Below, in pieces: positions 1 to 64,000 of a stretch of DNA of 64,000 bases. The stretch is from Heterobasidion occidentale (taxonomy: Eukaryota > Basidiomycota > Agaricomycetes > Russulales > Bondarzewiaceae), in NCBI GenBank assembly GCA_039111635.1, contig JBCAQO010000006.1:1612001-1676000 (forward strand), read 5' to 3'. The notes beneath the pieces were generated by a model. The model saw only the letters and a program-made list of their open reading frames with translations, made no database searches and was not told the DNA's origin. The position numbers and the translations under genes are program-made. Within the stretch, counting starts at the first letter, position 1. Each line of letters starts with the position of its first letter.

Positions 1-2
1 TT

Positions 3-2258
3 TCAAAAGACCACGTCGCTATGGAAGACTCGAAGATTGAAGCTATCCAGGAATGGCCCATCCCACGCACAGTTTGCGACATCCGCTCTTTCTTAGGCCT
101 AGGGAACTTCTACCGACGATTCATTGATAAATTCTCCTTGATCGCTCGACCCCTGCATGACCTCACGAAGAAAGATGTGAGATGGGACTGGACCACGGAG
201 TGCCAACAGGCGTTTGATCAACTGAAGAAAGCCTTCATCAGTCAACCCGTCCTGTTATACCCTGACCCAATGCGCCCCTACCGGCTTGTTACCGACGCTT
301 CCCTCGCGGCATATGGTGCAGTCCTCTTACAGGAAGGACCTGATAACGACTGGCACCCTGTTGCATACCTCTCAGGATCATTCTCACCGGCCGAACGGAA
401 TTACGACGTACATGATCACGAACTCCTCGCCATTATCAAGGCGCTAGAACACTGGAAACATTACCTCGAAGGCGCTCGACACCCCTTTGAGGTCTGGATG
501 GACCATAAGAATCTGGAACATTTTCAGACCGCGCGCGACCTATCAAGACGACAAGCACGCTGGAGTCTGTTTTTGTCTCGATTTGACTTCCAGCTCAGTT
601 ACAAAGCTGGAACCACTAATCATGCCGATGCTCTGTCCAGGCGTCCAGACCTTAGTGAGGGGGTGGAATCTGATAACAAGGCACAGACTCTACTCCCGTC
701 TAGACTTTTCACCGAGTCCAGCGAAACTCTGGTAGAACCAAACGAAGGCATACACGTCAAAGCAACAGAACTCGTATCCTCGGACATCCTCTCCCTTATT
801 CGACACTCGTGCTCAGAACACGATCTGTTAGTCAACGTCGCCCTCAAGAAACTGCTGGAAAAAGGGCCAAACGCAATGAAGGGCGACCTAGGAAAATGGA
901 CACATGAAGAGGGCATCACAAGACGCGATGGTTACATATGTGTCCCAAAGGACGACCTCCTTCGACGAATGATTGTCAAAACGCACCATGACACTATGGC
1001 TACAGGACACCCGGGCCGAGCAAAGACCTTAGAATTGGTCCAACGCCATTATTGGTGGTCAAGCATGACCAAATTTGTACACACATATGTGGATGGATGT
1101 GCAGTCTGCCAATCTACCAAGAACCTTCCCCATAGGACCCACCCACCGATCCAACCGCTGGAAACCACGAACGTCCCTTGGCGCTTTATCTCCACCGACT
1201 TTGTGACAGACCTCCCGGAAATCAGAGGCTACGACTCGATAAATGTGGTAGTCGATCAAGGTCTGTCAAAAGGAATAGTCATAACTCCGTGCAAAAAGAC
1301 AATCACGGCCGAAGAAACTACAATGCTCTTCCAGGACAATGTGTTCAAACGATACGGACTACCAACCAAGGTGGTGTCCGACAGAGGCCCTCAATTTACG
1401 GCAAAGTTCACAAGGGAACTATGGAAAGGAATGGGAATCACCCCTGCCCTCAGCACGGCTTACCATCTCCAAACGGACGGAGAAACAGAACGGGTAAACC
1501 AAGAGATCGAGCAATTCCTACGAGTGTTCTGCAACTACCATCAAGATAACTGGGTAGACTTGATCCCCTTCGCAGAATTCTCCCACAATACCCGAAGACA
1601 CTCCGCCACTGGGAAGTCACCATTTGAAATCCTTTATGGGTTCAATCCACCATATTCGGTCGACTCAGCTCTGGAGACTAAGGTGCCCACGGTAACTGAA
1701 CGTTTGCAGCTAATCAAGGAAGTCCAAGAAGATGCAGCTGCAAGCCTACAAATAGCAGCGCAGCATGCCAAGAACCGGGACCTGCGCAGGAAGCTCCCAC
1801 AGTGGGAAGTAGGAACCCAAGTTTGGTTAGAAGGAACCCACATTCGGACGACTCATCCAAAATTCAAGCTGGCACCTCGACGCTATGGCCCCTTTTCAGT
1901 GACCGAGAGAATCGGCCCTCTAGCTTATCGGTTGAAAATACCCGAAACGTGGAAGATACACCCGGTATTTCATGCCTCCATACTCACAGAATATCATGAG
2001 ACAGAGGCCCACGGAAGGAACTTCCCCAGACCTGCCCCAGAGATCTTGAATGAAGAAGAACACTACGAAGTGGAGGCCATTCTAGACTCGAGACGCCAGG
2101 GACGAGGAACCAAGTACCTTGTCAAGTGGGTCGGATACTCCGAGGCCGATAAGACTTGGGAACCCTTTGCCCTCCTCAAAGACACGGCCGACGAGGCGCT
2201 TCGTGAATTCCACGAAAGCTACCCAGACAAACCCCGACCTGCGGCGATTAAGCCTTAG
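3..2258 (+). CDS. pol: Gypsy Pol C-terminus: RT end, RNase H, integrase, chromodomain
   Basis: Partial CDS, open at the window edge; the frame reads through the first bases (SKDHVAMEDSK), so the ATG at 21 is internal. Residues below count from that ATG. The RT end (SFLGLGNFYRRFIDKFS) is followed by RNase H with VTDASLAAYGAVLLQ, HDHELLAIIKALEHW and NHADALSRRPD. The integrase HHCC zinc finger starts near residue 322 (THHDTMATGHPG...CAVCQ). The rve core has its three acidic residues in STDFVTDLP, SDRGPQF and DGETERVNQEIEQ. The last ~65 residues are a chromodomain with the expected aromatic-cage positions (EVEAIL, VKWVGY, TWEPF). The known role is copying element RNA to cDNA and inserting it, with the chromodomain guiding target choice. 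No inactivating change is visible in this part. Confidence 0.96.
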   Translation, partial: SKDHVAMEDSKIEAIQEWPIPRTVCDIRSFLGLGNFYRRFIDKFSLIARPLHDLTKKDVRWDWTTECQQAFDQLKKAFISQPVLLYPDPMRPYRLVTDASLAAYGAVLLQEGPDNDWHPVAYLSGSFSPAERNYDVHDHELLAIIKALEHWKHYLEGARHPFEVWMDHKNLEHFQTARDLSRRQARWSLFLSRFDFQLSYKAGTTNHADALSRRPDLSEGVESDNKAQTLLPSRLFTESSETLVEPNEGIHVKATELVSSDILSLIRHSCSEHDLLVNVALKKLLEKGPNAMKGDLGKWTHEEGITRRDGYICVPKDDLLRRMIVKTHHDTMATGHPGRAKTLELVQRHYWWSSMTKFVHTYVDGCAVCQSTKNLPHRTHPPIQPLETTNVPWRFISTDFVTDLPEIRGYDSINVVVDQGLSKGIVITPCKKTITAEETTMLFQDNVFKRYGLPTKVVSDRGPQFTAKFTRELWKGMGITPALSTAYHLQTDGETERVNQEIEQFLRVFCNYHQDNWVDLIPFAEFSHNTRRHSATGKSPFEILYGFNPPYSVDSALETKVPTVTERLQLIKEVQEDAAASLQIAAQHAKNRDLRRKLPQWEVGTQVWLEGTHIRTTHPKFKLAPRRYGPFSVTERIGPLAYRLKIPETWKIHPVFHASILTEYHETEAHGRNFPRPAPEILNEEEHYEVEAILDSRRQGRGTKYLVKWVGYSEADKTWEPFALLKDTADEALREFHESYPDKPRPAAIKP

Positions 2259-2315
2259 GAAGATATAAAAAGGAGAGACCCTGTCCTTTTCGAAAGCAAG
2301 AATTCCCCCCAGTAC

Positions 2316-2835
2316 ATGTCCGACCACTCCTCCCTTGATTACTCCCCTAGACGTGCCATGCTCATCGATGATGGAACTACCTCCTCCTCTTCAAGAAACC
2401 CCTCGCCAGACATCATTCTGGCCGTGGCCAACCCCGACACTGGACACCCTAGCCGAAGCAGCCGCCCAGCGACTCCAGAAGGAATTCCCATACCAATCAT
2501 TGTCCACCAAACCACGCTCGCCATCGAAGGTCGAACGGGTTCCTGAACCTCACCATGGTTTGAGGGAGCTCATGACGAGCACAATGAAGGACGTCAAGAA
2601 GAAGGAAGACCTACTCCGTCAACGCCTCCGCGACCGACGACAGTGTTGGCTCAAGGAGACACGAGGCAGGAAACAAGAGGCGAAAGAAGACCAGGAAACC
2701 CTGCGGACCTGGCATCGCCTACAGTTGCTGAGAGAAGTGTACAAGAACCAGCAACAGCTGGTACATCAGCTGCCGGGACCAGAGGGCCCCCTACCAGTAG
2801 TCGAGATCTGCACCCCGGAGAGTTGGAAGGGCTAG
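2316..2835 (+). CDS. Extra post-pol reading frame, first segment (unknown function)
   Basis: Starts 57 bases after the pol stop with MSDHSSLDYSPRRAMLID. This start is also found in E2 (15674) and E3 (25959, minus). The opening frame is conserved to about ILAVANPDTG; from about 2435 the conserved protein continues in the +1 frame as PTLDTLAEAAAQRLQKEF and GLRELMTSTMKDVKKKEDLL, ending at EICTPESWKG and a stop at 2835. By eye, E1/E2 substitutions favour third codon positions of the first frame before ~2440 and of the second frame after it. A +1 frameshift or an ancient indel could join them; no intron is evident. The second part is charged and probably helical. It sits where an env-like gene would be, but no signal peptide or membrane segment is visible. 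Function unknown. Confidence 0.6.
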
Positions 2836-3434
2836 GAGACGCACTGCTCCAGCGCACCACCATCTCCGCGGTAATTCAGATGGCCACAGCGTTAGCCTTA
2901 CAAAGGCTCGCTAACTTCTTCGCAGGGCAACCAGGGAGCGAGAGCGACAACATACCCCGACGCCTCGCTGACGCGAGCGACCAGGTCAGGCTTCTGGCCT
3001 ATGCAGATGATCATAGGGCCGCCTCCTGGTATGCCCGAGGAAACAATGGGGCTTACGCCTTACTCATTCACCCGGACGAGTTCTCCTCCTTCGTCAATTT
3101 GGAGCTCCTACCCGCCCTCATATCGCATACCGACACAAGACACTTCTCCCACGCCCGTCCCGTTCGGATTGACCCATTCCGCATCCAACCATGGAGCGAA
3201 GCTAGCAGAGCGATACCGGCTACAAGTAGTCGAGACGCATCCACCCAGACGGAATATGTCTGGGCTACGGTCCAACGACAGGCACGAAGGGATCGAGAGG
3301 CCCTTCCTCCCACTTCGACAGGACAATCCACCGGGCAGGACGCTGGAGGCAGCAATGAGGAACATCCTCCCAGGTATAGGAGAAACGAGGGACGAGGAAG
3401 CCAGAGGACAAGGGCAATTCTTCAACCCAGGTGA
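2643..3434 (+). CDS. Extra post-pol reading frame, middle segment (unknown function)
   Basis: Overlaps the previous frame and continues past its stop. The part shared with E2 starts around DLHPGELEGLGDALLQRT and runs through ISAVIQMATALALQRLANFF, HRAASWYARGNNGAYALL and HPDEFSSFVNLELLPALI to TQTEYVWATVQRQARRDREA. E2 keeps the same order in one open frame up to its stop at 16516, and then the same residues after that stop. The helix ISAVIQMATALALQRLANF is hydrophobic but short and not a clear membrane anchor. I recognise no domain family. The first ~55 residues of this frame lie over the conserved first segment and may not be coding. Conservation across three decayed copies suggests the ancestor encoded a real protein. 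Confidence 0.5.
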   Translation: MLAQGDTRQETRGERRPGNPADLASPTVAERSVQEPATAGTSAAGTRGPPTSSRDLHPGELEGLGDALLQRTTISAVIQMATALALQRLANFFAGQPGSESDNIPRRLADASDQVRLLAYADDHRAASWYARGNNGAYALLIHPDEFSSFVNLELLPALISHTDTRHFSHARPVRIDPFRIQPWSEASRAIPATSSRDASTQTEYVWATVQRQARRDREALPPTSTGQSTGQDAGGSNEEHPPRYRRNEGRGSQRTRAILQPR

Positions 3435-3692
3435 AGCAGTCCTAGAAGAACTCGACCAAGAGATTTGCCGACTCCAAACCGTCCTCGAGATAATCGAGCT
3501 GAAGGAGCGCATCCACACATTGGTAGAAGAACTCCGATCCGCCAGCGCCCGACTCAGCGAACTACTTCCTGGACTCGAGCGGAACTAGACGCCTGGGACG
3601 AGGTCGAAGATGGCAATTACGACGACACCGACCCCTATTATAGGCCGGATGAAGGATATGGGGATTACGGAGACATTGGCGGAGGATATTAG
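3001..3692 (+). CDS. Extra post-pol frames, last segment: coiled coil and acidic tyrosine-rich tail
   Basis: Two frames carry the conserved end of the post-pol region. The frame ending at 3588 has a heptad-like stretch from about 3430 (GEAVLEELDQEICRLQTVLE, then IIELKERIHTLVEELRSASA), which resembles a coiled coil. E2 keeps it as EETVLEQLDCKICRL and E3 as EETVLKRLNHEIHRLQMVLK. The frame ending at 3692 closes with an acidic, tyrosine-rich tail (DDTDPYYRPDEGYGDYGDIG), kept in E2 as NDTDPYYQPDEGYGDYVDI. The parts of each frame outside these blocks are probably not coding. Either frameshifts have broken one gene, or the element expresses several short proteins. Function unknown. Confidence 0.45.
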
Positions 3693-4399
3693 GCAAGGGA
3701 GTTGAGGAACCCCTGGCCTTTAACACGGTGACGGAGAGGGAAGGACCCTCCACACCACAGGTACCGGTTTCACGCACAGGACGCCGAAACGAACGTCCTG
3801 CATGACGTTAAACTGTGAAAAGATAAGAAGGCAGGGGAAGTACCTGACCATTTCGCGTTGCAGCCCTCCGGTCTCAAGATGAAGGACAAGCATTCAACAC
3901 TCTCGTTGTCAAGAGGTATTCTGACAAGCGAATCGGGCGTCCCGCTTGGATCCCCAGTTTTACAGGGCCCTTTCCGCATTAGGAGGCCCTTAGGATTCAC
4001 AACATAACCTGGTACATGAATGATGCATGAATATTGGTGGGAAATCGTGTTGCATACCCACCGTTGGGGAACGGTGGATCAACCTCGCTGTCAAGGTCTG
4101 ACAGGTGTCTTGGACGTCCCACTTTGGATCTCCAGTTTTACAGGGTCGTTTCCGCATTAGGGGGCCCTATCTGCGATGCAGGAGCTAATGGCCGCACTCC
4201 ATTAGTAACCCAAAACGGAGAAATACATCCGCAACGATGTAAAACTACGAAAGGCTTGGTCCGCAATGACGATAAACTAGTTACCGTCCGGAACGACGCT
4301 AAAGCTACCAAGACCCTCGGAGTGTGGTTGTATTCTGGCAGACGGTGGAAGTGAGGGCCTCCACCGTTGCAGAACCCTGCCGACTAGGTCGAGGTGCTT

Positions 4400-4457
4400 C
4401 CATATTCCATACGCCCTACAGTAAAAGAATATGGGGTCGACACGGTTCAATTCCGTG
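4400..4457 (+). other. Paired hairpins, the second like a tRNA T-arm
   Basis: The first hairpin is CCATATTC (4400-4407) with GAATATGG (4427-4434), its loop holding CGCCCTACAGTAAAA. Six bases later comes CACGG-TTCAATT-CCGTG (4441-4457), a 5-bp stem with a 7-base loop that fits the tRNA T-arm pattern and a Pol III B-box (GGTTCRANNCC). Both hairpins recur in E2 (about 17850-17906) and E3 (23681-23697 plus flank, minus strand). No full acceptor stem or clear A-box is visible, so I do not call it a tRNA gene. Confidence 0.6.
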
Positions 4458-4930
4458 CGAGGGGTTTGGGAACAAGGAGCAGGTTGCCAGCCTTCCGACA
4501 AGGCCACGACTACTCCATGGCGCGCCCATTCTACCCTTGAAGTCCGAAGCAAGGATTCCGCTTCAAGGGCCAGTCAAGAGGCAACTGGGACCGTGCCTCG
4601 TGTTACGATCATCCGCAACAATGTAAAACTACGGATCATCTGCAACAATGTAAAACTACGGACGTCCGCAACGACGATAAAACTACGGGATGTCCGCAAT
4701 GACGATAAACTACGGACGCCCTCCATGGCGTTAAACTGGGAGCACCCTTTCCTTACAGGGTCATGAGCAGTGTCCAAACATGAGATATGTTTTGGCATTG
4801 CTGCGTCCGCAAAGACGTTAAACTACCACTCCTTTCAACATAGGAGATGTCGATCGACATCGTTGTTGATGCCACGATGTTGATCTAGTCCGCAATGACG
4901 ATAAACTATTATCCCTCGTCCTAGGGATCG

Positions 4931-4965
4931 TATTGGAGCTGGAATTACCGCTTCCAGCTGCAATA
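4931..4965 (+). other. Long hairpin whose left arm matches antisense 18S rRNA
   Basis: Left arm TATTGGAGCTGGAA (4931-4944), loop TTACCGC, right arm TTCCAGCTGCAATA (4952-4965): 13 of 14 positions pair. E2 keeps a shorter form of the hairpin around 18100-18132. The 21 bases 4931-4951 equal the reverse complement of the near-universal 18S segment containing GGTAATTCCAGCTCCAATA, as I recall it. Confidence 0.6.
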
Positions 4966-6302
4966 GTCCGAAATGACCTTAAACTACCCTCACCCCGGAG
5001 GATTAAATCTATCGAGGCTCGGGAGGTTCAAGCCAGGCGATAGTGGACGTCCGCAATGACTATAAACTAGTTGCCGTCCTTCATGACGATAAACTGAGCT
5101 GCCCTTCTGTCTACAGGGCCATGTGAGTTGTGTCAAAATAGACCTTCAAGTCTATTCTCGCGACTCTATAAGTTATCCGGTTTGATATAGTATAAACCGT
5201 CACCATCTTACCTCAATGGGAACCCTGTCAAGAAGGAGGAACTGGTCTATGGCCCTATGCGCATCACCGATGAATGTTCCGGCACGCAGAAACGCCTGCT
5301 GTCTTATTTACAGGTACTCCTACGTTGGGAGATGGATAGGTCCGCAATGACCTTGGCATAAACTAGCAGGGCAGTCTGCAACGACTTATGTATAAACTAG
5401 CCTCAGTCCGCAACGACTTAAGGATAAACTAGCGTACGTCCGCAAAGACGCAAAACTACGGACGTCCGGCATGACGTTAAAACTACCAGGACATACCTTA
5501 CGCTGACCCCGCATAATTACCGTCAAGATGGATACCGTGGTCTATTCAAGAGACCATGGGGTTCAAAGTCTATTCTTCAAAGTCCTTACCTCGTGTTCAA
5601 TACGCGGAGCGCTGCTACATGCTCGCTCCCTTGTGAAAAACAAACTCTGGACGAACACTCAATCTCTAACCAGGACGGGCCACCGTATGGGGCTGACAAA
5701 GTTAGGGATCTTCAAAGGGGTCTTGCCGGACTCAAAACAAGTCAAGAAAAGTCTATTCTTGATAGGTGGGTGGGCCTAAGCCTTTAGCAAGCGATCAACC
5801 CACATGCACCTAGAGTCCCCCTCGATACCGGAGATCAAGGAGATGAAGATCTATCTTGGAAACACTGAAGCATGGCCTTCGGCACTTTGGAAGAAGAACG
5901 ACACACACCCATCCACAGACGAGTTTCTATTTCATCCTATAATCATTCGCTCGACACCTTTCTGCATCGTTGCCAGATGACACTGGCTCATCAAACCTAC
6001 CAGGGAGCCCTGGTCGAGTAGCTGCCTATTGACTCTAGGAGTGTACTCACACAAAACGTGCGGTGAAGGAAGAACACCGGGAGAAGGGGCATGGTATGGG
6101 GCTATACCACGAACTTCAAATCAAACAGCTCGACGGAGACGGAAAACTCCTAGGCGTTGTAAACGACGTAGGTCAGTCTTCGCCCCAGAAAACGCAGTGA
6201 TATTGGGAAGACGCATCCCAATCTATTTTGACGACCAGAAAGCAATTGTATGTGGAATGACGATGAAGCTCAAGCGAGTAGTCCCCTCAGGAGTTGGGAC
6301 CT

Positions 6303-6315
6303 AGAAAGGGGGTAA
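6303..6315 (+). promoter_or_regulatory. Polypurine tract of E1
   Basis: AGAAAGGGGGTAA directly abuts the LTR start TGTTATGAC. E2 has AGAGAGGGGGTAA at the same place (19109-19121). Such tracts prime plus-strand DNA synthesis. Confidence 0.85.
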
Positions 6316-6923
6316 TGTTATGACTTGACCGATCGGGGCCCTTCACGGCTGGTCTAACCGATGGATCAAGCATCACATGCTAGGCGGCTTCACTATGGAG
6401 CGTACATCAAGGTATTCGGCATGTCCTTAGGAGCCAACAAGACCGATGGTTCTTCAAGACATCGGTAAAGGCTATATGAGAGGGACATGAGGCTCACGGA
6501 GTTCACACAGTAATATGAGAGGCATTCACATGCCATGGGCTTAGGGCTTACGGGTAAACACCTCGTCGCACCATGATGGATCAGTGCGACTGGAGAAGCA
6601 CAAGAGTAGGCGCCGGCAGAGAAAGACGGCAGCCACAGCTCTCCTAGGATGGGAACCTGGAGAAGCACACGGACTCTTACCCTACACCCTATACAGTATA
6701 TAAGGCCCATAGAATAGGCTGAGGATCTTCAGTCTATTCTCTTTGTTCTTACACAGTCTTCGTACTGTGTACTTCGTTCATTCGTATCCTCGAATACGAA
6801 CCTCATTATTTCCTCCTGTATCATTGCCTAAATACAGTCGAGACTTCGCCCACCGCTCAGTCTATTGTGCAACCTAGGGAAGAGCCCGTTACTCTTGGGT
6901 TACTGAACGAGCAGTTCGTAACA
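6316..6923 (+). repeat. 3' LTR of gypsy element E1
   Basis: 608 bp, starting TGTTATGACTTGACC and ending GTTCGTAACA, so it has TG...CA ends. Homologous LTRs lie at 8632-9214, 19122-19704 and, inverted, 32431-33020. A TATA box TATATAA is at 6697-6703 and the conserved AGTCTATTCTC follows 34 bases on, where the transcript should start. Confidence 0.93.
6697..6740 (+). promoter_or_regulatory. LTR core promoter and inferred transcript start
   Basis: TATATAA (6697-6703) is followed by AGTCTATTCT at 6731-6740, 34 bases from the start of the TATA box. The spacing suits Pol II initiation at this A. The same ten bases are complementary to the primer-binding site after the 5' LTR in E2 and E3. The start site is inferred. 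Confidence 0.6.
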
Positions 6924-8631
6924 GGAATCTTGTCACCGCATAGTTTTGCTAGCCATTCCTTTTTGGTAGGCTCTTCCCTTGCCTTGGTAAACCCATATGG
7001 TTGTTGGCAATCCTGGGGGCACCAATCAAAGTGCATTTCATGGCGTCTCCACCCGATGGAGGGATCGTGGTATTTCAGCCAATCTTTTCCTAGGAGCATG
7101 TCATCTTTTCCTAGATTGGTGATAAACATTTGGACACGTTCAGTATGGATTTTCCCCCATCTATCCTTAACAGTAAGATTTGTGTCCAGGCCTTGCTAAA
7201 TGAGGCCTGCCTTGTTGATGGTGTCATCAACATTGCAAACATAGATGAGGTGGTTTAAAGGGTAGGTTGGGAGATTGTGTCTTTGTACTCATTTTTTGTT
7301 CACCAGAATCCCTTCACAAGCTGAGTCGATGGCAGCTCTTGCTCCAGCGCTTCTTCCTTGAGTCGTTAATTGTACATCAAGTTGGATGGGAGTAACAATG
7401 TGGCTGTTCATTGCTTCGATTTGAATACATGACGGGGATGCATACTCAGGTTTCCTTGACCCCCTCTCTTCAGCTGGTGAAGGAGAGGTCAGGGAAAATC
7501 CTCCACTAGTTCCACCAACATCTGTTTGGCCTTGGCCTCCCCTACTTCCTTGAAGAGCGCTTGGAAACTAGCAGTATCACGGACGGGTCCATTGCTTCGT
7601 CGTCCATTAGGCGGTACGTAGCGCTCTCCATTGCCCTGGCTGTGTCCTCTGCTCCTTGCAGGAGGGTCCTCATGTTCCACCGGATTACCAGGTTGTGATA
7701 CCCAATGATGGTTGCTATGAGAACTCCCCTCCTCCAATCCTTAATAAAGTCTTGCATCTTTCCCCAACAGGGGTTCTTGATCATCTTTATCCTCTATGTC
7801 TGTAGCGTGAGCTTTTCTACCTCCTCTGCCCATCAACTTGCTCTGATTTCCTCAAGATGGGGGAATGCCTTTACAAGGAGCATGGCAGTTATTTGTCCAA
7901 TGCCCTGATTTTCCACAGTTAAAACAATAGGTGACAGGCTTGCCATTATGGGTGCGCTTATTCTGGACGGTGTCTCTTTTGCGCAAGGCGACAATGTCCA
8001 TGTCAACTACCTGGTTGTTCATTCTGCAGGGGGCATTGATAGAGTTATAGTGGAGCATAGGTTGGAGGTGAAAAAAATTGAGGAAATCACTTCAGAATGA
8101 GGTGAAGTTGGCGAGGATCGCCTTTTGAGCACTTTGGGCTCTCAAGCATCCATCTATTTCACAAGCAGTATTGACCCAATCTTGGATTGTATCTTTTGGC
8201 GGTGTCTCTTTGTCATAAATTTTGTCCTTGACCTTTGGATTTAGCTCTCTCTGGAAGTAAGGAACTTGTTCCTTGTCGGTGATGTCGGCGTCAGCGGCTA
8301 TAAGGACAAACTGATTGGAGTATTTGTCTACTGTCATTTTTCCTTGAGAGAAAGACATAAGGGCACTCTAGGCCTTGTCCATGAGATTTGTTTCCTTGAA
8401 TTGAAGTTTGAATCAGTTAAGGAAGTCGGACCAGGTTCCAAGAGTTTTGGGCGGTGTCACCCCAACTATCTTCTTTAGGAAACTTTCTGCCCATACACTG
8501 GCTGTTCTATATCTCATGCATGAGAGGACAGGGGAAATCTTGTCCGCATCTGTCTTGTACCAGTCCGATTCTGCTATGAAAAAGAGGAGGCAATTCATAA
8601 TGAATTTCTGAGATTGTGTTCTGTCGCTTGC
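6924..8631 (-). pseudogene. gag: Inverted gypsy gag-protease fragment (E0)
   Basis: Read on the minus strand from 8631 this is Gag of the same family: QKFIMNCLLFFIAESDWY, MTVDKYSNQFVLIAADADIT and TIQDWVNTACEIDGCLRAQS. It continues to a CCHC zinc knuckle CFNCGKSGHWTNNC (about 7890-7930), then a protease-like part with AIDSACEGILVN (D codon at 7325-7327) and LGKDDMLLGKDWLKYHDPSI. Stops and frameshifts break it into pieces near 8092, 7852, 7542 and 7489. It is cut at 6924 by the E1 LTR and at 8631 by the E2 LTR, so only the middle of an older element survives. In the reading direction it is inverted relative to E2 gag. Confidence 0.88.
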
Positions 8632-9214
8632 TGTTATGACTTGACCTGTCGAGGCCCTTCAGGGTCAGTCTATCCGATGGTTCAAGCATCATATGCTAGG
8701 TGACTCTACTCTAGAGCATATATCAAGGTATTTGGCATGTCCTCAGGAGCCGACTAGTCTGATGGTTCTTCAAGACATCGGAAGAGGGTATATGACAGGG
8801 TCATGGATAGAGCGGCTTAGTAAAATAGGCATTCACATGCCATGGGCTTAGGGCTTATGGGTAAGCACCTTGTTGCATCTGGATGGATTGGTGCAACTGG
8901 AGAAGTATAAGAGTAGGCACTGACTGAGAGAGATGGCGACACACGCTTTCCTAGGATGGGTAACTGGAGAAGCATACGGACTCTTACCCTACGCCCTATA
9001 CAGTATATAAGGCCCATAGAATAGGCTGAGGAACTTCAGTCTATTCTCTTTGTTCTTTCTGTATCCTCACATACAGAACTTCGTGTAGGATCACTGCGAC
9101 CACTCCTATATTACATCCTCTAATACAGTCGAGACTCCATCCCTCACTTAGTCCATCATGCAACCTAGGGAAGAACCTGTTACTCTTGGGTTACTGAATA
9201 AGCAGTTTGTAACA
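8632..9214 (+). repeat. 5' LTR of E2
   Basis: 583 bp, TGTTATGACTTGACC to CAGTTTGTAACA. TATATAA is at 9004-9010 and the inferred transcript start AGTCTATTCTC at 9038. The left flank is inverted gag sequence ending CTTGC. Confidence 0.92.
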
Positions 9215-9226
9215 CTAGAATAGACT
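9215..9226 (+). promoter_or_regulatory. Primer-binding site for self-priming
   Basis: CTAGAATAGACT follows the LTR directly. Its last ten bases, AGAATAGACT (9217-9226), are the exact complement of AGTCTATTCT at the inferred 5' end of the transcript (9038-9047). No tRNA 3' end match is evident. This is the arrangement known from Tf1 and related chromoviruses, where the RNA 5' end primes reverse transcription. Confidence 0.7.
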
Positions 9227-9352
9227 CGCTTTTACCCCTACCTTGCACCACACTCTGCTTGCTGCCACACTCTCTCACATAATCCTTGTTGGCGGAGCCA
9301 TAGACCTCCACCGAAGAGCGTTACTTCACACACCCTGGAGCAAGACCTAGGC

Positions 9353-11740
9353 CTAGGATTTCCACCAGGCACTAGACAAACTAATAACCAACTTCAACAG
9401 AACCATTGCCCTATCCATCAAAGGGGAAACCACTGGTTTTACTCTGACACCAATCAGCCAGCTCCCCCAAACTTTGATAATTGCTTGTACAGAGAAGGAC
9501 AATACTTCTTCACAAGAGAAGACAAAACAGAAGCTGAGTGGGCTTGGGACAAAATAACAGAAGACTAGGTAGTGCCACCCCAGTACAGAGAATCCAAACT
9601 GGAAATTCCAAATGCATCGGAAAAGGAAGAAGAAACATCCAAGTCCGAGTCCTCGGATATTCAAACACCAATCAACATCCGAAATCCCCAAAGTAATACC
9701 AATATGTTGGCACAAGGAACAACAAACCCCCCTACTACAGCCCCACAGTCCAGAAGAGGCAAACTCAAACTTCCTGACAACTTCTCGGACGATAGGTATT
9801 AAGAGCCGGCTCATAACACATGATATATGATCACCTGATCATATGACATGCGGTCTATGACCAACAAATATGACCTATATCTGGTGACCGACCCCTTGAC
9901 TTCACCAACAGACATTGAGTTATCTTATCTTATCTTTTGTCCCTAGATTAACAATCAGTTACATCACTGACATCATTGATTGCATCATAGATTACTTGAT
10001 CGTTGATCATTACTTCTATTTTGCCTCGGTGCCTTAAGCACAGACCTTCTGTAGATCATGCCCTAAAGCAGATCATGTATATATAGAACGAGCCAGAGAC
10101 CTGTCTCGCTAGCTCGTTCACCTTTGTTACTTCCCTACTTGTTCTTACCCTTGACCTTTGGTACTAGCCATACCTCTACTACATCATAGTCTTTGCCAAT
10201 AGGCCAGACCTTTGATTGTCAATGGAACATCTGCTTGAGCATCAGTTTGACTTGCCTTGTGCTTCTCTCTATCATCATCCTCAACCACTCAGTCATCATC
10301 TCGATACTGGCTACGTTCTACACAAGACTAGCAATATTCTATCTTGACCTTAGTGGACAGCATATCTACTGTCATCCAGGCCCGCATCAGGTTGTACCCT
10401 CACATCTGTGGGAAAACCTTTGTGCCTTCTTGGAGACATGATACCATCATAACTCTCTTGTGCATTCCAAATTACGCACACAGTTAGCCGCTGGTGCTTT
10501 CATCGGATGCACTTGGATTTGGCACGTCCCTCAGTGACTCAGGAGCCTCCTGACACATCATGTGCAAAGACCAGGTCTTAACAATAGGACACAATCACAG
10601 AAGTTCATATTGAACTGCCTCCTCCTCTTTGCAACAGAATCAGATTGGTACCAGACCGATAAGGACAAAGTTTCCCTAGTCCTCTTATGCATGAGATACG
10701 GCACCACCGGCATATGGGTAGAAAATTTCCTCAAGAAGACGGTTGGAGTGGATTCACCAGAAAACCTTGAAACCTGGACAGACTTCCTTGCCAGCTTCAA
10801 GCTCCAATTCAAGGAGTCCAACGTAAAGGACAAAGCTAGAAGCACCCTTATGTTCTTTTCCCAGAGAAAAATGATGGTAGACAAATACTCCAATCAATTC
10901 GCCCTCATAGCCGCAGACGTTGATATCACCGACAAGGAACAAGTTTGTTACCATCAAAGAGGACTAGACCCGAAGGTCATGGAAAAAATCTATGACAAGG
11001 AAACTCCGCAGAGCAATACAATCCAAGATTGGATTAACACGGCCTGCAAAGTAGATGGACGTCTCAGAGCCCAAAGTGCTCAAAAGGCGATCCTTGCCAA
11101 CTCCACCTCATTTCAATGTGACTTCCTCAATCACTTTCACCTCCAACCCTCACCCAGCTATAACTCTACTACCACACCTCGCAGAATGAATAACCAAGTA
11201 ATTGCATGGACATCGACACCTCTCGCAAAAGAGACACCATTTGCTAGAAACACACTTACGATGGCAAGCCTGAGACCACTTGTTTTAACTGTAGGAAATC
11301 AGGGCATTGGGCAGCTGACTGTTGCTCTCCACGTAGAGGCATTCTGCGGTCTTGCAGAAATTGGCGCCATCCGATGGGTGGAAGAGGTAGAGAAGCTTGT
11401 GCTGCAGATATGGAGGACAAAGACAACCAAGAACCCCAGCTGGGGGACGACATGAGACTTCATCGAGGATTGGAGGAGGGGAGTTCTCATGGCCACCACT
11501 GTCGGGTATCACAACCTGGTAATCCGGTGGAACGTGAGGACACTTCCAAGTGAAGCGGAGGATCAGGTCAGAGGAATGAAGAGTGCTACATACCACCTAA
11601 TGGACAACAAGGCAATGGACCCATCCATGATGCTGCTAGCATTCGAGCGCTCTTCAAGGAAGTAGGAGAGGCCGAGCCAAAAAGATGTTAGTGGATCTAG
11701 CAGAGGATTTTCCCTGACCTCTCCTTCACTAGCCAAAGAG
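9353..11740 (+). pseudogene. gag: Gypsy gag of E2, split by a solo LTR
   Basis: The N-terminal part (DTNQPAPPNFDNCLYREGQ, then after a stop near 9567 PPQYRESKLEIPNASEKEEE and PQSRRGKLKLPDNFSDDR) is broken by LTR Y1 at 9797. It resumes at 10584 with TQSQKFILNCLLLFATESDW and a Ty3-type capsid region: VENFLKKTVGVDSPENLETW, MMVDKYSNQFALIAADVDIT and DWINTACKVDGRLRAQSAQK. The zinc knuckle near 11285-11325 is out of frame with the capsid reading, so there is at least one frameshift after about 11130. E0 and E3 show the same protein, which makes the assignment firm. It cannot be made as one product. Confidence 0.88.
9797..10583 (+). mobile_element. Solo LTR Y1 in E2 gag
   Basis: 787 bp, flanked by a perfect 5-bp target duplication ATAGG (9792-9796 and 10584-10588). 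It starts TATTAAGAGCCGGC and ends CAGGTCTTAACA. A second copy is Y2 (40499-41395), which also starts with TA rather than TG. TATATATAG at 10078-10086 gives plus-strand orientation. No coding part is present, so it fits a solo LTR left by LTR-LTR recombination. Confidence 0.88.
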
Positions 11741-11746
11741 AGGGGG

Positions 11747-12784
11747 TTGAGGAAACCTGAGTATGAGTCCCCATCATGTATTCAAATCAGAGAAATAAAC
11801 AGCCACATTGTTACTTCCATCCAACTTGACATGCAATTAACAACTCGAGGAAGAAGCGCTGGAGCTAGAGCTGCCATCAACTCAGCTTGCAAAGGGATCT
11901 TGGTGAATGAAAGATGGGTACGAAGACACAACCTTCCAACCTACCCTTTAAAATGCCCTATCTGTGTTTGCAACGTCAACAACACCATCAACAAGGCGGG
12001 CCTTATTCAACGAGGCCTAGACGCAAATCTCACCATCAGGGACAGACGGGAGAGAACTCACACTGAACGCATCCAGATTTTTATCACCAATCTAGGGAGA
12101 GATGACATGCTCCCAGAAGCAAATTGGTTGAAGTACCACGACCCCTTCATCGGGTGGAGGTGTTGTGAAGTGCATTTTGATCGGTGCCCCCAAGATTGCC
12201 GACAACCATATGGGTTTACCAAGGCAAGAGAAGAGCCTACCAAGAAGGAATAGCTAGCAAAACTACACGGTGACAAGAGTCCTCAGCGAACAAAACCACA
12301 TCTTGTCTCGGAACCAATAAGACCTTCATGGGTATGGACTAAAGAGCAATGGCGACAAGTCTCCACGAAGGAATGGAAAACTTGGTTCATGGAGCTGCTT
12401 GAGCACAAATTCCAACAACACAAAGCCTCAGAATGGCTTAAGGAGCAAGTGGCCAAAAAGAAGAAACACTGGCAAACTCAACAAGAGACAGCCAAGAGCA
12501 AATTTTCAAAAAAAGTTGCCAAAGAGGCGCAAGTACTGTTTGACTCCCTTGCGCAGGAAAACGAGGAAGAACCTGTCATTAGAAAGGTAGCTCCTAAACC
12601 CTCCGGATTTGCCAGTTTCGACGAAGACCTCGAGGAAGAAATTGACACGACCGACTTGAAGAGTCACGTGCCATCAGAATACCACTCCTACCTCAACATC
12701 TTCAGTGAAAGACGATCACAGAGACTCCCCAGACACACTATATGGGACCACGCGATAGATCTGAAACCATTTTTCAAACCATAG
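11747..12784 (+). pseudogene. pol: Gypsy protease-like region and linker of E2
   Basis: The first block reads IVTSIQLDMQLTTRGRSAGA, then RAAINSACKGILVNERWVRR at the retropepsin active-site position and IFITNLGRDDMLPEANWLKY further on, ending at a stop near 12253. The catalytic Asp has become Asn here (N codon 11879-11881), and the Gly of the usual D-S/T-G is Ala. E0 has D-S-A and E3 N-S-T. The second block (12389-12784) is a Lys-rich linker (EWLKEQVAKKKKHWQTQQET) leading to SEYHSYLNIFSERRSQRLPR and WDHAIDLKPFFKP, the usual lead-in to gypsy RT, and ends in a stop. Confidence 0.8.
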
Positions 12785-14040
12785 GCTCCAAGGATATTCC
12801 CTCTGAGCCTGGAGAAGCATGACGAGCTGGGAAATTTCATTAAGGAGCATCTTTTGAGAGGAACAATACGTCGGTCAACTGTGCATAGTGCAGCCTCCTT
12901 CTTCTTCATAAGTAAGAAGGAGGGAAAACTCCATCCAGTACAGGATTACCGCCACCTCAATGAACACACCTTTCGAAATGTGAGCCCCCTACCACTGATC
13001 CCTGAACTGTTGGACATTATCCGAGGGGCCACAATATTTTCAAAACTGGATGTGTGGTCGGGATGCAACAATGTGCGCATCAAGGAAGGAGATGAACCCA
13101 AGGCAGCCTTTTTAATGCCCTTAGGGCTCTTTGAACCCATGGTTATGTTCTTTGGGCTCTGCAACTCCCCAGCAACCTTCTAGGCTATGATGAATATGAT
13201 CTTCTAAGACCTCATCCTTGTCTGGAAAATTGCGGTATACATGGACAACATCATCATCTTCTTGAAAACCACAACAGAACATATCAAAATTGTTCAAGAA
13301 GTCCTCCAAATCCTCAGAGACAATGATCTATACCTCAAACAAGAAAAATGCAAGTTCCACAAGGTCAAACTGAGTTACTTGGGGTACATTGTATCAAAGG
13401 ATCATGTTCCAATGGAAGATTCGAAGGTGGACGCTATTCAAAAGTGGCCAGCTCCCCGCACAGTTTGTGACATTTGCTCCTTTTTGGGTCTAGGAAACTT
13501 CTATTGGCGATTTATTGACAAATCACGCTGATTGCATGACCGTTACACGACCTTACAAAAAAGGACACAAAATAGGACTGGACCACGGAATGCCAACAGG
13601 CTTTTGACAAATTAAAGAACACCTTTATCAGTAAACCTGTCCTGCTGTACCCTGATCCGATGCGACCATACCGACTGGTTACTGATGCCTCTTTAACCGC
13701 ATATGGTGCAGTCCTTTTGCAGGAAGGACCTGACAACAACTAGCACCCGGTCGCCTACCTCTCCGGATTGTTCTTACCCCCGGAGCGAAACTATGATGTG
13801 CACGACCGCAAGTTACTTGCCATTATCAAAGCATTGGAACACTGGAAACACTATCTCAAAGGCGCACAAAACCCCTTCAAAATCTGGACAGATCACAAGA
13901 ACCTGGTCTACTTTCAGACCACGCAAGACTTTTCCAGACGACAAGTGCACTGAAGTCTGTTTTTGTCATGATTTGATTTTCAGCTCAGTTATAAAGCCAG
14001 AACAACAAATCACGCAGATGCTCTGTCCAGGTATCTAGAC
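12785..14040 (+). pseudogene. pol: Gypsy RT and RNase H of E2
   Basis: RT blocks are in order: LEKHDELGNFIKEHLLRGTI, SAASFFFISKKEGKLHPVQD, YRHLNEHTFRNVSPLPLIPE, IFSKLDVWSGCNNVRIKEGD and FGLCNSPATF. The active site is AVYMDNIIIF (YMDN 13238-13249) instead of YxDD. The end (SFLGLGNFYWRFIDKS) leads into RNase H with VTDASLTAYGAVLLQEGP and HDRKLLAIIKALEHWKHYLK. In-frame stops occur near 13184, 13207, 13531 and 13742 (a Trp codon in E1) and 13953, and small indels break the frame. Not functional. Confidence 0.9.
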
Positions 14041-14052
14041 CTTAGTGAGGGG

Positions 14053-15630
14053 GTGGAATTGGATAACAAGGCACAGACTCTACTCCCGTCCAAACTGTTC
14101 ATCGAGTCCAGCGAAACATTGGTAGAACCAAGTAAAAGCATACACATCAAGGCAATGGAACTCATATTCTCAGACATCCTCTCCCTCATTCAACACTCAC
14201 GTTCAGAACACAATCTGTTAGTCAATGTGGCCTTGAAGAAACTGCTAGAAAAAGTACCAAAAGCAATGAAAGGACATCTAGGACATTGGACCCACAAAAA
14301 TGGCATCACACAATGTGATGGCTATATATGTGTCCTAAAAGATAATCTCCTTCGTGAAATGATTGTCAAGACACATCATGATACCATGGCCACAGGACAC
14401 CCAGAATGAGAAAAGACCCTGGAACTGGTACAACGCCATTATTGGTGGCCAAGCATGACCAAATTTGTCAAACAATATGTGGATGGATGTGGAATTTGCC
14501 AATTTACCAAGAATCTCCCCCACAAGACCCATCTACCAATTCACCCGCTAGAAACCACGAATGCCCCTTGGCGTTTCGTATCTACCGACTCCATAACAGA
14601 CCTCCCAGAAAGCAGAGGGTACGACTCAATAAACATAGTGGTGGACCAGGGCCTGTCAAAAGGGATAGTCATAACCCCATGTAAGAAGACAATTATGGCA
14701 GAAGAGACCACGACGCTCTTCCAGGACAATGTGTTTAAACGGTACGGTCTACCAACCAAGGTGGTATCTGATAGAGGCCCCCAGTTTGCGGCAAAATTCA
14801 CACAAGAACTGTGGAAAGGGCTATGCATCACTCCGGCCCTTAGCATGGCTTATCACCCCCAGACAGATGGAGAAACGGAACAGGTAAATCAAGAGATTGA
14901 ACAATTCCTGCGGATATTTTGCAACTACCACCAAGATAAATGGGTAGACTTGCTTCCCTTTGCAGAATTCTCCCACAATACCTAAAGACACTCTGCCACC
15001 GGGAAATCGCCATTCAAAGTCCTCTATGGGTTCAACCCGCCAGATTTGGTTGACTCAGCACTGGAGACCAAGGTGCCTGCTGTAATAGAACATTTACAGC
15101 TGATCAAGGAAGTCCAAGAGGATGTAGCAGCCAGTCTACAAATAGCAGTGCAGCACGCCAAGAACCAAGACCTGCACAGGAAACTCCCGCAGTAGAAAAC
15201 AGGAATCCAAGTCTGGTTAGAAGGGACCCACATTTGGATGACCCATCTAAAGTTCAAACTGGCACCTAGATGTTATGGTCTTTTTCAAGTGACTGAAAGA
15301 ATCGGCGCTCTGGCTTATTGGCTGAAGATACCTGAAACATGGAAGATGCATCCAGTATTTCATGCCTCCGTGCTCACAGAATATCACAAGACAGAGGCCC
15401 ATGGGAAGAAATTTCCAAGGCCTGCCCCAAACATCCTAAATGAAGAAGAGCACTACGAAGTGGAGGCCATTTTAGATTCAAAACATCAAGGTCGGGAAAC
15501 CAAATACCTCGTCAAGTGGGTTGGATACTCTGAAGCAAAAATATGGCTGACAAGGCGCTTTGTAAATTCTACAAAAGATATCCAAACAAGCCCCAACCCG
15601 TGGCAATTAGGATCTAGGAAAGGTATATAA
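14053..15630 (+). pseudogene. pol: Gypsy integrase and damaged chromodomain of E2
   Basis: Integrase zinc finger THHDTMATGHPE...CGICQFTK, then the core with STDSITDLPE, SDRGPQFAAKF and DGETEQVNQEIEQFLR. A stop at about 14408 and another at about 14985 break it. The C-terminal domain carries on at 15238 (LKFKLAPRCYGLFQVTERIG). The chromodomain starts normally (HYEVEAILDSKHQGRETKYL, VKWVGYSEA), then a deletion of a few tens of bases removes the DKTWEPF stretch and shifts the frame, so the second cage Trp is gone. E1 and E3 keep it. Confidence 0.88.
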
Positions 15631-15673
15631 GGGGAGATAAATCTCCTCCTTAGAACAGGAACCTTTCCATTAC

Positions 15674-16516
15674 ATGTCCAACCACTCCTTCCTATATTAC
15701 CCCCCAGAACGCGCCATGCTCATTGATGAAGGAACTACCTCGTCACCATCAAGAAACCCTTCCCTGGATATCATCCTTGCTGTCGCCAACCCTGACACTG
15801 GACGGCCTGGCCAAAGCAGCCGTCCAGAGACTCCAGAGGGAGTTCTCGTGCCCATCTCTGTCCACCCCACTATGATTACTCTCAAAAATAGAAGAGATCC
15901 AAGAACCCCACTTCGGGCTAAGGGAACTCATGATGACCACCATGAAGGATGTCAAGAAGAAAGAAGGGCTAGTCCATTGGCAGCTCCAAGATTGGCTGCG
16001 ATGATAACTCCAGGAGCACTGGTACCAGACCTGCAAGGCTTGAGAAGATCTCGAGACCTTGAAAATCTGGCACCAGTTACAGATGTTGAACAAGCTATAC
16101 TGGAACCAACAATGGTTGGTGCACCGGCTACCAAACCAGGAAGACCCCTTGCCTGTAGTGGAGATCTGCACCCCCAAGAATTGGAAGGACTAGGAGATGC
16201 AACATTCCAGCGTACCTCAATATTGGTGGTAATTCAGATGGCCACGGCATTGGCCTTGCAGAAGCTCGCTAACTTCCTGGCAGGACAATCGGGGAGCGAG
16301 AACAGCAACATACCCTGGCATTTGGCAGACGCCAGCAACCAGGTCCGGTTTTTGGCCTATACAGAGAACCATAGAGCCGCATCCTGGTACGCTAGAGGAA
16401 GTGATGGGGCCTACGCCCTTCTTATTCACCCAGACAAATTCTCGTCCTTCATCAATTTGGAGCTCCTCCCTGCCCTTATATCCAACACCAACGCACCTCA
16501 CTCACCACCCGTTTAG
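15674..16516 (+). CDS. Post-pol reading frame of E2 (unknown function)
   Basis: A 280-residue open frame, MSNHSFLYYPPERAMLIDEG onward. Its start matches E1 (2316) and E3 (25959). Its second half carries DLHPQELEGLGDATFQRTSI, VIQMATALALQKLANFLAGQ, HRAASWYARGSDGAYALLIH and NLELLPALISN, all conserved with E1. Its middle (about RRDPRTPLRAKGTHDDHHEG) is not the conserved frame: there the conserved residues GLRELMMTTMKDVKKKEG lie in another frame. So this open frame joins pieces of two reading frames and may not reflect the ancestral product. No recognised domain. Confidence 0.5.
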   Translation: MSNHSFLYYPPERAMLIDEGTTSSPSRNPSLDIILAVANPDTGRPGQSSRPETPEGVLVPISVHPTMITLKNRRDPRTPLRAKGTHDDHHEGCQEERRASPLAAPRLAAMITPGALVPDLQGLRRSRDLENLAPVTDVEQAILEPTMVGAPATKPGRPLACSGDLHPQELEGLGDATFQRTSILVVIQMATALALQKLANFLAGQSGSENSNIPWHLADASNQVRFLAYTENHRAASWYARGSDGAYALLIHPDKFSSFINLELLPALISNTNAPHSPPV

Positions 16517-17040
16517 ACTGACCCTTTCCGCGTCCAACCATGGCGCAACAAAGCCAGAAGGGAGGTACCGACTATGGGGGGTAGAGACGCTACCACCCAG
16601 ACAGAATATCTCTGGACCATGGTACAACGACAGGCATAAAGAGACCAAGAGGCTGTTTCTGCCATTCCAACAGGACAGCCCAGCAGGCAGGACACCAGAA
16701 GCAGCCAGGAGGAGCATCTGCCTTGATACCAAAGGAACAAGAGGCAAGGGGCGAGAGTAGCACCTCAATCTAGAGGAGACAGTCCTTGAGCAACTTGATT
16801 GCAAAATTTGCCGACTATGAGACATCTTCAAGGTGACAGAACTGAAGGAGCGCAATGCTTGGACTAATAGACAAGCTCACAGCCACTGACAACTGGCTCC
16901 AAGAACTGTGACCTGGACTTGAGCCAAGCTAGACACATGGGACAAGGTCAAAGACGGGAACTACAATGACACCGACCCGTATTATCAACCAGACGAAGGA
17001 TACGGAGACTACGTAGACATTAGAGGAGAATATTAGACCA
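16517..17040 (+). pseudogene. End of the post-pol region in E2, broken
   Basis: After the stop at 16516 the E1-like residues go on (TDPFRVQPWRNKARRE, DATTQTEYLWTMVQRQA) with stops. The coiled-coil block EETVLEQLDCKICRL is near 16770-16815 and the acidic tail NDTDPYYQPDEGYGDYVDI near 16965-17030. It matches the end of the E1 post-pol region in order and spacing. No intact frame remains. Confidence 0.65.
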
Positions 17041-19121
17041 GGGAGTTGATGAACCCCTTGTCTCGAGAAGGTGCCAAAGAGAGAAGGACTCTTTGTACCA
17101 CAGGTACCGGTTTCATGCACAGGACACCGAGGAAAATACGTCCACAACAATGTTAAACTACGATAGGAAGGAAAACCTCAAACTTGGGCGACACCCCAAT
17201 CAAGATGTTGACCTGCATGTTGTTAAACTATGAAAAGAGAAGAAGGCAGGGGAAGTACCTGTCTAGCAAGAATTCCTCCGCTTACAAAGGAAAACACACA
17301 AGCGATGTCTCGCTGTCAAGAGGTATTTTGACAGGTGCATGGGTGTCCTGCTAGGATCCCCAGTTTAACAAGACCCTTTCCACATTAGGAGGTCCTTGAA
17401 TAGGATTCAAAAAATACTAGTACACTGGCTACTCGGTGTTGTGGCAATACCGGGGATGCTTAGAATGATGCAAAGAATATGGTGGGAAATTGTGTTGCAT
17501 GCTCACCGTTGGGGAACGATGGAGCTCTTCCTTGCTGTCAAGGTTTGACAGGTGTTTGGTTGTCCCACTTTGGATCGCTAGTTTTACAGGGTCTTTTCCG
17601 CATTAGGGGACCCTACAACTGATGCTAGCACATAGTGTTCATGGCCCACTATGTTGCCAACAGAACCGGAAAAGACATCCACAATGATGTAAAACTACGA
17701 AGGGCTTGGTCCACAATGACTATAAACTAGTTGTCATCTGAAACAATGTCTAAACTACCAAGACCCTCGGAGTGTGGTTACATTCTAGCAGATGGTAGAA
17801 GTGATGACTCCACCGTTGCGGAACCCTGCCAACTAGGTCAAGGTGCTTTTATATTTCATGCGCCCTACAGTAAAAAAATATGGGGTCAACACGGTTCAAT
17901 TCCGTACGAGAGGTTTGGGGATACGGAGCGGGTTGTCGAGCCATCCTACTGGACCACGACTACTCCATGGTGCACCCATTCTACCCTTGAAGTCAGAAGC
18001 AAGAAATTCCGCTTCAAGGGCCAGTCAAGAGGCAACTGGGATAGTGCCTCAGTCCAGCGTCCGTGATGACGTTAAACCATTGCCCTTTGTTCTAGGGGTT
18101 GTATTAGAGCTGGAATTACTCCAGCCTCAATAGTCCACAATGACATTAAACTATTGTCCCTTCAAGCACAGGGATTGTGGGCAGTGACTTTGAAAAAGTC
18201 ACAATCCGTCTGCAATAACGTTAAACTCCACTTACAAGTCTATTCTGGCACCACTCCATAAGTTATCCGGTTTGATATAGCATAAACCGTCACCATCTTT
18301 CTTCAATGGGAACCCTGTCAAGACGGCTGTACTTGGTCTAGGACCCTATGTGCATTACCAATGAAGTTTCCAGCGTACAGAAACGGTCTATCATTTTATT
18401 TACAGGTACCCTTACATTGGAGATGGATAGGTCTGCAACAACCTTGGGTTTAAACTAGCAGGGCAGTCCACAAAGACTTAAGCATAAACTACCCGCAGTC
18501 CACAAAGACTTAAGCATAAACTACCCGACATCTGCAAAGATGAGATAAAACTACGGAGCATCCGGCATGATGTTTAAACTACCAATTATACCTTGAAGCC
18601 ATACCCAAATAATAACTGTTTATGCGGCATGACATCCACTCAAGAAATCATGGACACCAAAGTCTATTCAAGAGACTAGAGGAGTGAAAGTCTATTCTTC
18701 AAAATCCTTACCTCGTGTTCAATACGTGGAGTGAAGCTACATGCTCACTCCCATGTGACAAACAAATACTAGATGAACACTTGACCTCTAACCTAGATGG
18801 GCTACCATATAGGGCTGACAGAGTTAGGGATCTTCAAAAGGGTCCTGCCGGACTCAAAACAAGTCAAGGACTGTGGTTGTTCTTGATAGGTTTGTGGGCC
18901 TAATCTTCGTAAAGTGATCAACCCACACACCTGGAGTCCCCCTCGATACCGGAAATCAAGGAGGAAGAAGATCTATCCTGGAAACACTGAAGCATGGCCT
19001 TCAGCATTTTGAAAGAAGAACAACACATACACCACACACAGACAAGTCTCTAACTCATTCTTCATGAGGCTTGCAAGCAGCGAGTAGTCCTTCCAGGAGT
19101 TAGGACTTAGAGAGGGGGTAA
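17041..19121 (+). repeat. Structured non-coding tail of E2
   Basis: Same order of hairpins and short motifs as the E1 tail, in decayed form. Examples are GTCCACAATGACTATAAACT near 17701, CATC-tgcaaa-GATG at 18529-18542, CATC-cggcat-GATG at 18559-18572, the T-arm-like CACGGTTCAATTCCGTA at 17890-17906, and two CCGCATTAGG-type blocks near 17300-17390 and 17540-17620. It ends in the polypurine tract at 19109-19121. No gene seen. Confidence 0.65.
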
Positions 19122-19704
19122 TGTTATGACTTGACCTGTCGGGACCCTGTGGGGTTGGTCCACCTGATGATCTAAGCATCACATGCTAGGCAGCTCCACT
19201 CCGGAGCATACATCAAGGTATTTGACATGTCCTTAAAAGCTGACTAGTCCAATGGTTCTTCAAGACATCGGAAGAGGGTATATGACAGGGTCATAGGTAG
19301 AGCAGCTTTGTGAGATAGGCATTCACATGCCATGGGCTTAGGGCTTATGGGTAAGCACCTCGCCGTACCTGAATGGATTGGTGTGACTAGAGAAGTACAA
19401 GAGTAGGTGCTGACTGAGAGAGACAGTGACCCATGCTCTCCTGGGATAGGTACCCGGAAAAGTACATGGACTCCTACCCTACGCCCTATACAGTATATAA
19501 GCCCTATAGAATAGGCTGAGGAACTTCAGTCTATTCTCTTTGTTCTTTCTGTATCCTCACATACAGAACTTCGTGTAGGATCGCTGCGACCACTCCTGTA
19601 TTACATCCTATAATACAGTTGAGAATCCATCCCTCACTCAGTCCATTGTGCAACCTAGGGAAGAACCTGTTACTCTTGGGTTACCAAACGAGCAGTTTGT
19701 AGCA
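19122..19704 (+). repeat. 3' LTR of E2
   Basis: 583 bp, TGTTATGACTTGACC to CAGTTTGTAGCA; the last bases differ from the usual GTAACA by one transition. It keeps the TATA box and AGTCTATTCTC. It differs from the 5' LTR at about 8 percent of sites by eye. Confidence 0.92.
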
Positions 19705-20722
19705 CCCAAGGGGGAAGGTGTGCATAAATGCAGCTCAGGTATGCATAAGCTTTGCAAAAGGTGTGGCTCTAAGGCAGGGCAACATGTGCTTTGTCAATGC
19801 AACAAAGTGCTGACCATTTTCAAAGCTTATTGGTTTACAAGATATTGTCAAACTTGGAAAAATACAGCTGCTCTGGGAAAAGAATCAATGCAGGGTGCTT
19901 ATACTGTGAAACTTTTTAGAGAAGATTTCAACCTTTTACTTGTGCCACTTTGATGCTCTGCTTGTCTAGTGACACAGTGCCAATGCCCATTCTAATCATT
20001 TCTTTTATCTAAGGTATGTTAATTTCTTGCATAGGTCTAAGTCTATGAATGGCTTACTTGACTTTGGGCTAAGTTGGTCAAATGGCTAATTATGAGTAAG
20101 ATGTTATCCCAAACAGGTTTGTAGCCAAAGTGAGGGATTTTTAGGTCCTTGAAGAGCTCTTAAACAAAGAGTAGGTGCAGATAGGTTATAATGGTCTTTC
20201 TATCACCACAACCTGCAATTATGAGCTGGTTATGGTCATTTAAGATGTTTGCAGTAGCCTTGACCTGCCACTTGTAAAGACCATCTGGCTATTCAGATAG
20301 CACCTTCTAAAGGGTATTCCAGGTTACTCGAAGGCCTTGTAGTGTTAACCAAATGTTAGCTTTCAGCATCTATCAAGAGTGGATTAAGGAGAGAAGCAGC
20401 AAGTAGTTGAGTATTAGATTAAGGGGGAGGCCTAGTACAGTTACATATTATGCAATGTGTTGCATCTTTGTTTACTATGAAGGCACATGACTTATTGATA
20501 TAGTTTATGACCATGATGCTTATATGATAACTGAGTTTAACAAGAAATATAATGACTGAAAATAATCAAAGGTATCCAAAGAAGGGCTGCTTATTAGGGT
20601 AGCTAACTTTGATGTAGACTATGTCTAATGTACCATAGCTTTCTATTTCATGTTGGGTATGTGACTGTATACTTAGTAATTGTCTCACATTTACTAAGCT
20701 CTTTATTTTTTGCTAGCACAAC
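19705..20722 (+). other. Unassigned AT-rich sequence
   Basis: No gene I can support. A short open stretch directly after the LTR (to 19953) has a Cys-containing segment, MHKLCKRCGSKAGQHVLCQC, which recalls a zinc-binding fragment of a transposase but matches no family I can name. The rest has frequent stops in all frames. Confidence 0.4.
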
Positions 20723-20939
20723 TGTTGAAGTAAGATCACCAGTTCCCTACCTATATCCTTATTCAGTGTTTTATTATACCTACACTATGACAAATTTCCT
20801 TATTTAAGTTTTTGTACCTACAGACTAACCATTATGTTTGCAACACCAGTACCCACTCTCTTAGTCATTTTTTTCCCTATCTCAAGTGACAACTGAGGTA
20901 AGCTTCTTCATTACCTACTCTATTTTACATATCCTAAAT
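20723..20939 (+). repeat. LTR-like repeat Z1
   Basis: TGTTGAAGTAAGATCACC to CTATTTTACA, closely similar to 35532-35737, which follows the end of copia remnant V and so looks like its 3' LTR. Ends are approximate and no target duplication is seen. 20940-21177 holds nothing recognisable. Confidence 0.6.
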
Positions 20940-21177
20940 GTTGGAAGAAGTATCCTATGTGCATTGTTGATTGCTTGCTGGACATGGTGGTCATGTGACA
21001 AGCAGAGCGGCGAAATGTTTTCCTTGTTGTTCTTTTACTGTTCCCTCAGTTCTCTCATCTGAGACTAAGGTCAGTGACTCACTATATATACCTACTGTTT
21101 AATCAAAAACTAATGCATGCTGGAGTTATTTCATTTTACTCTATAGGTTAGGCCATTGCAGTTTCAGTTCTCTTATC

Positions 21178-22019
21178 TGTTAGGTCGTAGACTCATCACA
21201 TGCACCAATGCATGAAGGAGTCCCTAGGCTAAACCTCCACAGTGTTGTAGAGTCGTAGACTCTAATGGATAAAGATAATGGATCGTCTTTGGGCCCTTTC
21301 AAGGAACACGGGGTTGTTCTCTGCCTTGTCCTCAAAGAGATTAAGAAGATGATCTTTGAGGTCTTCTCAATGGTGAGGAGGAACTAGATGATCTTCTCCT
21401 GTCCAACAGATGACACAAGGCGGTGTCCAACTGAGAACGCGAAAGGCGGCTAGGCCGGTGTAGTAGCAGATGAGTAGAGGAACAGATGGGAAGGGAGACA
21501 AGTCGAGTGCGTCGTCAGACTGTGCAAAGGATTCTCAGATCTGACAGAGATCACAAAGTGTAGGCTAGGAAGGTAGTCAGACACCAGGCGCAGTGCAGAG
21601 ATCAAGTATATTACAGGTGAACAAGCTGAGCTTCTTAGAAGCTCATCTTGCCTATTTATACAAAGAAGTATCTAGGGCCGGATCACAATCTGGTCTGTGC
21701 ACTTCTCAGGTACCGAAGTAAACAATCGGGATCCATAAGCCAAGACGCGTCATCGATCTAAGTATAGTACATGATCACTAATGTCTGTCCACATCCATAT
21801 CAAATGTCTAGCCACATTTTGATCGATCAGGAACCAGGAACTGAACCAGGAACAAGTGTCTATCCACATCAAGAACCAGGAACAATAAGTTAGTGTTCAT
21901 GCATTAGCATGTAAATGGTAATGAGTCATAGAGAACAGTCTAAGTCTGAATCACGTTTGAAGCACTTGACCAGCCTGTCTGCTCACGTGCTTCGCACGTG
22001 TTAGGATACGGTCCTAATA
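21178..22019 (-). mobile_element. LTR X1
   Basis: 842 bp, homologous to X2 (26719-27534) in opposite orientation. On the minus strand the expected TGTCAG...CTAACA ends read TATTAG...CTAACA, so the first TG has decayed to TA. A good TATA box (TATAAATA, plus-strand 21653-21660) is followed by a near-perfect palindrome GAGCTTCTTAGAAGCTC (21629-21645), which would lie close to the RNA 5' end. No matching target duplication was found (TTATC left, CTACC right). No coding sequence. Confidence 0.7.
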
Positions 22020-22083
22020 CTACCCTCTCTTTATACAAGTCTTCGGTATTTGGCAGTGCACCGATGACGGGGGGTGGCTCCTT

Positions 22084-23630
22084 TTAATGATTTTTGTCAA
22101 AGGTGGGGATGCGACGAGCGGAGTACCCGGTCCAGTTGGCAGTGTTGATCATGTGCTCCAACGCCTTCTTGTGGTACCCATATTCCTCTGCTGTGCGATC
22201 CATCTGCAGACGAAGTTGATGGGACTGCGTGCAATGCCTGTCATAGTCCTGTATCAAGCCACGCGCCGTAATGTCCGTTCTCTGTCTAATGCCCATGATT
22301 AGACATCCCACAACGAGATGGCCAGAGCGTCTGCATTTCCAACAGGAACGGGTCTCGGGCTCGATGGGTGAAGGAGGTGGGAGAGTCGTCAGGGTAGGCC
22401 AGACATTTTCAGGATCCATTGCGTCTACAGGCCATCCTTTGTCTGTCGCGACAGGTACATCTGGAGACTGGGGGGTGGTTTTGTTGACGATGATAGAATG
22501 GGCGGTGTTGTTGCCGAGTAGAGTGGGGAATGGGGACACAGCAGGGGGTGATGAGGGTGGTATTGGTAGCGGGCAAAGTGCTTTGCGATCCTGGACAACT
22601 TGTTTGGGGTCGTACGGAGGGCTAGAGGGCCGCATGAACTTGTCAGTTTCTTCTTGGGTGGGTCGAAAGGAAAGAGGATGGGTGGCTAGAAGTTTGAGGG
22701 CAGGGAAAGGTTTCTTGATCGCGGGGAGATCGGCATTGATGACTTTTGAAACCTCGACCTGATGGAAACCTTGTTCCAGCATCTTTGGCTTGGACCTGAC
22801 CCACAGCCTGACGTCATCCTCCGGGTTATGTCCGTAGGCCCAATACTGTGCGACAGGGTGGACTCCGCGGCTGTTTAATGGAAAGAGGTAGGTTGGGAGG
22901 AGCCTCTTCGGGATGTACTCCTCTATCTCAAAGCATGAGCCATTGTACCCCATACAGCAGAACCAGCGGACCGTATTCTCCTTGTACTTGATCCGTGCCA
23001 GTGTTTCAAGCCAAGCCTGTATGGTGTGCTACTGGAGGAGGATGGAACCGCTGCTGTAGATTCCGCTGAGTCGGTAGTTGATCATGTCCTTTTGGAGGGC
23101 TGGGAGATTAATGATTCCATTAGACCAGTACAACGTGACTGTCAGGTTCTTGAGAAGTGTCACCTGATGATGGTTGAGCGGTCCCTCAAAGACTTGATAG
23201 CACTGTGCCAGGACCATCTGCTGCAAATAAAACAAAAATGTATGGGCATTTCCCTGGTTGATTGAGGATGATGGGGGCTTTGTCCTCGGCGATGGTAATA
23301 TGGTAGATGCTGTTGTTTGACTCCATATCCTGGTAGAGTTGGAGGTCGTGCAATGGGGTGGAGAGGACTCAGGTCCAAGAGCGGGGGTTTTCGTAATGAA
23401 TGGAAAATATCAGACAAGGGTCGGCGAGGTGGGGGTTCTCCATTTAATCAGGGAAACGGGGAATCACAAATTCTCGCAGCGGGTTGGCGACATAGACACC
23501 TTTTGCGGGGATGCCATCATTGTCATCAGAGTCTGAGTCCAAGTAGTCCTCAATGAGCGTGGCAGTGGGAGAGACGGGTGTGACGGTGCGGAGAGGGTTC
23601 TTCTTTATCCCTAAGGCATTAACTTGAGTG
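22084..23630 (-). pseudogene. CCHC zinc-knuckle gene remnant (unknown family)
   Basis: Best preserved as a 289-residue frame at 22953-22084, from MGYNGSCFEIEEYIPKRLLP to SARRIPTFDKNH. It contains a Pro-rich middle and a CCHC knuckle CWKCRRSGHLVVGC, then DRHCTQSHQLRLQMDRTAEE. Upstream pieces on the same strand (23417-23160 and 23235-23029) seem to be earlier parts of the same gene in other frames, broken by stops. The knuckle suggests nucleic-acid binding. It could be Gag-like from a distant element or a host gene; I cannot name the family. It lies between LTR X1 and the truncated end of E3. Confidence 0.55.
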
Positions 23631-23639
23631 CCATGGAAT

Positions 23640-24737
23640 AGTCGTGGTCTATAACCTGCTCCACGTCCCCAAAATCCTCACATAGAATTGAACTATATCA
23701 AACCCATATTCTTTTACTGTAGAGCACATGGAATATGGAAGTGCCTTGACATAGTTGGCAGGGTTCTGCAACTATGGGGTCTCCTACCCACAGTCTGCTA
23801 GAATGCATCCACATTCTGAGGGTCTTTTGGTAGCTTTAGGGTTATTCTGGATGATAACTAGTTTATAATCATTGTGGACCAAGCCTTTGGTAGTTTTGCA
23901 TTGTTCTAGATGTGGTCCGTGTCTTGTTCATTGGCTACTTAGTGGTGTGCAACCACTATGTGCGTGCATCAAAATAGGGCCCCCTAATGTGAAAACAACC
24001 CTATAAAACTAGAGATTCAAAGTGTGATGTCCAAACACCTGTCAGACCTTAATAGCAAGGGAGAGTTCACTGTTTCCTGTTTTGTGAACATGCAACACAA
24101 TTTTCCACCAGATTCTTGCATCTTTTTGCTTTCCGGCATTGCCACAACACCAAAAAGTTGTTCATGTACCATTAGAGCAAGGTTATGTTGAATCCATACA
24201 AGGACCTCCTAATGTGGAAAGGGCCCTGTAAAACTGGCGATCCTAGTGAGATACCCAATTGCTTGTCAGAATACCTTTTGACAATGAGAGGGTAAGATGC
24301 ACCATGTCTATGGAACAGAGAAGGTGAACACAATAGTCAGGTACTTCCCCTGCCTTCTTCTCTTTTCACAGTTTAACAACATGCAGGTCAACATCTTGAT
24401 CAGAGTGTTGTCTGGGTTTGAGGTTTTTCTTTCTGTGCTTAGATTAACGTCATTGCAGACAATGGTAGTTTATTATTGTTGTAAAGGTTTTTGTTTGGTT
24501 GTCTTGTGCATGAAAACATGTACGTATGATGTGGAGGGTCCTTTCCTCTCCATAATTTCTGAGGACAAGGGGTTCTTCAACTTCCTTTCCCTTACCTCTA
24601 CTATTGGCCACCAATGTCCCCATAGCCATTGTAACCTTTGTCCGGTCTGTAATAGGGGTTGGTGTCATTGTAATTCCTATCTTCAACTACATCACATGCA
24701 TCTAGCTCTGCTCAAGTCCATGTAACAGTTCTTGGAG
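23640..24737 (-). repeat. Partial structured tail of E3
   Basis: On the minus strand it shows the same marks as the E1 tail: a TGACGTTAATCTAAG-type motif near 24440, two CCTAATGTGG...GGGCCCT blocks (plus-strand 24205-24290 and 23975-24060), the motif near 23855-23900, and the T-arm-like hairpin at 23681-23697 with stem bases changed to TATAG/CTATG. It ends abruptly at the zinc-knuckle remnant. Confidence 0.6.
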
Positions 24738-25959
24738 TTAGTCATGGACAGTTTTGAGCTCATCTAACAGGGTGAGCATGTATTCCTTCGCATCTATTAT
24801 CTTGAGGACCATTTGAAGGCGATGGATTTCATGGTTGAGCCGTTTGAGGACTGTTTCCTCTTGATCACAGTATCCCTTGTGCTCTCTGGTTTCTCTTTGT
24901 CTCATTCCTTTGATACCTTGGAGGAGATTCATCGTTTGCAGACCAAACATCCTATTTTCTAGATTGTCCCTCCGATGTGGAGGGGATAGCCACTCAATCC
25001 CTTTGTGCCTGCTGCTGTACCGTTGTCCAGATGTACTCGGTCTGGATAGCGGTGTCTTGACTACTTGTAGGTGGTACTTTTCTGATAGCTTTGCAGCATC
25101 ATAGTTATGTGCAGAAAGGGTTGATCAAAATAGGAGGCAAGTGAGGGGCATTGGTGTCGGATAGGAGGGCAGGTAGGAGCTCCAGATTGACAAAAGAAGA
25201 AAACTCGTTAGGGTAAATGAGAAGGGCACAATCCCCATTGGTTCCCCAGGCATACTAGGGGGCAGCTCAATGGTCCTCCATGTAAATGAGGAGCCTGATC
25301 TGATTGCTGGCATTAACCAGTTGTTGAGGTACCTTACCATGTTTGCTCCCTAGTTGTCCTACCAAGAAATTAGTGAGCCTCTGTAGGGCCAGGGCCATGG
25401 CTATTTGAATTACTGCGGAGATCATGGTGCACTAAAGCAAGGCATCTCTTAGTCTTTATAGCTGTCTGGGGTGCAAATCTCCACCACCAGTAGGGGGTCT
25501 TATGGGTTTGGTATTTAGTGTGTCAACCGCTTCTAGCTCTGGTACATTTTGCTAAGCAGCAGTAGGTAGTTCAGAGTGGCCATGGTCTAGATGTCTTCCT
25601 CCGCCTCTTGCAGCCAATCCTGGTGGGCCTTGAACGGTTGCTGTTGTTGCTTCTGAAGCTGTCAACAAAATAAGACCTTTTTTTCTTGGATATTCTGCAA
25701 GGTTTTTGTCATTAGCTTCCTCAAACCCCAGTGGGGTTCTCAACTTGGTTCCAAGGTCCATTGTGGTAAAGCTGGCAGTAATTGGTATAGGGACTCTGTC
25801 TAGAGTCTCTAGATGGCCGCTTTTGCCAAGAGGTCTAATGTTGGAGTTTAGGATTGCAAGGATGATGTCTAGTGAGGAGTTTCTGGAGGGAGATGAGGTT
25901 GTTCCTTCATTGATAAGCATAGCATGTTCAAGAGAGTAGTAAGAAGAGCGGTCGGACAT
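24738..25959 (-). pseudogene. Post-pol region of E3, broken
   Basis: Starts MSDRSSYYSLEHAMLINEGT at 25959, matching E1 and E2, and stays open to about 25552. The +1-frame residues TPTLDLLAKAAI and GLRKLMTKTL are also recognisable, with stops. Further along, a stretch around 25340-25130 matches HRAASWYARG...NLELLPAL of E1 (here INWRTIELPPSMPGEP-like decay), and 24950-24738 keeps the coiled-coil block EETVLKRLNHEIHRLQMVLK. Three copies sharing this region show it is part of the family, not a chance neighbour. Confidence 0.65.
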
Positions 25960-26018
25960 GTACTGGAAGAGGGGATTGTTTTTTAAGGAGGGAAAATACT
26001 CCTCTTTATATACCTTCC

Positions 26019-28515
26019 TTAGAGTTTAATCACCGTTAGTTGGGGCTTGTTTGGGTATTTTTTGTGGAACTCCTGAAGTGCTTCATTGGCCATCCCTGTT
26101 ATGAGGGTGAAAGGCTCCCATATATTGTCCGTCTTGGGGTATCCTACCCACTTGATAAGGTACTTGGTCTCTCGTCCCTGACGCTTTGAGTCCAGAACGG
26201 TTTCCACTTTATAGTGTTCTTCCTTGTTTAGGACTTCTAGGGGTGGCCTAGGGTATTTTTTCCCATGAGCTTCCATGTTCCAATATTTGGTAAGTAGGGA
26301 GGCATGAAAAACCAGGTGTATTTTCCATGTTCCAGGTATTTCCAACCGATAAGCTAGAGGATTGATTCTTTCAATCACTTGGAAAAAACCATAATGCCTG
26401 GGTGCCAGTTTGACTTTTGGATGAGTTGCCCAAATGTGGGTTCCTTCCAACCAAACTTGGGTCTTTACTTTCCACTGTGGAAGTTTCTAATATAGGTCTC
26501 AGTTTTTAGTATGCTGTGCTGCAATTTGTAAACTAGTAGCGACTTCTTTTTATACTTCTCGGATCCACTGTAAATGTTCAGTCACCACAGGCACCTTGGT
26601 CTCTAGAGCTGCGTTAACCAAATATTGCAGATTGTACTCATAAAGGACCTCAAATGGTGACTTCCCTGTAGTAGAGTGTTTTTGGGTGTTGTGGGAGAAT
26701 TCTAAAAAAGAGAGCAAGTGTCAGGACCATGTTCTAACATGTGCTTCACACATGAGTCAATAGGTTGGTCAAGTGCTTTGGACATGAATTGGACTCAGAC
26801 TGCCATCGTTAACTCATTACTATTAACATGCTAACTGCATGAACACTTACTCACTGTTCCTGATTCTTAATGTGAACAGACATTATTTTATGACCTGGTT
26901 CCTAGTTTCTGATCAATCAATGATGTGGCTAGACATTTGTGATCCAAATTACTATACCTAGTTATATGGCAGGTTAATGACACCTCTTCGCTTACGGATC
27001 CTAATTGTTTACCCCGGTACCTAAGAAGCACACAAACCAGATCCTGATCCGGCCCTAGGCAAGATGAGCTTCTAAGAAGCTCAGCTCATTCACCTGTAAT
27101 ACACTTGATCTCTGCACTGCGCGCGGTGTCTGGCTACCTTCTTAGCCCACAGTTTGTGATCTCTGTCAGATCTGAGACTCTTTTACACGGTCTGACAACT
27201 CACTGGCTTTGTCTCCTTTTTTTTTTCTCTCTCTACTCACCTACTACTACATTGGCCTCGCCGCCTTCCGTGTTCTTAGCTAGACACCCCCTAGTGTCAT
27301 CTGTTGGACAGGAGAAGATCATCCAGTTCCGCCTTATCATCAAGAGGACCTCGAAGATCATTTTCTCAACCTCTTTGAGAACAAAGCGGACAGCAACCCC
27401 AAATTCCTCTAAAGAGCACAAAGACAATCAATTGTCTTCATCCATTGGAGTCTACAACTCTACGACGCTGTGGATGTATTAGCCTAGGGATCCCCTTCAT
27501 GCATTGGTGTATATGATAAGTCTCTGATCTAACAGCAAGTCTACCCAATTGTTTTGGTGGTAGTTTCAAAAGATCCGCAGGAACTGTTTGATCTCTTAAT
27601 TGACCTGTTCCATTTCTCCATCTGTTTAGGGATGCTACACCATGGTAAGGGCTAGAGTAATCCCTAGTCCCTTCCATATTTCTTGTGTGTACTTTGCTGC
27701 AAACTGAGGGCCTCTGTCAGACACCACCTTGGTCAGTAAGCCATACCGCTTGAATACATTGTCCTGAAAGAGTGTTGTGGTTTTTTCTACTATGATTGTC
27801 TTCTTGCATAGAGTTATGACGATTTCTTTTGATAGCCCTTGGTCGACCACCACATTTACTGAATTGTAACCCTTGCTTTCTAGGAGTCACGAAATTGGTG
27901 GAGATGAAGCACTAAGGAACATTCATAGTTTCTAATGGGTGAATTGGAGGATGGGTCCGATGAGGTAAGTTCTTGGTGGACTGGCACACTGCACATCCAT
28001 CTACATATTGGTGGATAAATTTTGTCATGCTTGGCCATCAATAGTGGCATTGTATTAGTTCTAGGGTTTTTGCTTGGCCTGGGTGTCTAGTGGCCATGGT
28101 GTTGTAATGTGTTTTAATGATTGTTTGTCAGAGGAGATTGTCTTTTGGTACACATATATAACCATTGCGTTGTGTAATTCCATCCTGGTGTGTCTACTAA
28201 GTCTCCTTGTATTGCTTGTGGTCTCTTTTTGAGCAATTTTTTAAGAGCTACGTTGACTAACAGGTCATAGTCCAACTACGAGTGTCAAATAAGGGAGAGG
28301 ATGTCTGAGGATACAATTTTTATTGCTTTAATGTGTATGCCTTCATCTGATTCAACCAAGGTTTCGCTGGACTTGGTGAAGAGTTTAGACAGTAGTAGAG
28401 TCTGTGACTTGTTATCAGATTCCACCCCCTCACTAAGGTCTGGAAGCCTGAACAAAGCATCTGTGTGATTTGTTGTTCCAGACTTGTAGCTGAGCTGAAA
28501 GTTGAACTGTGACAA
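26019..28515 (-). pseudogene. pol: Gypsy integrase and chromodomain of E3, split by LTR X2
   Basis: From 28515: the end of RNase H (NFQLSYKSGTTNHTDALFRL), linker, degenerate zinc finger, then the core at 27853-27635 (VVDQGLSKEIVITLCKKTII, VVSDRGPQFAAKYTQEIW). LTR X2 interrupts it after GTAGACTTGC (target duplication). It resumes below 26714 with a decayed SHNT region. The C-terminus is at 26450-26019: HPKVKLAPRHYGFFQVIERI, then a chromodomain HYKVETVLDSKRQGRETKYL with IKWVGYPKTDNIWEPF, both cage Trp retained. Many stops in the first half. Confidence 0.85.
26719..27534 (+). mobile_element. Solo LTR X2 in E3 integrase
   Basis: 816 bp, TGTCAGGACCATG to GATCTAACA, flanked by a perfect 5-bp duplication GCAAG (26714-26718 and 27535-27539). 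Homologous to X1. Compared with X1 it lacks about 18 bases that include the TATA box, between CCCTAG and GCAAGATGAGC near 27058; the palindrome GAGCTTCT-a-AGAAGCTC remains. Without coding sequence, it fits a solo LTR. Confidence 0.9.
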
Positions 28516-29760
28516 AAATAGACTCTAACAAGCTTGTCATCTGGACAAGTCTTAGGCCGTCTAGAAGTAAATCAGATTCTTATGGTCTGTCCAGATCTCA
28601 AAAGAATGCCTGTTGCCTTCGATGTAGTGTTTCTAGTATTCCAGTGCCTTGATAATAGCAAGTAATTTGCGGTCATGCACATCATAATTCCACTTTAGGG
28701 AGGAAAATGACCTGGAAAGGTAAGCAACCAGGTGCCAGTTATTATTAGGTCCTTCCTATAAAAGGACTGCTCCATATGCCAAAAGGAATGCATTGATCAC
28801 TAACTGGTATGGTTATATGGAATTAGGATATAGAGGGACAAATTGACTGATGAAGGCCATCTTCAATTGGTCAAATGCTTGTTTGCAATCCACCATCCAG
28901 TCTCATTTCATGTCTTTCTTGGTAAGGTCATGTAATAGTTGGGCAATCAAGGAAACCTTGTTGATGAACGGCTGATAGAAATTTCCAAGACCTAAGAAGG
29001 AACAAATGTTACAGACTATATAGAGAATTAGTCAGTCTTGAATGATATTGATCTTCAAGTCTTCTATGGCGACATAGTCTTTGGAGATAGTGTATCTGAG
29101 ATAATTGAGCTTTTTTTTGTGAAATTCATACTTTTTGGGTTTGAGGTAAAGATTATTGTTACACAGGATTTGGAAGACTTGTTGAACAACCACAATATGT
29201 TCTGCTATGGTTTTTGTGAAGATTAAGATGTTGTCCATATATACCATGATTTTCTAGGTGAGGATGAGGTCCTGGAAAATTATGTTCATTATGGCCTGGA
29301 AAGTTTCTGGAAAATTAGTGAGCCCAAAGAACATTATTATAGATTGAAAGAGCTCCAAGGGTGTTACAAAAGCCGCTTTGGGTTCATTCTCTTCATTTTT
29401 GCACACATTATTATATCCTCACCAAATATACAGCTTTGAGAATATTGTAGCCCCTTGGATGATATCTAATAGTTCTTGGATCAATGGCAGGGGGCATATA
29501 TTTTGGACGGTATGTTCATTGAGGTGGCAATAATCCTGTACTAGGCGGAGCTTTCCATCTTTCTTGTTTATGAAGAAGAAGGAGGCTGCGCTGTGGGCCG
29601 TTGATTGATGTATAGTTCCTCTAGAAAGGTGCTCTTTAACAAATTTTCCTAATTTGTCATGTTTTTCTAGTCTCAAAGGAAAAATCCTTAGGGCCTGGGA
29701 TTTGAATGATGGTTTAAGATCTATTGTGTGTGTTTGGGGAGTCTCTGTGATCCTTGTTCA
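28516..29760 (-). pseudogene. pol: Gypsy RT and RNase H of E3
   Basis: Minus-strand blocks: MRLEKHDKLGKFVKEHLSRG, SAASFFFINKKDGKLRLVQD and YCHLNEHTVQNICPLPLIQE at 29676-29419, then the active site MVYMDNILIF (YMDN at 29230-29241) with TIAEHIVVVQQVFQILCNNN at 29247-29032. Below that the RNase H section down to 28516 is recognisable against E1 (for example the complement of DLTKKD and HELLAIIKALEHW) but broken by stops. Like E2, it has YMDN rather than YxDD. Confidence 0.85.
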
Positions 29761-32415
29761 CTAAAAATGTTAAGATAGGAGTGGCATTTCATGGGGATGT
29801 AATCCTTTAAGTTGATCATATTGATTTCCTCCTTTAGGTCTTTGTTGAAACTAGCAAAGCTGAAGAGTTCAGGAACTACCTTTTTAATGACTGATTCTTC
29901 TTTCCAGGTCCTTGCAAAGAAGTCAGACAGTTATTGCACCTTCTTGGCACCTTGTTCTGAGAGTTCACCTGCAACAGTCTCCTGGTGAGTATGTTGGTGC
30001 CCTTTTTTCTTGGCTACCAATGCTTGAAGCAGGCAAGCTTTTCCCGGTGCCTGTTTTCTAGCCTTAAAATGAACCGAGATTTCCATTCTTTTGCAGAGAC
30101 TTGTTGTCATTATTTCCTAGTCTACATCCGCGGAGGTCCTACCAGCATAGGGATAAGACATGGTTTTCTCCACTGGGGTGTCTTGTTGTTGTGTAGCTTT
30201 GCAAACTGTTTCTTCTTGGTTGGTTCTTCTCATGCCTTAGTAAACCCATATAATTGTCGGCAATCTCAGAGGCACCAGTCAAAGTGTACTTTATGATGCC
30301 TCTACCTAATAAAGAGATTGTGGTATTTTAACTGTTCTGTTCCTAAAAGCATTTCATCTTTTCCTAGATTGGTGATGAACATTTGGATACATTTGGTATG
30401 CATTTATCCTTGCCAATCTCTGATAGTGAGGTTTACATCTAAGCCTCATCATATAAGGCCTCCTTGATTTACTGTATTGTCAATGTTTTAGACGTGGATG
30501 AGGTGGCTCAAAGGGTAGGTTGGAAAGTTGTGTTTCCACATCCACTGTTCATTGGCCAAAATACCTTTACAGGTGGAGTTGATGGTTGGCTCTTGCTTTA
30601 GCACTTTTTTCTTGAGTTGATAGCTGCATGTCAAGCTGAATGGAAGTGATAATGTGACTGTTCATCACTCCAACTCGAATACATGACAGTGGTGTATACT
30701 CTGGACTTCCTTTTCCCCTCTTTTTGGCTGGTGAAGGAGAGGCTAGGAAAAATCCTGTGCTAGGTCCATCAACATCTCTTTTGTCTTTGTTTCTCCTAGC
30801 TCTTGAAAGAGCGCTTGAATGCCAGCAGCATCACGGATGAGTCTATTGCTTTGTCATCTATTGGGCAGTATGTAGCATGTTCCATTGCATTGGCTAGGTC
30901 CTCTCTTTTCTAAGGAAGAGTCCGTGTGTTGCAGCAAATGACTAGATTGTGGTATTTAGTAATGGTTGCTATTAGAACCCCTCTCCTCTAATCCTTGATA
31001 AATTCTCAAGTTGTCTCCTAGCAGAGGTTCTTGATTGTCTTTATCCTCTATGTCAACACCGCAAGCTCCTTTACCTCTTCCGCCCATTGGTTTGCGCTAA
31101 TATTCTTAAGATGGAGGAATGCCTCTATGTGAGGCACAACAGTCAGACACACAGTGTCCCAATTTTCCACAATTAAAACAGGTGGAGTCAGGCTTGCCAT
31201 TGTAAGTGCGTTTCTAATAAACATCAGCCCTCTTTTGAGAGGCATTAATGTCCATGTCAACCACTTGGTTGTTCATTCTTTAGGAAGCACTTGTGGAATT
31301 GTAGCAGAGAATGGGTTGGAGGTGAAAACAATTGAGAAAATTGCATCTGAAGAAAGTGGAGTTGGCGAGGATTGCCTTTTGAGCATTTTGAGCTCTCATG
31401 TGTCCATCTACTCTTCAGGCCATGTTAATCCAGTCTTATATTGTATCCTTCAGTGGAGTTTCTTTATTATAAATTTTGTCCATGACCTTCAGGTCTAGTC
31501 CTCTTTAGAAATAAGAGACTTGTTCCCTATTGGAGATGCCGGTGTTGGCAGCTATGAGGACAAACTGGTTGGAGTATTTGTCCACAGTCATTTTTCCCTG
31601 AGAGAAGGCTATGAGAGTGCTCCGGGATTTGTCCATTTTGTTGGATTCCTTAAATTAAAGCTTGACGCTGTCAAGGAAATTCTTCTATGTGCCAAGGACC
31701 TTGGCAGGGTCTTTCCCAACCGTCTTGTTAAAGTTTTCTACTCAGGCACTAGCTGTACCATGTCTTATGCACAAAAGGGCTAAGGAAATTTTGTCATTGT
31801 CAGATTTATAACAGTCTGATTCTGCTGCAAAGAGGAGAAGACATTGTAAAAGAAATTCCTATGAAATTATTGGAGAGCTTCAGCTTGCCCCTTTCAGGTT
31901 ATATAGTTATAACAGGAGGGTTAGTTGGTCTTGGTGACAACATTCTGGCATTATCTCAGGTATTTCAGATGTTGATCAGCATTTGAATATCCGAGCAATT
32001 GAATTTAGGTATTTCTTCTTCTTCTAGTTTTGAGTCTTCTAGTATTACCAGTTTGGGTTCTTTATACTGGTGGTGCTTCTCAGTCATCTTTTAGTTTGTT
32101 CTAAACCCACTCTTTCTCTGTTCTGTCTTCCTTTTTAAAGAAGTATTGTCCTTTTCTAAATGAGCAGTATGGGTAGTTTGAGGGTGCCGCTTGATTGGTA
32201 TCTACGTAGAACCAGCGGTTTCCTTGTTGGTAGATAAGGCAATTGTTTTGGCAGAACTGATTATTAATTTGTGTAGTGCCTAGTAGATGTCCTGGACCTA
32301 GGTCTTGCTCTAGGGTGTGTGTAGTAACACTCTTTGGTGGGTGTCTAAGCCACCAATGAGGGTTGTGAGAGAGGGTATGGCAGCAAGCAGAGCATGGTGC
32401 AAGGTAGGAGAAAAA
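29761..32415 (-). pseudogene. gag: Gypsy gag and protease-like region of E3
   Basis: Gag N-terminus close to the primer site reads QQGNRWFYVDTNQAAPSNYP and FRKGQYFFKKEDRTEKEW, as in E2. The capsid part lies at about 31870-31340, a decayed zinc knuckle at about 31190-31145, and a protease-like part at about 30600-30230 with I-N-S-T-C where E0 has I-D-S-A-C. No frame longer than about 70 residues survives, so this is a fossil. Assignment rests on colinearity with E2 and E0. Confidence 0.75.
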
Positions 32416-32418
32416 GCA

Positions 32419-32430
32419 AGTCTATTCTAG
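32419..32430 (-). promoter_or_regulatory. Primer-binding site of E3
   Basis: On the minus strand CTAGAATAGACT follows the LTR end directly, identical to E2. The LTR copy of the RNA 5' end here reads AGTCTATCCTC, so one base of the proposed pairing is lost. Confidence 0.6.
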
Positions 32431-33020
32431 TATTATAAACTGCTCATTTAATAACCCAAGAGTATCAAGTTCTTCTCTAGGTTGCACACTGGACAGAGTG
32501 ATGAGAAAGGTCTCAACTGTATTAGGGGATAATACAGGAGTGTATTGTGAGATATAGATAGTAAGATGACTATCTAGAAACAAAGTCTGGTGTAGAATGA
32601 TACCAGTGAACAAAGAGGATAGACTGGAGATCCTCAGCCTGTTTTATGGCCCTTATTTACTATATAGGGTCTAGGGTAAGTATCCATGCTTTTCTAATAT
32701 ATCCGATCAGGAAAGCTGTGGCCGCTGTCCCTCTCAGTCAGTGCCTACTCTTGTACTTCTCTATTTTCACCTTTCCAACTAGGTTGCAAAAAGGTGCTTA
32801 CCTATGTACCCTGAGCCTATGGCATATGAATGCCCAATGCCCTTGTACACTTGACCCCTTTATAATTCCTCTTCCAATGCTAAGTGATCTATTAGAGGGT
32901 CGGCTTCCAAAGATATGCCAAATACCTAATGTACACCCCATGATGGAGCCACCTAGTAGATGTGATGCTTGGCTATTGGTTAGATATGGCCAAAGGGCTC
33001 TGATAGGTCAAGTTATAACA
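32431..33020 (-). repeat. 5' LTR of E3
   Basis: 590 bp; on the minus strand it starts TGTTATAACTTGACC and ends GTTTATAATA, so both ends have decayed from TGTTATGAC and GTAACA. Homologous to the E1 and E2 LTRs throughout. Confidence 0.88.
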
Positions 33021-33025
33021 TCATA

Positions 33026-33700
33026 CACTACACTGTCCAGAACATCATTACTCTTTGCCTTCTCCCCTATATCCTTACTATCTACAGCTCTTGCAACGAT
33101 CACCTATGCATTGATGGAGCAAAAATTAAATAAGCACGACATGCTTGTACACACACACATTATCCTGAATGTGGCAAACATACTTGGCTCCAGACTTTAC
33201 ATCTCTGGTATGGCTGCTAGTGCCTGGCAGTCTCTCTATAACTGCTTTGAGCTCTGTGACCCCATTATTGTCTAGGATATGTGCATGTGGCTAGCCTCAA
33301 CCTAGTATTCCTATGGCACGGCTGTAACCGACCATTGCAAAATCCTTTGTATGCTCTGAAATATAGCAAACCAAGCTAGTATAGGGATAATAGAGGGAGA
33401 GTTCTGTCAAATTGCATTAATGACATTCCCAGTAAATGATGTGCTAGGCACTATAGTAATGACCCTCATTATCTGCCAAGACTCTCTCATTGCAGAATCT
33501 GTGCTGTCCTTGCAAGAGGCACATATCCACACAAGTGCACTCTATTATAGTGGCACATAAAGAGCAGCACCAATAGAACCCAGTAGAATGACCCTCATTT
33601 CTACCCAGAAGCTGCAATACTCACACTGTGGCAAGCTAGGGTACCAAGCTGAGAAGTGTTGGGCTAATAGAGGACCTGCTAAGCATAAAAGGCTCAAATA
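33026..33700 (+). pseudogene. gag: Copia V gag remnant
   Basis: Reads ISLLSTALATITYALMEQKL, NVANILGSRLYISGMAASAW and QSLYNCFELCDPIIV, typical of the UBN2-type Gag helix region (AWQSL...F), then degenerate text to a decayed knuckle HCGKLGYQAEKCW near 33615-33655. In the knuckle the first Cys and the His have changed. A stop follows the first block at about 33275. An open frame through this block begins inside the E3 LTR and is an artefact of the junction. Confidence 0.6.
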
Positions 33701-35515
33701 CTAGTAGCATCCTTGGGCTAGAAGTGGTACACATTCAGCATGTGCAATAGCTATTCTGGTTGGAGGGACATCACATTTCTTGCATCCAAGACAGCAGAAG
33801 AGACCTTGAATGCTGCAAAACACTTTGTTGCATAAATTAAGACTCAGATTAGGCAGCCAGTTTGCCACATTCATACCAACAATAGCACAGAGTTTGTTAA
33901 TAAGCTGTGTAAGTGTTGGTATGAGCAGGAAGAGATTATTCATGAAACCAGCACTCCCTACTCATTGACATAGAATGGCATGTTCAAGAATGGTAACTGC
34001 ACCTAAGTTAAACATACATGCGCTATGATGCATGGTGAAAGCTTGACCCACTTATGGGCTAAAGCCTTGGCTACAGCAGTCTACCTTATTAATATTGTCC
34101 CATTAGCACACGTGTTTGTGGAAAAATTCAATGGAGATGGTAAGGTGATCAGGCAGAAAGCTTGTCTGACAGAAAAGAGATACTCATAGTGCTTTGGAGT
34201 CAACTTTCTGTGGACTTTAGCAGCTGTTGTCTGCCTGGAGACTATCCACACCATCTAGCACTAGCCACAATCCTCAACCTAGAGCTTTGGCAAGCCAATT
34301 TTGAGAGTGCTTTTCTCAACACCCCAATCAACTCCAACATCTACATGCAACAGCCAACTGGTTTTGAAGAAACTAGGAAGGAAGACTAGGTGTGTCACTT
34401 TAACAAGGCAATTTATGGCACTAAGTAGGAAGACAATAATTGGTAGTTAAGGCTTGACCATGTGTACCTTTGAATGAGCTATAGTTGCTTCTTCTCTAAC
34501 TACTGCATGTGTGCAAAGAAGACCAATGGTGAGTGGATCATTATCCTTACCCATATAAACAACATCTTAGGCCTGTTGACAAGCTCTGCTAAAGCAACAT
34601 GAAAAAAGGGAGAACTAGCAGCTGCCTACCACATCAAGAACATGAGGGTGCAAATAGTAAGCCCGAGCTGATCTTAGAGATCAAGGTTGAGCAAAATCAA
34701 GCATCCCACATCCCAGTGTGGGTTTCTCCTAAGAATCCTCAAATATGCTGGCATATTGGACTGCAGCATAGAGGCCACTTCACAGCCCTCTAGGAGGGGC
34801 CTACCATTTTCTCTTTGAGTCCATTGTTGATGTAGAACACAGCAAGAAACAACATAAGCCATATCAAGAGATTCTTAAAGCAATAAATTACCTTGCTGTT
34901 GCCATCTTATTTGATATCTTGTATGCAACCCAAGTGCTTGGCTTGTTCTCACACTTTCCTGGTGCATAATACCGGCGTGCACTGAAGCACCTATGTTGCT
35001 ATTACAAGGGAATAGCAGACTGTGGGATTACTTACTAAGGGAAGGGGGCGAGCGGAAGGGGGCGAGCTTGTTCCCTGTTAGATACTATATAATCAAGCTC
35101 AATTATAGGTCCTCCTCTAGATGGATATTCCTCCTTGCTAGCATGCCGATCACCTAAAGCTCTAGGAAACAATAATCTGTTGTAGTGTCAATTACAGAGG
35201 TAAAATATATTGCTGCCATCAGTGCTACTCAGATAGCTATATGGCTTTAGATGCTTTTTTGTAAGCTTGAGGTACTTATGGCAGGCCCCACACTTATTTA
35301 TGGCAACAATCTTAGTGTGAACATCCTCACGTGCAAGTATGTCAACTATTCCTGTGCAAAGTACATCAACATATATTACTATTTTGTTTATGATTAGGGC
35401 AAATGGTGAAAGCTTAAGATTAAGCATGTCAGCTCATCAGGGAACTTAGCTGTCATACTCACAAAAAGATCCCAATGGATCACTAAAAAGAGCTAGTTAT
35501 AGGTTTAGGGATTTC
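33701..35515 (+). pseudogene. pol: Copia V pol remnant
   Basis: Integrase C-terminal half is seen around 33880-34100 (TPYS...QNGMFKNGN, HLWAKALATAVYLINIVPLA). RT is at 34250-34390 (LALATILNLELWQANFESAF, LNTPINSNIYMQQPTGFEE), followed by AIYGTK. RNase H remains at about 35190-35480 end in IKHVSSSGNLAVILTKRSQW, the usual copia C-terminus. Stops and gaps are frequent, and the protease and most of the integrase core are not recognisable. Confidence 0.7.
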
Positions 35516-35531
35516 AGAGATCTAGGGAAAG

Positions 35532-35737
35532 TGTTGAAGTAAGATCACCAATTCCCTACTTATATTTTTATCTAGTATTTCATCCTACCTACACTATGAC
35601 TAATTTCCTTATTTGATTTTTTGTACCTACAGACTAACCATTATGTTTGTGGCACTGGCACTTGATTACTTAGTTATTTTTCATCTACTTTGAGTGATGA
35701 CTAAGGTGAGCTTTTCTATTACCTATCCTATTTTACA
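35532..35737 (+). repeat. LTR-like repeat Z2, probable 3' LTR of copia V
   Basis: TGTTGAAGTAAGATCACC to ATTTTACA, directly after the V RNase H end; matches Z1 at 20723-20939. The right end is approximate, since weak similarity runs a few bases further. Confidence 0.55.
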
Positions 35738-37582
35738 CATACTAAAGGCCACTTATAGTTCTTAGCTTCAGTTTCATTGTTTTGTAGGTATAGCTTAATT
35801 CAGCTGTTTTTCCTCTACCTCAAGTGATAACTGAGTGTTTCACTTTGGTCTCATTGTCTTGCAGATTCCACTTCCCTTCACTAACTCTGCTCTTGCAAAC
35901 CCTAACATCTTGTTCTTTTCCATCCTTCTTAACTCTTTTATTCTGCTCAACTCTTTTGATCCTCAACCTTGTTTATATACATCTCTAAGTAATTGGCACA
36001 ACACAAAAACAACCTTTCATGCAAGACAGGCAAGAGCTAGTATCTGATTTACAAGAGACTATTAGAAATAAATTAGAAGCTGTTTATATACTAAGAAAAT
36101 GATATAATATAAAGGGTTAAAGCACCTGAATATTTGATTGCTCTTTGGTCTATAATCATATAGTGGTATAAAATAACACTGCAACCAACTACTGTGTACT
36201 TTAAGAACCACAATGGGGCTTTAACAATGATACAAAGTGAGAAGGTTTGAGAAACAATAAATAAGAAGACAAAGAAAATGATCAAAGAGACAAGAGACAA
36301 ACATGAGTAAGGCCCAAATAGCAATGAGATGAGATCACCAAGGGTTTTTAATAGCTTAAGAGAGGACAAATAAGCTCTAAACAATGGTGCAAAAGCTGGT
36401 TTATTCTAGAGTTATATATAGGCTTTTATGGTAAAACAGAACTCTAAATATAATATCAAATAAAAAATGAGAGTAAATGTTAGACAAGCACTAAGGTATA
36501 GTAAATATCAAAAATAAGGAGCCAAAGGTACTATTCATATGAATCAAGAAGACAATAAGTCAAAAGTCTAATATAAATGCTAAAACTTAAACAATTAGTG
36601 CTCAGCATCTAAGGGTAAGTAGCAAAAATAAGCATCTAAACTTGATAAAAAGAGTGTAGAATAAATATTTGTATAGTGCAGCTAAGCAATTATTAGGAAA
36701 TTAAAGAGAACACGCTATGACTAGGTGAAGAATCTAATTTGATGACTTGTTGGCATAAATAGATATTGAAAAATAAAGGATTATTGGTATGAGAACATTT
36801 TTTTAGGAAATTAGCAGCTTGTTTAACTATTATAAGCATTATATTAGATAATATAATCAACGAGAATTCTAATATTGTGCTAAATTTCTTAGTCATTAAC
36901 ATAAACAATCATTGGAGTCCAGGCCTTGTAATTTAGGGGTTATTTAAAAAAATATTATGGATAGTATAGTAGTAATTATATTATGGAGCTAGTCTAAAAA
37001 AAGCTTCTGGTCATTGTACTAAAATGATACCTTACTAGTAGTCTAAATGCCAATAATCATAGGCTGCCAGAACCTATTCAGAAAGAAAGATGGCTAAAGG
37101 TGCCAACTAAGTATTGTGAGCTGAGATTGTGTTAGTGCAACCTTTGTTTGAGATTGATAAGCTCTAGTTTTCTTTATAGTTTTTAGGAAGTCTTTTGTAG
37201 GCTCTATCTATCCTATATGTGACTGTGGCACTGCTTATACCCTCAGGCACTTCTGCAAGTGTCATTGGTTCCATCATATATAATACATTGCTTTCCTAGC
37301 CCTTTCTTACATGATTGCTCAGCCTTCTCTCTAAAAAAAAGATAGGTTTGTCACATCTAGGTAACCAGGCTAGGGTCTATATAGACAGTCCTAGGTCAAT
37401 CCAAGCCTATATCCTCTTGTTTCTAAGCCAACTGTCTTGTGGCATAAGGTGGTGTAAGAGGGTACTCAAAGGCATGTGCTTTGGTATTTAAATCTGACTA
37501 AGATGTATATCAGGGATCCTCAAATGTGGTTGTTGCTATCAACAACCTCCAATAGGACACCACTAACACTAGTCAGGGCCCA
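35738..37582 (+). other. AT-rich sequence without recognised gene
   Basis: Both strands show only short frames rich in Ile, Leu, Lys and Asn, as expected from base composition. I see no domain, RNA gene or repeat boundary here. Confidence 0.5.
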
Positions 37583-38640
37583 ATGGTAGATGTCCTTAGC
37601 CATGGCACTGAGCAATATGCCAATGTTGCTATTAAATCATCCTCCTCTTTTTCCTCTCTTACCTCTTACCTCTTCTTCCTCTCTTCTCTCTCTGTTTCTC
37701 TTACCATTCTCATTGTCTTTAATACTCTCATCCTTGCCTACTGCTGCTGCCATTACTTCCTCCTTTCTATCCTCTTCTGCTGCCTCTCTTGCCATCTGCA
37801 TGTTGTCCTTGCCACTGTTGTCCTTGTCTACTGCAGCTGCTACTGCTGCTCCCTTTTCTTATGCCTCTCTTGCCATCCATCCATTACCTCTCTCATTGCT
37901 GCCACTGTTGCTTATTCCTCTCTCCTCTTTCATTGTCTCTCTTATTGTTTGTGTGTTGCCTCTTACACTGTCTGCACTTTGCTTCTCTTACTATTATTGT
38001 TGCTTGCTTCTCTCTATGCTCTCCCACCACCTTTCTTGCTGTTTATATACTATTCTTGCTATTGCCATCCTTGCCTACTGCCGCTGCTGCTGCTGCCACC
38101 TTTTTCTATGCCTCTCTTGCCATCTGTCCACTATCTTTCTTGCCACTGCTGCTTTTTCTCTCTCCTCTCTTGCTACCTTTTTTGCTACTCTTGTCCTTGC
38201 CTACAGCTTCTTCCATTGCTCCCTCCTCTCCCTTCTCTTTTGCTACCTGTCTTGTATCATTGCCGTCTCTTTTGCTTTTGCTACGATTGTTTGTTTTTTT
38301 TTCTATTGTCTCTCTTGCCATCTTTCTTGCCATTTTTTTTTCTGTTTATATGCTGCCTTTTTGGCTACCACCATTGCTCCCTCTTTTCTCTCTCTTGCTG
38401 CCTCTTTTGCTGCCTCTTTTGCTATCTGCATGCCATCCTTGTCATTATTATCCTTGCGTATTTTTGCTGCTGCTGCTGCTGCTCTCTTCTCCCCCATCTC
38501 TCTCACTGCCTCTTTCACAATCTATGTGCTACCTCTTATACTGTCTGCATGCCACCTCTCTTACCATCTGTGTGCTGCCTCTCTCACTATCTGTGCACTG
38601 CCTTTCTTAGCTTTTGCTGGCTGTACAACACTCAAATGTA
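37583..38640 (+). repeat. 1-kb pyrimidine-rich degenerate tandem repeat
   Basis: The plus strand is almost all C and T with scattered TGC and CAT, built of degenerate units such as CTCTCTTGCCATCTGC and TGCTGCCTCTC. All three plus frames stay open for 270-357 codons because stop codons need purines after T. The translations are low-complexity Leu/Ser/Cys strings, so these are not genes. A strand-asymmetric homopyrimidine tract like this can form triplex DNA or cause slippage. Confidence 0.8.
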
Positions 38641-40498
38641 TTATAATATAATGTAGCAATATAACAAACTAAGTCTAGAAATAAAACAATGTTATGAGAC
38701 CATGCACATAGACAGATACAAGAAAATTTAGAAATGTCAAAGCAATTGGCACCTTATGATCAGCACATTTAAGACATTTAAGATAATGAGACTAGACTTG
38801 AATTAATAAATTTAAGAAAATAATAAGAGAAAGAAATTAAAAATTATGAACAAAGATAATGATAGTAGTATTTAAAAGTGTACCATATATATATAAAAGT
38901 CCACCACATATTCTTTTCAATAAATAAAGCCAGCCACCAGAGTAGATGGTCTTGAGGAATATAAAGTGCTTCTTATCTGTCTTTCCTACTCTGTCTAATT
39001 TGCCAGCAATGGCTGTATTGTGTGTATATATCAACTTGAACATAAAAATATAAATAAAAAAATTACTAAATAGCCATAGTGCTGATCTTATTGAAGCCTT
39101 CATATGCCATGTAGTGTACAAATTTGATTATTGTGTTTTTGACTCTAGTGGTAATGCTTGGGTATACCTAAGAGATCCAAAGTTTGTTGTCAACATGGCT
39201 TCAGTTGATCAGTATGTTAGCAAGATAAAGTCAAGTTTGTGTTACTTACTTATTATTTGACAAATACATCTTATTGTATTATTAATTGCACCTCAGCATG
39301 TAAAATGAACTTCAAAGCAGATAAGTAGATTAGAATATACAAAAGGAGGAGAAGAAATATTGGTCTAAGTAAAAAGGTGATAGCACAATGACTATTGTGT
39401 GAATATGTGCACTTATAGATATTAACAAGATTATGCTTACCAGATGATTGTTACAATTCTGAGCTTTCTGCAAACAATACTGTAAATAAATAAATAAGTT
39501 GGTTGTTGTAGTTTAGAATAATCAAGACGACAATGATTGTTATATGCTTAAACAATGACATTTGTTTGTACTTTTCTTTTTGCATTTACAGTTTTCTTGT
39601 TACAATTAATGGATTTTGAGACATAAATACACAACATTATTTGAAACATAAGACATTTCTGAATTCTCTAAATCTGCTATAGGCAATTATGAAAAATAAA
39701 AATACCAAAGATAAATGTAATAGGATGTATCATATATATTAATTGATGTAAGAGTAAGATACATAAATAAACATATACTACAATGTTGACAAGCTTACTT
39801 AATCTAGCGTCTGAGCATAAAGTGATTAAGCCAAGAGATGCTGTTTTATGATAAATAAGTTGGTGATTGTCTTAAAGGTAGTCAAAGTAGTAGAACACAC
39901 TTATTTAGAGAGATCATAAAAATGTGTTTTTAGAAATTGACTAGAAATAGCATAGAACTTAGGTGTAAGAGTTGAAATACCAAAGTTTGTCACATAGGCA
40001 GACATTTGCCTAAAGCTATGTTAGAAAACTTTAGAAAATAGATAATAGCTGTGACCACAAATAGCCTGCTTATAATATCCTAGATTATACTCAATTAAGA
40101 ATCCTACTGACATTAACTACAACTTTAGTGTGAAAAAATTGGCTATAAAGGCTAGATAATAAATAATCTATATATATGCAAGACTATGCTTCACATAGCA
40201 ACCTAGTCATCTTTTAAGGTCAATTGTTCAAGCAGAACATCCTGTAAGAGTCAAACATGGCTATCAGGATGGGCTATGTTATAGACACAAAATGAAAGCT
40301 ATCTTACTCAAATTGTGCATATTAATTAGATAAAAAGAGGCCCTGCTCTTTGAGGAATTTGTGACATCCTTCAATCTTGACTTGCTTATCTTTGTAAAGT
40401 GAGACTTACTAAACTTATGCTTTTCTCTTGTTCTCCTCTTCTTCCAGTGTCTTAATCTCACAATTACATTGTCTTGATGGTATTCATAGGCATAAGGC
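38641..40498 (+). other. AT-rich sequence without recognised gene
   Basis: Only short frames of biased composition are present. No known element piece was recognised. Confidence 0.5.
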
Positions 40499-41395
40499 TA
40501 TTAAGAGCTGGCTTATAACACATGATATATGATCACATGATCATATGACATGTGGTCTATGACCAACAGATATGGTCTATATCTAGTAACCGACCCTTTG
40601 ACTTTACCAACAGACATTCAGTTATTTTATCTTATCTTATGCCCCTGATCAATGATCAACAGTTCCTGGTTCTTATCCTTGCTCCAACAGTTTGTTTGTT
40701 AATTCTTTAATTGTTGATTGTTTGCTTCTAATTTGATCCTTCCCCATTGGATACTCTGATTGGCTAGCCTTCACTTCTTCATCTTTTTATTAGCTAGACA
40801 TGTCCCTGTCCCTGGTACCTCGCTTACTGATCTTAATTGTGTACCTTGGTACCTTGAAAGCATAGACCTTCTATAGATCATGCCCTAAAGTAGACTATGT
40901 AGAGACAGAGACCTGTCTCACCAGCTTATTCACCTTTGTTACTTACCCACCTGTTCTTACTCTTGACCTTTGGTATTAGTCATACCTCTGCTACATCAAT
41001 AGTCTTTGCCATTAGGCCAGACCTTTAATTGTCAATAAAACATCTGTTAACATTAGTTTGACTTGCACTTGCACTTTTCTCTATTATTATCCTCAACCAC
41101 TCAGTCATCATATCAATACTGGCTACGTTCTACATAGGACTAGCAGTATTCTATCTTGACATTAGTGGACAGCATATCTACTGTTATTTAGGTTGGCATT
41201 AGGTCATACCCTTACACTTGTGGGAAGACCTTTGTGCCTGCTTGGAGTCATGGTGCTATCACAAGTCTTTTGTGTATCCTGAATTACATACCCAGTTAGC
41301 TACTGGTGCTGTTATCAAACATACTTGGATTTGGCACGTCCCTTAGTGACTCAGGAGCCTCCTGACACATTACGTACAAAGACCAGGTCTTAACA
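40499..41395 (+). mobile_element. Solo LTR Y2
   Basis: 897 bp, homologous to Y1 along its length, starting TATTAAGAGCTGGC and ending CAGGTCTTAACA. Flanking 5-mers AAGGC (40494-40498) and AGGGC (41396-41400) differ at one base and are probably an aged target duplication. The TATA box seen in Y1 has decayed (TATGTAGAGACAG). Confidence 0.8.
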
Positions 41396-44300
41396 AGGGC
41401 CTATACCAAACAGTGTAGCTGCAGACACTAACATAATCTTTGTAGACATGAAGAGGCAGCTTAATAGCAAATTGCTTTTTAGGAGTACAAGAATACTTGC
41501 ATTTACAGCAGTGAGGTTTATGTAAAAATGTATGGGCCTACTGGCAGTATAGAGCATGTAGATGGCTTTTGTTATGGTAGACCTATAGTGGTACTGATAG
41601 TTCATGACTGTGCAAAGAGGCTGTGGATGGTGGTGAGGGTGGTGCAGGATGGAATAGGAAGAGAGGGAATATACCATGAGTGTGAGTACCTAGAGGACCA
41701 TGGCTATGGGGCATGGGGATAAGGTAGCAATGTATGCATGCAAGAGCTAGCTAATGCACCCACAGTGCCACTAAGCCTGCTGCTGATCACAATCTTTAGG
41801 GCTTTGCTAAAATTAAACTGCATCTACATGGGCAACTTAGAAAGGAAACAGAAAGAAGAGAAAGGGCAGAACAGGGCACACCTCAATATTGTCTGTGTTG
41901 ATAAATGCATTAACAAGCAGCACCAGGGTGGCAGTGGCAAATAGAGGAGATTCAATCCCTTGTAGCTTTGACTTCTTTTACTTTTTCCTCCAAATCCTCT
42001 CTAATTCTTGCTCTATATCTTTTTATGCTATGTCACTCTCACCAATCATAGCTGCCATCTTCTCAAGTTTATAATTGTTGTATGACCATTGCTATCTATC
42101 TCTTTATTATTTACAAGTTTCTGGTGTTGCTTTGCTTTGTATTGTGCTTTTTATGCCAGAAATGTCAATTGGTGTAAAATGAGTTGAACATCTCTTAATA
42201 AACCTTATAAGGTATTGATTACTATATGTGATCCACATGCTCAATAATGGTATTGAAGCCATTAATGTTCTATAGCTTTATAATATACATTTATGGTGCC
42301 ACTGACTATGTCATCAAGCCTACTAGTGGTAGTATTAGTGTTCATTACTGTCTGATCACTAAGCTAAGAAATAGCTGGGGAAAATTTGCCTAAACTGCTG
42401 TTACATTACTATATGCATAAACTTTGGAAAAAAGAAAACTATACTAGTTCTACTATGTAAAAAGGGCATTAACTTTTTCTTTTTCTTCAATATTGTCAAA
42501 CAACTTAACAATTGAGTTATTAAATCTCTCAGAGTCTATCACAGTGTCTGTTCTTGAAAACACAGCTAATAAAGACAATGCAAACTGAGTCTGTCCATGC
42601 TATTAGATTTTGAAAAAATCAGTTATTTTAGCAAGTTATTGAGTATCTCAGACATTGCCTAAAATAATATACACATTACCTAGATAGCAATGTAAGCAAT
42701 TGATACAGGCATAACATAAGTTATTTTATGTATCTTTGTATTTCCAGTATGTGTTGCCTTTGGCTTCTTGTCAATAGAGCTTAGTAATGTAAAAATGTAC
42801 TTGTATGCCTGCATATTAGGATGATTGTCAAAGGTTCAGCCAGTTAGCAAAGCTAAGAATACTTACACAAACAAGTAGCATACTTTGAAATAGACTAATG
42901 TAAGAATTTTTAGAATTGTACTAATATCTTTTATATAGAAACAAAGGCCATTGATCACTAGAGACTTGCAATTCTCTATTTCAAAGCTAATATTTGATAC
43001 TAGTAGAAGCACTCATGATTAGCTCAGCTATGTAGAAAAAAAAGACAAGACCGAGTACTCAGGGTCTGCCTAGTTTAGGTTAACTAGACGTAGTAGCGTG
43101 CTTATATGGTTATGATAGAATCCACAATTAGGTTTAATGTTATAAGCAAGAAGATAACTAAGTGCTTGGCTGGGTAGACTGATCTACTCTAAAATTATAC
43201 CTTTAAGTTTTTTAATGCTATCTAATCATGCACCATTAGCACCTCTTTACATTTAGTCACTGACATTAAACATAATGCAAATCTATTGTTATATTAACAA
43301 GGCTTACTAGATCCACAATTTGCTCAATTTCTTTATCACTATCATTCACTAACTTTTTCTTAAGGCTAGGTACAGATTGCAATAAGGCATTGAAGACTCT
43401 GTGCTCTACTGCTCTTTGGATTATGACTCAATAGCTATGAGAGCTCTAGTGATGGACTGTAATACACTCACTCTATTGTAAAAACCTTATTAAGCTTAGC
43501 TGAGAGCTTAGCTATGTGTAAGAGACCATGGATAATTAGTGCATATACATTAGTCAAAGCATATATTGTGTAACTAAAGTATTAGTCATACCCAATTAAT
43601 GGGTCTGAAATATATTTGCTATACAGTATTTATACAGAATTAGGATATCATTAACATGTAATGATTTTCAAGACAATGATGACTTACACCTTGTTTTGTA
43701 GGCCAAGTTGGAGTGTCATGTGCACAGCAACAGGACTTGGCCCCATTAGTTGACTCTATCAATGGAAAGGTGGCCAGAGATCAAGATATATTAAAGCTCA
43801 AATATAGTACAAGCCTTAAATATAGTACAAGTGAGCCTATAAGACAGAATCTCCTGGATTATTGTTTGTTATAGCCAAAGGAGTCCAACTATGACAAAAA
43901 GCATTATTATATTAGGCTGAGACTGTATTAGCTGATCCAATCTCTTTGTCTGTTTAGCCTACACTGCTTGTACTAAATCTGTTTTGGTAGTTTTATTATA
44001 TAATGCTCTATGACATAGTAGTGATCTAAACCTTGAAAAGCTAGAATGATACCCTGAGCAAAAACCTAAAGCTTTGAACAATGTCGCTTAGCTCTAGAGC
44101 TTCTATTATATGTTCTGACTTAGCTAGTAAGAATTAAGGCTTTTAACAGCTCAGATGAGCATATATAAAGCTTGTTGATTTAACATGCAAGCTTAGTCAG
44201 TATGACTCTAACAAATGTTGCTAATTCTCCAAGCCTTTCCAAATTTTTATGCCACTGTATTATCCACAACTAAACATACACTAGATTTAATTGCTATTAT

Positions 44301-44492
44301 GCATAATAATGTCTTTTAGTATAATGCCAATACTGGTACCCTAGATGTTTTGCCTTGGTGTGTTCAAATTCATATCTCAACTAACAATTAGGTTGAGCTG
44401 ATGCTGTTATTGTGATAGGCTGGCAAACAACATAGTAGAAAGGGTACCACTTTCTGAGTTAGTCTAACAAAGGAAAATAACAATCTTTGCTT
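41396..44492 (+). other. AT-rich sequence without recognised gene
   Basis: No supported gene. Short frames around 41390-41940 show no domain, and the rest is AT-rich with stops in all frames. It may contain older element fossils too eroded to name. Confidence 0.45.
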
Positions 44493-44815
44493 TGTTGATG
44501 AGTGGCTAAGGCAAATTGCCTTTGTCATATCTTTTTTATGGTTTTCTTATTGCTTACTTACTTACTTGACAAGCTTGGAGATTGCTAAAGTACTATATAG
44601 TTTCTAGCCACTGTACTTGTAGTTACTGATACCTTTAGTATTGGGCTTCCCTCAGTTATTTACATAGACACTAAGATGAGCCTGTTTCTTTTTAAGACAT
44701 AGATATTACTTTTAATTATGCTTTTGTCATGTAATAATATTTTTAGGTACTTACTAATTAAATATATAGTGATCCACATAGACACTGAGTAATACTTCTA
44801 GCCCATATTTCAATA
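44493..44815 (+). repeat. 5' LTR of copia W
   Basis: 323 bp, TGTTGATGAGTGGC to CCCATATTTCAATA (CA decayed to TA). Shares most sequence with 49781-50027 but holds about 75 bases that the 3' LTR has lost, between CACTG and TTTAAGACAT. Confidence 0.85.
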
Positions 44816-44839
44816 GGTTATGAGCCTTGCTGTCTAAGC
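44816..44839 (+). promoter_or_regulatory. Half-tRNA primer-binding site of copia W
   Basis: GGTTATGAGCCTTGC follows the LTR directly. It is complementary to the anticodon-loop region of initiator tRNA-Met (...GGGCUCAUAACC), as in Drosophila copia, where the 5' half of that tRNA is the primer. Element F has the closely similar GGTTATGGGCCCTGC. Confidence 0.7.
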
Positions 44840-44879
44840 TATGTTGCTTTCCAATTCAATCATTGTTATTATTATTTAA

Positions 44880-45860
44880 AGGCTCTTGGAAGATTTGTCA
44901 AACTGGCCAATTTACAAGGATTGAGTATAAATCAAAGACAAGGCTGTTGTGACACCTGGCTGGCATAGCTCAGCAACCAAGAGAGCCTGCGCTTCTTGCC
45001 AAAGATACCAAAGATGATGTTTTAGAAAAGTGCAACAAGGCTATTGAGAAGGTTGATGAATATAAATAAAGAGAAGCCACCATCAAGTAGCAGATCTACT
45101 CTACAATTCCTAACTCCATCCTCAATCAAATCAAAGAGAAGATGACTATTAAGGAGGTTTAGATGGTGCTTTGCAATCTTGTGAAAAAGCAGAGGAAGAT
45201 GGTTGAAGTTAATGTTTGATAGTGTATTCATGATTCTCAATGCTAAGAAGGCAGTGATGTTTGCACGTACCTTAACACCTTGATTTTACTCTAGAACAAG
45301 CTCATTGGCATAAATGTGGCTCTTGGCAATAAAAACTTTGTTGCTGTTATTCTGTCCTCTCTTTTAAAGTCCTATGCATCTGTTATTTTAGTAATGATGG
45401 CCACTTTGAGTCTTAGTTCAAAACCCCTTACCTCTTCTGAAATTATTCAGTACCTCAAGCAAGAGCACAACCAGCACAGCATTCAAGGTTAGCTTAAGAA
45501 GAAGGCACCATTTAACAAGACGGCACTGTATTTGCATGGCAAAGATAAACAAGGAAAAAAAGAGCATGGGAAAGGAAAGAAGGGAAAGAAAGGCAATCAG
45601 TCATCAAGTGGCAAGAAGTGTTATAACTGTGGGCTTATCAACCACATATATGCAGACTGCTTCCAACCTGGTGGTAGGAAAGAAGGCCAATAGCTAGCAA
45701 ATGTGTATCGGCTAGGCCAACACAAGAAGAGTGTGGACCAGAGTGCGACAAACTTTATAGTCACCAAGTATGCTGAGGATCCTAAATTTGGATTTACAGT
45801 GATATTTGACCTTGTTACACTAACAGCAGGCCCCAATATTTTGTCCACAATATGCATCTA
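44880..45860 (+). pseudogene. gag: Copia W gag
   Basis: Degenerate Gag, best seen at its end: HNQHSIQG, then KKAPFNKTALYLHGKDKQGK, a Lys/Gly-rich stretch, and a CCHC knuckle CYNCGLINHIYADCF near 45620-45664. Several stops lie upstream. The basic stretch before the knuckle is typical of copia nucleocapsid. Confidence 0.75.
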
Positions 45861-47340
45861 ATGCCCTGACACAGATATGAGTCACCATATGTTGCTCTAT
45901 TAAGAAGATTTCACAAACTTTGTCAGTATCCCATCTAAACCCATTTCTGCAGCCAATAAATGTACATTTATAGCAACTGGCCATGGAAATATCATAGTAT
46001 TGCTCCCAAATGGGAATGACATGACTGCTATATGGCTCTTTGATGTGCCATATGTGCTATTAATTGCACTTATGTTGATCTTGGCCAGCCATATTGACAA
46101 GGCCAGTTATTTTATTCATCTGAAGAGAGGGATCTGCAGATGCTCAGATCTTTTTGATCATGTTGTCACAAGCATCCTGTGGTCAAATAACCTGTATAAA
46201 GTTGTTAGTCAAGTCTTCTCAAAAGCTGCAGGTTCCACCAGGATTGCCAATGGCACCCCTTTGATAATGCATAAGGGAAACAAAAAAGCTTATGCCAACC
46301 TCGTGCTATCAGCGCGGGAGCTACACTGATGTCTGGGCCATATTTCCCTGGACACAGCCAAGAGGCTAGTTAAAGATGATGTTATTAAAGACATTACCCC
46401 AATACCCTTGTTGCCAAGATGGAGCTTTGCATAGTATGTGTACAAGCTAAGATAATATGGGTCTCATTCCTAAAAGAACAAACTTGGCCTTGCACAACAC
46501 ATTATAGAGAGCTTCTACACTTAGATCTATAGGGCCCCGCATCTATTAATTCTCTTACTGGCTATTACTATGTAATGCCTATTATAGATGACTTTTTGCA
46601 AGAGACTGTCTTAAAGCTCTTATACTCAAAGGACGAGGCCTTCAAAAACTATCTCTGATACAAGGCCTTTATAAAGAGCCATCATTGCATCACCCGGATC
46701 AGCACTCTATGTATTAATTATAGTGGCAAGTACACATCCAAAGCTTTTAAGAGCTATCTTAAAACAAATGGAACAGTCCACAAAAAGACCATCTATGACT
46801 CATTGTCCTAAAACTGGACCACCAAGTGCTTTTTACGCACAGTCATTGAATATGGCCATGTGTTACTCATTGCACTAGGCCTTTCAAAGTCTTTGTGGGG
46901 TGTGGCAATGTCCCATGCTGCTTGGCTCTGGAATTGAATGGGTATAAGAGACCTAGCAAGTACAATGCTATATAAGAAGGTTCATGGCACAAAGCTAGAC
47001 CTGAGCAGGCCCCACAAATGAGGCTATTATGTATAGGTGAAGATTGGGGGTAGAGCAAGCTTAACACACAAGCTGACAAAAAACACTTCAGCAGTTATAG
47101 TCTAGAGAGTAAAAGGTTCCTAGTATACTGGCTAACAAAGTAGAAGGTTAGCATTGAGCACAACATGCACTGGGACAACTCACTGGTACCGGATATTGTT
47201 ATTAGCAGTAATGACAGTCCAAACAATGACACACGGATGCTAGCACACTCTGCAAAGAGTGCAGGTTGTGCAAGCACACTTGGCATCTCAGACACAATGC
47301 CGTTGAATGCTGCCAATGTGTTACAGCCTAAATCTGAGTT
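45861..47340 (+). pseudogene. pol: Copia W protease and integrase
   Basis: The protease motif survives as DTDMSHHML near 45874 (Gly of D-T-G lost). Then come NGNDMTAIWLFDVPYV and the pre-integrase zinc block CLGHISLDTAKRLVKDD near 46330. The integrase core follows with IDDFLQETVLKLLYSKDEAF, SGKYTSKAFKSYLKTNGTVH and HVLLIALGLSKSLWGVAMS. Stops break every section. Confidence 0.75.
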
Positions 47341-47429
47341 GTGCTAGTCTACAGGCATCCCGGGAGGTTAGCAGAACAATGTGGCACCAGCACAACTTAA
47401 TGCCAGCGCAACAAGAGGTTAAAACCTAC

Positions 47430-49770
47430 CTATAACTCCTCTCAGCGTTGAATTGACACGCCTCCAATGAACTTCCAAGCCCTCCAAGTATATTTAACAC
47501 CTTGAACAAGGTGAGGGAACGATGACAGGCAGTGCACAAATCCTGTCAACAGTACATAGGTAGTGGCCATAGAGTTATTTTTAGCCAATGAAAAGGCTGA
47601 TGAAGAGGTCCTAAGGGTGGAGATGCTGGAGAAAAAGTGGAAAAAGATAGAGTAGGCAATAGTAGCGGAAGCAACTGTAGGAATGGAACCTCGCACTATA
47701 GAAGTGGCTTGGAAACAACCAGACTGGCCACAATAGGATGTGGCAATTTAAGACAAACTTGGCCATTTTGCAAAGCTCAACACCTGGAAGCTTCTTGACA
47801 GTCCTTCAAATACCAAGGTTATCAGCTCCAAATAGGTCTTCAAGATCCAGTGGGGCGTAGCCGGCAAAATCATGCACTACAAAGCATAGCTCATTGCACA
47901 GGGTTTCACGTAGGTCCTTGTCATTAATTATAGAGACATATTTGCACTAGTTGCAAAACTTACCTCCATCAAACTCTACTCACTTTCATGGCTCATTTTA
48001 ACTGGAAGATCCATCAGGTAAATGTAAAGAATGCATTTCTCAATAGAGACCTTGAGGAAGAGATCTTCATAAAGCAACACCTAGGTTTCTAGTGCTCGGT
48101 CACAAAGAGAAGGTCTGTCGCTTGTTTAAAATAATCTACAGCTTGAAGCAATCCTTTTCGCACTAGGATGAGAAGCTCTACAACACATTCTTTGCCATGG
48201 GATTTATAGTCTGTGTTGTTGAACACAGCATTTTGCATAAGCGTGATAACAGAGGTATTTCTATTATTGCCATTTCTGTTGACAATCTTGGTCTCTTTGC
48301 TAGTACCTTGGCTGCTATCTTAGCTATAAAGAAAGCCCTTAATCAGGCCTTAAAGATGAGAAATCTTGACAAGATTGACTAGTTGCTTGGTATCAAGATC
48401 AAGCACAATTGTGGGGCACAGACTATTTTTCTATCTCAGCATGTGTACATTAACACAATCCTCTTGTTGTTTGTGGCCATTCTAGTTGATGTGGCATAGA
48501 TGCCACATGCGTGCCACCTTTTAGACTCATTGATCACTTGCCTCTGCAGCTGGGAGCGGCCCTACAGCCACTCCCAGAGCGGGTATATTGTTTTCTTTCT
48601 CCTTTTAAACTGTCTCACTTTGTTTTCACCTTGTCTCACTTTATTTTAGTTGTTTCACCGGGTTAGCCAACTCAGGCGGTCCTGTGTAATGTCATTGACA
48701 CTCCGGACCAACCTCCAGGTAGAGCTTTTGACCGCTCCACAAGGTGGACCACCTATAATGACCCATTGATGTCTTACCTTCCTATTTTGTTTCTTATTGT
48801 TCTGTGTAGCTTAAATACCTGTGGTCCGAGGGCGATTCTTTCTTCAGGCTCTTACTCTCTGGACCACAGGTGTGCTCCCTTCTCTTCTTTGTATCTACCT
48901 AGACTCTTACCCTTTGGACCACAGTTCTGTTATTATAGAGCTTCTTTTTGGCACTCTCTCTGTGCCAGTCACTTCATTGTCACTGCGCTCAACATCTCTT
49001 ACGCTTCAATTTTGAGACTGCAAATTCACTCTCTACTCCCACTAATCTAAACGCACACCTCACAATGATGCAATCTCCGTCTACTCCGCAGCAATTCTCC
49101 AAGATGCACAATGTTCCATACCAGAAACTTATTAGATCTGCAATGTACACTGCTGTTGACGCTTAACTGGATATCTGTTTTGCAGTGTTGTATCTTTCAC
49201 AGTTCATGCAAAATCCTAGACATGCTTACTAGGAAGCTACAAAGTAGTTGCTGAGGTATTTAAAGGGCACACAAGAGTTATGGCTAACTTTTGGAAAGGA
49301 GCAGCAGAGGATTGGGAGATTTTCAGATGCCCATCATAGGGGTCAGGAGCATAGACACTCAATCTTGGGTTATAATGTTCTGTTTGATAGCAGTGCTGTG
49401 TCTTAATCTTCCAAAAAGCAGTCAATTATTGCTCAGTCTAGCATCAAGGCAGAGTATGTTACACTTGCTCACGCAACAAAGGAAGCATTGTGGATCTGTA
49501 TATTCTTAGGGTTGCTTCCCTCCTCTCACTACATCTACCATTCTTTATGGCAATAACCAATCTACTGTGTCTCTTGCCAAGAACAATGCCTTTTATTCTC
49601 ACACAAAGCATATCAACATTTACTATCATTTCATCCATGACACCATTCAGAAGAACTTTGTCAAGCTATACTACTGTTCTACTAGCAAGATAGCAGCTAA
49701 CAATTTCACCAAACCATTAGCTCATCAGAAGATTGAGAAAATGATAAAGCTTATCAGACTTTAGGAGATT
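47430..49770 (+). pseudogene. pol: Copia W RT and RNase H, split by solo LTR A
   Basis: RT starts near 47690 with EVAWKQPDWPQ and goes on with LGHFAKLNTWKLLDSPSNTK, SSK-VFKIQWGVAGKIMHYK and FSIETL-type remains. At 48197 MGFIVCVVEHSILHKRDNRG and IAISVDNLGLFA mark the second half; the catalytic pair reads VDN. The frame YINTILL stops at LTR A and continues after it as RFNFETANSLSTPTN. RNase H is seen at 49260-49690 (YLKGTQELWLTFGKEQQ, SSKKQSIIAQSSIKAEYVTL). Stops occur throughout. Confidence 0.8.
48465..48994 (+). mobile_element. Solo LTR A (copia F family) in copia W
   Basis: 530 bp, TGTTGTTTGTGGCC to GCGCTCAACA. Flanks CCTCT (48460-48464) and TCTCT (48995-48999) are a 5-bp target duplication with one transition. 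Removing the LTR and one copy restores the W frame. Confidence 0.9.
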
Positions 49771-49780
49771 TGAGGAAGTG

Positions 49781-50027
49781 TGTTGAACTAAGGCAAATCA
49801 CCTTTGTCATATCTTTCTCATGATTTCCTTATTGCTTACTCACTTACTTGATGAGCTCAGAGATTGATAAAATACTATACAATTTCCAGCCACCACTGCT
49901 TCTTAAGACATAAATGTCACTTTTACTTTATGCTTTTGTCATGTAGTAATACTTCTAGGTACTTACCAATTAAATATACAGTGATTTACATAGATACTGA
50001 GTAATACTTTTAGCCCATATTTCAACA
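49781..50027 (+). repeat. 3' LTR of copia W
   Basis: 247 bp, TGTTGAACTAAGGC to CCCATATTTCAACA; it retains CA at its end. Shorter than the 5' LTR through one internal deletion. Confidence 0.83.
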
Positions 50028-50420
50028 CTCTTGTTGCTTCTGCCCTAAAAAAAAGTGACTATATGCTGCAATTGTGGTAGATAACATAATAGACAATAGG
50101 CCGCTTGATGCATGACCAAAAAGTTGCACATACTATGGTAAGAATATAAATGAGTCTGTGGTATTTTAGTATCAAAAATTTACCTTGTAAACCTCAGTCC
50201 AAATTGAGACAATTTTTGACACTGGGTGTAACTGTGAAGTGTTACAGACTCAGAGGTTTATAGTGTCCAACACAATACAAAAATTGATTACTAATAACCC
50301 ATACTAAACAACAACAATATCCTAACATTTATAGTATACAGGTTTATACCTCAGAACATAGCACATTAAAGAGTAGACTATATATATTATGTTTGTTATG
50401 TCAGTAAAAAATAAAATACA
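50028..50420 (+). other. Short AT-rich stretch between elements
   Basis: No gene. A phrase reading CCNCGR with downstream Lys near 50080 hints at a copia-type knuckle fossil, but it is too eroded to call. Confidence 0.35.
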
Positions 50421-50951
50421 TGTTGAGTGCAGTGACAATGAAGTGACTGGCACAGAGAGAGTGCCAAAAGAAAGCTCTATAACGACAGGACTGTGGTCTA
50501 GAGAGTAAGAGTCTAAAGTAGATACAAAGAAGAGAAGGGAGCGCACCTGTGGTCCAGAGGGTAAGAGTCTGAAGAAAGAATCGCCCTCGGACCACAGGTA
50601 TTTAAGCTACAGAGAACAACAAGAAACGAAATAAGAAGGTATGACATCAACGGGTCATTACAGATGGTCCACCTTACAAAGCGGTCAAAGGCTCCACCTG
50701 TAGGTTGGTCCGGAGTGTCAATGACATCACACAGGACCACCTGAGTCAGCCAACCCGGTGAAACGACTGAAGCGAAGTGAGACAAGGTGAAAACAAATTG
50801 AGACAGTCCAAAAGGTGAAAGAATGCAATATACCCGCTCTGGGAGTGGCTGTAGGGCCGCTCCCAGCTGTAGAGGCGAGTAATCAATCAGTCCGTCAGGT
50901 GGCACCCATGTGGCACCCATGCCACATCAACCAGAACGGCCACAAACAACA
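50421..50951 (-). mobile_element. Solo LTR B (copia F family)
   Basis: 531 bp, inverted: plus strand starts TGTTGAGTGCAGTG and ends GGCCACAAACAACA. Perfect 5-bp duplication ATACA at 50416-50420 and 50952-50956. No coding part. Confidence 0.95.
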
Positions 50952-51289
50952 ATACATACAAGTAGATAGCATTCAACTTTATGATTATGATATTGACATA
51001 TCACATAATTACCATCCCAACACCCTCAAGCCTTAAAGTGCCCTTTTGCCTTAGATTAGCTATAAATCCTAGATTAACACACTAGCAATTCCAGGATCTA
51101 TGGCCTTGCTTGCAAGGTCTTTCCACTCTCTGATATTGCCATTATATAAATTGTAATTACCTAACTACAAGTCCCTATATATGTGCAAACAAAAGCCTAG
51201 TTTTAGTACAATTGTGGCTGAAGCTGTGGCTAAAGTGTGTGGCTGAAACCTGACTGCCATTTTAAGCATGCTATAGCTAGTGTAACTGA
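50952..51289 (+). other. Sequence without recognised gene
   Basis: AT-rich flank between solo LTR B and the pol fragment. Nothing recognised. Confidence 0.45.
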
Positions 51290-52146
51290 AGCCAGTGAGA
51301 ATGTAGGCTGGAGCAATCACACTAGCCTCTACCTGGTCCCTGAGCCAAAAGAAGCAAAGATCAAGATGCTTCATGCGCCCATGATACTCTGGATTCTTGC
51401 TAACTGCAACTGCAGACTGGTTATTGACGCGGAGAATCGGCGGCTCAGAGAGGGAGTAGCCAAGTTCAGTGAGCAAATTCCGCATCCAGACAATCTCCCG
51501 GCCCGCATCAACAGCAGCAATGAATTCCGTCTCTGTGGTCGACTGTGCAACCAGTCCCTGAAGCTTGGAGCTCCAGCTGATCGCTCTAGAGCCAATGCGC
51601 AACACATATCCACTGGTGGACCGTCCGTTGTCAGGGTTGCCTGCATGATCAGCATCACAGAACGAGGTGAAGAGCTCCTTGGAGTCGGTGGGACCATAGA
51701 CGAGTCGATAATCCAGGGTGCCTCATAGCGAAACAAATGCTTGACAGCCTTCCAGTGCGCAATCCCAGGATTCGAGTTGAAACGGCATAGGACAGAGATG
51801 GTGTGGGCGATGTCAGGACGAGTGGCAAGTGCAAGGAACAACAGGGAACCAATAGCAGAGATGTAGGGAACCTTCTTCATGTACTCCTTGTCCTCAGTCG
51901 ATAAAGGGGCCATGGAGACAGAGAGATTGGTGCCAGGGACCATGGGAGTCTTCATAGGGGTTGAGTCAGCCTGTCCGTAACACTCTAGCATGTCTAGAAT
52001 GTACTAGCGCTAGGAGAGCATCAGGCGATGATAGGCGCAATCCCTGGCAATCTCTATCCCAAGAAGAGCGGTGGTGGGCTCTAAATTGCAAAGTTTGAAC
52101 GACCTAGAAAGCTAAACAACCAGACTGTCTATAAACGTGGACAAGT
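51290..52146 (-). pseudogene. pol: Copia F-family pol fragment: RT end and RNase H
   Basis: Minus strand, colinear with F from about FKLRDLGP to RDQVEAGVIAPAY. Recognisable runs: STEDKEYMKKVPYISAIGSL, LFLALATRPDIAHTISVLCR, ISWSSKLQGLVAQSTTETEF and REIVWMRNLLTELGYSLSEP. A small deletion near 51727 (HLFRY then EAPW) shifts the frame; an unrelated frame stays open there. Both ends are abrupt (about 52146 and 51290) with no LTR, so it is a truncated piece. Confidence 0.88.
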
Positions 52147-52847
52147 TGCGGTGTGTGATGGCTAACCGCGAAGGCCTAGAGGGAATGCTGGCTAGGTACA
52201 GGCAGGACAGGCAGAGGTTGATTTCTGAAGACAACATAATGGTATTGTCGTCAGATGATTAGTGTGTTTTTGAATGCGCAAAGTGTGTGTAGCAGTGTCA
52301 TGGTTCAAAGGACAAGTGCTATTCTTGACAGACAAAGTGTGACAATCACGTTGCATGTGCCAGTGATAGCAATGCACTGGGATTTTCACTTTCGCAGCCG
52401 TGGGGTCCGTGCATGAAATGCCGATGTTAGCCAGCAACCTGAGTGTGTGTTACACGTCGCACAATGTTCGCGAGAATGAAACGCAGCTCCATCGCAATGT
52501 TGCTAAGTGTCTCTGGCAGATTATTTGTGAAGGGGTTATGCCGACCTGCCAAGCAAGTACGTGACAATTGCACAGTGTATTTATATAGCATGTCCAATGG
52601 ATACTCTATTGAGCACAGGGCAAACGAGATTATTGGTGATCAACGTGCGCGGGGAAATTTGAGCAGCCGAGTTGCAATTAGGGCGCGTGCGTGTTCGGGT
52701 CAGCATTTATGGCACTGAGCTATTGCAACATTTCATGTCATTGTTTGGGTGTGCCTCACTTGTGATTGCATGCATGTATGAGATGACATTTGCAAAGAGT
52801 CATCACACAGTGGTAAATGTAGAAACAATGTCTGTGGCTCAGTGGTT
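52147..52847 (+). other. Sequence without recognised gene
   Basis: Less AT-rich than the flank to its left. Short frames on both strands (for example 52443-52718 plus, 52437-52192 minus with several Cys and His) match nothing I recognise. It may belong to the host locus that holds the dioxygenase-like pseudogene. Confidence 0.4.
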
Positions 52848-54805
52848 CTACTCTAGGTACATCTCACAATCCTTGTGTAGCTGACTGTGCGTGGAGAGCA
52901 TGGATATCACCTCTAACCACTTTTCCTCTGCAGTGCCCTCCAGCCTGAGTCTCTCTGCATTTGACACAGTCTGGGCCTGCCTGAAGCCAAGCCTCACCCA
53001 CCTCATCAGCACTCCAGGGCAGTACTATTGTTTGTGGCCGCTCTGGTTGATGTGGCATGCGTGCCACATGCGTGCCACCTTACGGACTCATTGATTACTC
53101 CCCTCTACAGCTAGGAGCGGCCCTACAGCCACTTCCAGAGCGGGTATATTGCTTTCTTTCTCCATTTGGACTGTCTCACTTTGTTTCACCTTGTCTCACT
53201 TTGTTTCACCTTGTCTCACTTTGTTTCAGTTGTTTCACCGGGTTAGCCTGCTTAGGCGGTCCTGTGTGATGTTATTGACACTCCAGACCGACCTCCAGGT
53301 GGAGCCTTTGACCACTCCACAAGGTGGACCACCTGTAGTGACCCGTTGATGTCATACCTTCCTATTTCATTTCTTATTGTTCTCTGTAGCTCAAATACCT
53401 GTGGTCCGAGGGCGATTCTTTCTTCAGACTCTTACCCTCTGGACCACAGTCTTGTCGTTATAGAGCTTCCTTTTGGCACTCTCTCTGTGCCAGTCGCTTC
53501 ATTGTCACTGCGCTCAACAAGTACTGAGTGAAGAAGTACCTGCGCTCTAAAGGGCCGATGGGGGTGTTGCCATGACGGAGGCTGCTAGAGGGGATGAGCA
53601 CTGTGGAGCCTGGTGGAAACCTAAAGAAAATTTTGAGGTTCCATAGATAGAAGAAACCGCCCTCATCTGGGTTAAAATCACCCAGGGCTGTGACAGTGCA
53701 AAAACCCTGCGGAAGATTTGTGCTATTGTTGTAGTCCCGACAGACCAAGGAGGGTCCCAGGTTGAAAGTGGCTGTTGGGTACTCGCTGTTTGCAAAGTTC
53801 ACGATCAACGTCAAGTCCCTTTCAAAGGGTGCCTTGATGGTCTCTTAGTAGTGGGTGTACACCTTGAATGCCTAGCTGGCCAGCATTGCTAGAATAGAGG
53901 TGAGGTTGTGTATAGAGGGCAAGGAACACGCTCACAGCTTCCAAAGCCAGCGATGCGCTGAATGGACTCCTTGGCAAGAAGGTGACCCAGCATGGCGTCC
54001 CGTTTGACTGTGTGGCACAGGGTGCCTGGCCTCTACCTGAAGGTTTAACACTGTCAAATTCTCAGTCAACTTTTTCTCATACCGTTTGTCCCCCGCTGTA
54101 CGAAACACCTGTGGAAATTGCGGTATAGCGATCTCTTCTATGCTCAACATGCTCCTCAGAAAAGGTTGTTGACTGGCGCTCCTGCTCCATGGTGGCAGCC
54201 ACACTTGCGGCGACGTGATCCCATTCCTTACCGCCGTCTCCTCCAGTCTCTGCCTCAGTGGGTTGGCCTGCCAAAACAGCCATGATCCGCTTCGTGTGGT
54301 TGAGCACTGTGTGTGGAGTTTTGTACAAAGGTCAACAGTGGGCCAGTTAGGAGGCTGGCACAATGTACCGTCCATCCCACTTAATGTAGCGGAACCCCCT
54401 GCTCTGCAGCTCCTTCCGCATCCAGCCGGTCTCTGATGGGCTCCATACAAGATGCGGCGTAGACTCCCCACGTGACTGAATACTGTGAGACATTCCCGTT
54501 TGTGTCAACCTCGAGGGGAATGGGCCACCTTTTGGTGCAAGAGTAGGCCTTGCTAAACGGACCCTCGTTTTCCCGTTGTTGGATGCGCCACTTCTTTGTC
54601 CATGCCTTCTTGGCGGCAGCGCGGCGTTTTCGGCGCTCCAAAGCCTCTTGCTCGGCTAGTGCGTCTCGTGCTTACTTTTTGTTTATTTCTTGTTTGCACT
54701 CTTCCTGTTGCGATACTCTTGCGGTGTTTGGGTGTGGCAGCTGCGCTAGCTTGAGGGGTGGACAGGCTCTGGGTGAGTGATCTCTCAGTGTGAGGTGGGG
54801 GGACC
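52848..54805 (-). pseudogene. 2OG-dioxygenase-like gene of an abundant Agaricomycete family, split by solo LTR C
   Basis: Minus strand. From 54690: ALEQ-type basic start (RRKRRAAAKKAWTKKWRIQQ), VTWGVYAASCMEPIRDRLDA, then in other frames FRYIKWDGRY-like text, HTKRIMAVLAGQPTEAE and EEHVEHRRDRYTAISTGVSY. The core follows at 53814: TFNLGPSLVCRDYNNSTNLP, CTVTALGDFNPDEGGFFYLW and FFRFPPGSTVLIPSSSLRHG, ending RRYFFTQ. LTR C cuts the Tyr codon of FTQY; past it the protein resumes CPGVLMRWVRLGFRQAQ and stops at 52848. The layout matches a family I know from Agaricomycetes, possibly TET/JBP-related dioxygenases. The place expected for HxD reads C-R-D. At least three frameshifts; the 5' end abuts element D/E. 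Family call is from memory. Confidence 0.68.
53026..53519 (+). mobile_element. Solo LTR C (copia F family)
   Basis: 494 bp with perfect 5-bp duplication AGTAC (53021-53025 and 53520-53524). The start has decayed from TG to TA; the end is CAACA. Relative to the other LTRs it has three instead of two copies of the 20-mer GTCTCACTTTGTTTCACCTT and only one of the two CAGACTCTTACCCTCTGG repeats. Confidence 0.95.
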
Positions 54806-55334
54806 TGTTGAGCGCAGTGAGAATGAAGCGACTGGCACAGAGAGAGTGCCCAAAAGAAGCTCTATAACGACAGGACTGTGGTCCAGAGGGTAAGAGTCTA
54901 AGTAGATACAAAGAACAGAAGGGAGCGCACCTGTGGTCCAGAGGGTAAGAGTCTGAAGAAAGAATCGCCCTCGGACCACGGGTACTTAAGCTACAGAGAA
55001 CAATAAGAAACGAAATAGGAAGGTATGACATCAACGGGTCATTACAGGTGGTCCACCTTACAAAGTGGTCAAAAGCTCCACCTGTAGGTCGGTCCGGAGT
55101 GTCAATGACATCACACAGGACCGCCTCAGCCGGCTAACACGGTGAAACAACTGAAACAAAGTGGGACAAGGTGAAACAAAGTGAGACAGTCCAAAAGGAG
55201 AAAGAATGCAATATACCCGCTCTGGGAGTGGCTGTAGGGCCGCTCCTAGCGGCAGAGGCAAGTAATCAATGAGTCCCAAAGGTGGCACGCATGTGGCACC
55301 CATGCCACATCAACTAGAACGGCCACAAACAACA
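54806..55334 (-). repeat. 3' LTR of D/E
   Basis: 529 bp; plus strand TGTTGAGCGCAGTG to GGCCACAAACAACA. The next bases, CACCCTCCTGATTC, are the complement of the polypurine tract. Confidence 0.93.
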
Positions 55335-56432
55335 CACCCTCCTGATTCCACGCCTCTAGAGCGTCCATAACACCCTCCTAATGCGGCAGATCCTCTAGTC
55401 CCATCAAGCTGCAGCAAATCTTCACCTTCTCAGGTGGAACAGCCTTCGTCAGGATGTCCGCAGCGTTGTCCGCAGTAGGAACGTAGGCTGGAGCAATCAC
55501 ACTAGCCTCTACCTGGTCCCTGAGCAAAAAGAAACGAAGATCGAGATGCTTCATGCGCCCATGGTGCTCTGGATTCTTGCTAACTGCAACGGCGGACTGG
55601 TTATCGATGCGGAGAATCGACGGGCATGATCAGCATCACAGAAGGAGGTAAAGAGCTCATTGGAGTCAGTGGGGCCATAGACGAGTCGATAATCCAGGGT
55701 GCCTCTCAGGTAGCGAAACAAATGCTTTACAGACTTCCAGTGCTCAATCCCAGGATTCGAGTTGAAACGGCACAGGACAGAGACCGTGTGGGCGATGTCA
55801 GGACGAGTGGCGAGTGCAAGGAACAACAGGGAACCAACAGCAGAGATGTAGGGAACCTTCTTCATGTACTCCTTGTCCTCGTTCGATGCAGGAGGGACCA
55901 TGGGAGTCTTCACAGGAGTCGAGTCGGCCTGTCCGTAACGCTCCAGCATGTCTAGGATGTACTGGCGCTGGGAGAGAATCAGGCGACGATTGGGGCGATC
56001 CCTGGCAATCTCTATCCCAAGAAGAGCGGTGGTGGGTCCCAAATCGCGAAGCTTGAATGACCTAGAGAGCTCAACAACAAGATCATCGAGCAGGGACAAG
56101 GAATTCGATGCAAAAGTGCAATCATCCACAAAGACTGGCAGAATGACCTTGACCTGATCCTTGGCATAGACATAGATGCTGTTGTCAGAGTAGATCGCCT
56201 TGAATCCCATGCGCTCCAGTGCCGCCTTGAGCTTCTTGTACCATAGCCGACTCGCCTGCTTCAGCCCATACAAGCCCTTCATCAAGCGACAGACCATCTC
56301 AGGTCCTCCTTGCTCAAATCCTTCAGGCTGTTCCATGTAAACCACAGAGTCTGAGTAGATACAAAGAACAGAAGGGAGCGCACCTGTGGTCCAGAGGGTA
56401 AGAGTCTGAAGAAAGAATCGCCCTCGGACCAC
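55335..56432 (-). pseudogene. pol: Chimeric LTR-RT reading frame of D/E
   Basis: A 293-residue frame starts in the LTR (MVRGRFFLQTLTLWTTGALP) and passes directly into RT at VVYMEQPEGFEQGGPEMVCR. It continues through GLYGLKQASRLWYKKLKAAL, LPVFVDDCTFAS and HTVSVLCRFNSNPG to FTSFCDADHA. There a deletion of about 200 bp (matching about 62197-62395 of F) removes most of RNase H and shifts the frame. The remaining C-terminal part runs to about 55390 out of frame. The RT active site FVDD is present but the fingers are missing. Confidence 0.88.
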
Positions 56433-56788
56433 AGGTATTTAACCTACAGAGAACAATAAGAAACGAAATAGGAAGGTATGACATCAACGGGTCATTACAG
56501 GTGGTCCACCTTACAAAGCGGTCAAAAGCTCCACCTGTAGGCCGGTCCAGAGTGTCAATGACATCACACAGGACCATCTGAGTCAGCCAACACCGTGAAA
56601 CAACTGAAACGAAGTGAGACAAGGTGAAAACAAATTGAGACAGTCCAAAAGGAGAAAGAAAGCAATATACCCGCTCTGGGAGTGGCTGTAGGGCCGCTCC
56701 CAGGTGTAGAGGCGAGTAATCAATGAGTCCGAAAGGTGGCACGCATGTGGCACGCATGCCACATCAACTAGAACGGCCACAAACAACC
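56346..56788 (-). repeat. Truncated 5' LTR of D/E
   Basis: About 443 bp. It lacks the last part of the LTR: the sequence runs to CTACTCAGACTC and joins RT at TGTGGTTTACATGG with a few bases of shared sequence. Its first base pair is altered (GGTTGTTTG for TGTTGTTTG). Confidence 0.88.
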
Positions 56789-57614
56789 CTGTCCATCCTC
56801 TGCAGCGCGCGGCTTATCCCTCGTTCCCTCCACTCCAACTCCTCCACTGTGCATCCAGCGACGTCCAGGTCATCCCAGGGCATCTCTACCTCCACCAATG
56901 TCTCGCATGATTCAGAGACTTTGTCGCCAACACCCATGGAAGTCGTCGTGTGGTGACACGGTTGCCCGTCAGCGCCACACTTGAAGCATTCTTCCTTGTT
57001 GGGCATGCAGTAGCAGGGGACACCGTGCACACAATTTCGAGGCCTTTCAAATGGTCAAAAGAGCCTCTGGCGATAGTTGATACATGCACCAACACAGCCC
57101 CTGCATGCACACCGTCGGGCTGTTTCATGGATCTCCCACATCCCCCTCATTTGACTCAGATGGCTTTTTGTTGCCAGCCTCACTGCTACCAGACCCGTCC
57201 TCCTTGAGACTGATTTGGTCCTCACCATCATCAACACCATCTTCGGAAGGGCCTTCAAACGAGCCATGTGCACCATTGTCTGAGCCGTTGTCCGTCGGGA
57301 TGTTCTCTAACAACACCCCTGCCATTGCCGTGCCAAGTGCCTTTGTGTCCTGGCCACGCACCAACTCCCTCTTGTCTGAGTCGGCAACCTCTGCCCCAAC
57401 CTCCAGGTTCTTGATCGACACCATGATCCGCCGCTCACGCTCTTGCGCCTAATATACAGTCCATCCATTATCAGGATCCCTCGGCCCAGGCTCCTGGGAT
57501 TGCACCACGCGCTGGTTAGGAACTGACTCTGCAATCCGTGCAGCTCTTTTGGGCAACAGTGGAGCCGCCCAAGTAATCCAATTGTCTGTGACATGAGGAT
57601 CGAGCAGGTCCTCC
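56789..57614 (-). pseudogene. Cys-rich host-like gene fragment (unknown)
   Basis: Minus strand between two F-family elements. It reads DPHVTDNWITWAAPLLPKRA and, after a stop, MVSIKNLEVGAEVADSDKRE with a long acidic Ser/Gly/Glu stretch to 57125. Then, across frames, comes a Cys-rich part (KGLEIVCTVSPATACP; EECFKCGADGQPCHH) and ELEWRERGISRALQRMD. The pattern of a Cys cluster followed by a helical stretch recalls unnamed Agaricomycete proteins. At least one frameshift separates the Cys pairs. It may have been joined to the dioxygenase-like pseudogene before D/E inserted, but no target duplication proves that. Confidence 0.45.
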
Positions 57615-58145
57615 TGTTGTTTGTGGCCGTTCTGGTTGATGTGGCATGGGTGCCACATGCGTGCCACCTTTCGGACTCATTGATTACTCGCCTCTACACC
57701 TGGGAGCGGCCCTAGAGCCACTCCCAGAGCGGGTATATTGCTTTCTTTCTCCTTTTGGACTGTCTCACTTTGTTTCCACCTTGTCTCACTTGGTTTCAGT
57801 TGTTTCACCGGGTTAGCCGGCTGAGGCGGTCCTGTGTGATGTCATTGACACTCCGGACCGACCTCCAGGTGGAGCTTTTGACCGCTTTGTAAGGTGGACC
57901 ACCTGCAATGACCCGTTGATGTCATACCTTCCTATTTTGTTTCTTATTGTTCTCTGTAGCTTAAATACCCGTGGTCCGAGGGCGATTCTTTCTTCAGACT
58001 CTTACCCTCTGGACCACAGGTGCGCTCCCTTCTGTTCGTTGTATCTACTTCAGACTCTTACCCTCTGGACCACAGTCCTGTCGTTATAGAGCTTCTTTTT
58101 GGCACTCTCTCTGTGCCAGTCGCTTCATTTTCACTGCGCTTAACA
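57615..58145 (+). repeat. 5' LTR of copia F
   Basis: 531 bp, TGTTGTTTGTGGCC to GCGCTTAACA. It holds two copies of TTCAGACTCTTACCCTCTGG about 56 bp apart and a two-unit GTCTCACTTTG repeat. A TTAAATA box-like sequence precedes the first copy. Confidence 0.95.
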
Positions 58146-58169
58146 GGTTATGGGCCCTGCGCTCTAGCG
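58146..58169 (+). promoter_or_regulatory. Half-tRNA primer-binding site of copia F
   Basis: GGTTATGGGCCCTGCGCTCT follows the LTR directly. Its complement, AGAGCGCAGGGCCCATAACC, corresponds to the stretch of initiator tRNA-Met from the D-stem to the anticodon loop (CAU within GGGCCCAUAACC). This is the copia-type half-tRNA primer. Confidence 0.75.
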
Positions 58170-58338
58170 ACTTTGCTCTACATCGTTTTATCGACACTTT
58201 CTGGTCTCCCATCTGCTGTGCCACACCTTTCTGGCCACACCCCATTGCTGCCACATCTTCCCCATTGCTTTCCTGCCTTTCCTATCATCCCACATCGCTT
58301 CCAACACCTTTTTCTGCTCGTGCCACTCGTGCCACACC

Positions 58339-59127
58339 ATGTCTGACCCCTCATTTGCTCTCCCTACTGTCTCCCCTCTCAATAATCGCAACTATCCTTC
58401 CTGGTCCAAGGAGATCAAGGCCTGGCTTCGTCTCAAAGGCCTGTGGCTTTTGGTCTCTGGTGATGAGACAGCCCCTGTTGGCACGAAGGAGAAGCCTGCT
58501 GAGGCAAGGGAGGTGGCAGAGTGGAAGAGGAACGCTCAGAAGGCTGCTGGTGCGCTCTTACTTTCGGTTGAGGAGCAGTTCAGAGGCGTTTTGGATGGCA
58601 TTGAGGACGACCCCATTGCTATTTGGACCACACTGGAGGAGCAGTTCAACAAGAAGTCTGCTGGATCGCGTTTCAACGCGATGGAGGACCTCTTTTCGAT
58701 CAAGAAGCGCCACGATGAGTCCCTCCAGTCCCTCATTCATCGTGTGGACGAGTCTATGCGCGTCCTAAGGAACCTCCGCGACTCTGGCTTCGATCTCAAG
58801 AAGCAGGACGAGGAGCTCACTTGCATGGCGCTCTTGTGGTCTCTCCCCTCCGAGTTTGACACCTTCCGCTCCTCCCTCAGTCTCATGGACGTCTTGTCTC
58901 GCTCCAAGCTCGAGGACGCGTTCAGACGCGAGGATTTGAACCGTGCGCGTCGTTCTGATGCCACAGACTCTGCACAGGCCCTTGTGGCATCTTTCCTTCA
59001 TCCCCCTCCTCTTCCTCCACCTCCTACAGACGTTCCAGGCCATCCAGGAAGCAGTACAAGTGCGACTTCTGCGGTGCCACTGGCCACACTGATGACAGGT
59101 GCTTCAAGAGGATCAATCAGGAGCTGA
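58339..59127 (+). CDS. gag: Copia F Gag (frameshifted at its end)
   Basis: Starts MSDPSFALPTVSPLNNRNYP with the typical copia Gag opening (NYPSWSKEIKAWLRLKGLWL). A UBN2-type helical core follows: DPIAIWTTLEEQFNKKSAGS, RFNAMEDLFSIKKRHDESLQ and LLWSLPSEFDTFRSSLS. The frame is lost at about 58990-59020; the last ~40 residues of this open frame are out of frame. The true continuation is in the pol frame: a Ser-rich linker and the CCHC knuckle CDFCGATGHTDDRC at 59061-59102. Gag forms the particle that packages the element RNA. In an intact relative gag and pol would be one frame. Confidence 0.92.
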   Translation: MSDPSFALPTVSPLNNRNYPSWSKEIKAWLRLKGLWLLVSGDETAPVGTKEKPAEAREVAEWKRNAQKAAGALLLSVEEQFRGVLDGIEDDPIAIWTTLEEQFNKKSAGSRFNAMEDLFSIKKRHDESLQSLIHRVDESMRVLRNLRDSGFDLKKQDEELTCMALLWSLPSEFDTFRSSLSLMDVLSRSKLEDAFRREDLNRARRSDATDSAQALVASFLHPPPLPPPPTDVPGHPGSSTSATSAVPLATLMTGASRGSIRS

Positions 59128-59183
59128 AGAAGTCCAAGCCACAGCAGGCCCACTCGGTTCAGGCCCCTGAAGCCTCTGGTCCG

Positions 59184-62100
59184 ATGCAGTTTGCAGGCAA
59201 TGCAAGTTTTCGTTCCCCTGCTCCATCCCCTTCGTCCACAGCCCCCTCACTCGTCACTGACCTCGATTGGAACGCGGACACAGGTGCGACCTCTCATATG
59301 ACACCCCATCGCCACTGGCTTCGCAACTATCGTCCCTTCGTCGTTCCCATTCGTCTTGCAGACTCGTCTATCATCTATTCTGCTGGTGTTGGGACTGTGG
59401 TGTTCAATCCGGTTGTTGGAGGTAAAAGGGCGCAGTCTGTGGAGTTCTCAAACGTCCTGCATGTCCCTGATCTTGGCTGTAATCTCCTGTCTGTGCTGTA
59501 TTTGACTCAGCACAAGCACTTCTCTGTGCTAATAGAAGGATGTTCGATGCATTTCTCCCGGGACGGTGCAGTGTGGTTTATGGCGATCGTTCCTGATGGT
59601 TCCAACAACGCCTATCTCCAAGGGACCACCTCCACCGTTGTTTTGCAGTCTGCTGGTGCCGCTTCTACTCTCCCTCTTGATTTGTCCCTGTGGCATCGTC
59701 GTCTCTGCCACCACCACTATGCTGGGGTGCAGAAAATGGTCAAGGAACGTCTCGTTACTGGTCTACAGCTCGATTCGGATGTGCAGCCTGACCCTGTGTG
59801 CGAGCCCTGTCTCTCTGGCAAGATGCATGCTCAACCCTTCCCCTCCACTGGCTCTGTGACCTCCAAACCGCTTGAACTCGTCCATTCTGATCTCCATGGT
59901 CCTCTCCCTGTTGCCACTCACTCTGGAATGCGCTACTGGATCACCTTCATTGATGAGTTCACCAAGCTCAAAGTGGTCTATGTCCTGCGCTTGAAGAGCG
60001 ACGCGTTTGAGGCCTTCAAGCGCTACAAGGCCTATGTGGAGAATCTGACTGGACAGCGCATTTTGGGTTTGCAGGATGACAAGGGAGGAGAGTACATGTC
60101 CAATGCCTGGGACTCGTTTTGTTTGGAGCATGGGATCGCTAGGAGGCACACGGCGCGCAATCGGCCACAGCAGAACGGCGTGGCAGAGCGTGCCAATCGC
60201 ACCATCATGGAGGCCCTCACTGCCATGCTCTCTGAATCGCGTTTGCCGCTTGTTTTCTGGGGTGAGGCTCTTGCCGCTTATGTGCACGTCTGGAATCGAC
60301 TCTGGACATCTACCCTGAAGGGCAAGACGCCATTTGAGATGGTCCATGGAAAGAAACCAGATGTTTCGCACTTGCGGGTCTGGGGCTGCTTGGCTTATGT
60401 GCATGTGCAGAGGGACAAAAGGGATGGATTTGGATCGCATATGGAGAAGTGCGTGTTTATTGGGTACCCTGACGGCTACAAGGCGTGGAAGTTCTACAAT
60501 CCTGCGACTCGGAAGGTCATCATTTCGGAAAGGGCAGACTTTGATGAGCGATTCTTTCCTGGGACTCGCCACTTTGATGCTAACACCCAGTCTGCCACCC
60601 CTCCTCCTTCGTCTCTGTTCAGTCTTTGGGATGCAGATGTGGATCCGGTGCCGATTCTGGGGGGGGAAGCAGATGCTCCTCCTCCTGCTGGTCACCTGGA
60701 AGACGCTCCCATCGATCAGGATCATCCTGTGGCAGACCCAGCACCTCCTCCACCTCTTGCTCCTGTTGTTGTCCCTCCTGATGCTCCCCCTCCTGTCATT
60801 CCAGCACCACCTCCTGCTCTCAGAACACGCTCTAGGAATCGCTCTGCCACCCCTGAACCAGGTCCATCTGTTACTCGACGCTCTACCCGCACTCGTCGCG
60901 CTCCTGGTGAATGGTGGAAGCTGAGGATGCTGCCTGCAGACAATGATGCTCATTCTGACGCTGCTGAGGACGCCCCTGATGCTTCTGGAGATGCAGAGAT
61001 GGAACCCATTGTTGAGGACGCATTTCTGGCTGAAGTCGAGCGTGCCCTGTTCATCTCTGGTGCTGAAAAGGCTGAGCCGTCGACGTATCGTCAAGCAATG
61101 AAGCGCCCTGATGCAGATGAGTGGCAGAAGGCGGCAGAGGAAGAGATGGAGGCGCATGCTCGGAATCGCACCTGGGACATTGTTCCACTGCCTGAGGGCT
61201 GCAAGGCAATCGGTTCTCGTTGGGTTTTCAAGGTGAAGCACAACACGGATGGCTCTGTCGAACGCTACAAGGCTCGTCTCGTCGCCAAGGGCTTCAGTCA
61301 GCGCCCTGGGTTTGATTATTTCGAGACATTTGCGCCCACAGCCAAGTTTGCAGCCATTCGTGCCATCCTTGCTCTCTCTGCCCTTGAGGACTTTCACCTG
61401 CGCTCTGTGGACATCTCCCATGCGTTTATCAATGGCGATCTGGACACTGTGGTTTATATGGAGCAGCCTGAAGGATTTGAGCAGGGAGGACCTGAGATGG
61501 TGTGTCGCTTGATGAAGGGCTTGTATGGGCTGAAGCAGGCGAGTCGGCTATGGTACAGGAAGCTCAAGGCGGCACTGGAGCGCATGGGATTCAAGGCGAT
61601 CTACTCTGACAACAGCATCTATGTCTATGCCAAGGATCAGGTCAAGGTCATTCTGCCAGTCTTTGTGGATGACTGCACTTTTGCATCGAATTCCCTGTCC
61701 CTGCTCGATGATCTTGTTGTTGAGCTCTCTAGGTCGTTCAAGCTTCGCGATTTGGGACCCACCACCGCTCTTCTTGGGATAGAGATTGCCAGGGATCGCC
61801 CCAATCGTCGCCTGATGCTCTCCCAGCGCCAGTACATCCTAGACATGCTGGAGCGTTACGGACAGGCCAACTCGACCCCTGTGAAGACCCCATGGTCCCT
61901 GGCACCAATCTCTCTGTCTCCATGGCCCCTGTATCGACTGAGGACAAGGAGTACATGAAGAAGGTTCCCTACATCTCTGCTGTTGGTTCCCTGTTGTTCC
62001 TTGCACTCGCCACTCGTCCTGACATCGCCCACACGGTCTCTGTCCTATGCTGTTTCAACTCGAATCCTGGGATTGCGCACTGGAAGGCTGTAAAGCATTT

Positions 62101-62641
62101 GTTTCGCTATCTGAGAGGCACCCTGGATTATCGACTTGTCTATGGCCCCACAGACTCCAAGGAGCTCTTCACCTCGTTCTGTGATGCTGATCATGCAGGC
62201 AACCCTGACAACGGACGGTCCACCAGTGGATATGTGCTGCGCATTGGCTCTGGAGCGATCAGCTGGAGCTCCAAGCTCCAGGGACTCGTTGCACAGTCGA
62301 CCACAGAGGCAGAATTCATTGCTGCCGTTGATGCGGGCCGGGAGATCGTCTGGATGCGCAATTTGCTCACTGAACTTGGCTACTCCCTCTCTGAGCCGTC
62401 GATTCTCCGCGTTGATAACCAGTCGGCTGTTGCAGTTAGCAAGAATCCAGAGCACCATGGGCGGATGAAGCATCTCGATCTTCGTTTCTTTTGGCTCAGG
62501 GACCAGGTAGAGGCTGGTGTGATTGCGCCAGCCTACGTTCCTACTGCGGAGAACGCTGCGGACATCCTGACGAAGGCTGTTCCACCTGAGAAGGTGAAGA
62601 TTTGCTGCAGCTTGATGGGACTGGAGGATCTGCCGCATTAG
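59184..62641 (+). CDS. pol: Copia F Pol: protease, integrase, RT, RNase H (one frameshift)
   Basis: The frame is already open upstream of the ATG at 59184 (it includes the knuckle), so this is not a true start. Protease WNADTGATSHM has its Asp at residue 32. Pre-integrase block: LWHRRLCHHHYAGVQ. Integrase acidic residues lie in HSDLHGPL, QDDKGGEYMS and NGVAERANRTIMEA. A Pro-rich linker follows, then RT: GSRWVFKVKHNTDGSVERYK, HAFINGDLDTVVYMEQPEGF and LPVFVDDCTFAS. A one-base deletion near 61885 (GAAGACCCCATGG; D/E has GAAGACTCCCATGG) ends the first frame at 61958. The rest continues from 61892: PDIAHTVSVLCCFNSNPG, then RNase H (FCDADHAGNPDNGRSTSGYV, QSTTEAEFIAAVDAGREIVW) to LEDLPH at 62641. 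Confidence 0.95.
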
Positions 62642-62670
62642 GAGGGTGTTTTGGACGCTCTAGAGGCGTG

Positions 62671-62684
62671 GAATCAGGAGGGTG
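62671..62684 (+). promoter_or_regulatory. Polypurine tract of copia F
   Basis: GAATCAGGAGGGTG directly precedes the 3' LTR. D/E has the same bases in complement at 55335-55348. Confidence 0.75.
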
Positions 62685-63213
62685 TGTTGTTTGTGGCCGT
62701 TCTGGTTGATGTGGCATGGGTGCCACATGCGTGCCACCTATGGACTCATTGATTACTCGCCTCTGCAGCTGGGAGCGGCCCTAGAGCCACTCCCAGAGCG
62801 GGTATATTGCTTTCTTTCTCCTTTTGGACTGTCTCACTTTGTTTCCACCTTGTCTCACTTGTTTCAGTTGTTTCACCGGGTTAGCCGGCTGAGGCGGTCC
62901 TGTGTGATGTCATTGACACTCCGGACCGACCTCCAGGTGGAGCTTTTGACCGCTTTGTAAGGTGGACCACCTGTAATGACCCGTTGATGTCATACCTTCC
63001 TTTTTCGTTTCTTATTGTTCTCTGTAGCTTAAATACCCGTGGTCCGAGGGCGATTCTTTCTTCAGACTCTTACCCTCTGGACCACAGGTGCGCTCCCTTC
63101 TGTTCTCTGTATCTACTTCAGACTCTTACCCTCTGGACCACAGTCCTGTCGTTATAGAGCTTCTTTTTGGCACTCTCTCTGTGCCAGTCGCTTCATTCTC
63201 ACTGCGCTCAACA
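62685..63213 (+). repeat. 3' LTR of copia F
   Basis: 529 bp, TGTTGTTTGTGGCC to GCGCTCAACA, differing from the 5' LTR at about a dozen sites by eye. Its end abuts inverted RT sequence. Confidence 0.95.
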
Positions 63214-64000
63214 AAGTGCAGTCATCCACAAAGACTGGCAGAATGACCTTGACCTGATCCTTGGCATAGACATAGATGCTGTTGTCAGAGTAGATTGCCT
63301 TGAATCCCATGCGCTCCAGTACCGCCTTGAGCTTCCTGTACCATAGCCGACTCGCCTGCTTCAGCCCATACAAGCCCTTCATCAAGCGACACACCATCTC
63401 AGGTCCTCCCTGCTCAAATCCTTCAGGCTGCTCCATATACACCACAGTGTCCAGATCGCCATTGATGAACGCATGGGAGATGTCCACAGAGCGCAGGTGA
63501 AAGTCCTCAAGGGCAGAGAGAGCAAGGATGGCACGAATGGCTGCAAACTTGGCTGTGGGCGCAAATGTCTCGAAATAATCGAATCCAGGGCGCTGACTGA
63601 AGCCCTTGGCGACGAGACGAGCCTTGTAGCGTTCGACAGAGCCATCCGTGTTGTGCTTCACCTTGAAAACCCAACGAGAACCGATTGCCTTGCAGCCCTC
63701 AGGCAGTGGAACAATGTCCCAGGTGCGATTCCGAGCATGCGCCTCCATCTCTTCCTCTGCCGCCTTCTGCCACTGATATCAGGGCGCTTCATTGCCTGAC
63801 GATACGTCGAGGGCTCAGCCTTTTCTGTACCAGAGGTGAACAGGGCACGCTCGACTTCAGCCAGAAATGCGTCATCAACAATGGGTTCCATCTCTGCATC
63901 TCCAGAAGCATCAGGGGCGTCCTGAGCGGAGTCCGAATGAGCATCATCGTCTCCAGGCAGCGTCCTAAGCTTCCACCATTCACCAGGAGCGCGACGAGTG
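63214..64000 (-). pseudogene. pol: Inverted copia F-family pol fragment G
   Basis: Minus strand, entering from the right edge. It starts in the Pro-rich linker end (RRAPGEWWKLRTLP, DAPDASGDAEMEPIVDDAFL) and passes a 4-base deletion near 63775 that shifts the frame. RT follows from MEAHARNRTWDIVPLPEGCK through FSQRPGFDYFETFAPTAKFA, GLYGLKQASRLWYRKLKAVL to PVFVDDCT, where it is cut by the F 3' LTR at 63213. It is nearly identical to the matching part of F (about 60890-61681), so the two form an inverted repeat. Confidence 0.93.

What the first reader, a model, noticed from the sequence alone, without database searches (positions are those of the whole stretch)
3783..5490. About 19 copies of a hairpin-plus-TAAACTA motif in a gypsy element tail
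The tail between the last reading frame and the 3' LTR repeats GTCCGCAATGACGATAAACT-like units at irregular spacing, each able to form CGTC-n6-GACG. Within E1 the stem varies with pairing kept (CATC/GATG at 4226-4239, CGTC/GACG at 4663-4676). E2 has matched changes at matching sites (5437-5450 against 18529-18542; 5463-5476 against 18559-18572). Units are kept in the same order in E1 and E2. I know of no described retroelement with such an array. Caveat: both stem CpGs decay to CpA or TpG, so paired changes in old copies can arise by deamination alone.
Basis: partly seen in the sequence, partly recalled or inferred. Interest (0 to 1): 0.8.

Follow-up and report, generated by a model that had tools for sequence, protein, structure and literature searches.

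The report
Likely RNA-decay blockers in retrotransposon tail
A jumping gene in what looks like a fungal genome carries about 19 copies of a tiny RNA shape that plant and fungal RNA viruses use to stop the cell's RNA-shredding enzyme, which would be a new place for this viral trick.

Summary
The array is real: 19 sense-strand units in E1 (3795-5485), and 1,884 strict matches genome-wide against 4 in a control. Pairing is kept beyond CpG decay (T:A to A:T and T:A to C:G stem swaps; whole hairpins replaced). The unit is not an unknown motif. It matches coremin, the Xrn1-resistant RNA of plant and fungal RNA viruses: hp1 GUC/GAC, six-base loop YGNNAD, spacer ..UAAACUA, then a second hairpin conserved only in structure. 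Six of E1's 19 loops (CGCAAU, CGAAAU) are kinds shown Xrn1-resistant in a published assay. One related copy has all 20 bases of the published coremin. A hairpin follows 533 of 741 units (72%) against 28% at random positions; strict matches are 269 sense, 0 antisense, 0 in shuffles. Best reading: a self-priming chromovirus whose 3' tail is a chain of coremin-type blocks that halts 5'-3' decay and leaves a stable RNA of about 3 kb. Xrn1 resistance, transcription and benefit are untested; only 9 of 19 E1 loops meet the published consensus, and wobble and folding tests show no sense-strand preference. A hairpin-UAAACUA motif with covarying stems also recurs between phage genes, without a clear second hairpin.

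The parts
3795..3815 (+). u1, loop CTGCAT, tail AAACTG (class B: loop base 2 = T, last tail base G). Stem GTC/GAC here, GAC/GTC in clade E
4227..4247 (+). u2, stem ATC/GAT, loop CGCAAC
4259..4279 (+). u3, loop CGCAAT, strict coremin match with hp2 (hp1 of u4)
4286..4307 (+). u4, loop CGGAAC, tail AAAGCTA
4611..4631 (+). u5, stem broken in E1 (ATC/AAT), paired in most aligned relatives
4638..4658 (+). u6, stem broken in E1
4664..4685 (+). u7, loop CGCAAC
4692..4712 (+). u8, loop CGCAAT, strict coremin match; hp1 of u9 serves as hp2
4718..4738 (+). u9, stem GCC/GGC (GTC/GAC in other clades), loop CTCCAT, class B
4744..4761 (+). hp2 of u9: ACCCT/AGGGT hairpin
4805..4825 (+). u10, loop CGCAAA, spacer GTTAAACTA identical to coremin; a related copy (L002) has the exact 20-nt tetraloop coremin here
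4829..4846 (+). hp2 of u10: CTCCT/AGGAG hairpin
4888..4908 (+). u11, loop CGCAAT, strict coremin match
4911..4928 (+). hp2 of u11: ATCCCT/AGGGAT (other sequence, same fold, in other copies)
4966..4986 (+). u12, loop CGAAAT, strict coremin match
4988..5001 (+). hp2 of u12: CCTC/GAGG hairpin
5049..5069 (+). u13, loop CGCAAT, strict coremin match; hp1 of u14 serves as hp2
5076..5096 (+). u14, loop CTTCAT, tail AAACTG, class B
5101..5119 (+). hp2 of u14: GCCCT/AGGGC hairpin
5340..5365 (+). u15, 5-bp stem, loop CGCAAT, long spacer
5374..5399 (+). u16, loop TGCAAC, long spacer
5406..5431 (+). u17, loop CGCAAC, long spacer
5438..5458 (+). u18, loop CGCAAA, tail CAAAACTA
5464..5485 (+). u19, loop CGGCAT, last unit; hp2 weak (AGG/CCT)
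4308..4470 (+). multi-branched structured domain between u4 and u5, conserved in all five clades; includes a T-arm-like hairpin CACGG-TTCAATT-CCGTG
2064..2216 (+). chromodomain at the end of the integrase part of E1 pol
6316..6923 (+). E1 3' LTR; holds AGTCTATTCT at 6731, complementary to the PBS
9215..9229 (+). E2 primer-binding site directly after the 5' LTR (8632-9214), complementary to an LTR segment: self-priming type
17139..18581 (+). the same array, reduced and decayed, in E2 (one strict hp1+loop+spacer match at 18560, none with hp2)

Best explanation
The units are coremin-type Xrn1-resistant RNAs (xrRNA-C) strung along the 3' noncoding tail of a self-priming chromovirus (Ty3/gypsy) in a genome that is probably that of a basidiomycete. 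Shown: motif identity (hp1, loop, spacer, second hairpin), sense orientation, compensatory changes, and presence of units in all five clades sampled. Inferred from the published behaviour of coremin: when the element's RNA loses its cap, Xrn1 degrades it from the 5' end and stalls one base before the first working hp1. Each later unit is a back-up; in the dense clusters one unit's hp1 doubles as the previous unit's hp2. The result would be a stable 3' RNA of about 3 kb (tail plus the start of the 3' LTR), comparable to ncRNA3 of beet necrotic yellow vein virus or flaviviral sfRNA. Further inference, least certain: the benefit is occupation of Xrn1 or blunting of RNA silencing rather than preservation of a full-length template, since the 5' half would still be lost.
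For: Published rule: coremin GUCCGAAGACGUUAAACUAC, 4-bp hp1, loop YGAD or YGNNAD, 8-10 nt spacer, hp2 required in structure only; hexaloops CGCAAU, CGAAAU and CGCGAA tested resistant. Here: 269 sense-strand strict hits (3 WC pairs + YGNNAD + spacer) in 62 tails, 0 antisense, 0 in 20 shuffles of each; 60 of 62 tails have at least one with hp2, 40 have three or more. A hairpin of 4 or more bp starts 0-8 nt after the unit in 533 of 741 units (units too near the cut end left out), against 1057 of 3720 random positions in the same tails and 20% in E1 coding DNA. L002 carries the exact 20-nt tetraloop coremin where the closely related L001 has the hexaloop CGCGAA. Non-CpG compensations: u1 T:A to A:T in the five clade-E tails, u9 T:A to C:G. 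Spacer hairpins change sequence but keep pairing (covariation 0.194 against 0.102 in shuffles, 0 of 500, all 18 distinct rows of one type). Units keep 0.907 identity between clades where the rest of 4735-4985 keeps 0.593. The host has XRN_N matches at two loci.
Against: Only 9 of 19 E1 loops (46% of 792 units in 62 tails) meet YGNNAD; seven end in C, which was not resistant in the tested context, and u1, u9, u14 lack the loop G. u15-u17 have spacers longer than 8-10 nt. Clades D and E have mostly 0-1 full strict motif per tail, up to 3; E2 itself has none with hp2. The tetraloop pattern alone has one genome hit, as has its reversed control; its place in the array is what gives it weight. Tests for RNA in the sense strand through wobble pairs were negative: GU 65 against AC 85 in unit stems, 52 against 84 at non-CpG and 175 against 164 at CpG helix sites, 382 against 430 in a strand-symmetric count with a shuffle ratio of 0.84. 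Windowed folding is no better on the sense strand (antisense slightly lower in most copies). In the best folds of six stretches hp1 forms in u10, u11, u14 and u19 but not in u8, u9, u12 or u18. No transcript or enzyme data.
Confidence: 0.67

Rival explanations
1. The motifs act mainly on translation: coremin folds stall scanning ribosomes, so the array insulates the tail or makes the RNA switch from translation to packaging.
For: Coremin and YGNNAD hexaloops stall scanning ribosomes in two cell-free systems.
Against: The array lies after the last reading frame, where scanning ribosomes from a cap do not arrive. Nineteen copies would not be needed.
Confidence: 0.1
2. The units are binding sites for Gag or another packaging factor, a repeated packaging signal in the 3' tail.
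For: Ty3 RNA localisation and packaging depend on UTR and POL sequences (passages). The tail has three further exact copies of the self-primer AGTCTATTCT.
Against: The same motif is an established exonuclease block in unrelated RNA viruses, and the second hairpin is explained by that function. Nothing in the element's proteins was tested.
Confidence: 0.1
3. DNA-level sites: an array bound by a host DNA-binding protein, like the su(Hw) insulator array of Drosophila gypsy (recalled).
For: Irregularly spaced conserved repeats; no strand preference in wobble or folding tests.
Against: Stem swaps GTC/GAC to GAC/GTC and to GCC/GGC change both half sites yet keep pairing. Following hairpins keep pairing with changed sequence. 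Strict matches lie on one strand only.
Confidence: 0.08
4. No function: tandem duplication in a free noncoding tail, with CpG decay and template-switch correction of imperfect palindromes mimicking compensation.
For: 27- and 32-bp tandem duplications exist. Hairpins of 7 or more bp are enriched in the E1 tail (12 against 2.7 in shuffles) and LTR (5 against 1.0). Plant LTR elements often have tandem repeats (titles and abstract starts in the listing only). Unit conservation over the whole tail is not exceptional under circular shifts (182 of 1551 as high).
Against: Units stay at 0.907 identity where the sequence between them falls to 0.593. Loop base 5 (A, 99.8%) and AAACT (97%) are nearly invariant between clades. 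The fit to an independently and experimentally defined motif is not explained.
Confidence: 0.05

Closest known systems
Coremin xrRNA (xrRNA-C) of beny-, cucumo-, umbra-, enamo-, hypo- and chrysoviruses (Dilweg, Peer, Olsthoorn 2023, PMC10520033; abstract, introduction, part of methods, results, discussion and reference list read)
   Same: hp1 GUC/GAC, hexaloops CGCAAU, CGAAAU, CGCGAA, spacer GUUAAACUA, hp2 conserved only in structure, position in a 3' noncoding region; one copy has the exact 20-nt tetraloop form
   Different: The molecule is an LTR retrotransposon, not an RNA virus; up to 18-19 copies in one tail; some loops deviate (C at position 6, T at position 2 together with a G-ended tail); resistance not measured
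Flaviviral tandem xrRNAs (MacFadden 2018, PMC5760640, passages read)
   Same: Exonuclease blocks in series in a 3' UTR; a representative blocks also RNase J1 and Dxo1, so the block is mechanical
   Different: Larger fold with pseudoknots (recalled), no sequence similarity known to me, few copies
Tf1/sushi-type self-priming chromoviruses (recalled; fungal chromovirus survey PMC2864245, passages read)
   Same: Chromodomain, Tf2-1-like SH3 domain, PBS complementary to an LTR segment
   Different: About 4 kb after the chromodomain, including a 2.6-kb structured noncoding tail with the array
Drosophila gypsy su(Hw) insulator (recalled)
   Same: Array of a short repeated site in a gypsy element
   Different: DNA-binding sites upstream of gag; no paired stems

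Membership tests
coremin xrRNA (xrRNA-C) | hp1 with GUC/GAC-type stem and pairing kept | tested here: met
   17 of 19 E1 units have 3 or more WC pairs; middle pair WC in 964 of 973 cells
coremin xrRNA (xrRNA-C) | loop YGAD or YGNNAD | tested here: inconclusive
   9 of 19 E1 loops, 46% of 792 units; six E1 loops are of kinds tested resistant (CGCAAU x5, CGAAAU x1); seven E1 loops end in C; three have T at position 2
coremin xrRNA (xrRNA-C) | spacer of 8-10 nt with UAAACUA | tested here: met
   met by most E1 units; u15-u17 have longer spacers, u1, u9, u14 end in AAACTG, u4 and u18 vary
coremin xrRNA (xrRNA-C) | second hairpin directly after the spacer, structure only | tested here: met
   533 of 741 units against 28% of random positions
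coremin xrRNA (xrRNA-C) | stalls Xrn1 in vitro | not testable with these tools
   no bench data; loops CGCAAU and CGAAAU are resistant in the BNYVV context
chromovirus (Ty3/gypsy) | chromodomain at the integrase C-terminus | tested here: met
   PF00385 1.5e-14 and SH3_Tf2-1 1.4e-19 in window:1320-2255
self-priming (Tf1/sushi) type | PBS complementary to an LTR segment of the same RNA | tested here: met
   AGAATAGACT at 9217-9226 against AGTCTATTCT in the three LTRs of E1 and E2 in the window; the junction motif has 267 genome hits at up to 3 mismatches. Where the RNA starts was not tested
GOLLD / ROOL ornate phage RNAs | match to the Rfam model | tested here: not met
   no match in the window, in 3600-6320 at E up to 5, or in the phage/bacterial loci scanned: 32 of the 53 loci L069-L121 at gathering threshold, 11 at E up to 1; L122-L221 not scanned
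tRNA-like structure | T-arm plus acceptor stem in one preferred fold | tested here: inconclusive
   T-arm abutting a closing stem in the 25-row fold, lost to an alternative fold with 55 rows; ARAGORN finds none in the window
coremin xrRNA, for the phage motif | second hairpin directly after the spacer | tested here: not met
   11 of 69 paired contexts against 13% at random positions; in the newly found loci alone 10 of 44

The most novel reading that the evidence does not exclude
The hairpin-UAAACUA fold is a general, movable 5'-3' exonuclease block used across domains. RNA viruses use it against Xrn1, a chromovirus has amplified it into an array of up to 19 units that makes an sfRNA-like RNA, and phages of bacteria with RNase J (Lactobacillus and other Bacillota, marine Synechococcus) place it between genes to protect downstream mRNA.
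Probability: 0.27. Interest if true: 0.93.

Novelty: new variant of a known kind. Interest (0 to 1): 0.8.

Why it matters
If the units work as their viral counterparts do, this would be the first exonuclease-resistant RNA known to me in a retrotransposon (none seen in the capped listings), in an unusually long array. It would show that retroelements, not only RNA viruses, resist the 5'-3' decay pathway. It would supply hundreds of natural variants of a motif whose 3D structure was unsolved in the 2023 paper, and would predict a stable element-derived noncoding RNA. The phage hits raise a testable question: MacFadden 2018 wrote that xrRNAs never naturally meet RNase J1 (passage), whereas a look-alike sits in phages of Lactobacillus and Synechococcus, which have RNase J (host property recalled).

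Tried and rejected
CpG decay as sole cause: rejected (non-CpG swaps; spacer helix). Known Rfam family in the window: none. GOLLD/ROOL membership: not met in the loci scanned. tRNA-like core 4308-4470: attractive, but an alternative fold wins with all 55 rows. A tmRNA resume-codon resemblance was recalled and dropped: no Rfam tmRNA match in the tail. Sense-strand test by GU against AC: negative three times. Folding energy by strand: no sense preference. Circular-shift test of unit conservation over the whole tail: weak, 182 of 1551 shifts as high, because the rest of the tail is also conserved; the local contrast at 4735-4985 is strong, in part because spacer hairpins there are replaced rather than mutated. 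In one search two of five measures did not exceed shuffles (pairs with a two-sided change 124 of 500; further pair types 499 of 500). Some two-sided changes (u5, u8, and u9 in L037, L006, L004) come from aligned units that are probably not the same unit. Units with another middle pair and a CGCAAH loop in the genome: 0. Association of loop base 2 with the last tail base (G with A 584, T with G 136, A with A 57, T with A 11, G with G 2, two others) suggests a contact, but the T class may descend from one ancestral unit.

Rows dropped before the 62-tail set: L009 and L039 (the window's own copies), L003 and L005 (overlap L004, L006), L041 (near-duplicate of L040), L045, L063, L065 and W3 (truncated). 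Clades A-E are my reading of the tree; the clade list leaves out L007 and L038. Only 19 tails were cut into modules; searches used 25, 24 and 22 representatives. One search aligned 11 of the 18 distinct sequences of one hairpin type; one search repeats the test with all 18. One search counted 132 hits, but 30 of them were loci fetched with the exact unit and so paired by construction; one search recounts the 100 new loci alone, and the report uses that count.
Full report
Observation. The E1 tail runs from the end of the pol frame (about 3690, open to there in several relatives) to the 3' LTR at 6316. It contains 19 units between 3795 and 5485, all on the sense strand. The strict form of the unit has 939+945 hits in the 45-Mb genome against 2+2 for a reversed control. 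Only the first 100 places were listed; most of those lie in clusters with recurring spacings, a few stand alone (for example C1:1111171), so I cannot say that every hit belongs to this family.

The element. LTRs run TGTTATGAC...GTAACA (E2's 3' LTR ends GTAGCA). The sequence right after the 5' LTR, AGAATAGACT, is complementary to AGTCTATTCT inside the LTRs (6731, 9038, 19528), which marks a self-priming element of the Tf1/sushi kind; the junction motif has 141+126 hits at up to 3 mismatches, 0 in the control. Three further exact copies of AGTCTATTCT lie in the E1 tail (5149, 5567, 5750).

Copies compared. Searches gave 68 loci. After dropping duplicates and truncated ones, 62 tails including E1 and E2 were aligned and fall into five clades (I call them A-E, with E1 in A and E2 in E). 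Units are shared across clades, with gain and loss mainly at 4600-4710. In the fast-changing stretch 4735-4985 the unit positions of u10-u12 keep 0.907 identity between clades while the rest keeps 0.593. Loop base 5 is kept at 99.8% and AAACT at 97% of compared cells. Over the whole tail the contrast is weak.

Structure. The middle stem pair is Watson-Crick in 964 of 973 cells. Most units are followed by a second hairpin. At u9-u13 the pitch is 78-87 nt in E1: unit, small hairpin, longer hairpin. At one site the spacer hairpins of different copies are of three sequence types with the same fold (16, 32 and 10 of 59 rows, one other). One type shows three adjacent compensated pairs without CpG: covariation 0.186 against 0.101 in shuffles with 11 rows, 0.194 against 0.102 with all 18, 0 of 500 shuffles each; slid controls at most 0.050. 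A multi-branched domain at 4308-4470 is also supported: 10 pairs with two-sided changes against 3.4 in shuffles (0 of 300) and 2-8 in slid controls. Tests for a preferred RNA strand by wobble pairs and by folding energy found none, so the strand rests on orientation and motif identity.

Identification. The exact unit turned up in phage and bacterial sequence, and a text search for its tail led to Dilweg, Peer and Olsthoorn 2023 (read). They define coremin, GUCCGAAGACGUUAAACUAC: a 4-bp hp1, a loop YGAD or, with six bases, YGNNAD, a spacer of 8-10 nt, and an hp2 needed only in structure. It stalls Xrn1 in vitro; hexaloops CGCAAU, CGAAAU and CGCGAA are resistant; it also stalls scanning ribosomes; it is reported from plant RNA viruses and the fungal Hypoviridae and Chrysoviridae. 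Earlier work showed dependence on Xrn1 in S. cerevisiae (PMC5869530, passages).

Membership. Strict matches (three Watson-Crick pairs, YGNNAD, spacer) number 269 on the sense strand of 62 tails, 0 antisense and 0 in 20 shuffles of each; 60 of 62 tails hold at least one with hp2 (not L046 and E2), 40 hold three or more. In the window six full matches lie in E1 (u3, u8, u10-u13); two more lack hp2 (u19 and 18560 in E2); none is on the minus strand. A hairpin of 4 or more bp begins within 8 nt after the unit in 533 of 741 units, against 28% of random positions in the same tails and 20% in E1 coding sequence. In the dense clusters the next unit's hp1 is the hp2. One related copy, L002, has the exact 20-nt tetraloop coremin at u10 where L001 has CGCGAA. 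Against: 10 of 19 E1 loops miss the consensus, seven through a final C, which was not resistant in the tested context though natural motifs in a chrysovirus have it. Clades D and E have mostly 0-1 full motif. In the best folds of six stretches hp1 forms in four of eight units.

Mechanism. Most likely the tail is a chain of exonuclease blocks. Decapped element RNA would be shortened by Xrn1 to the first working unit, leaving a stable RNA of about 3 kb. The host has XRN_N matches at two loci. What the element gains is open: occupation of Xrn1, interference with silencing, or preservation of the 3' part. I rate exonuclease blocking most likely (0.67 for the whole statement).

The phage motif. Two contigs with the same flanks have AGAC/GTCT and AGTC/GACT (L187, L200). 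Of 46 distinct paired contexts 39 are intergenic, against 10 of 45 unpaired ones, mostly on the strand of the flanking genes (downstream 28 of 36, upstream 30 of 38). In several Lactobacillus phages the motif follows a tRNA or tRNA-like gene directly. By record title 19 of 23 bacterial rows of the exact-motif scan are Bacillota (placement recalled); annotated phages with the best matches include Lactobacillus LR2, Lj928 and JNU_P5, two Enterococcus phages and Synechococcus S-B43, the other listed matches being partial or weak. The hosts of most IMG/VR hits are unknown to me. A second hairpin is not clearly enriched there (11 of 69 against 13%; 10 of 44 in the new loci), so I do not file it as coremin.

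Verdict.

Noticed in passing
L122-L221 (IMG/VR), also L069-L121: A hairpin with loop CGCAAH followed by N-UAAACUA and covarying stems recurs between phage genes (51 of 102 hits in the 100 new loci paired, 39 of 46 distinct paired contexts intergenic). No Rfam match at gathering threshold overlapped it in the 32 loci scanned.
   Followed up: partly
L155 around 1016, L181 around 1596: Two phage contigs carry a second adjacent unit with loop CACCGA instead of CGCAAN.
   Followed up: no
L071, L079, L082, L087, L090 and L223 (Lactobacillus phages): A tRNA or tRNA-like stretch, in some with an odd anticodon call, then the UAAACUA motif, then in several a terminator-like hairpin; in phage LR2 within an unannotated stretch of about 1.6 kb.
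   Followed up: partly
window 5149, 5567, 5750: Three exact 10-nt copies of the self-primer sequence AGTCTATTCT in the E1 tail, able to pair with the primer-binding site; E2 has two.
   Followed up: partly
window 4308-4470: Conserved multi-branched domain with a T-arm-like hairpin (also a Pol III B-box lookalike, recalled) next to a closing stem; an alternative fold competes.
   Followed up: partly
window 2269-3585 and equivalents in clade A loci: Two overlapping reading frames stay open downstream of the chromodomain in most of the 14 clade A copies listed; the smaller one ends in a coiled-coil-like stretch in E1. No Pfam match for the pieces tested.
   Followed up: no
window 3932-3991 and 4110-4169: A different 60-nt direct repeat in the tail, 75% identical, also double in E2.
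   Followed up: no
G000:C1:277944-277962 (L002): One copy has the exact tetraloop coremin sequence where a close relative has a hexaloop.
   Followed up: yes
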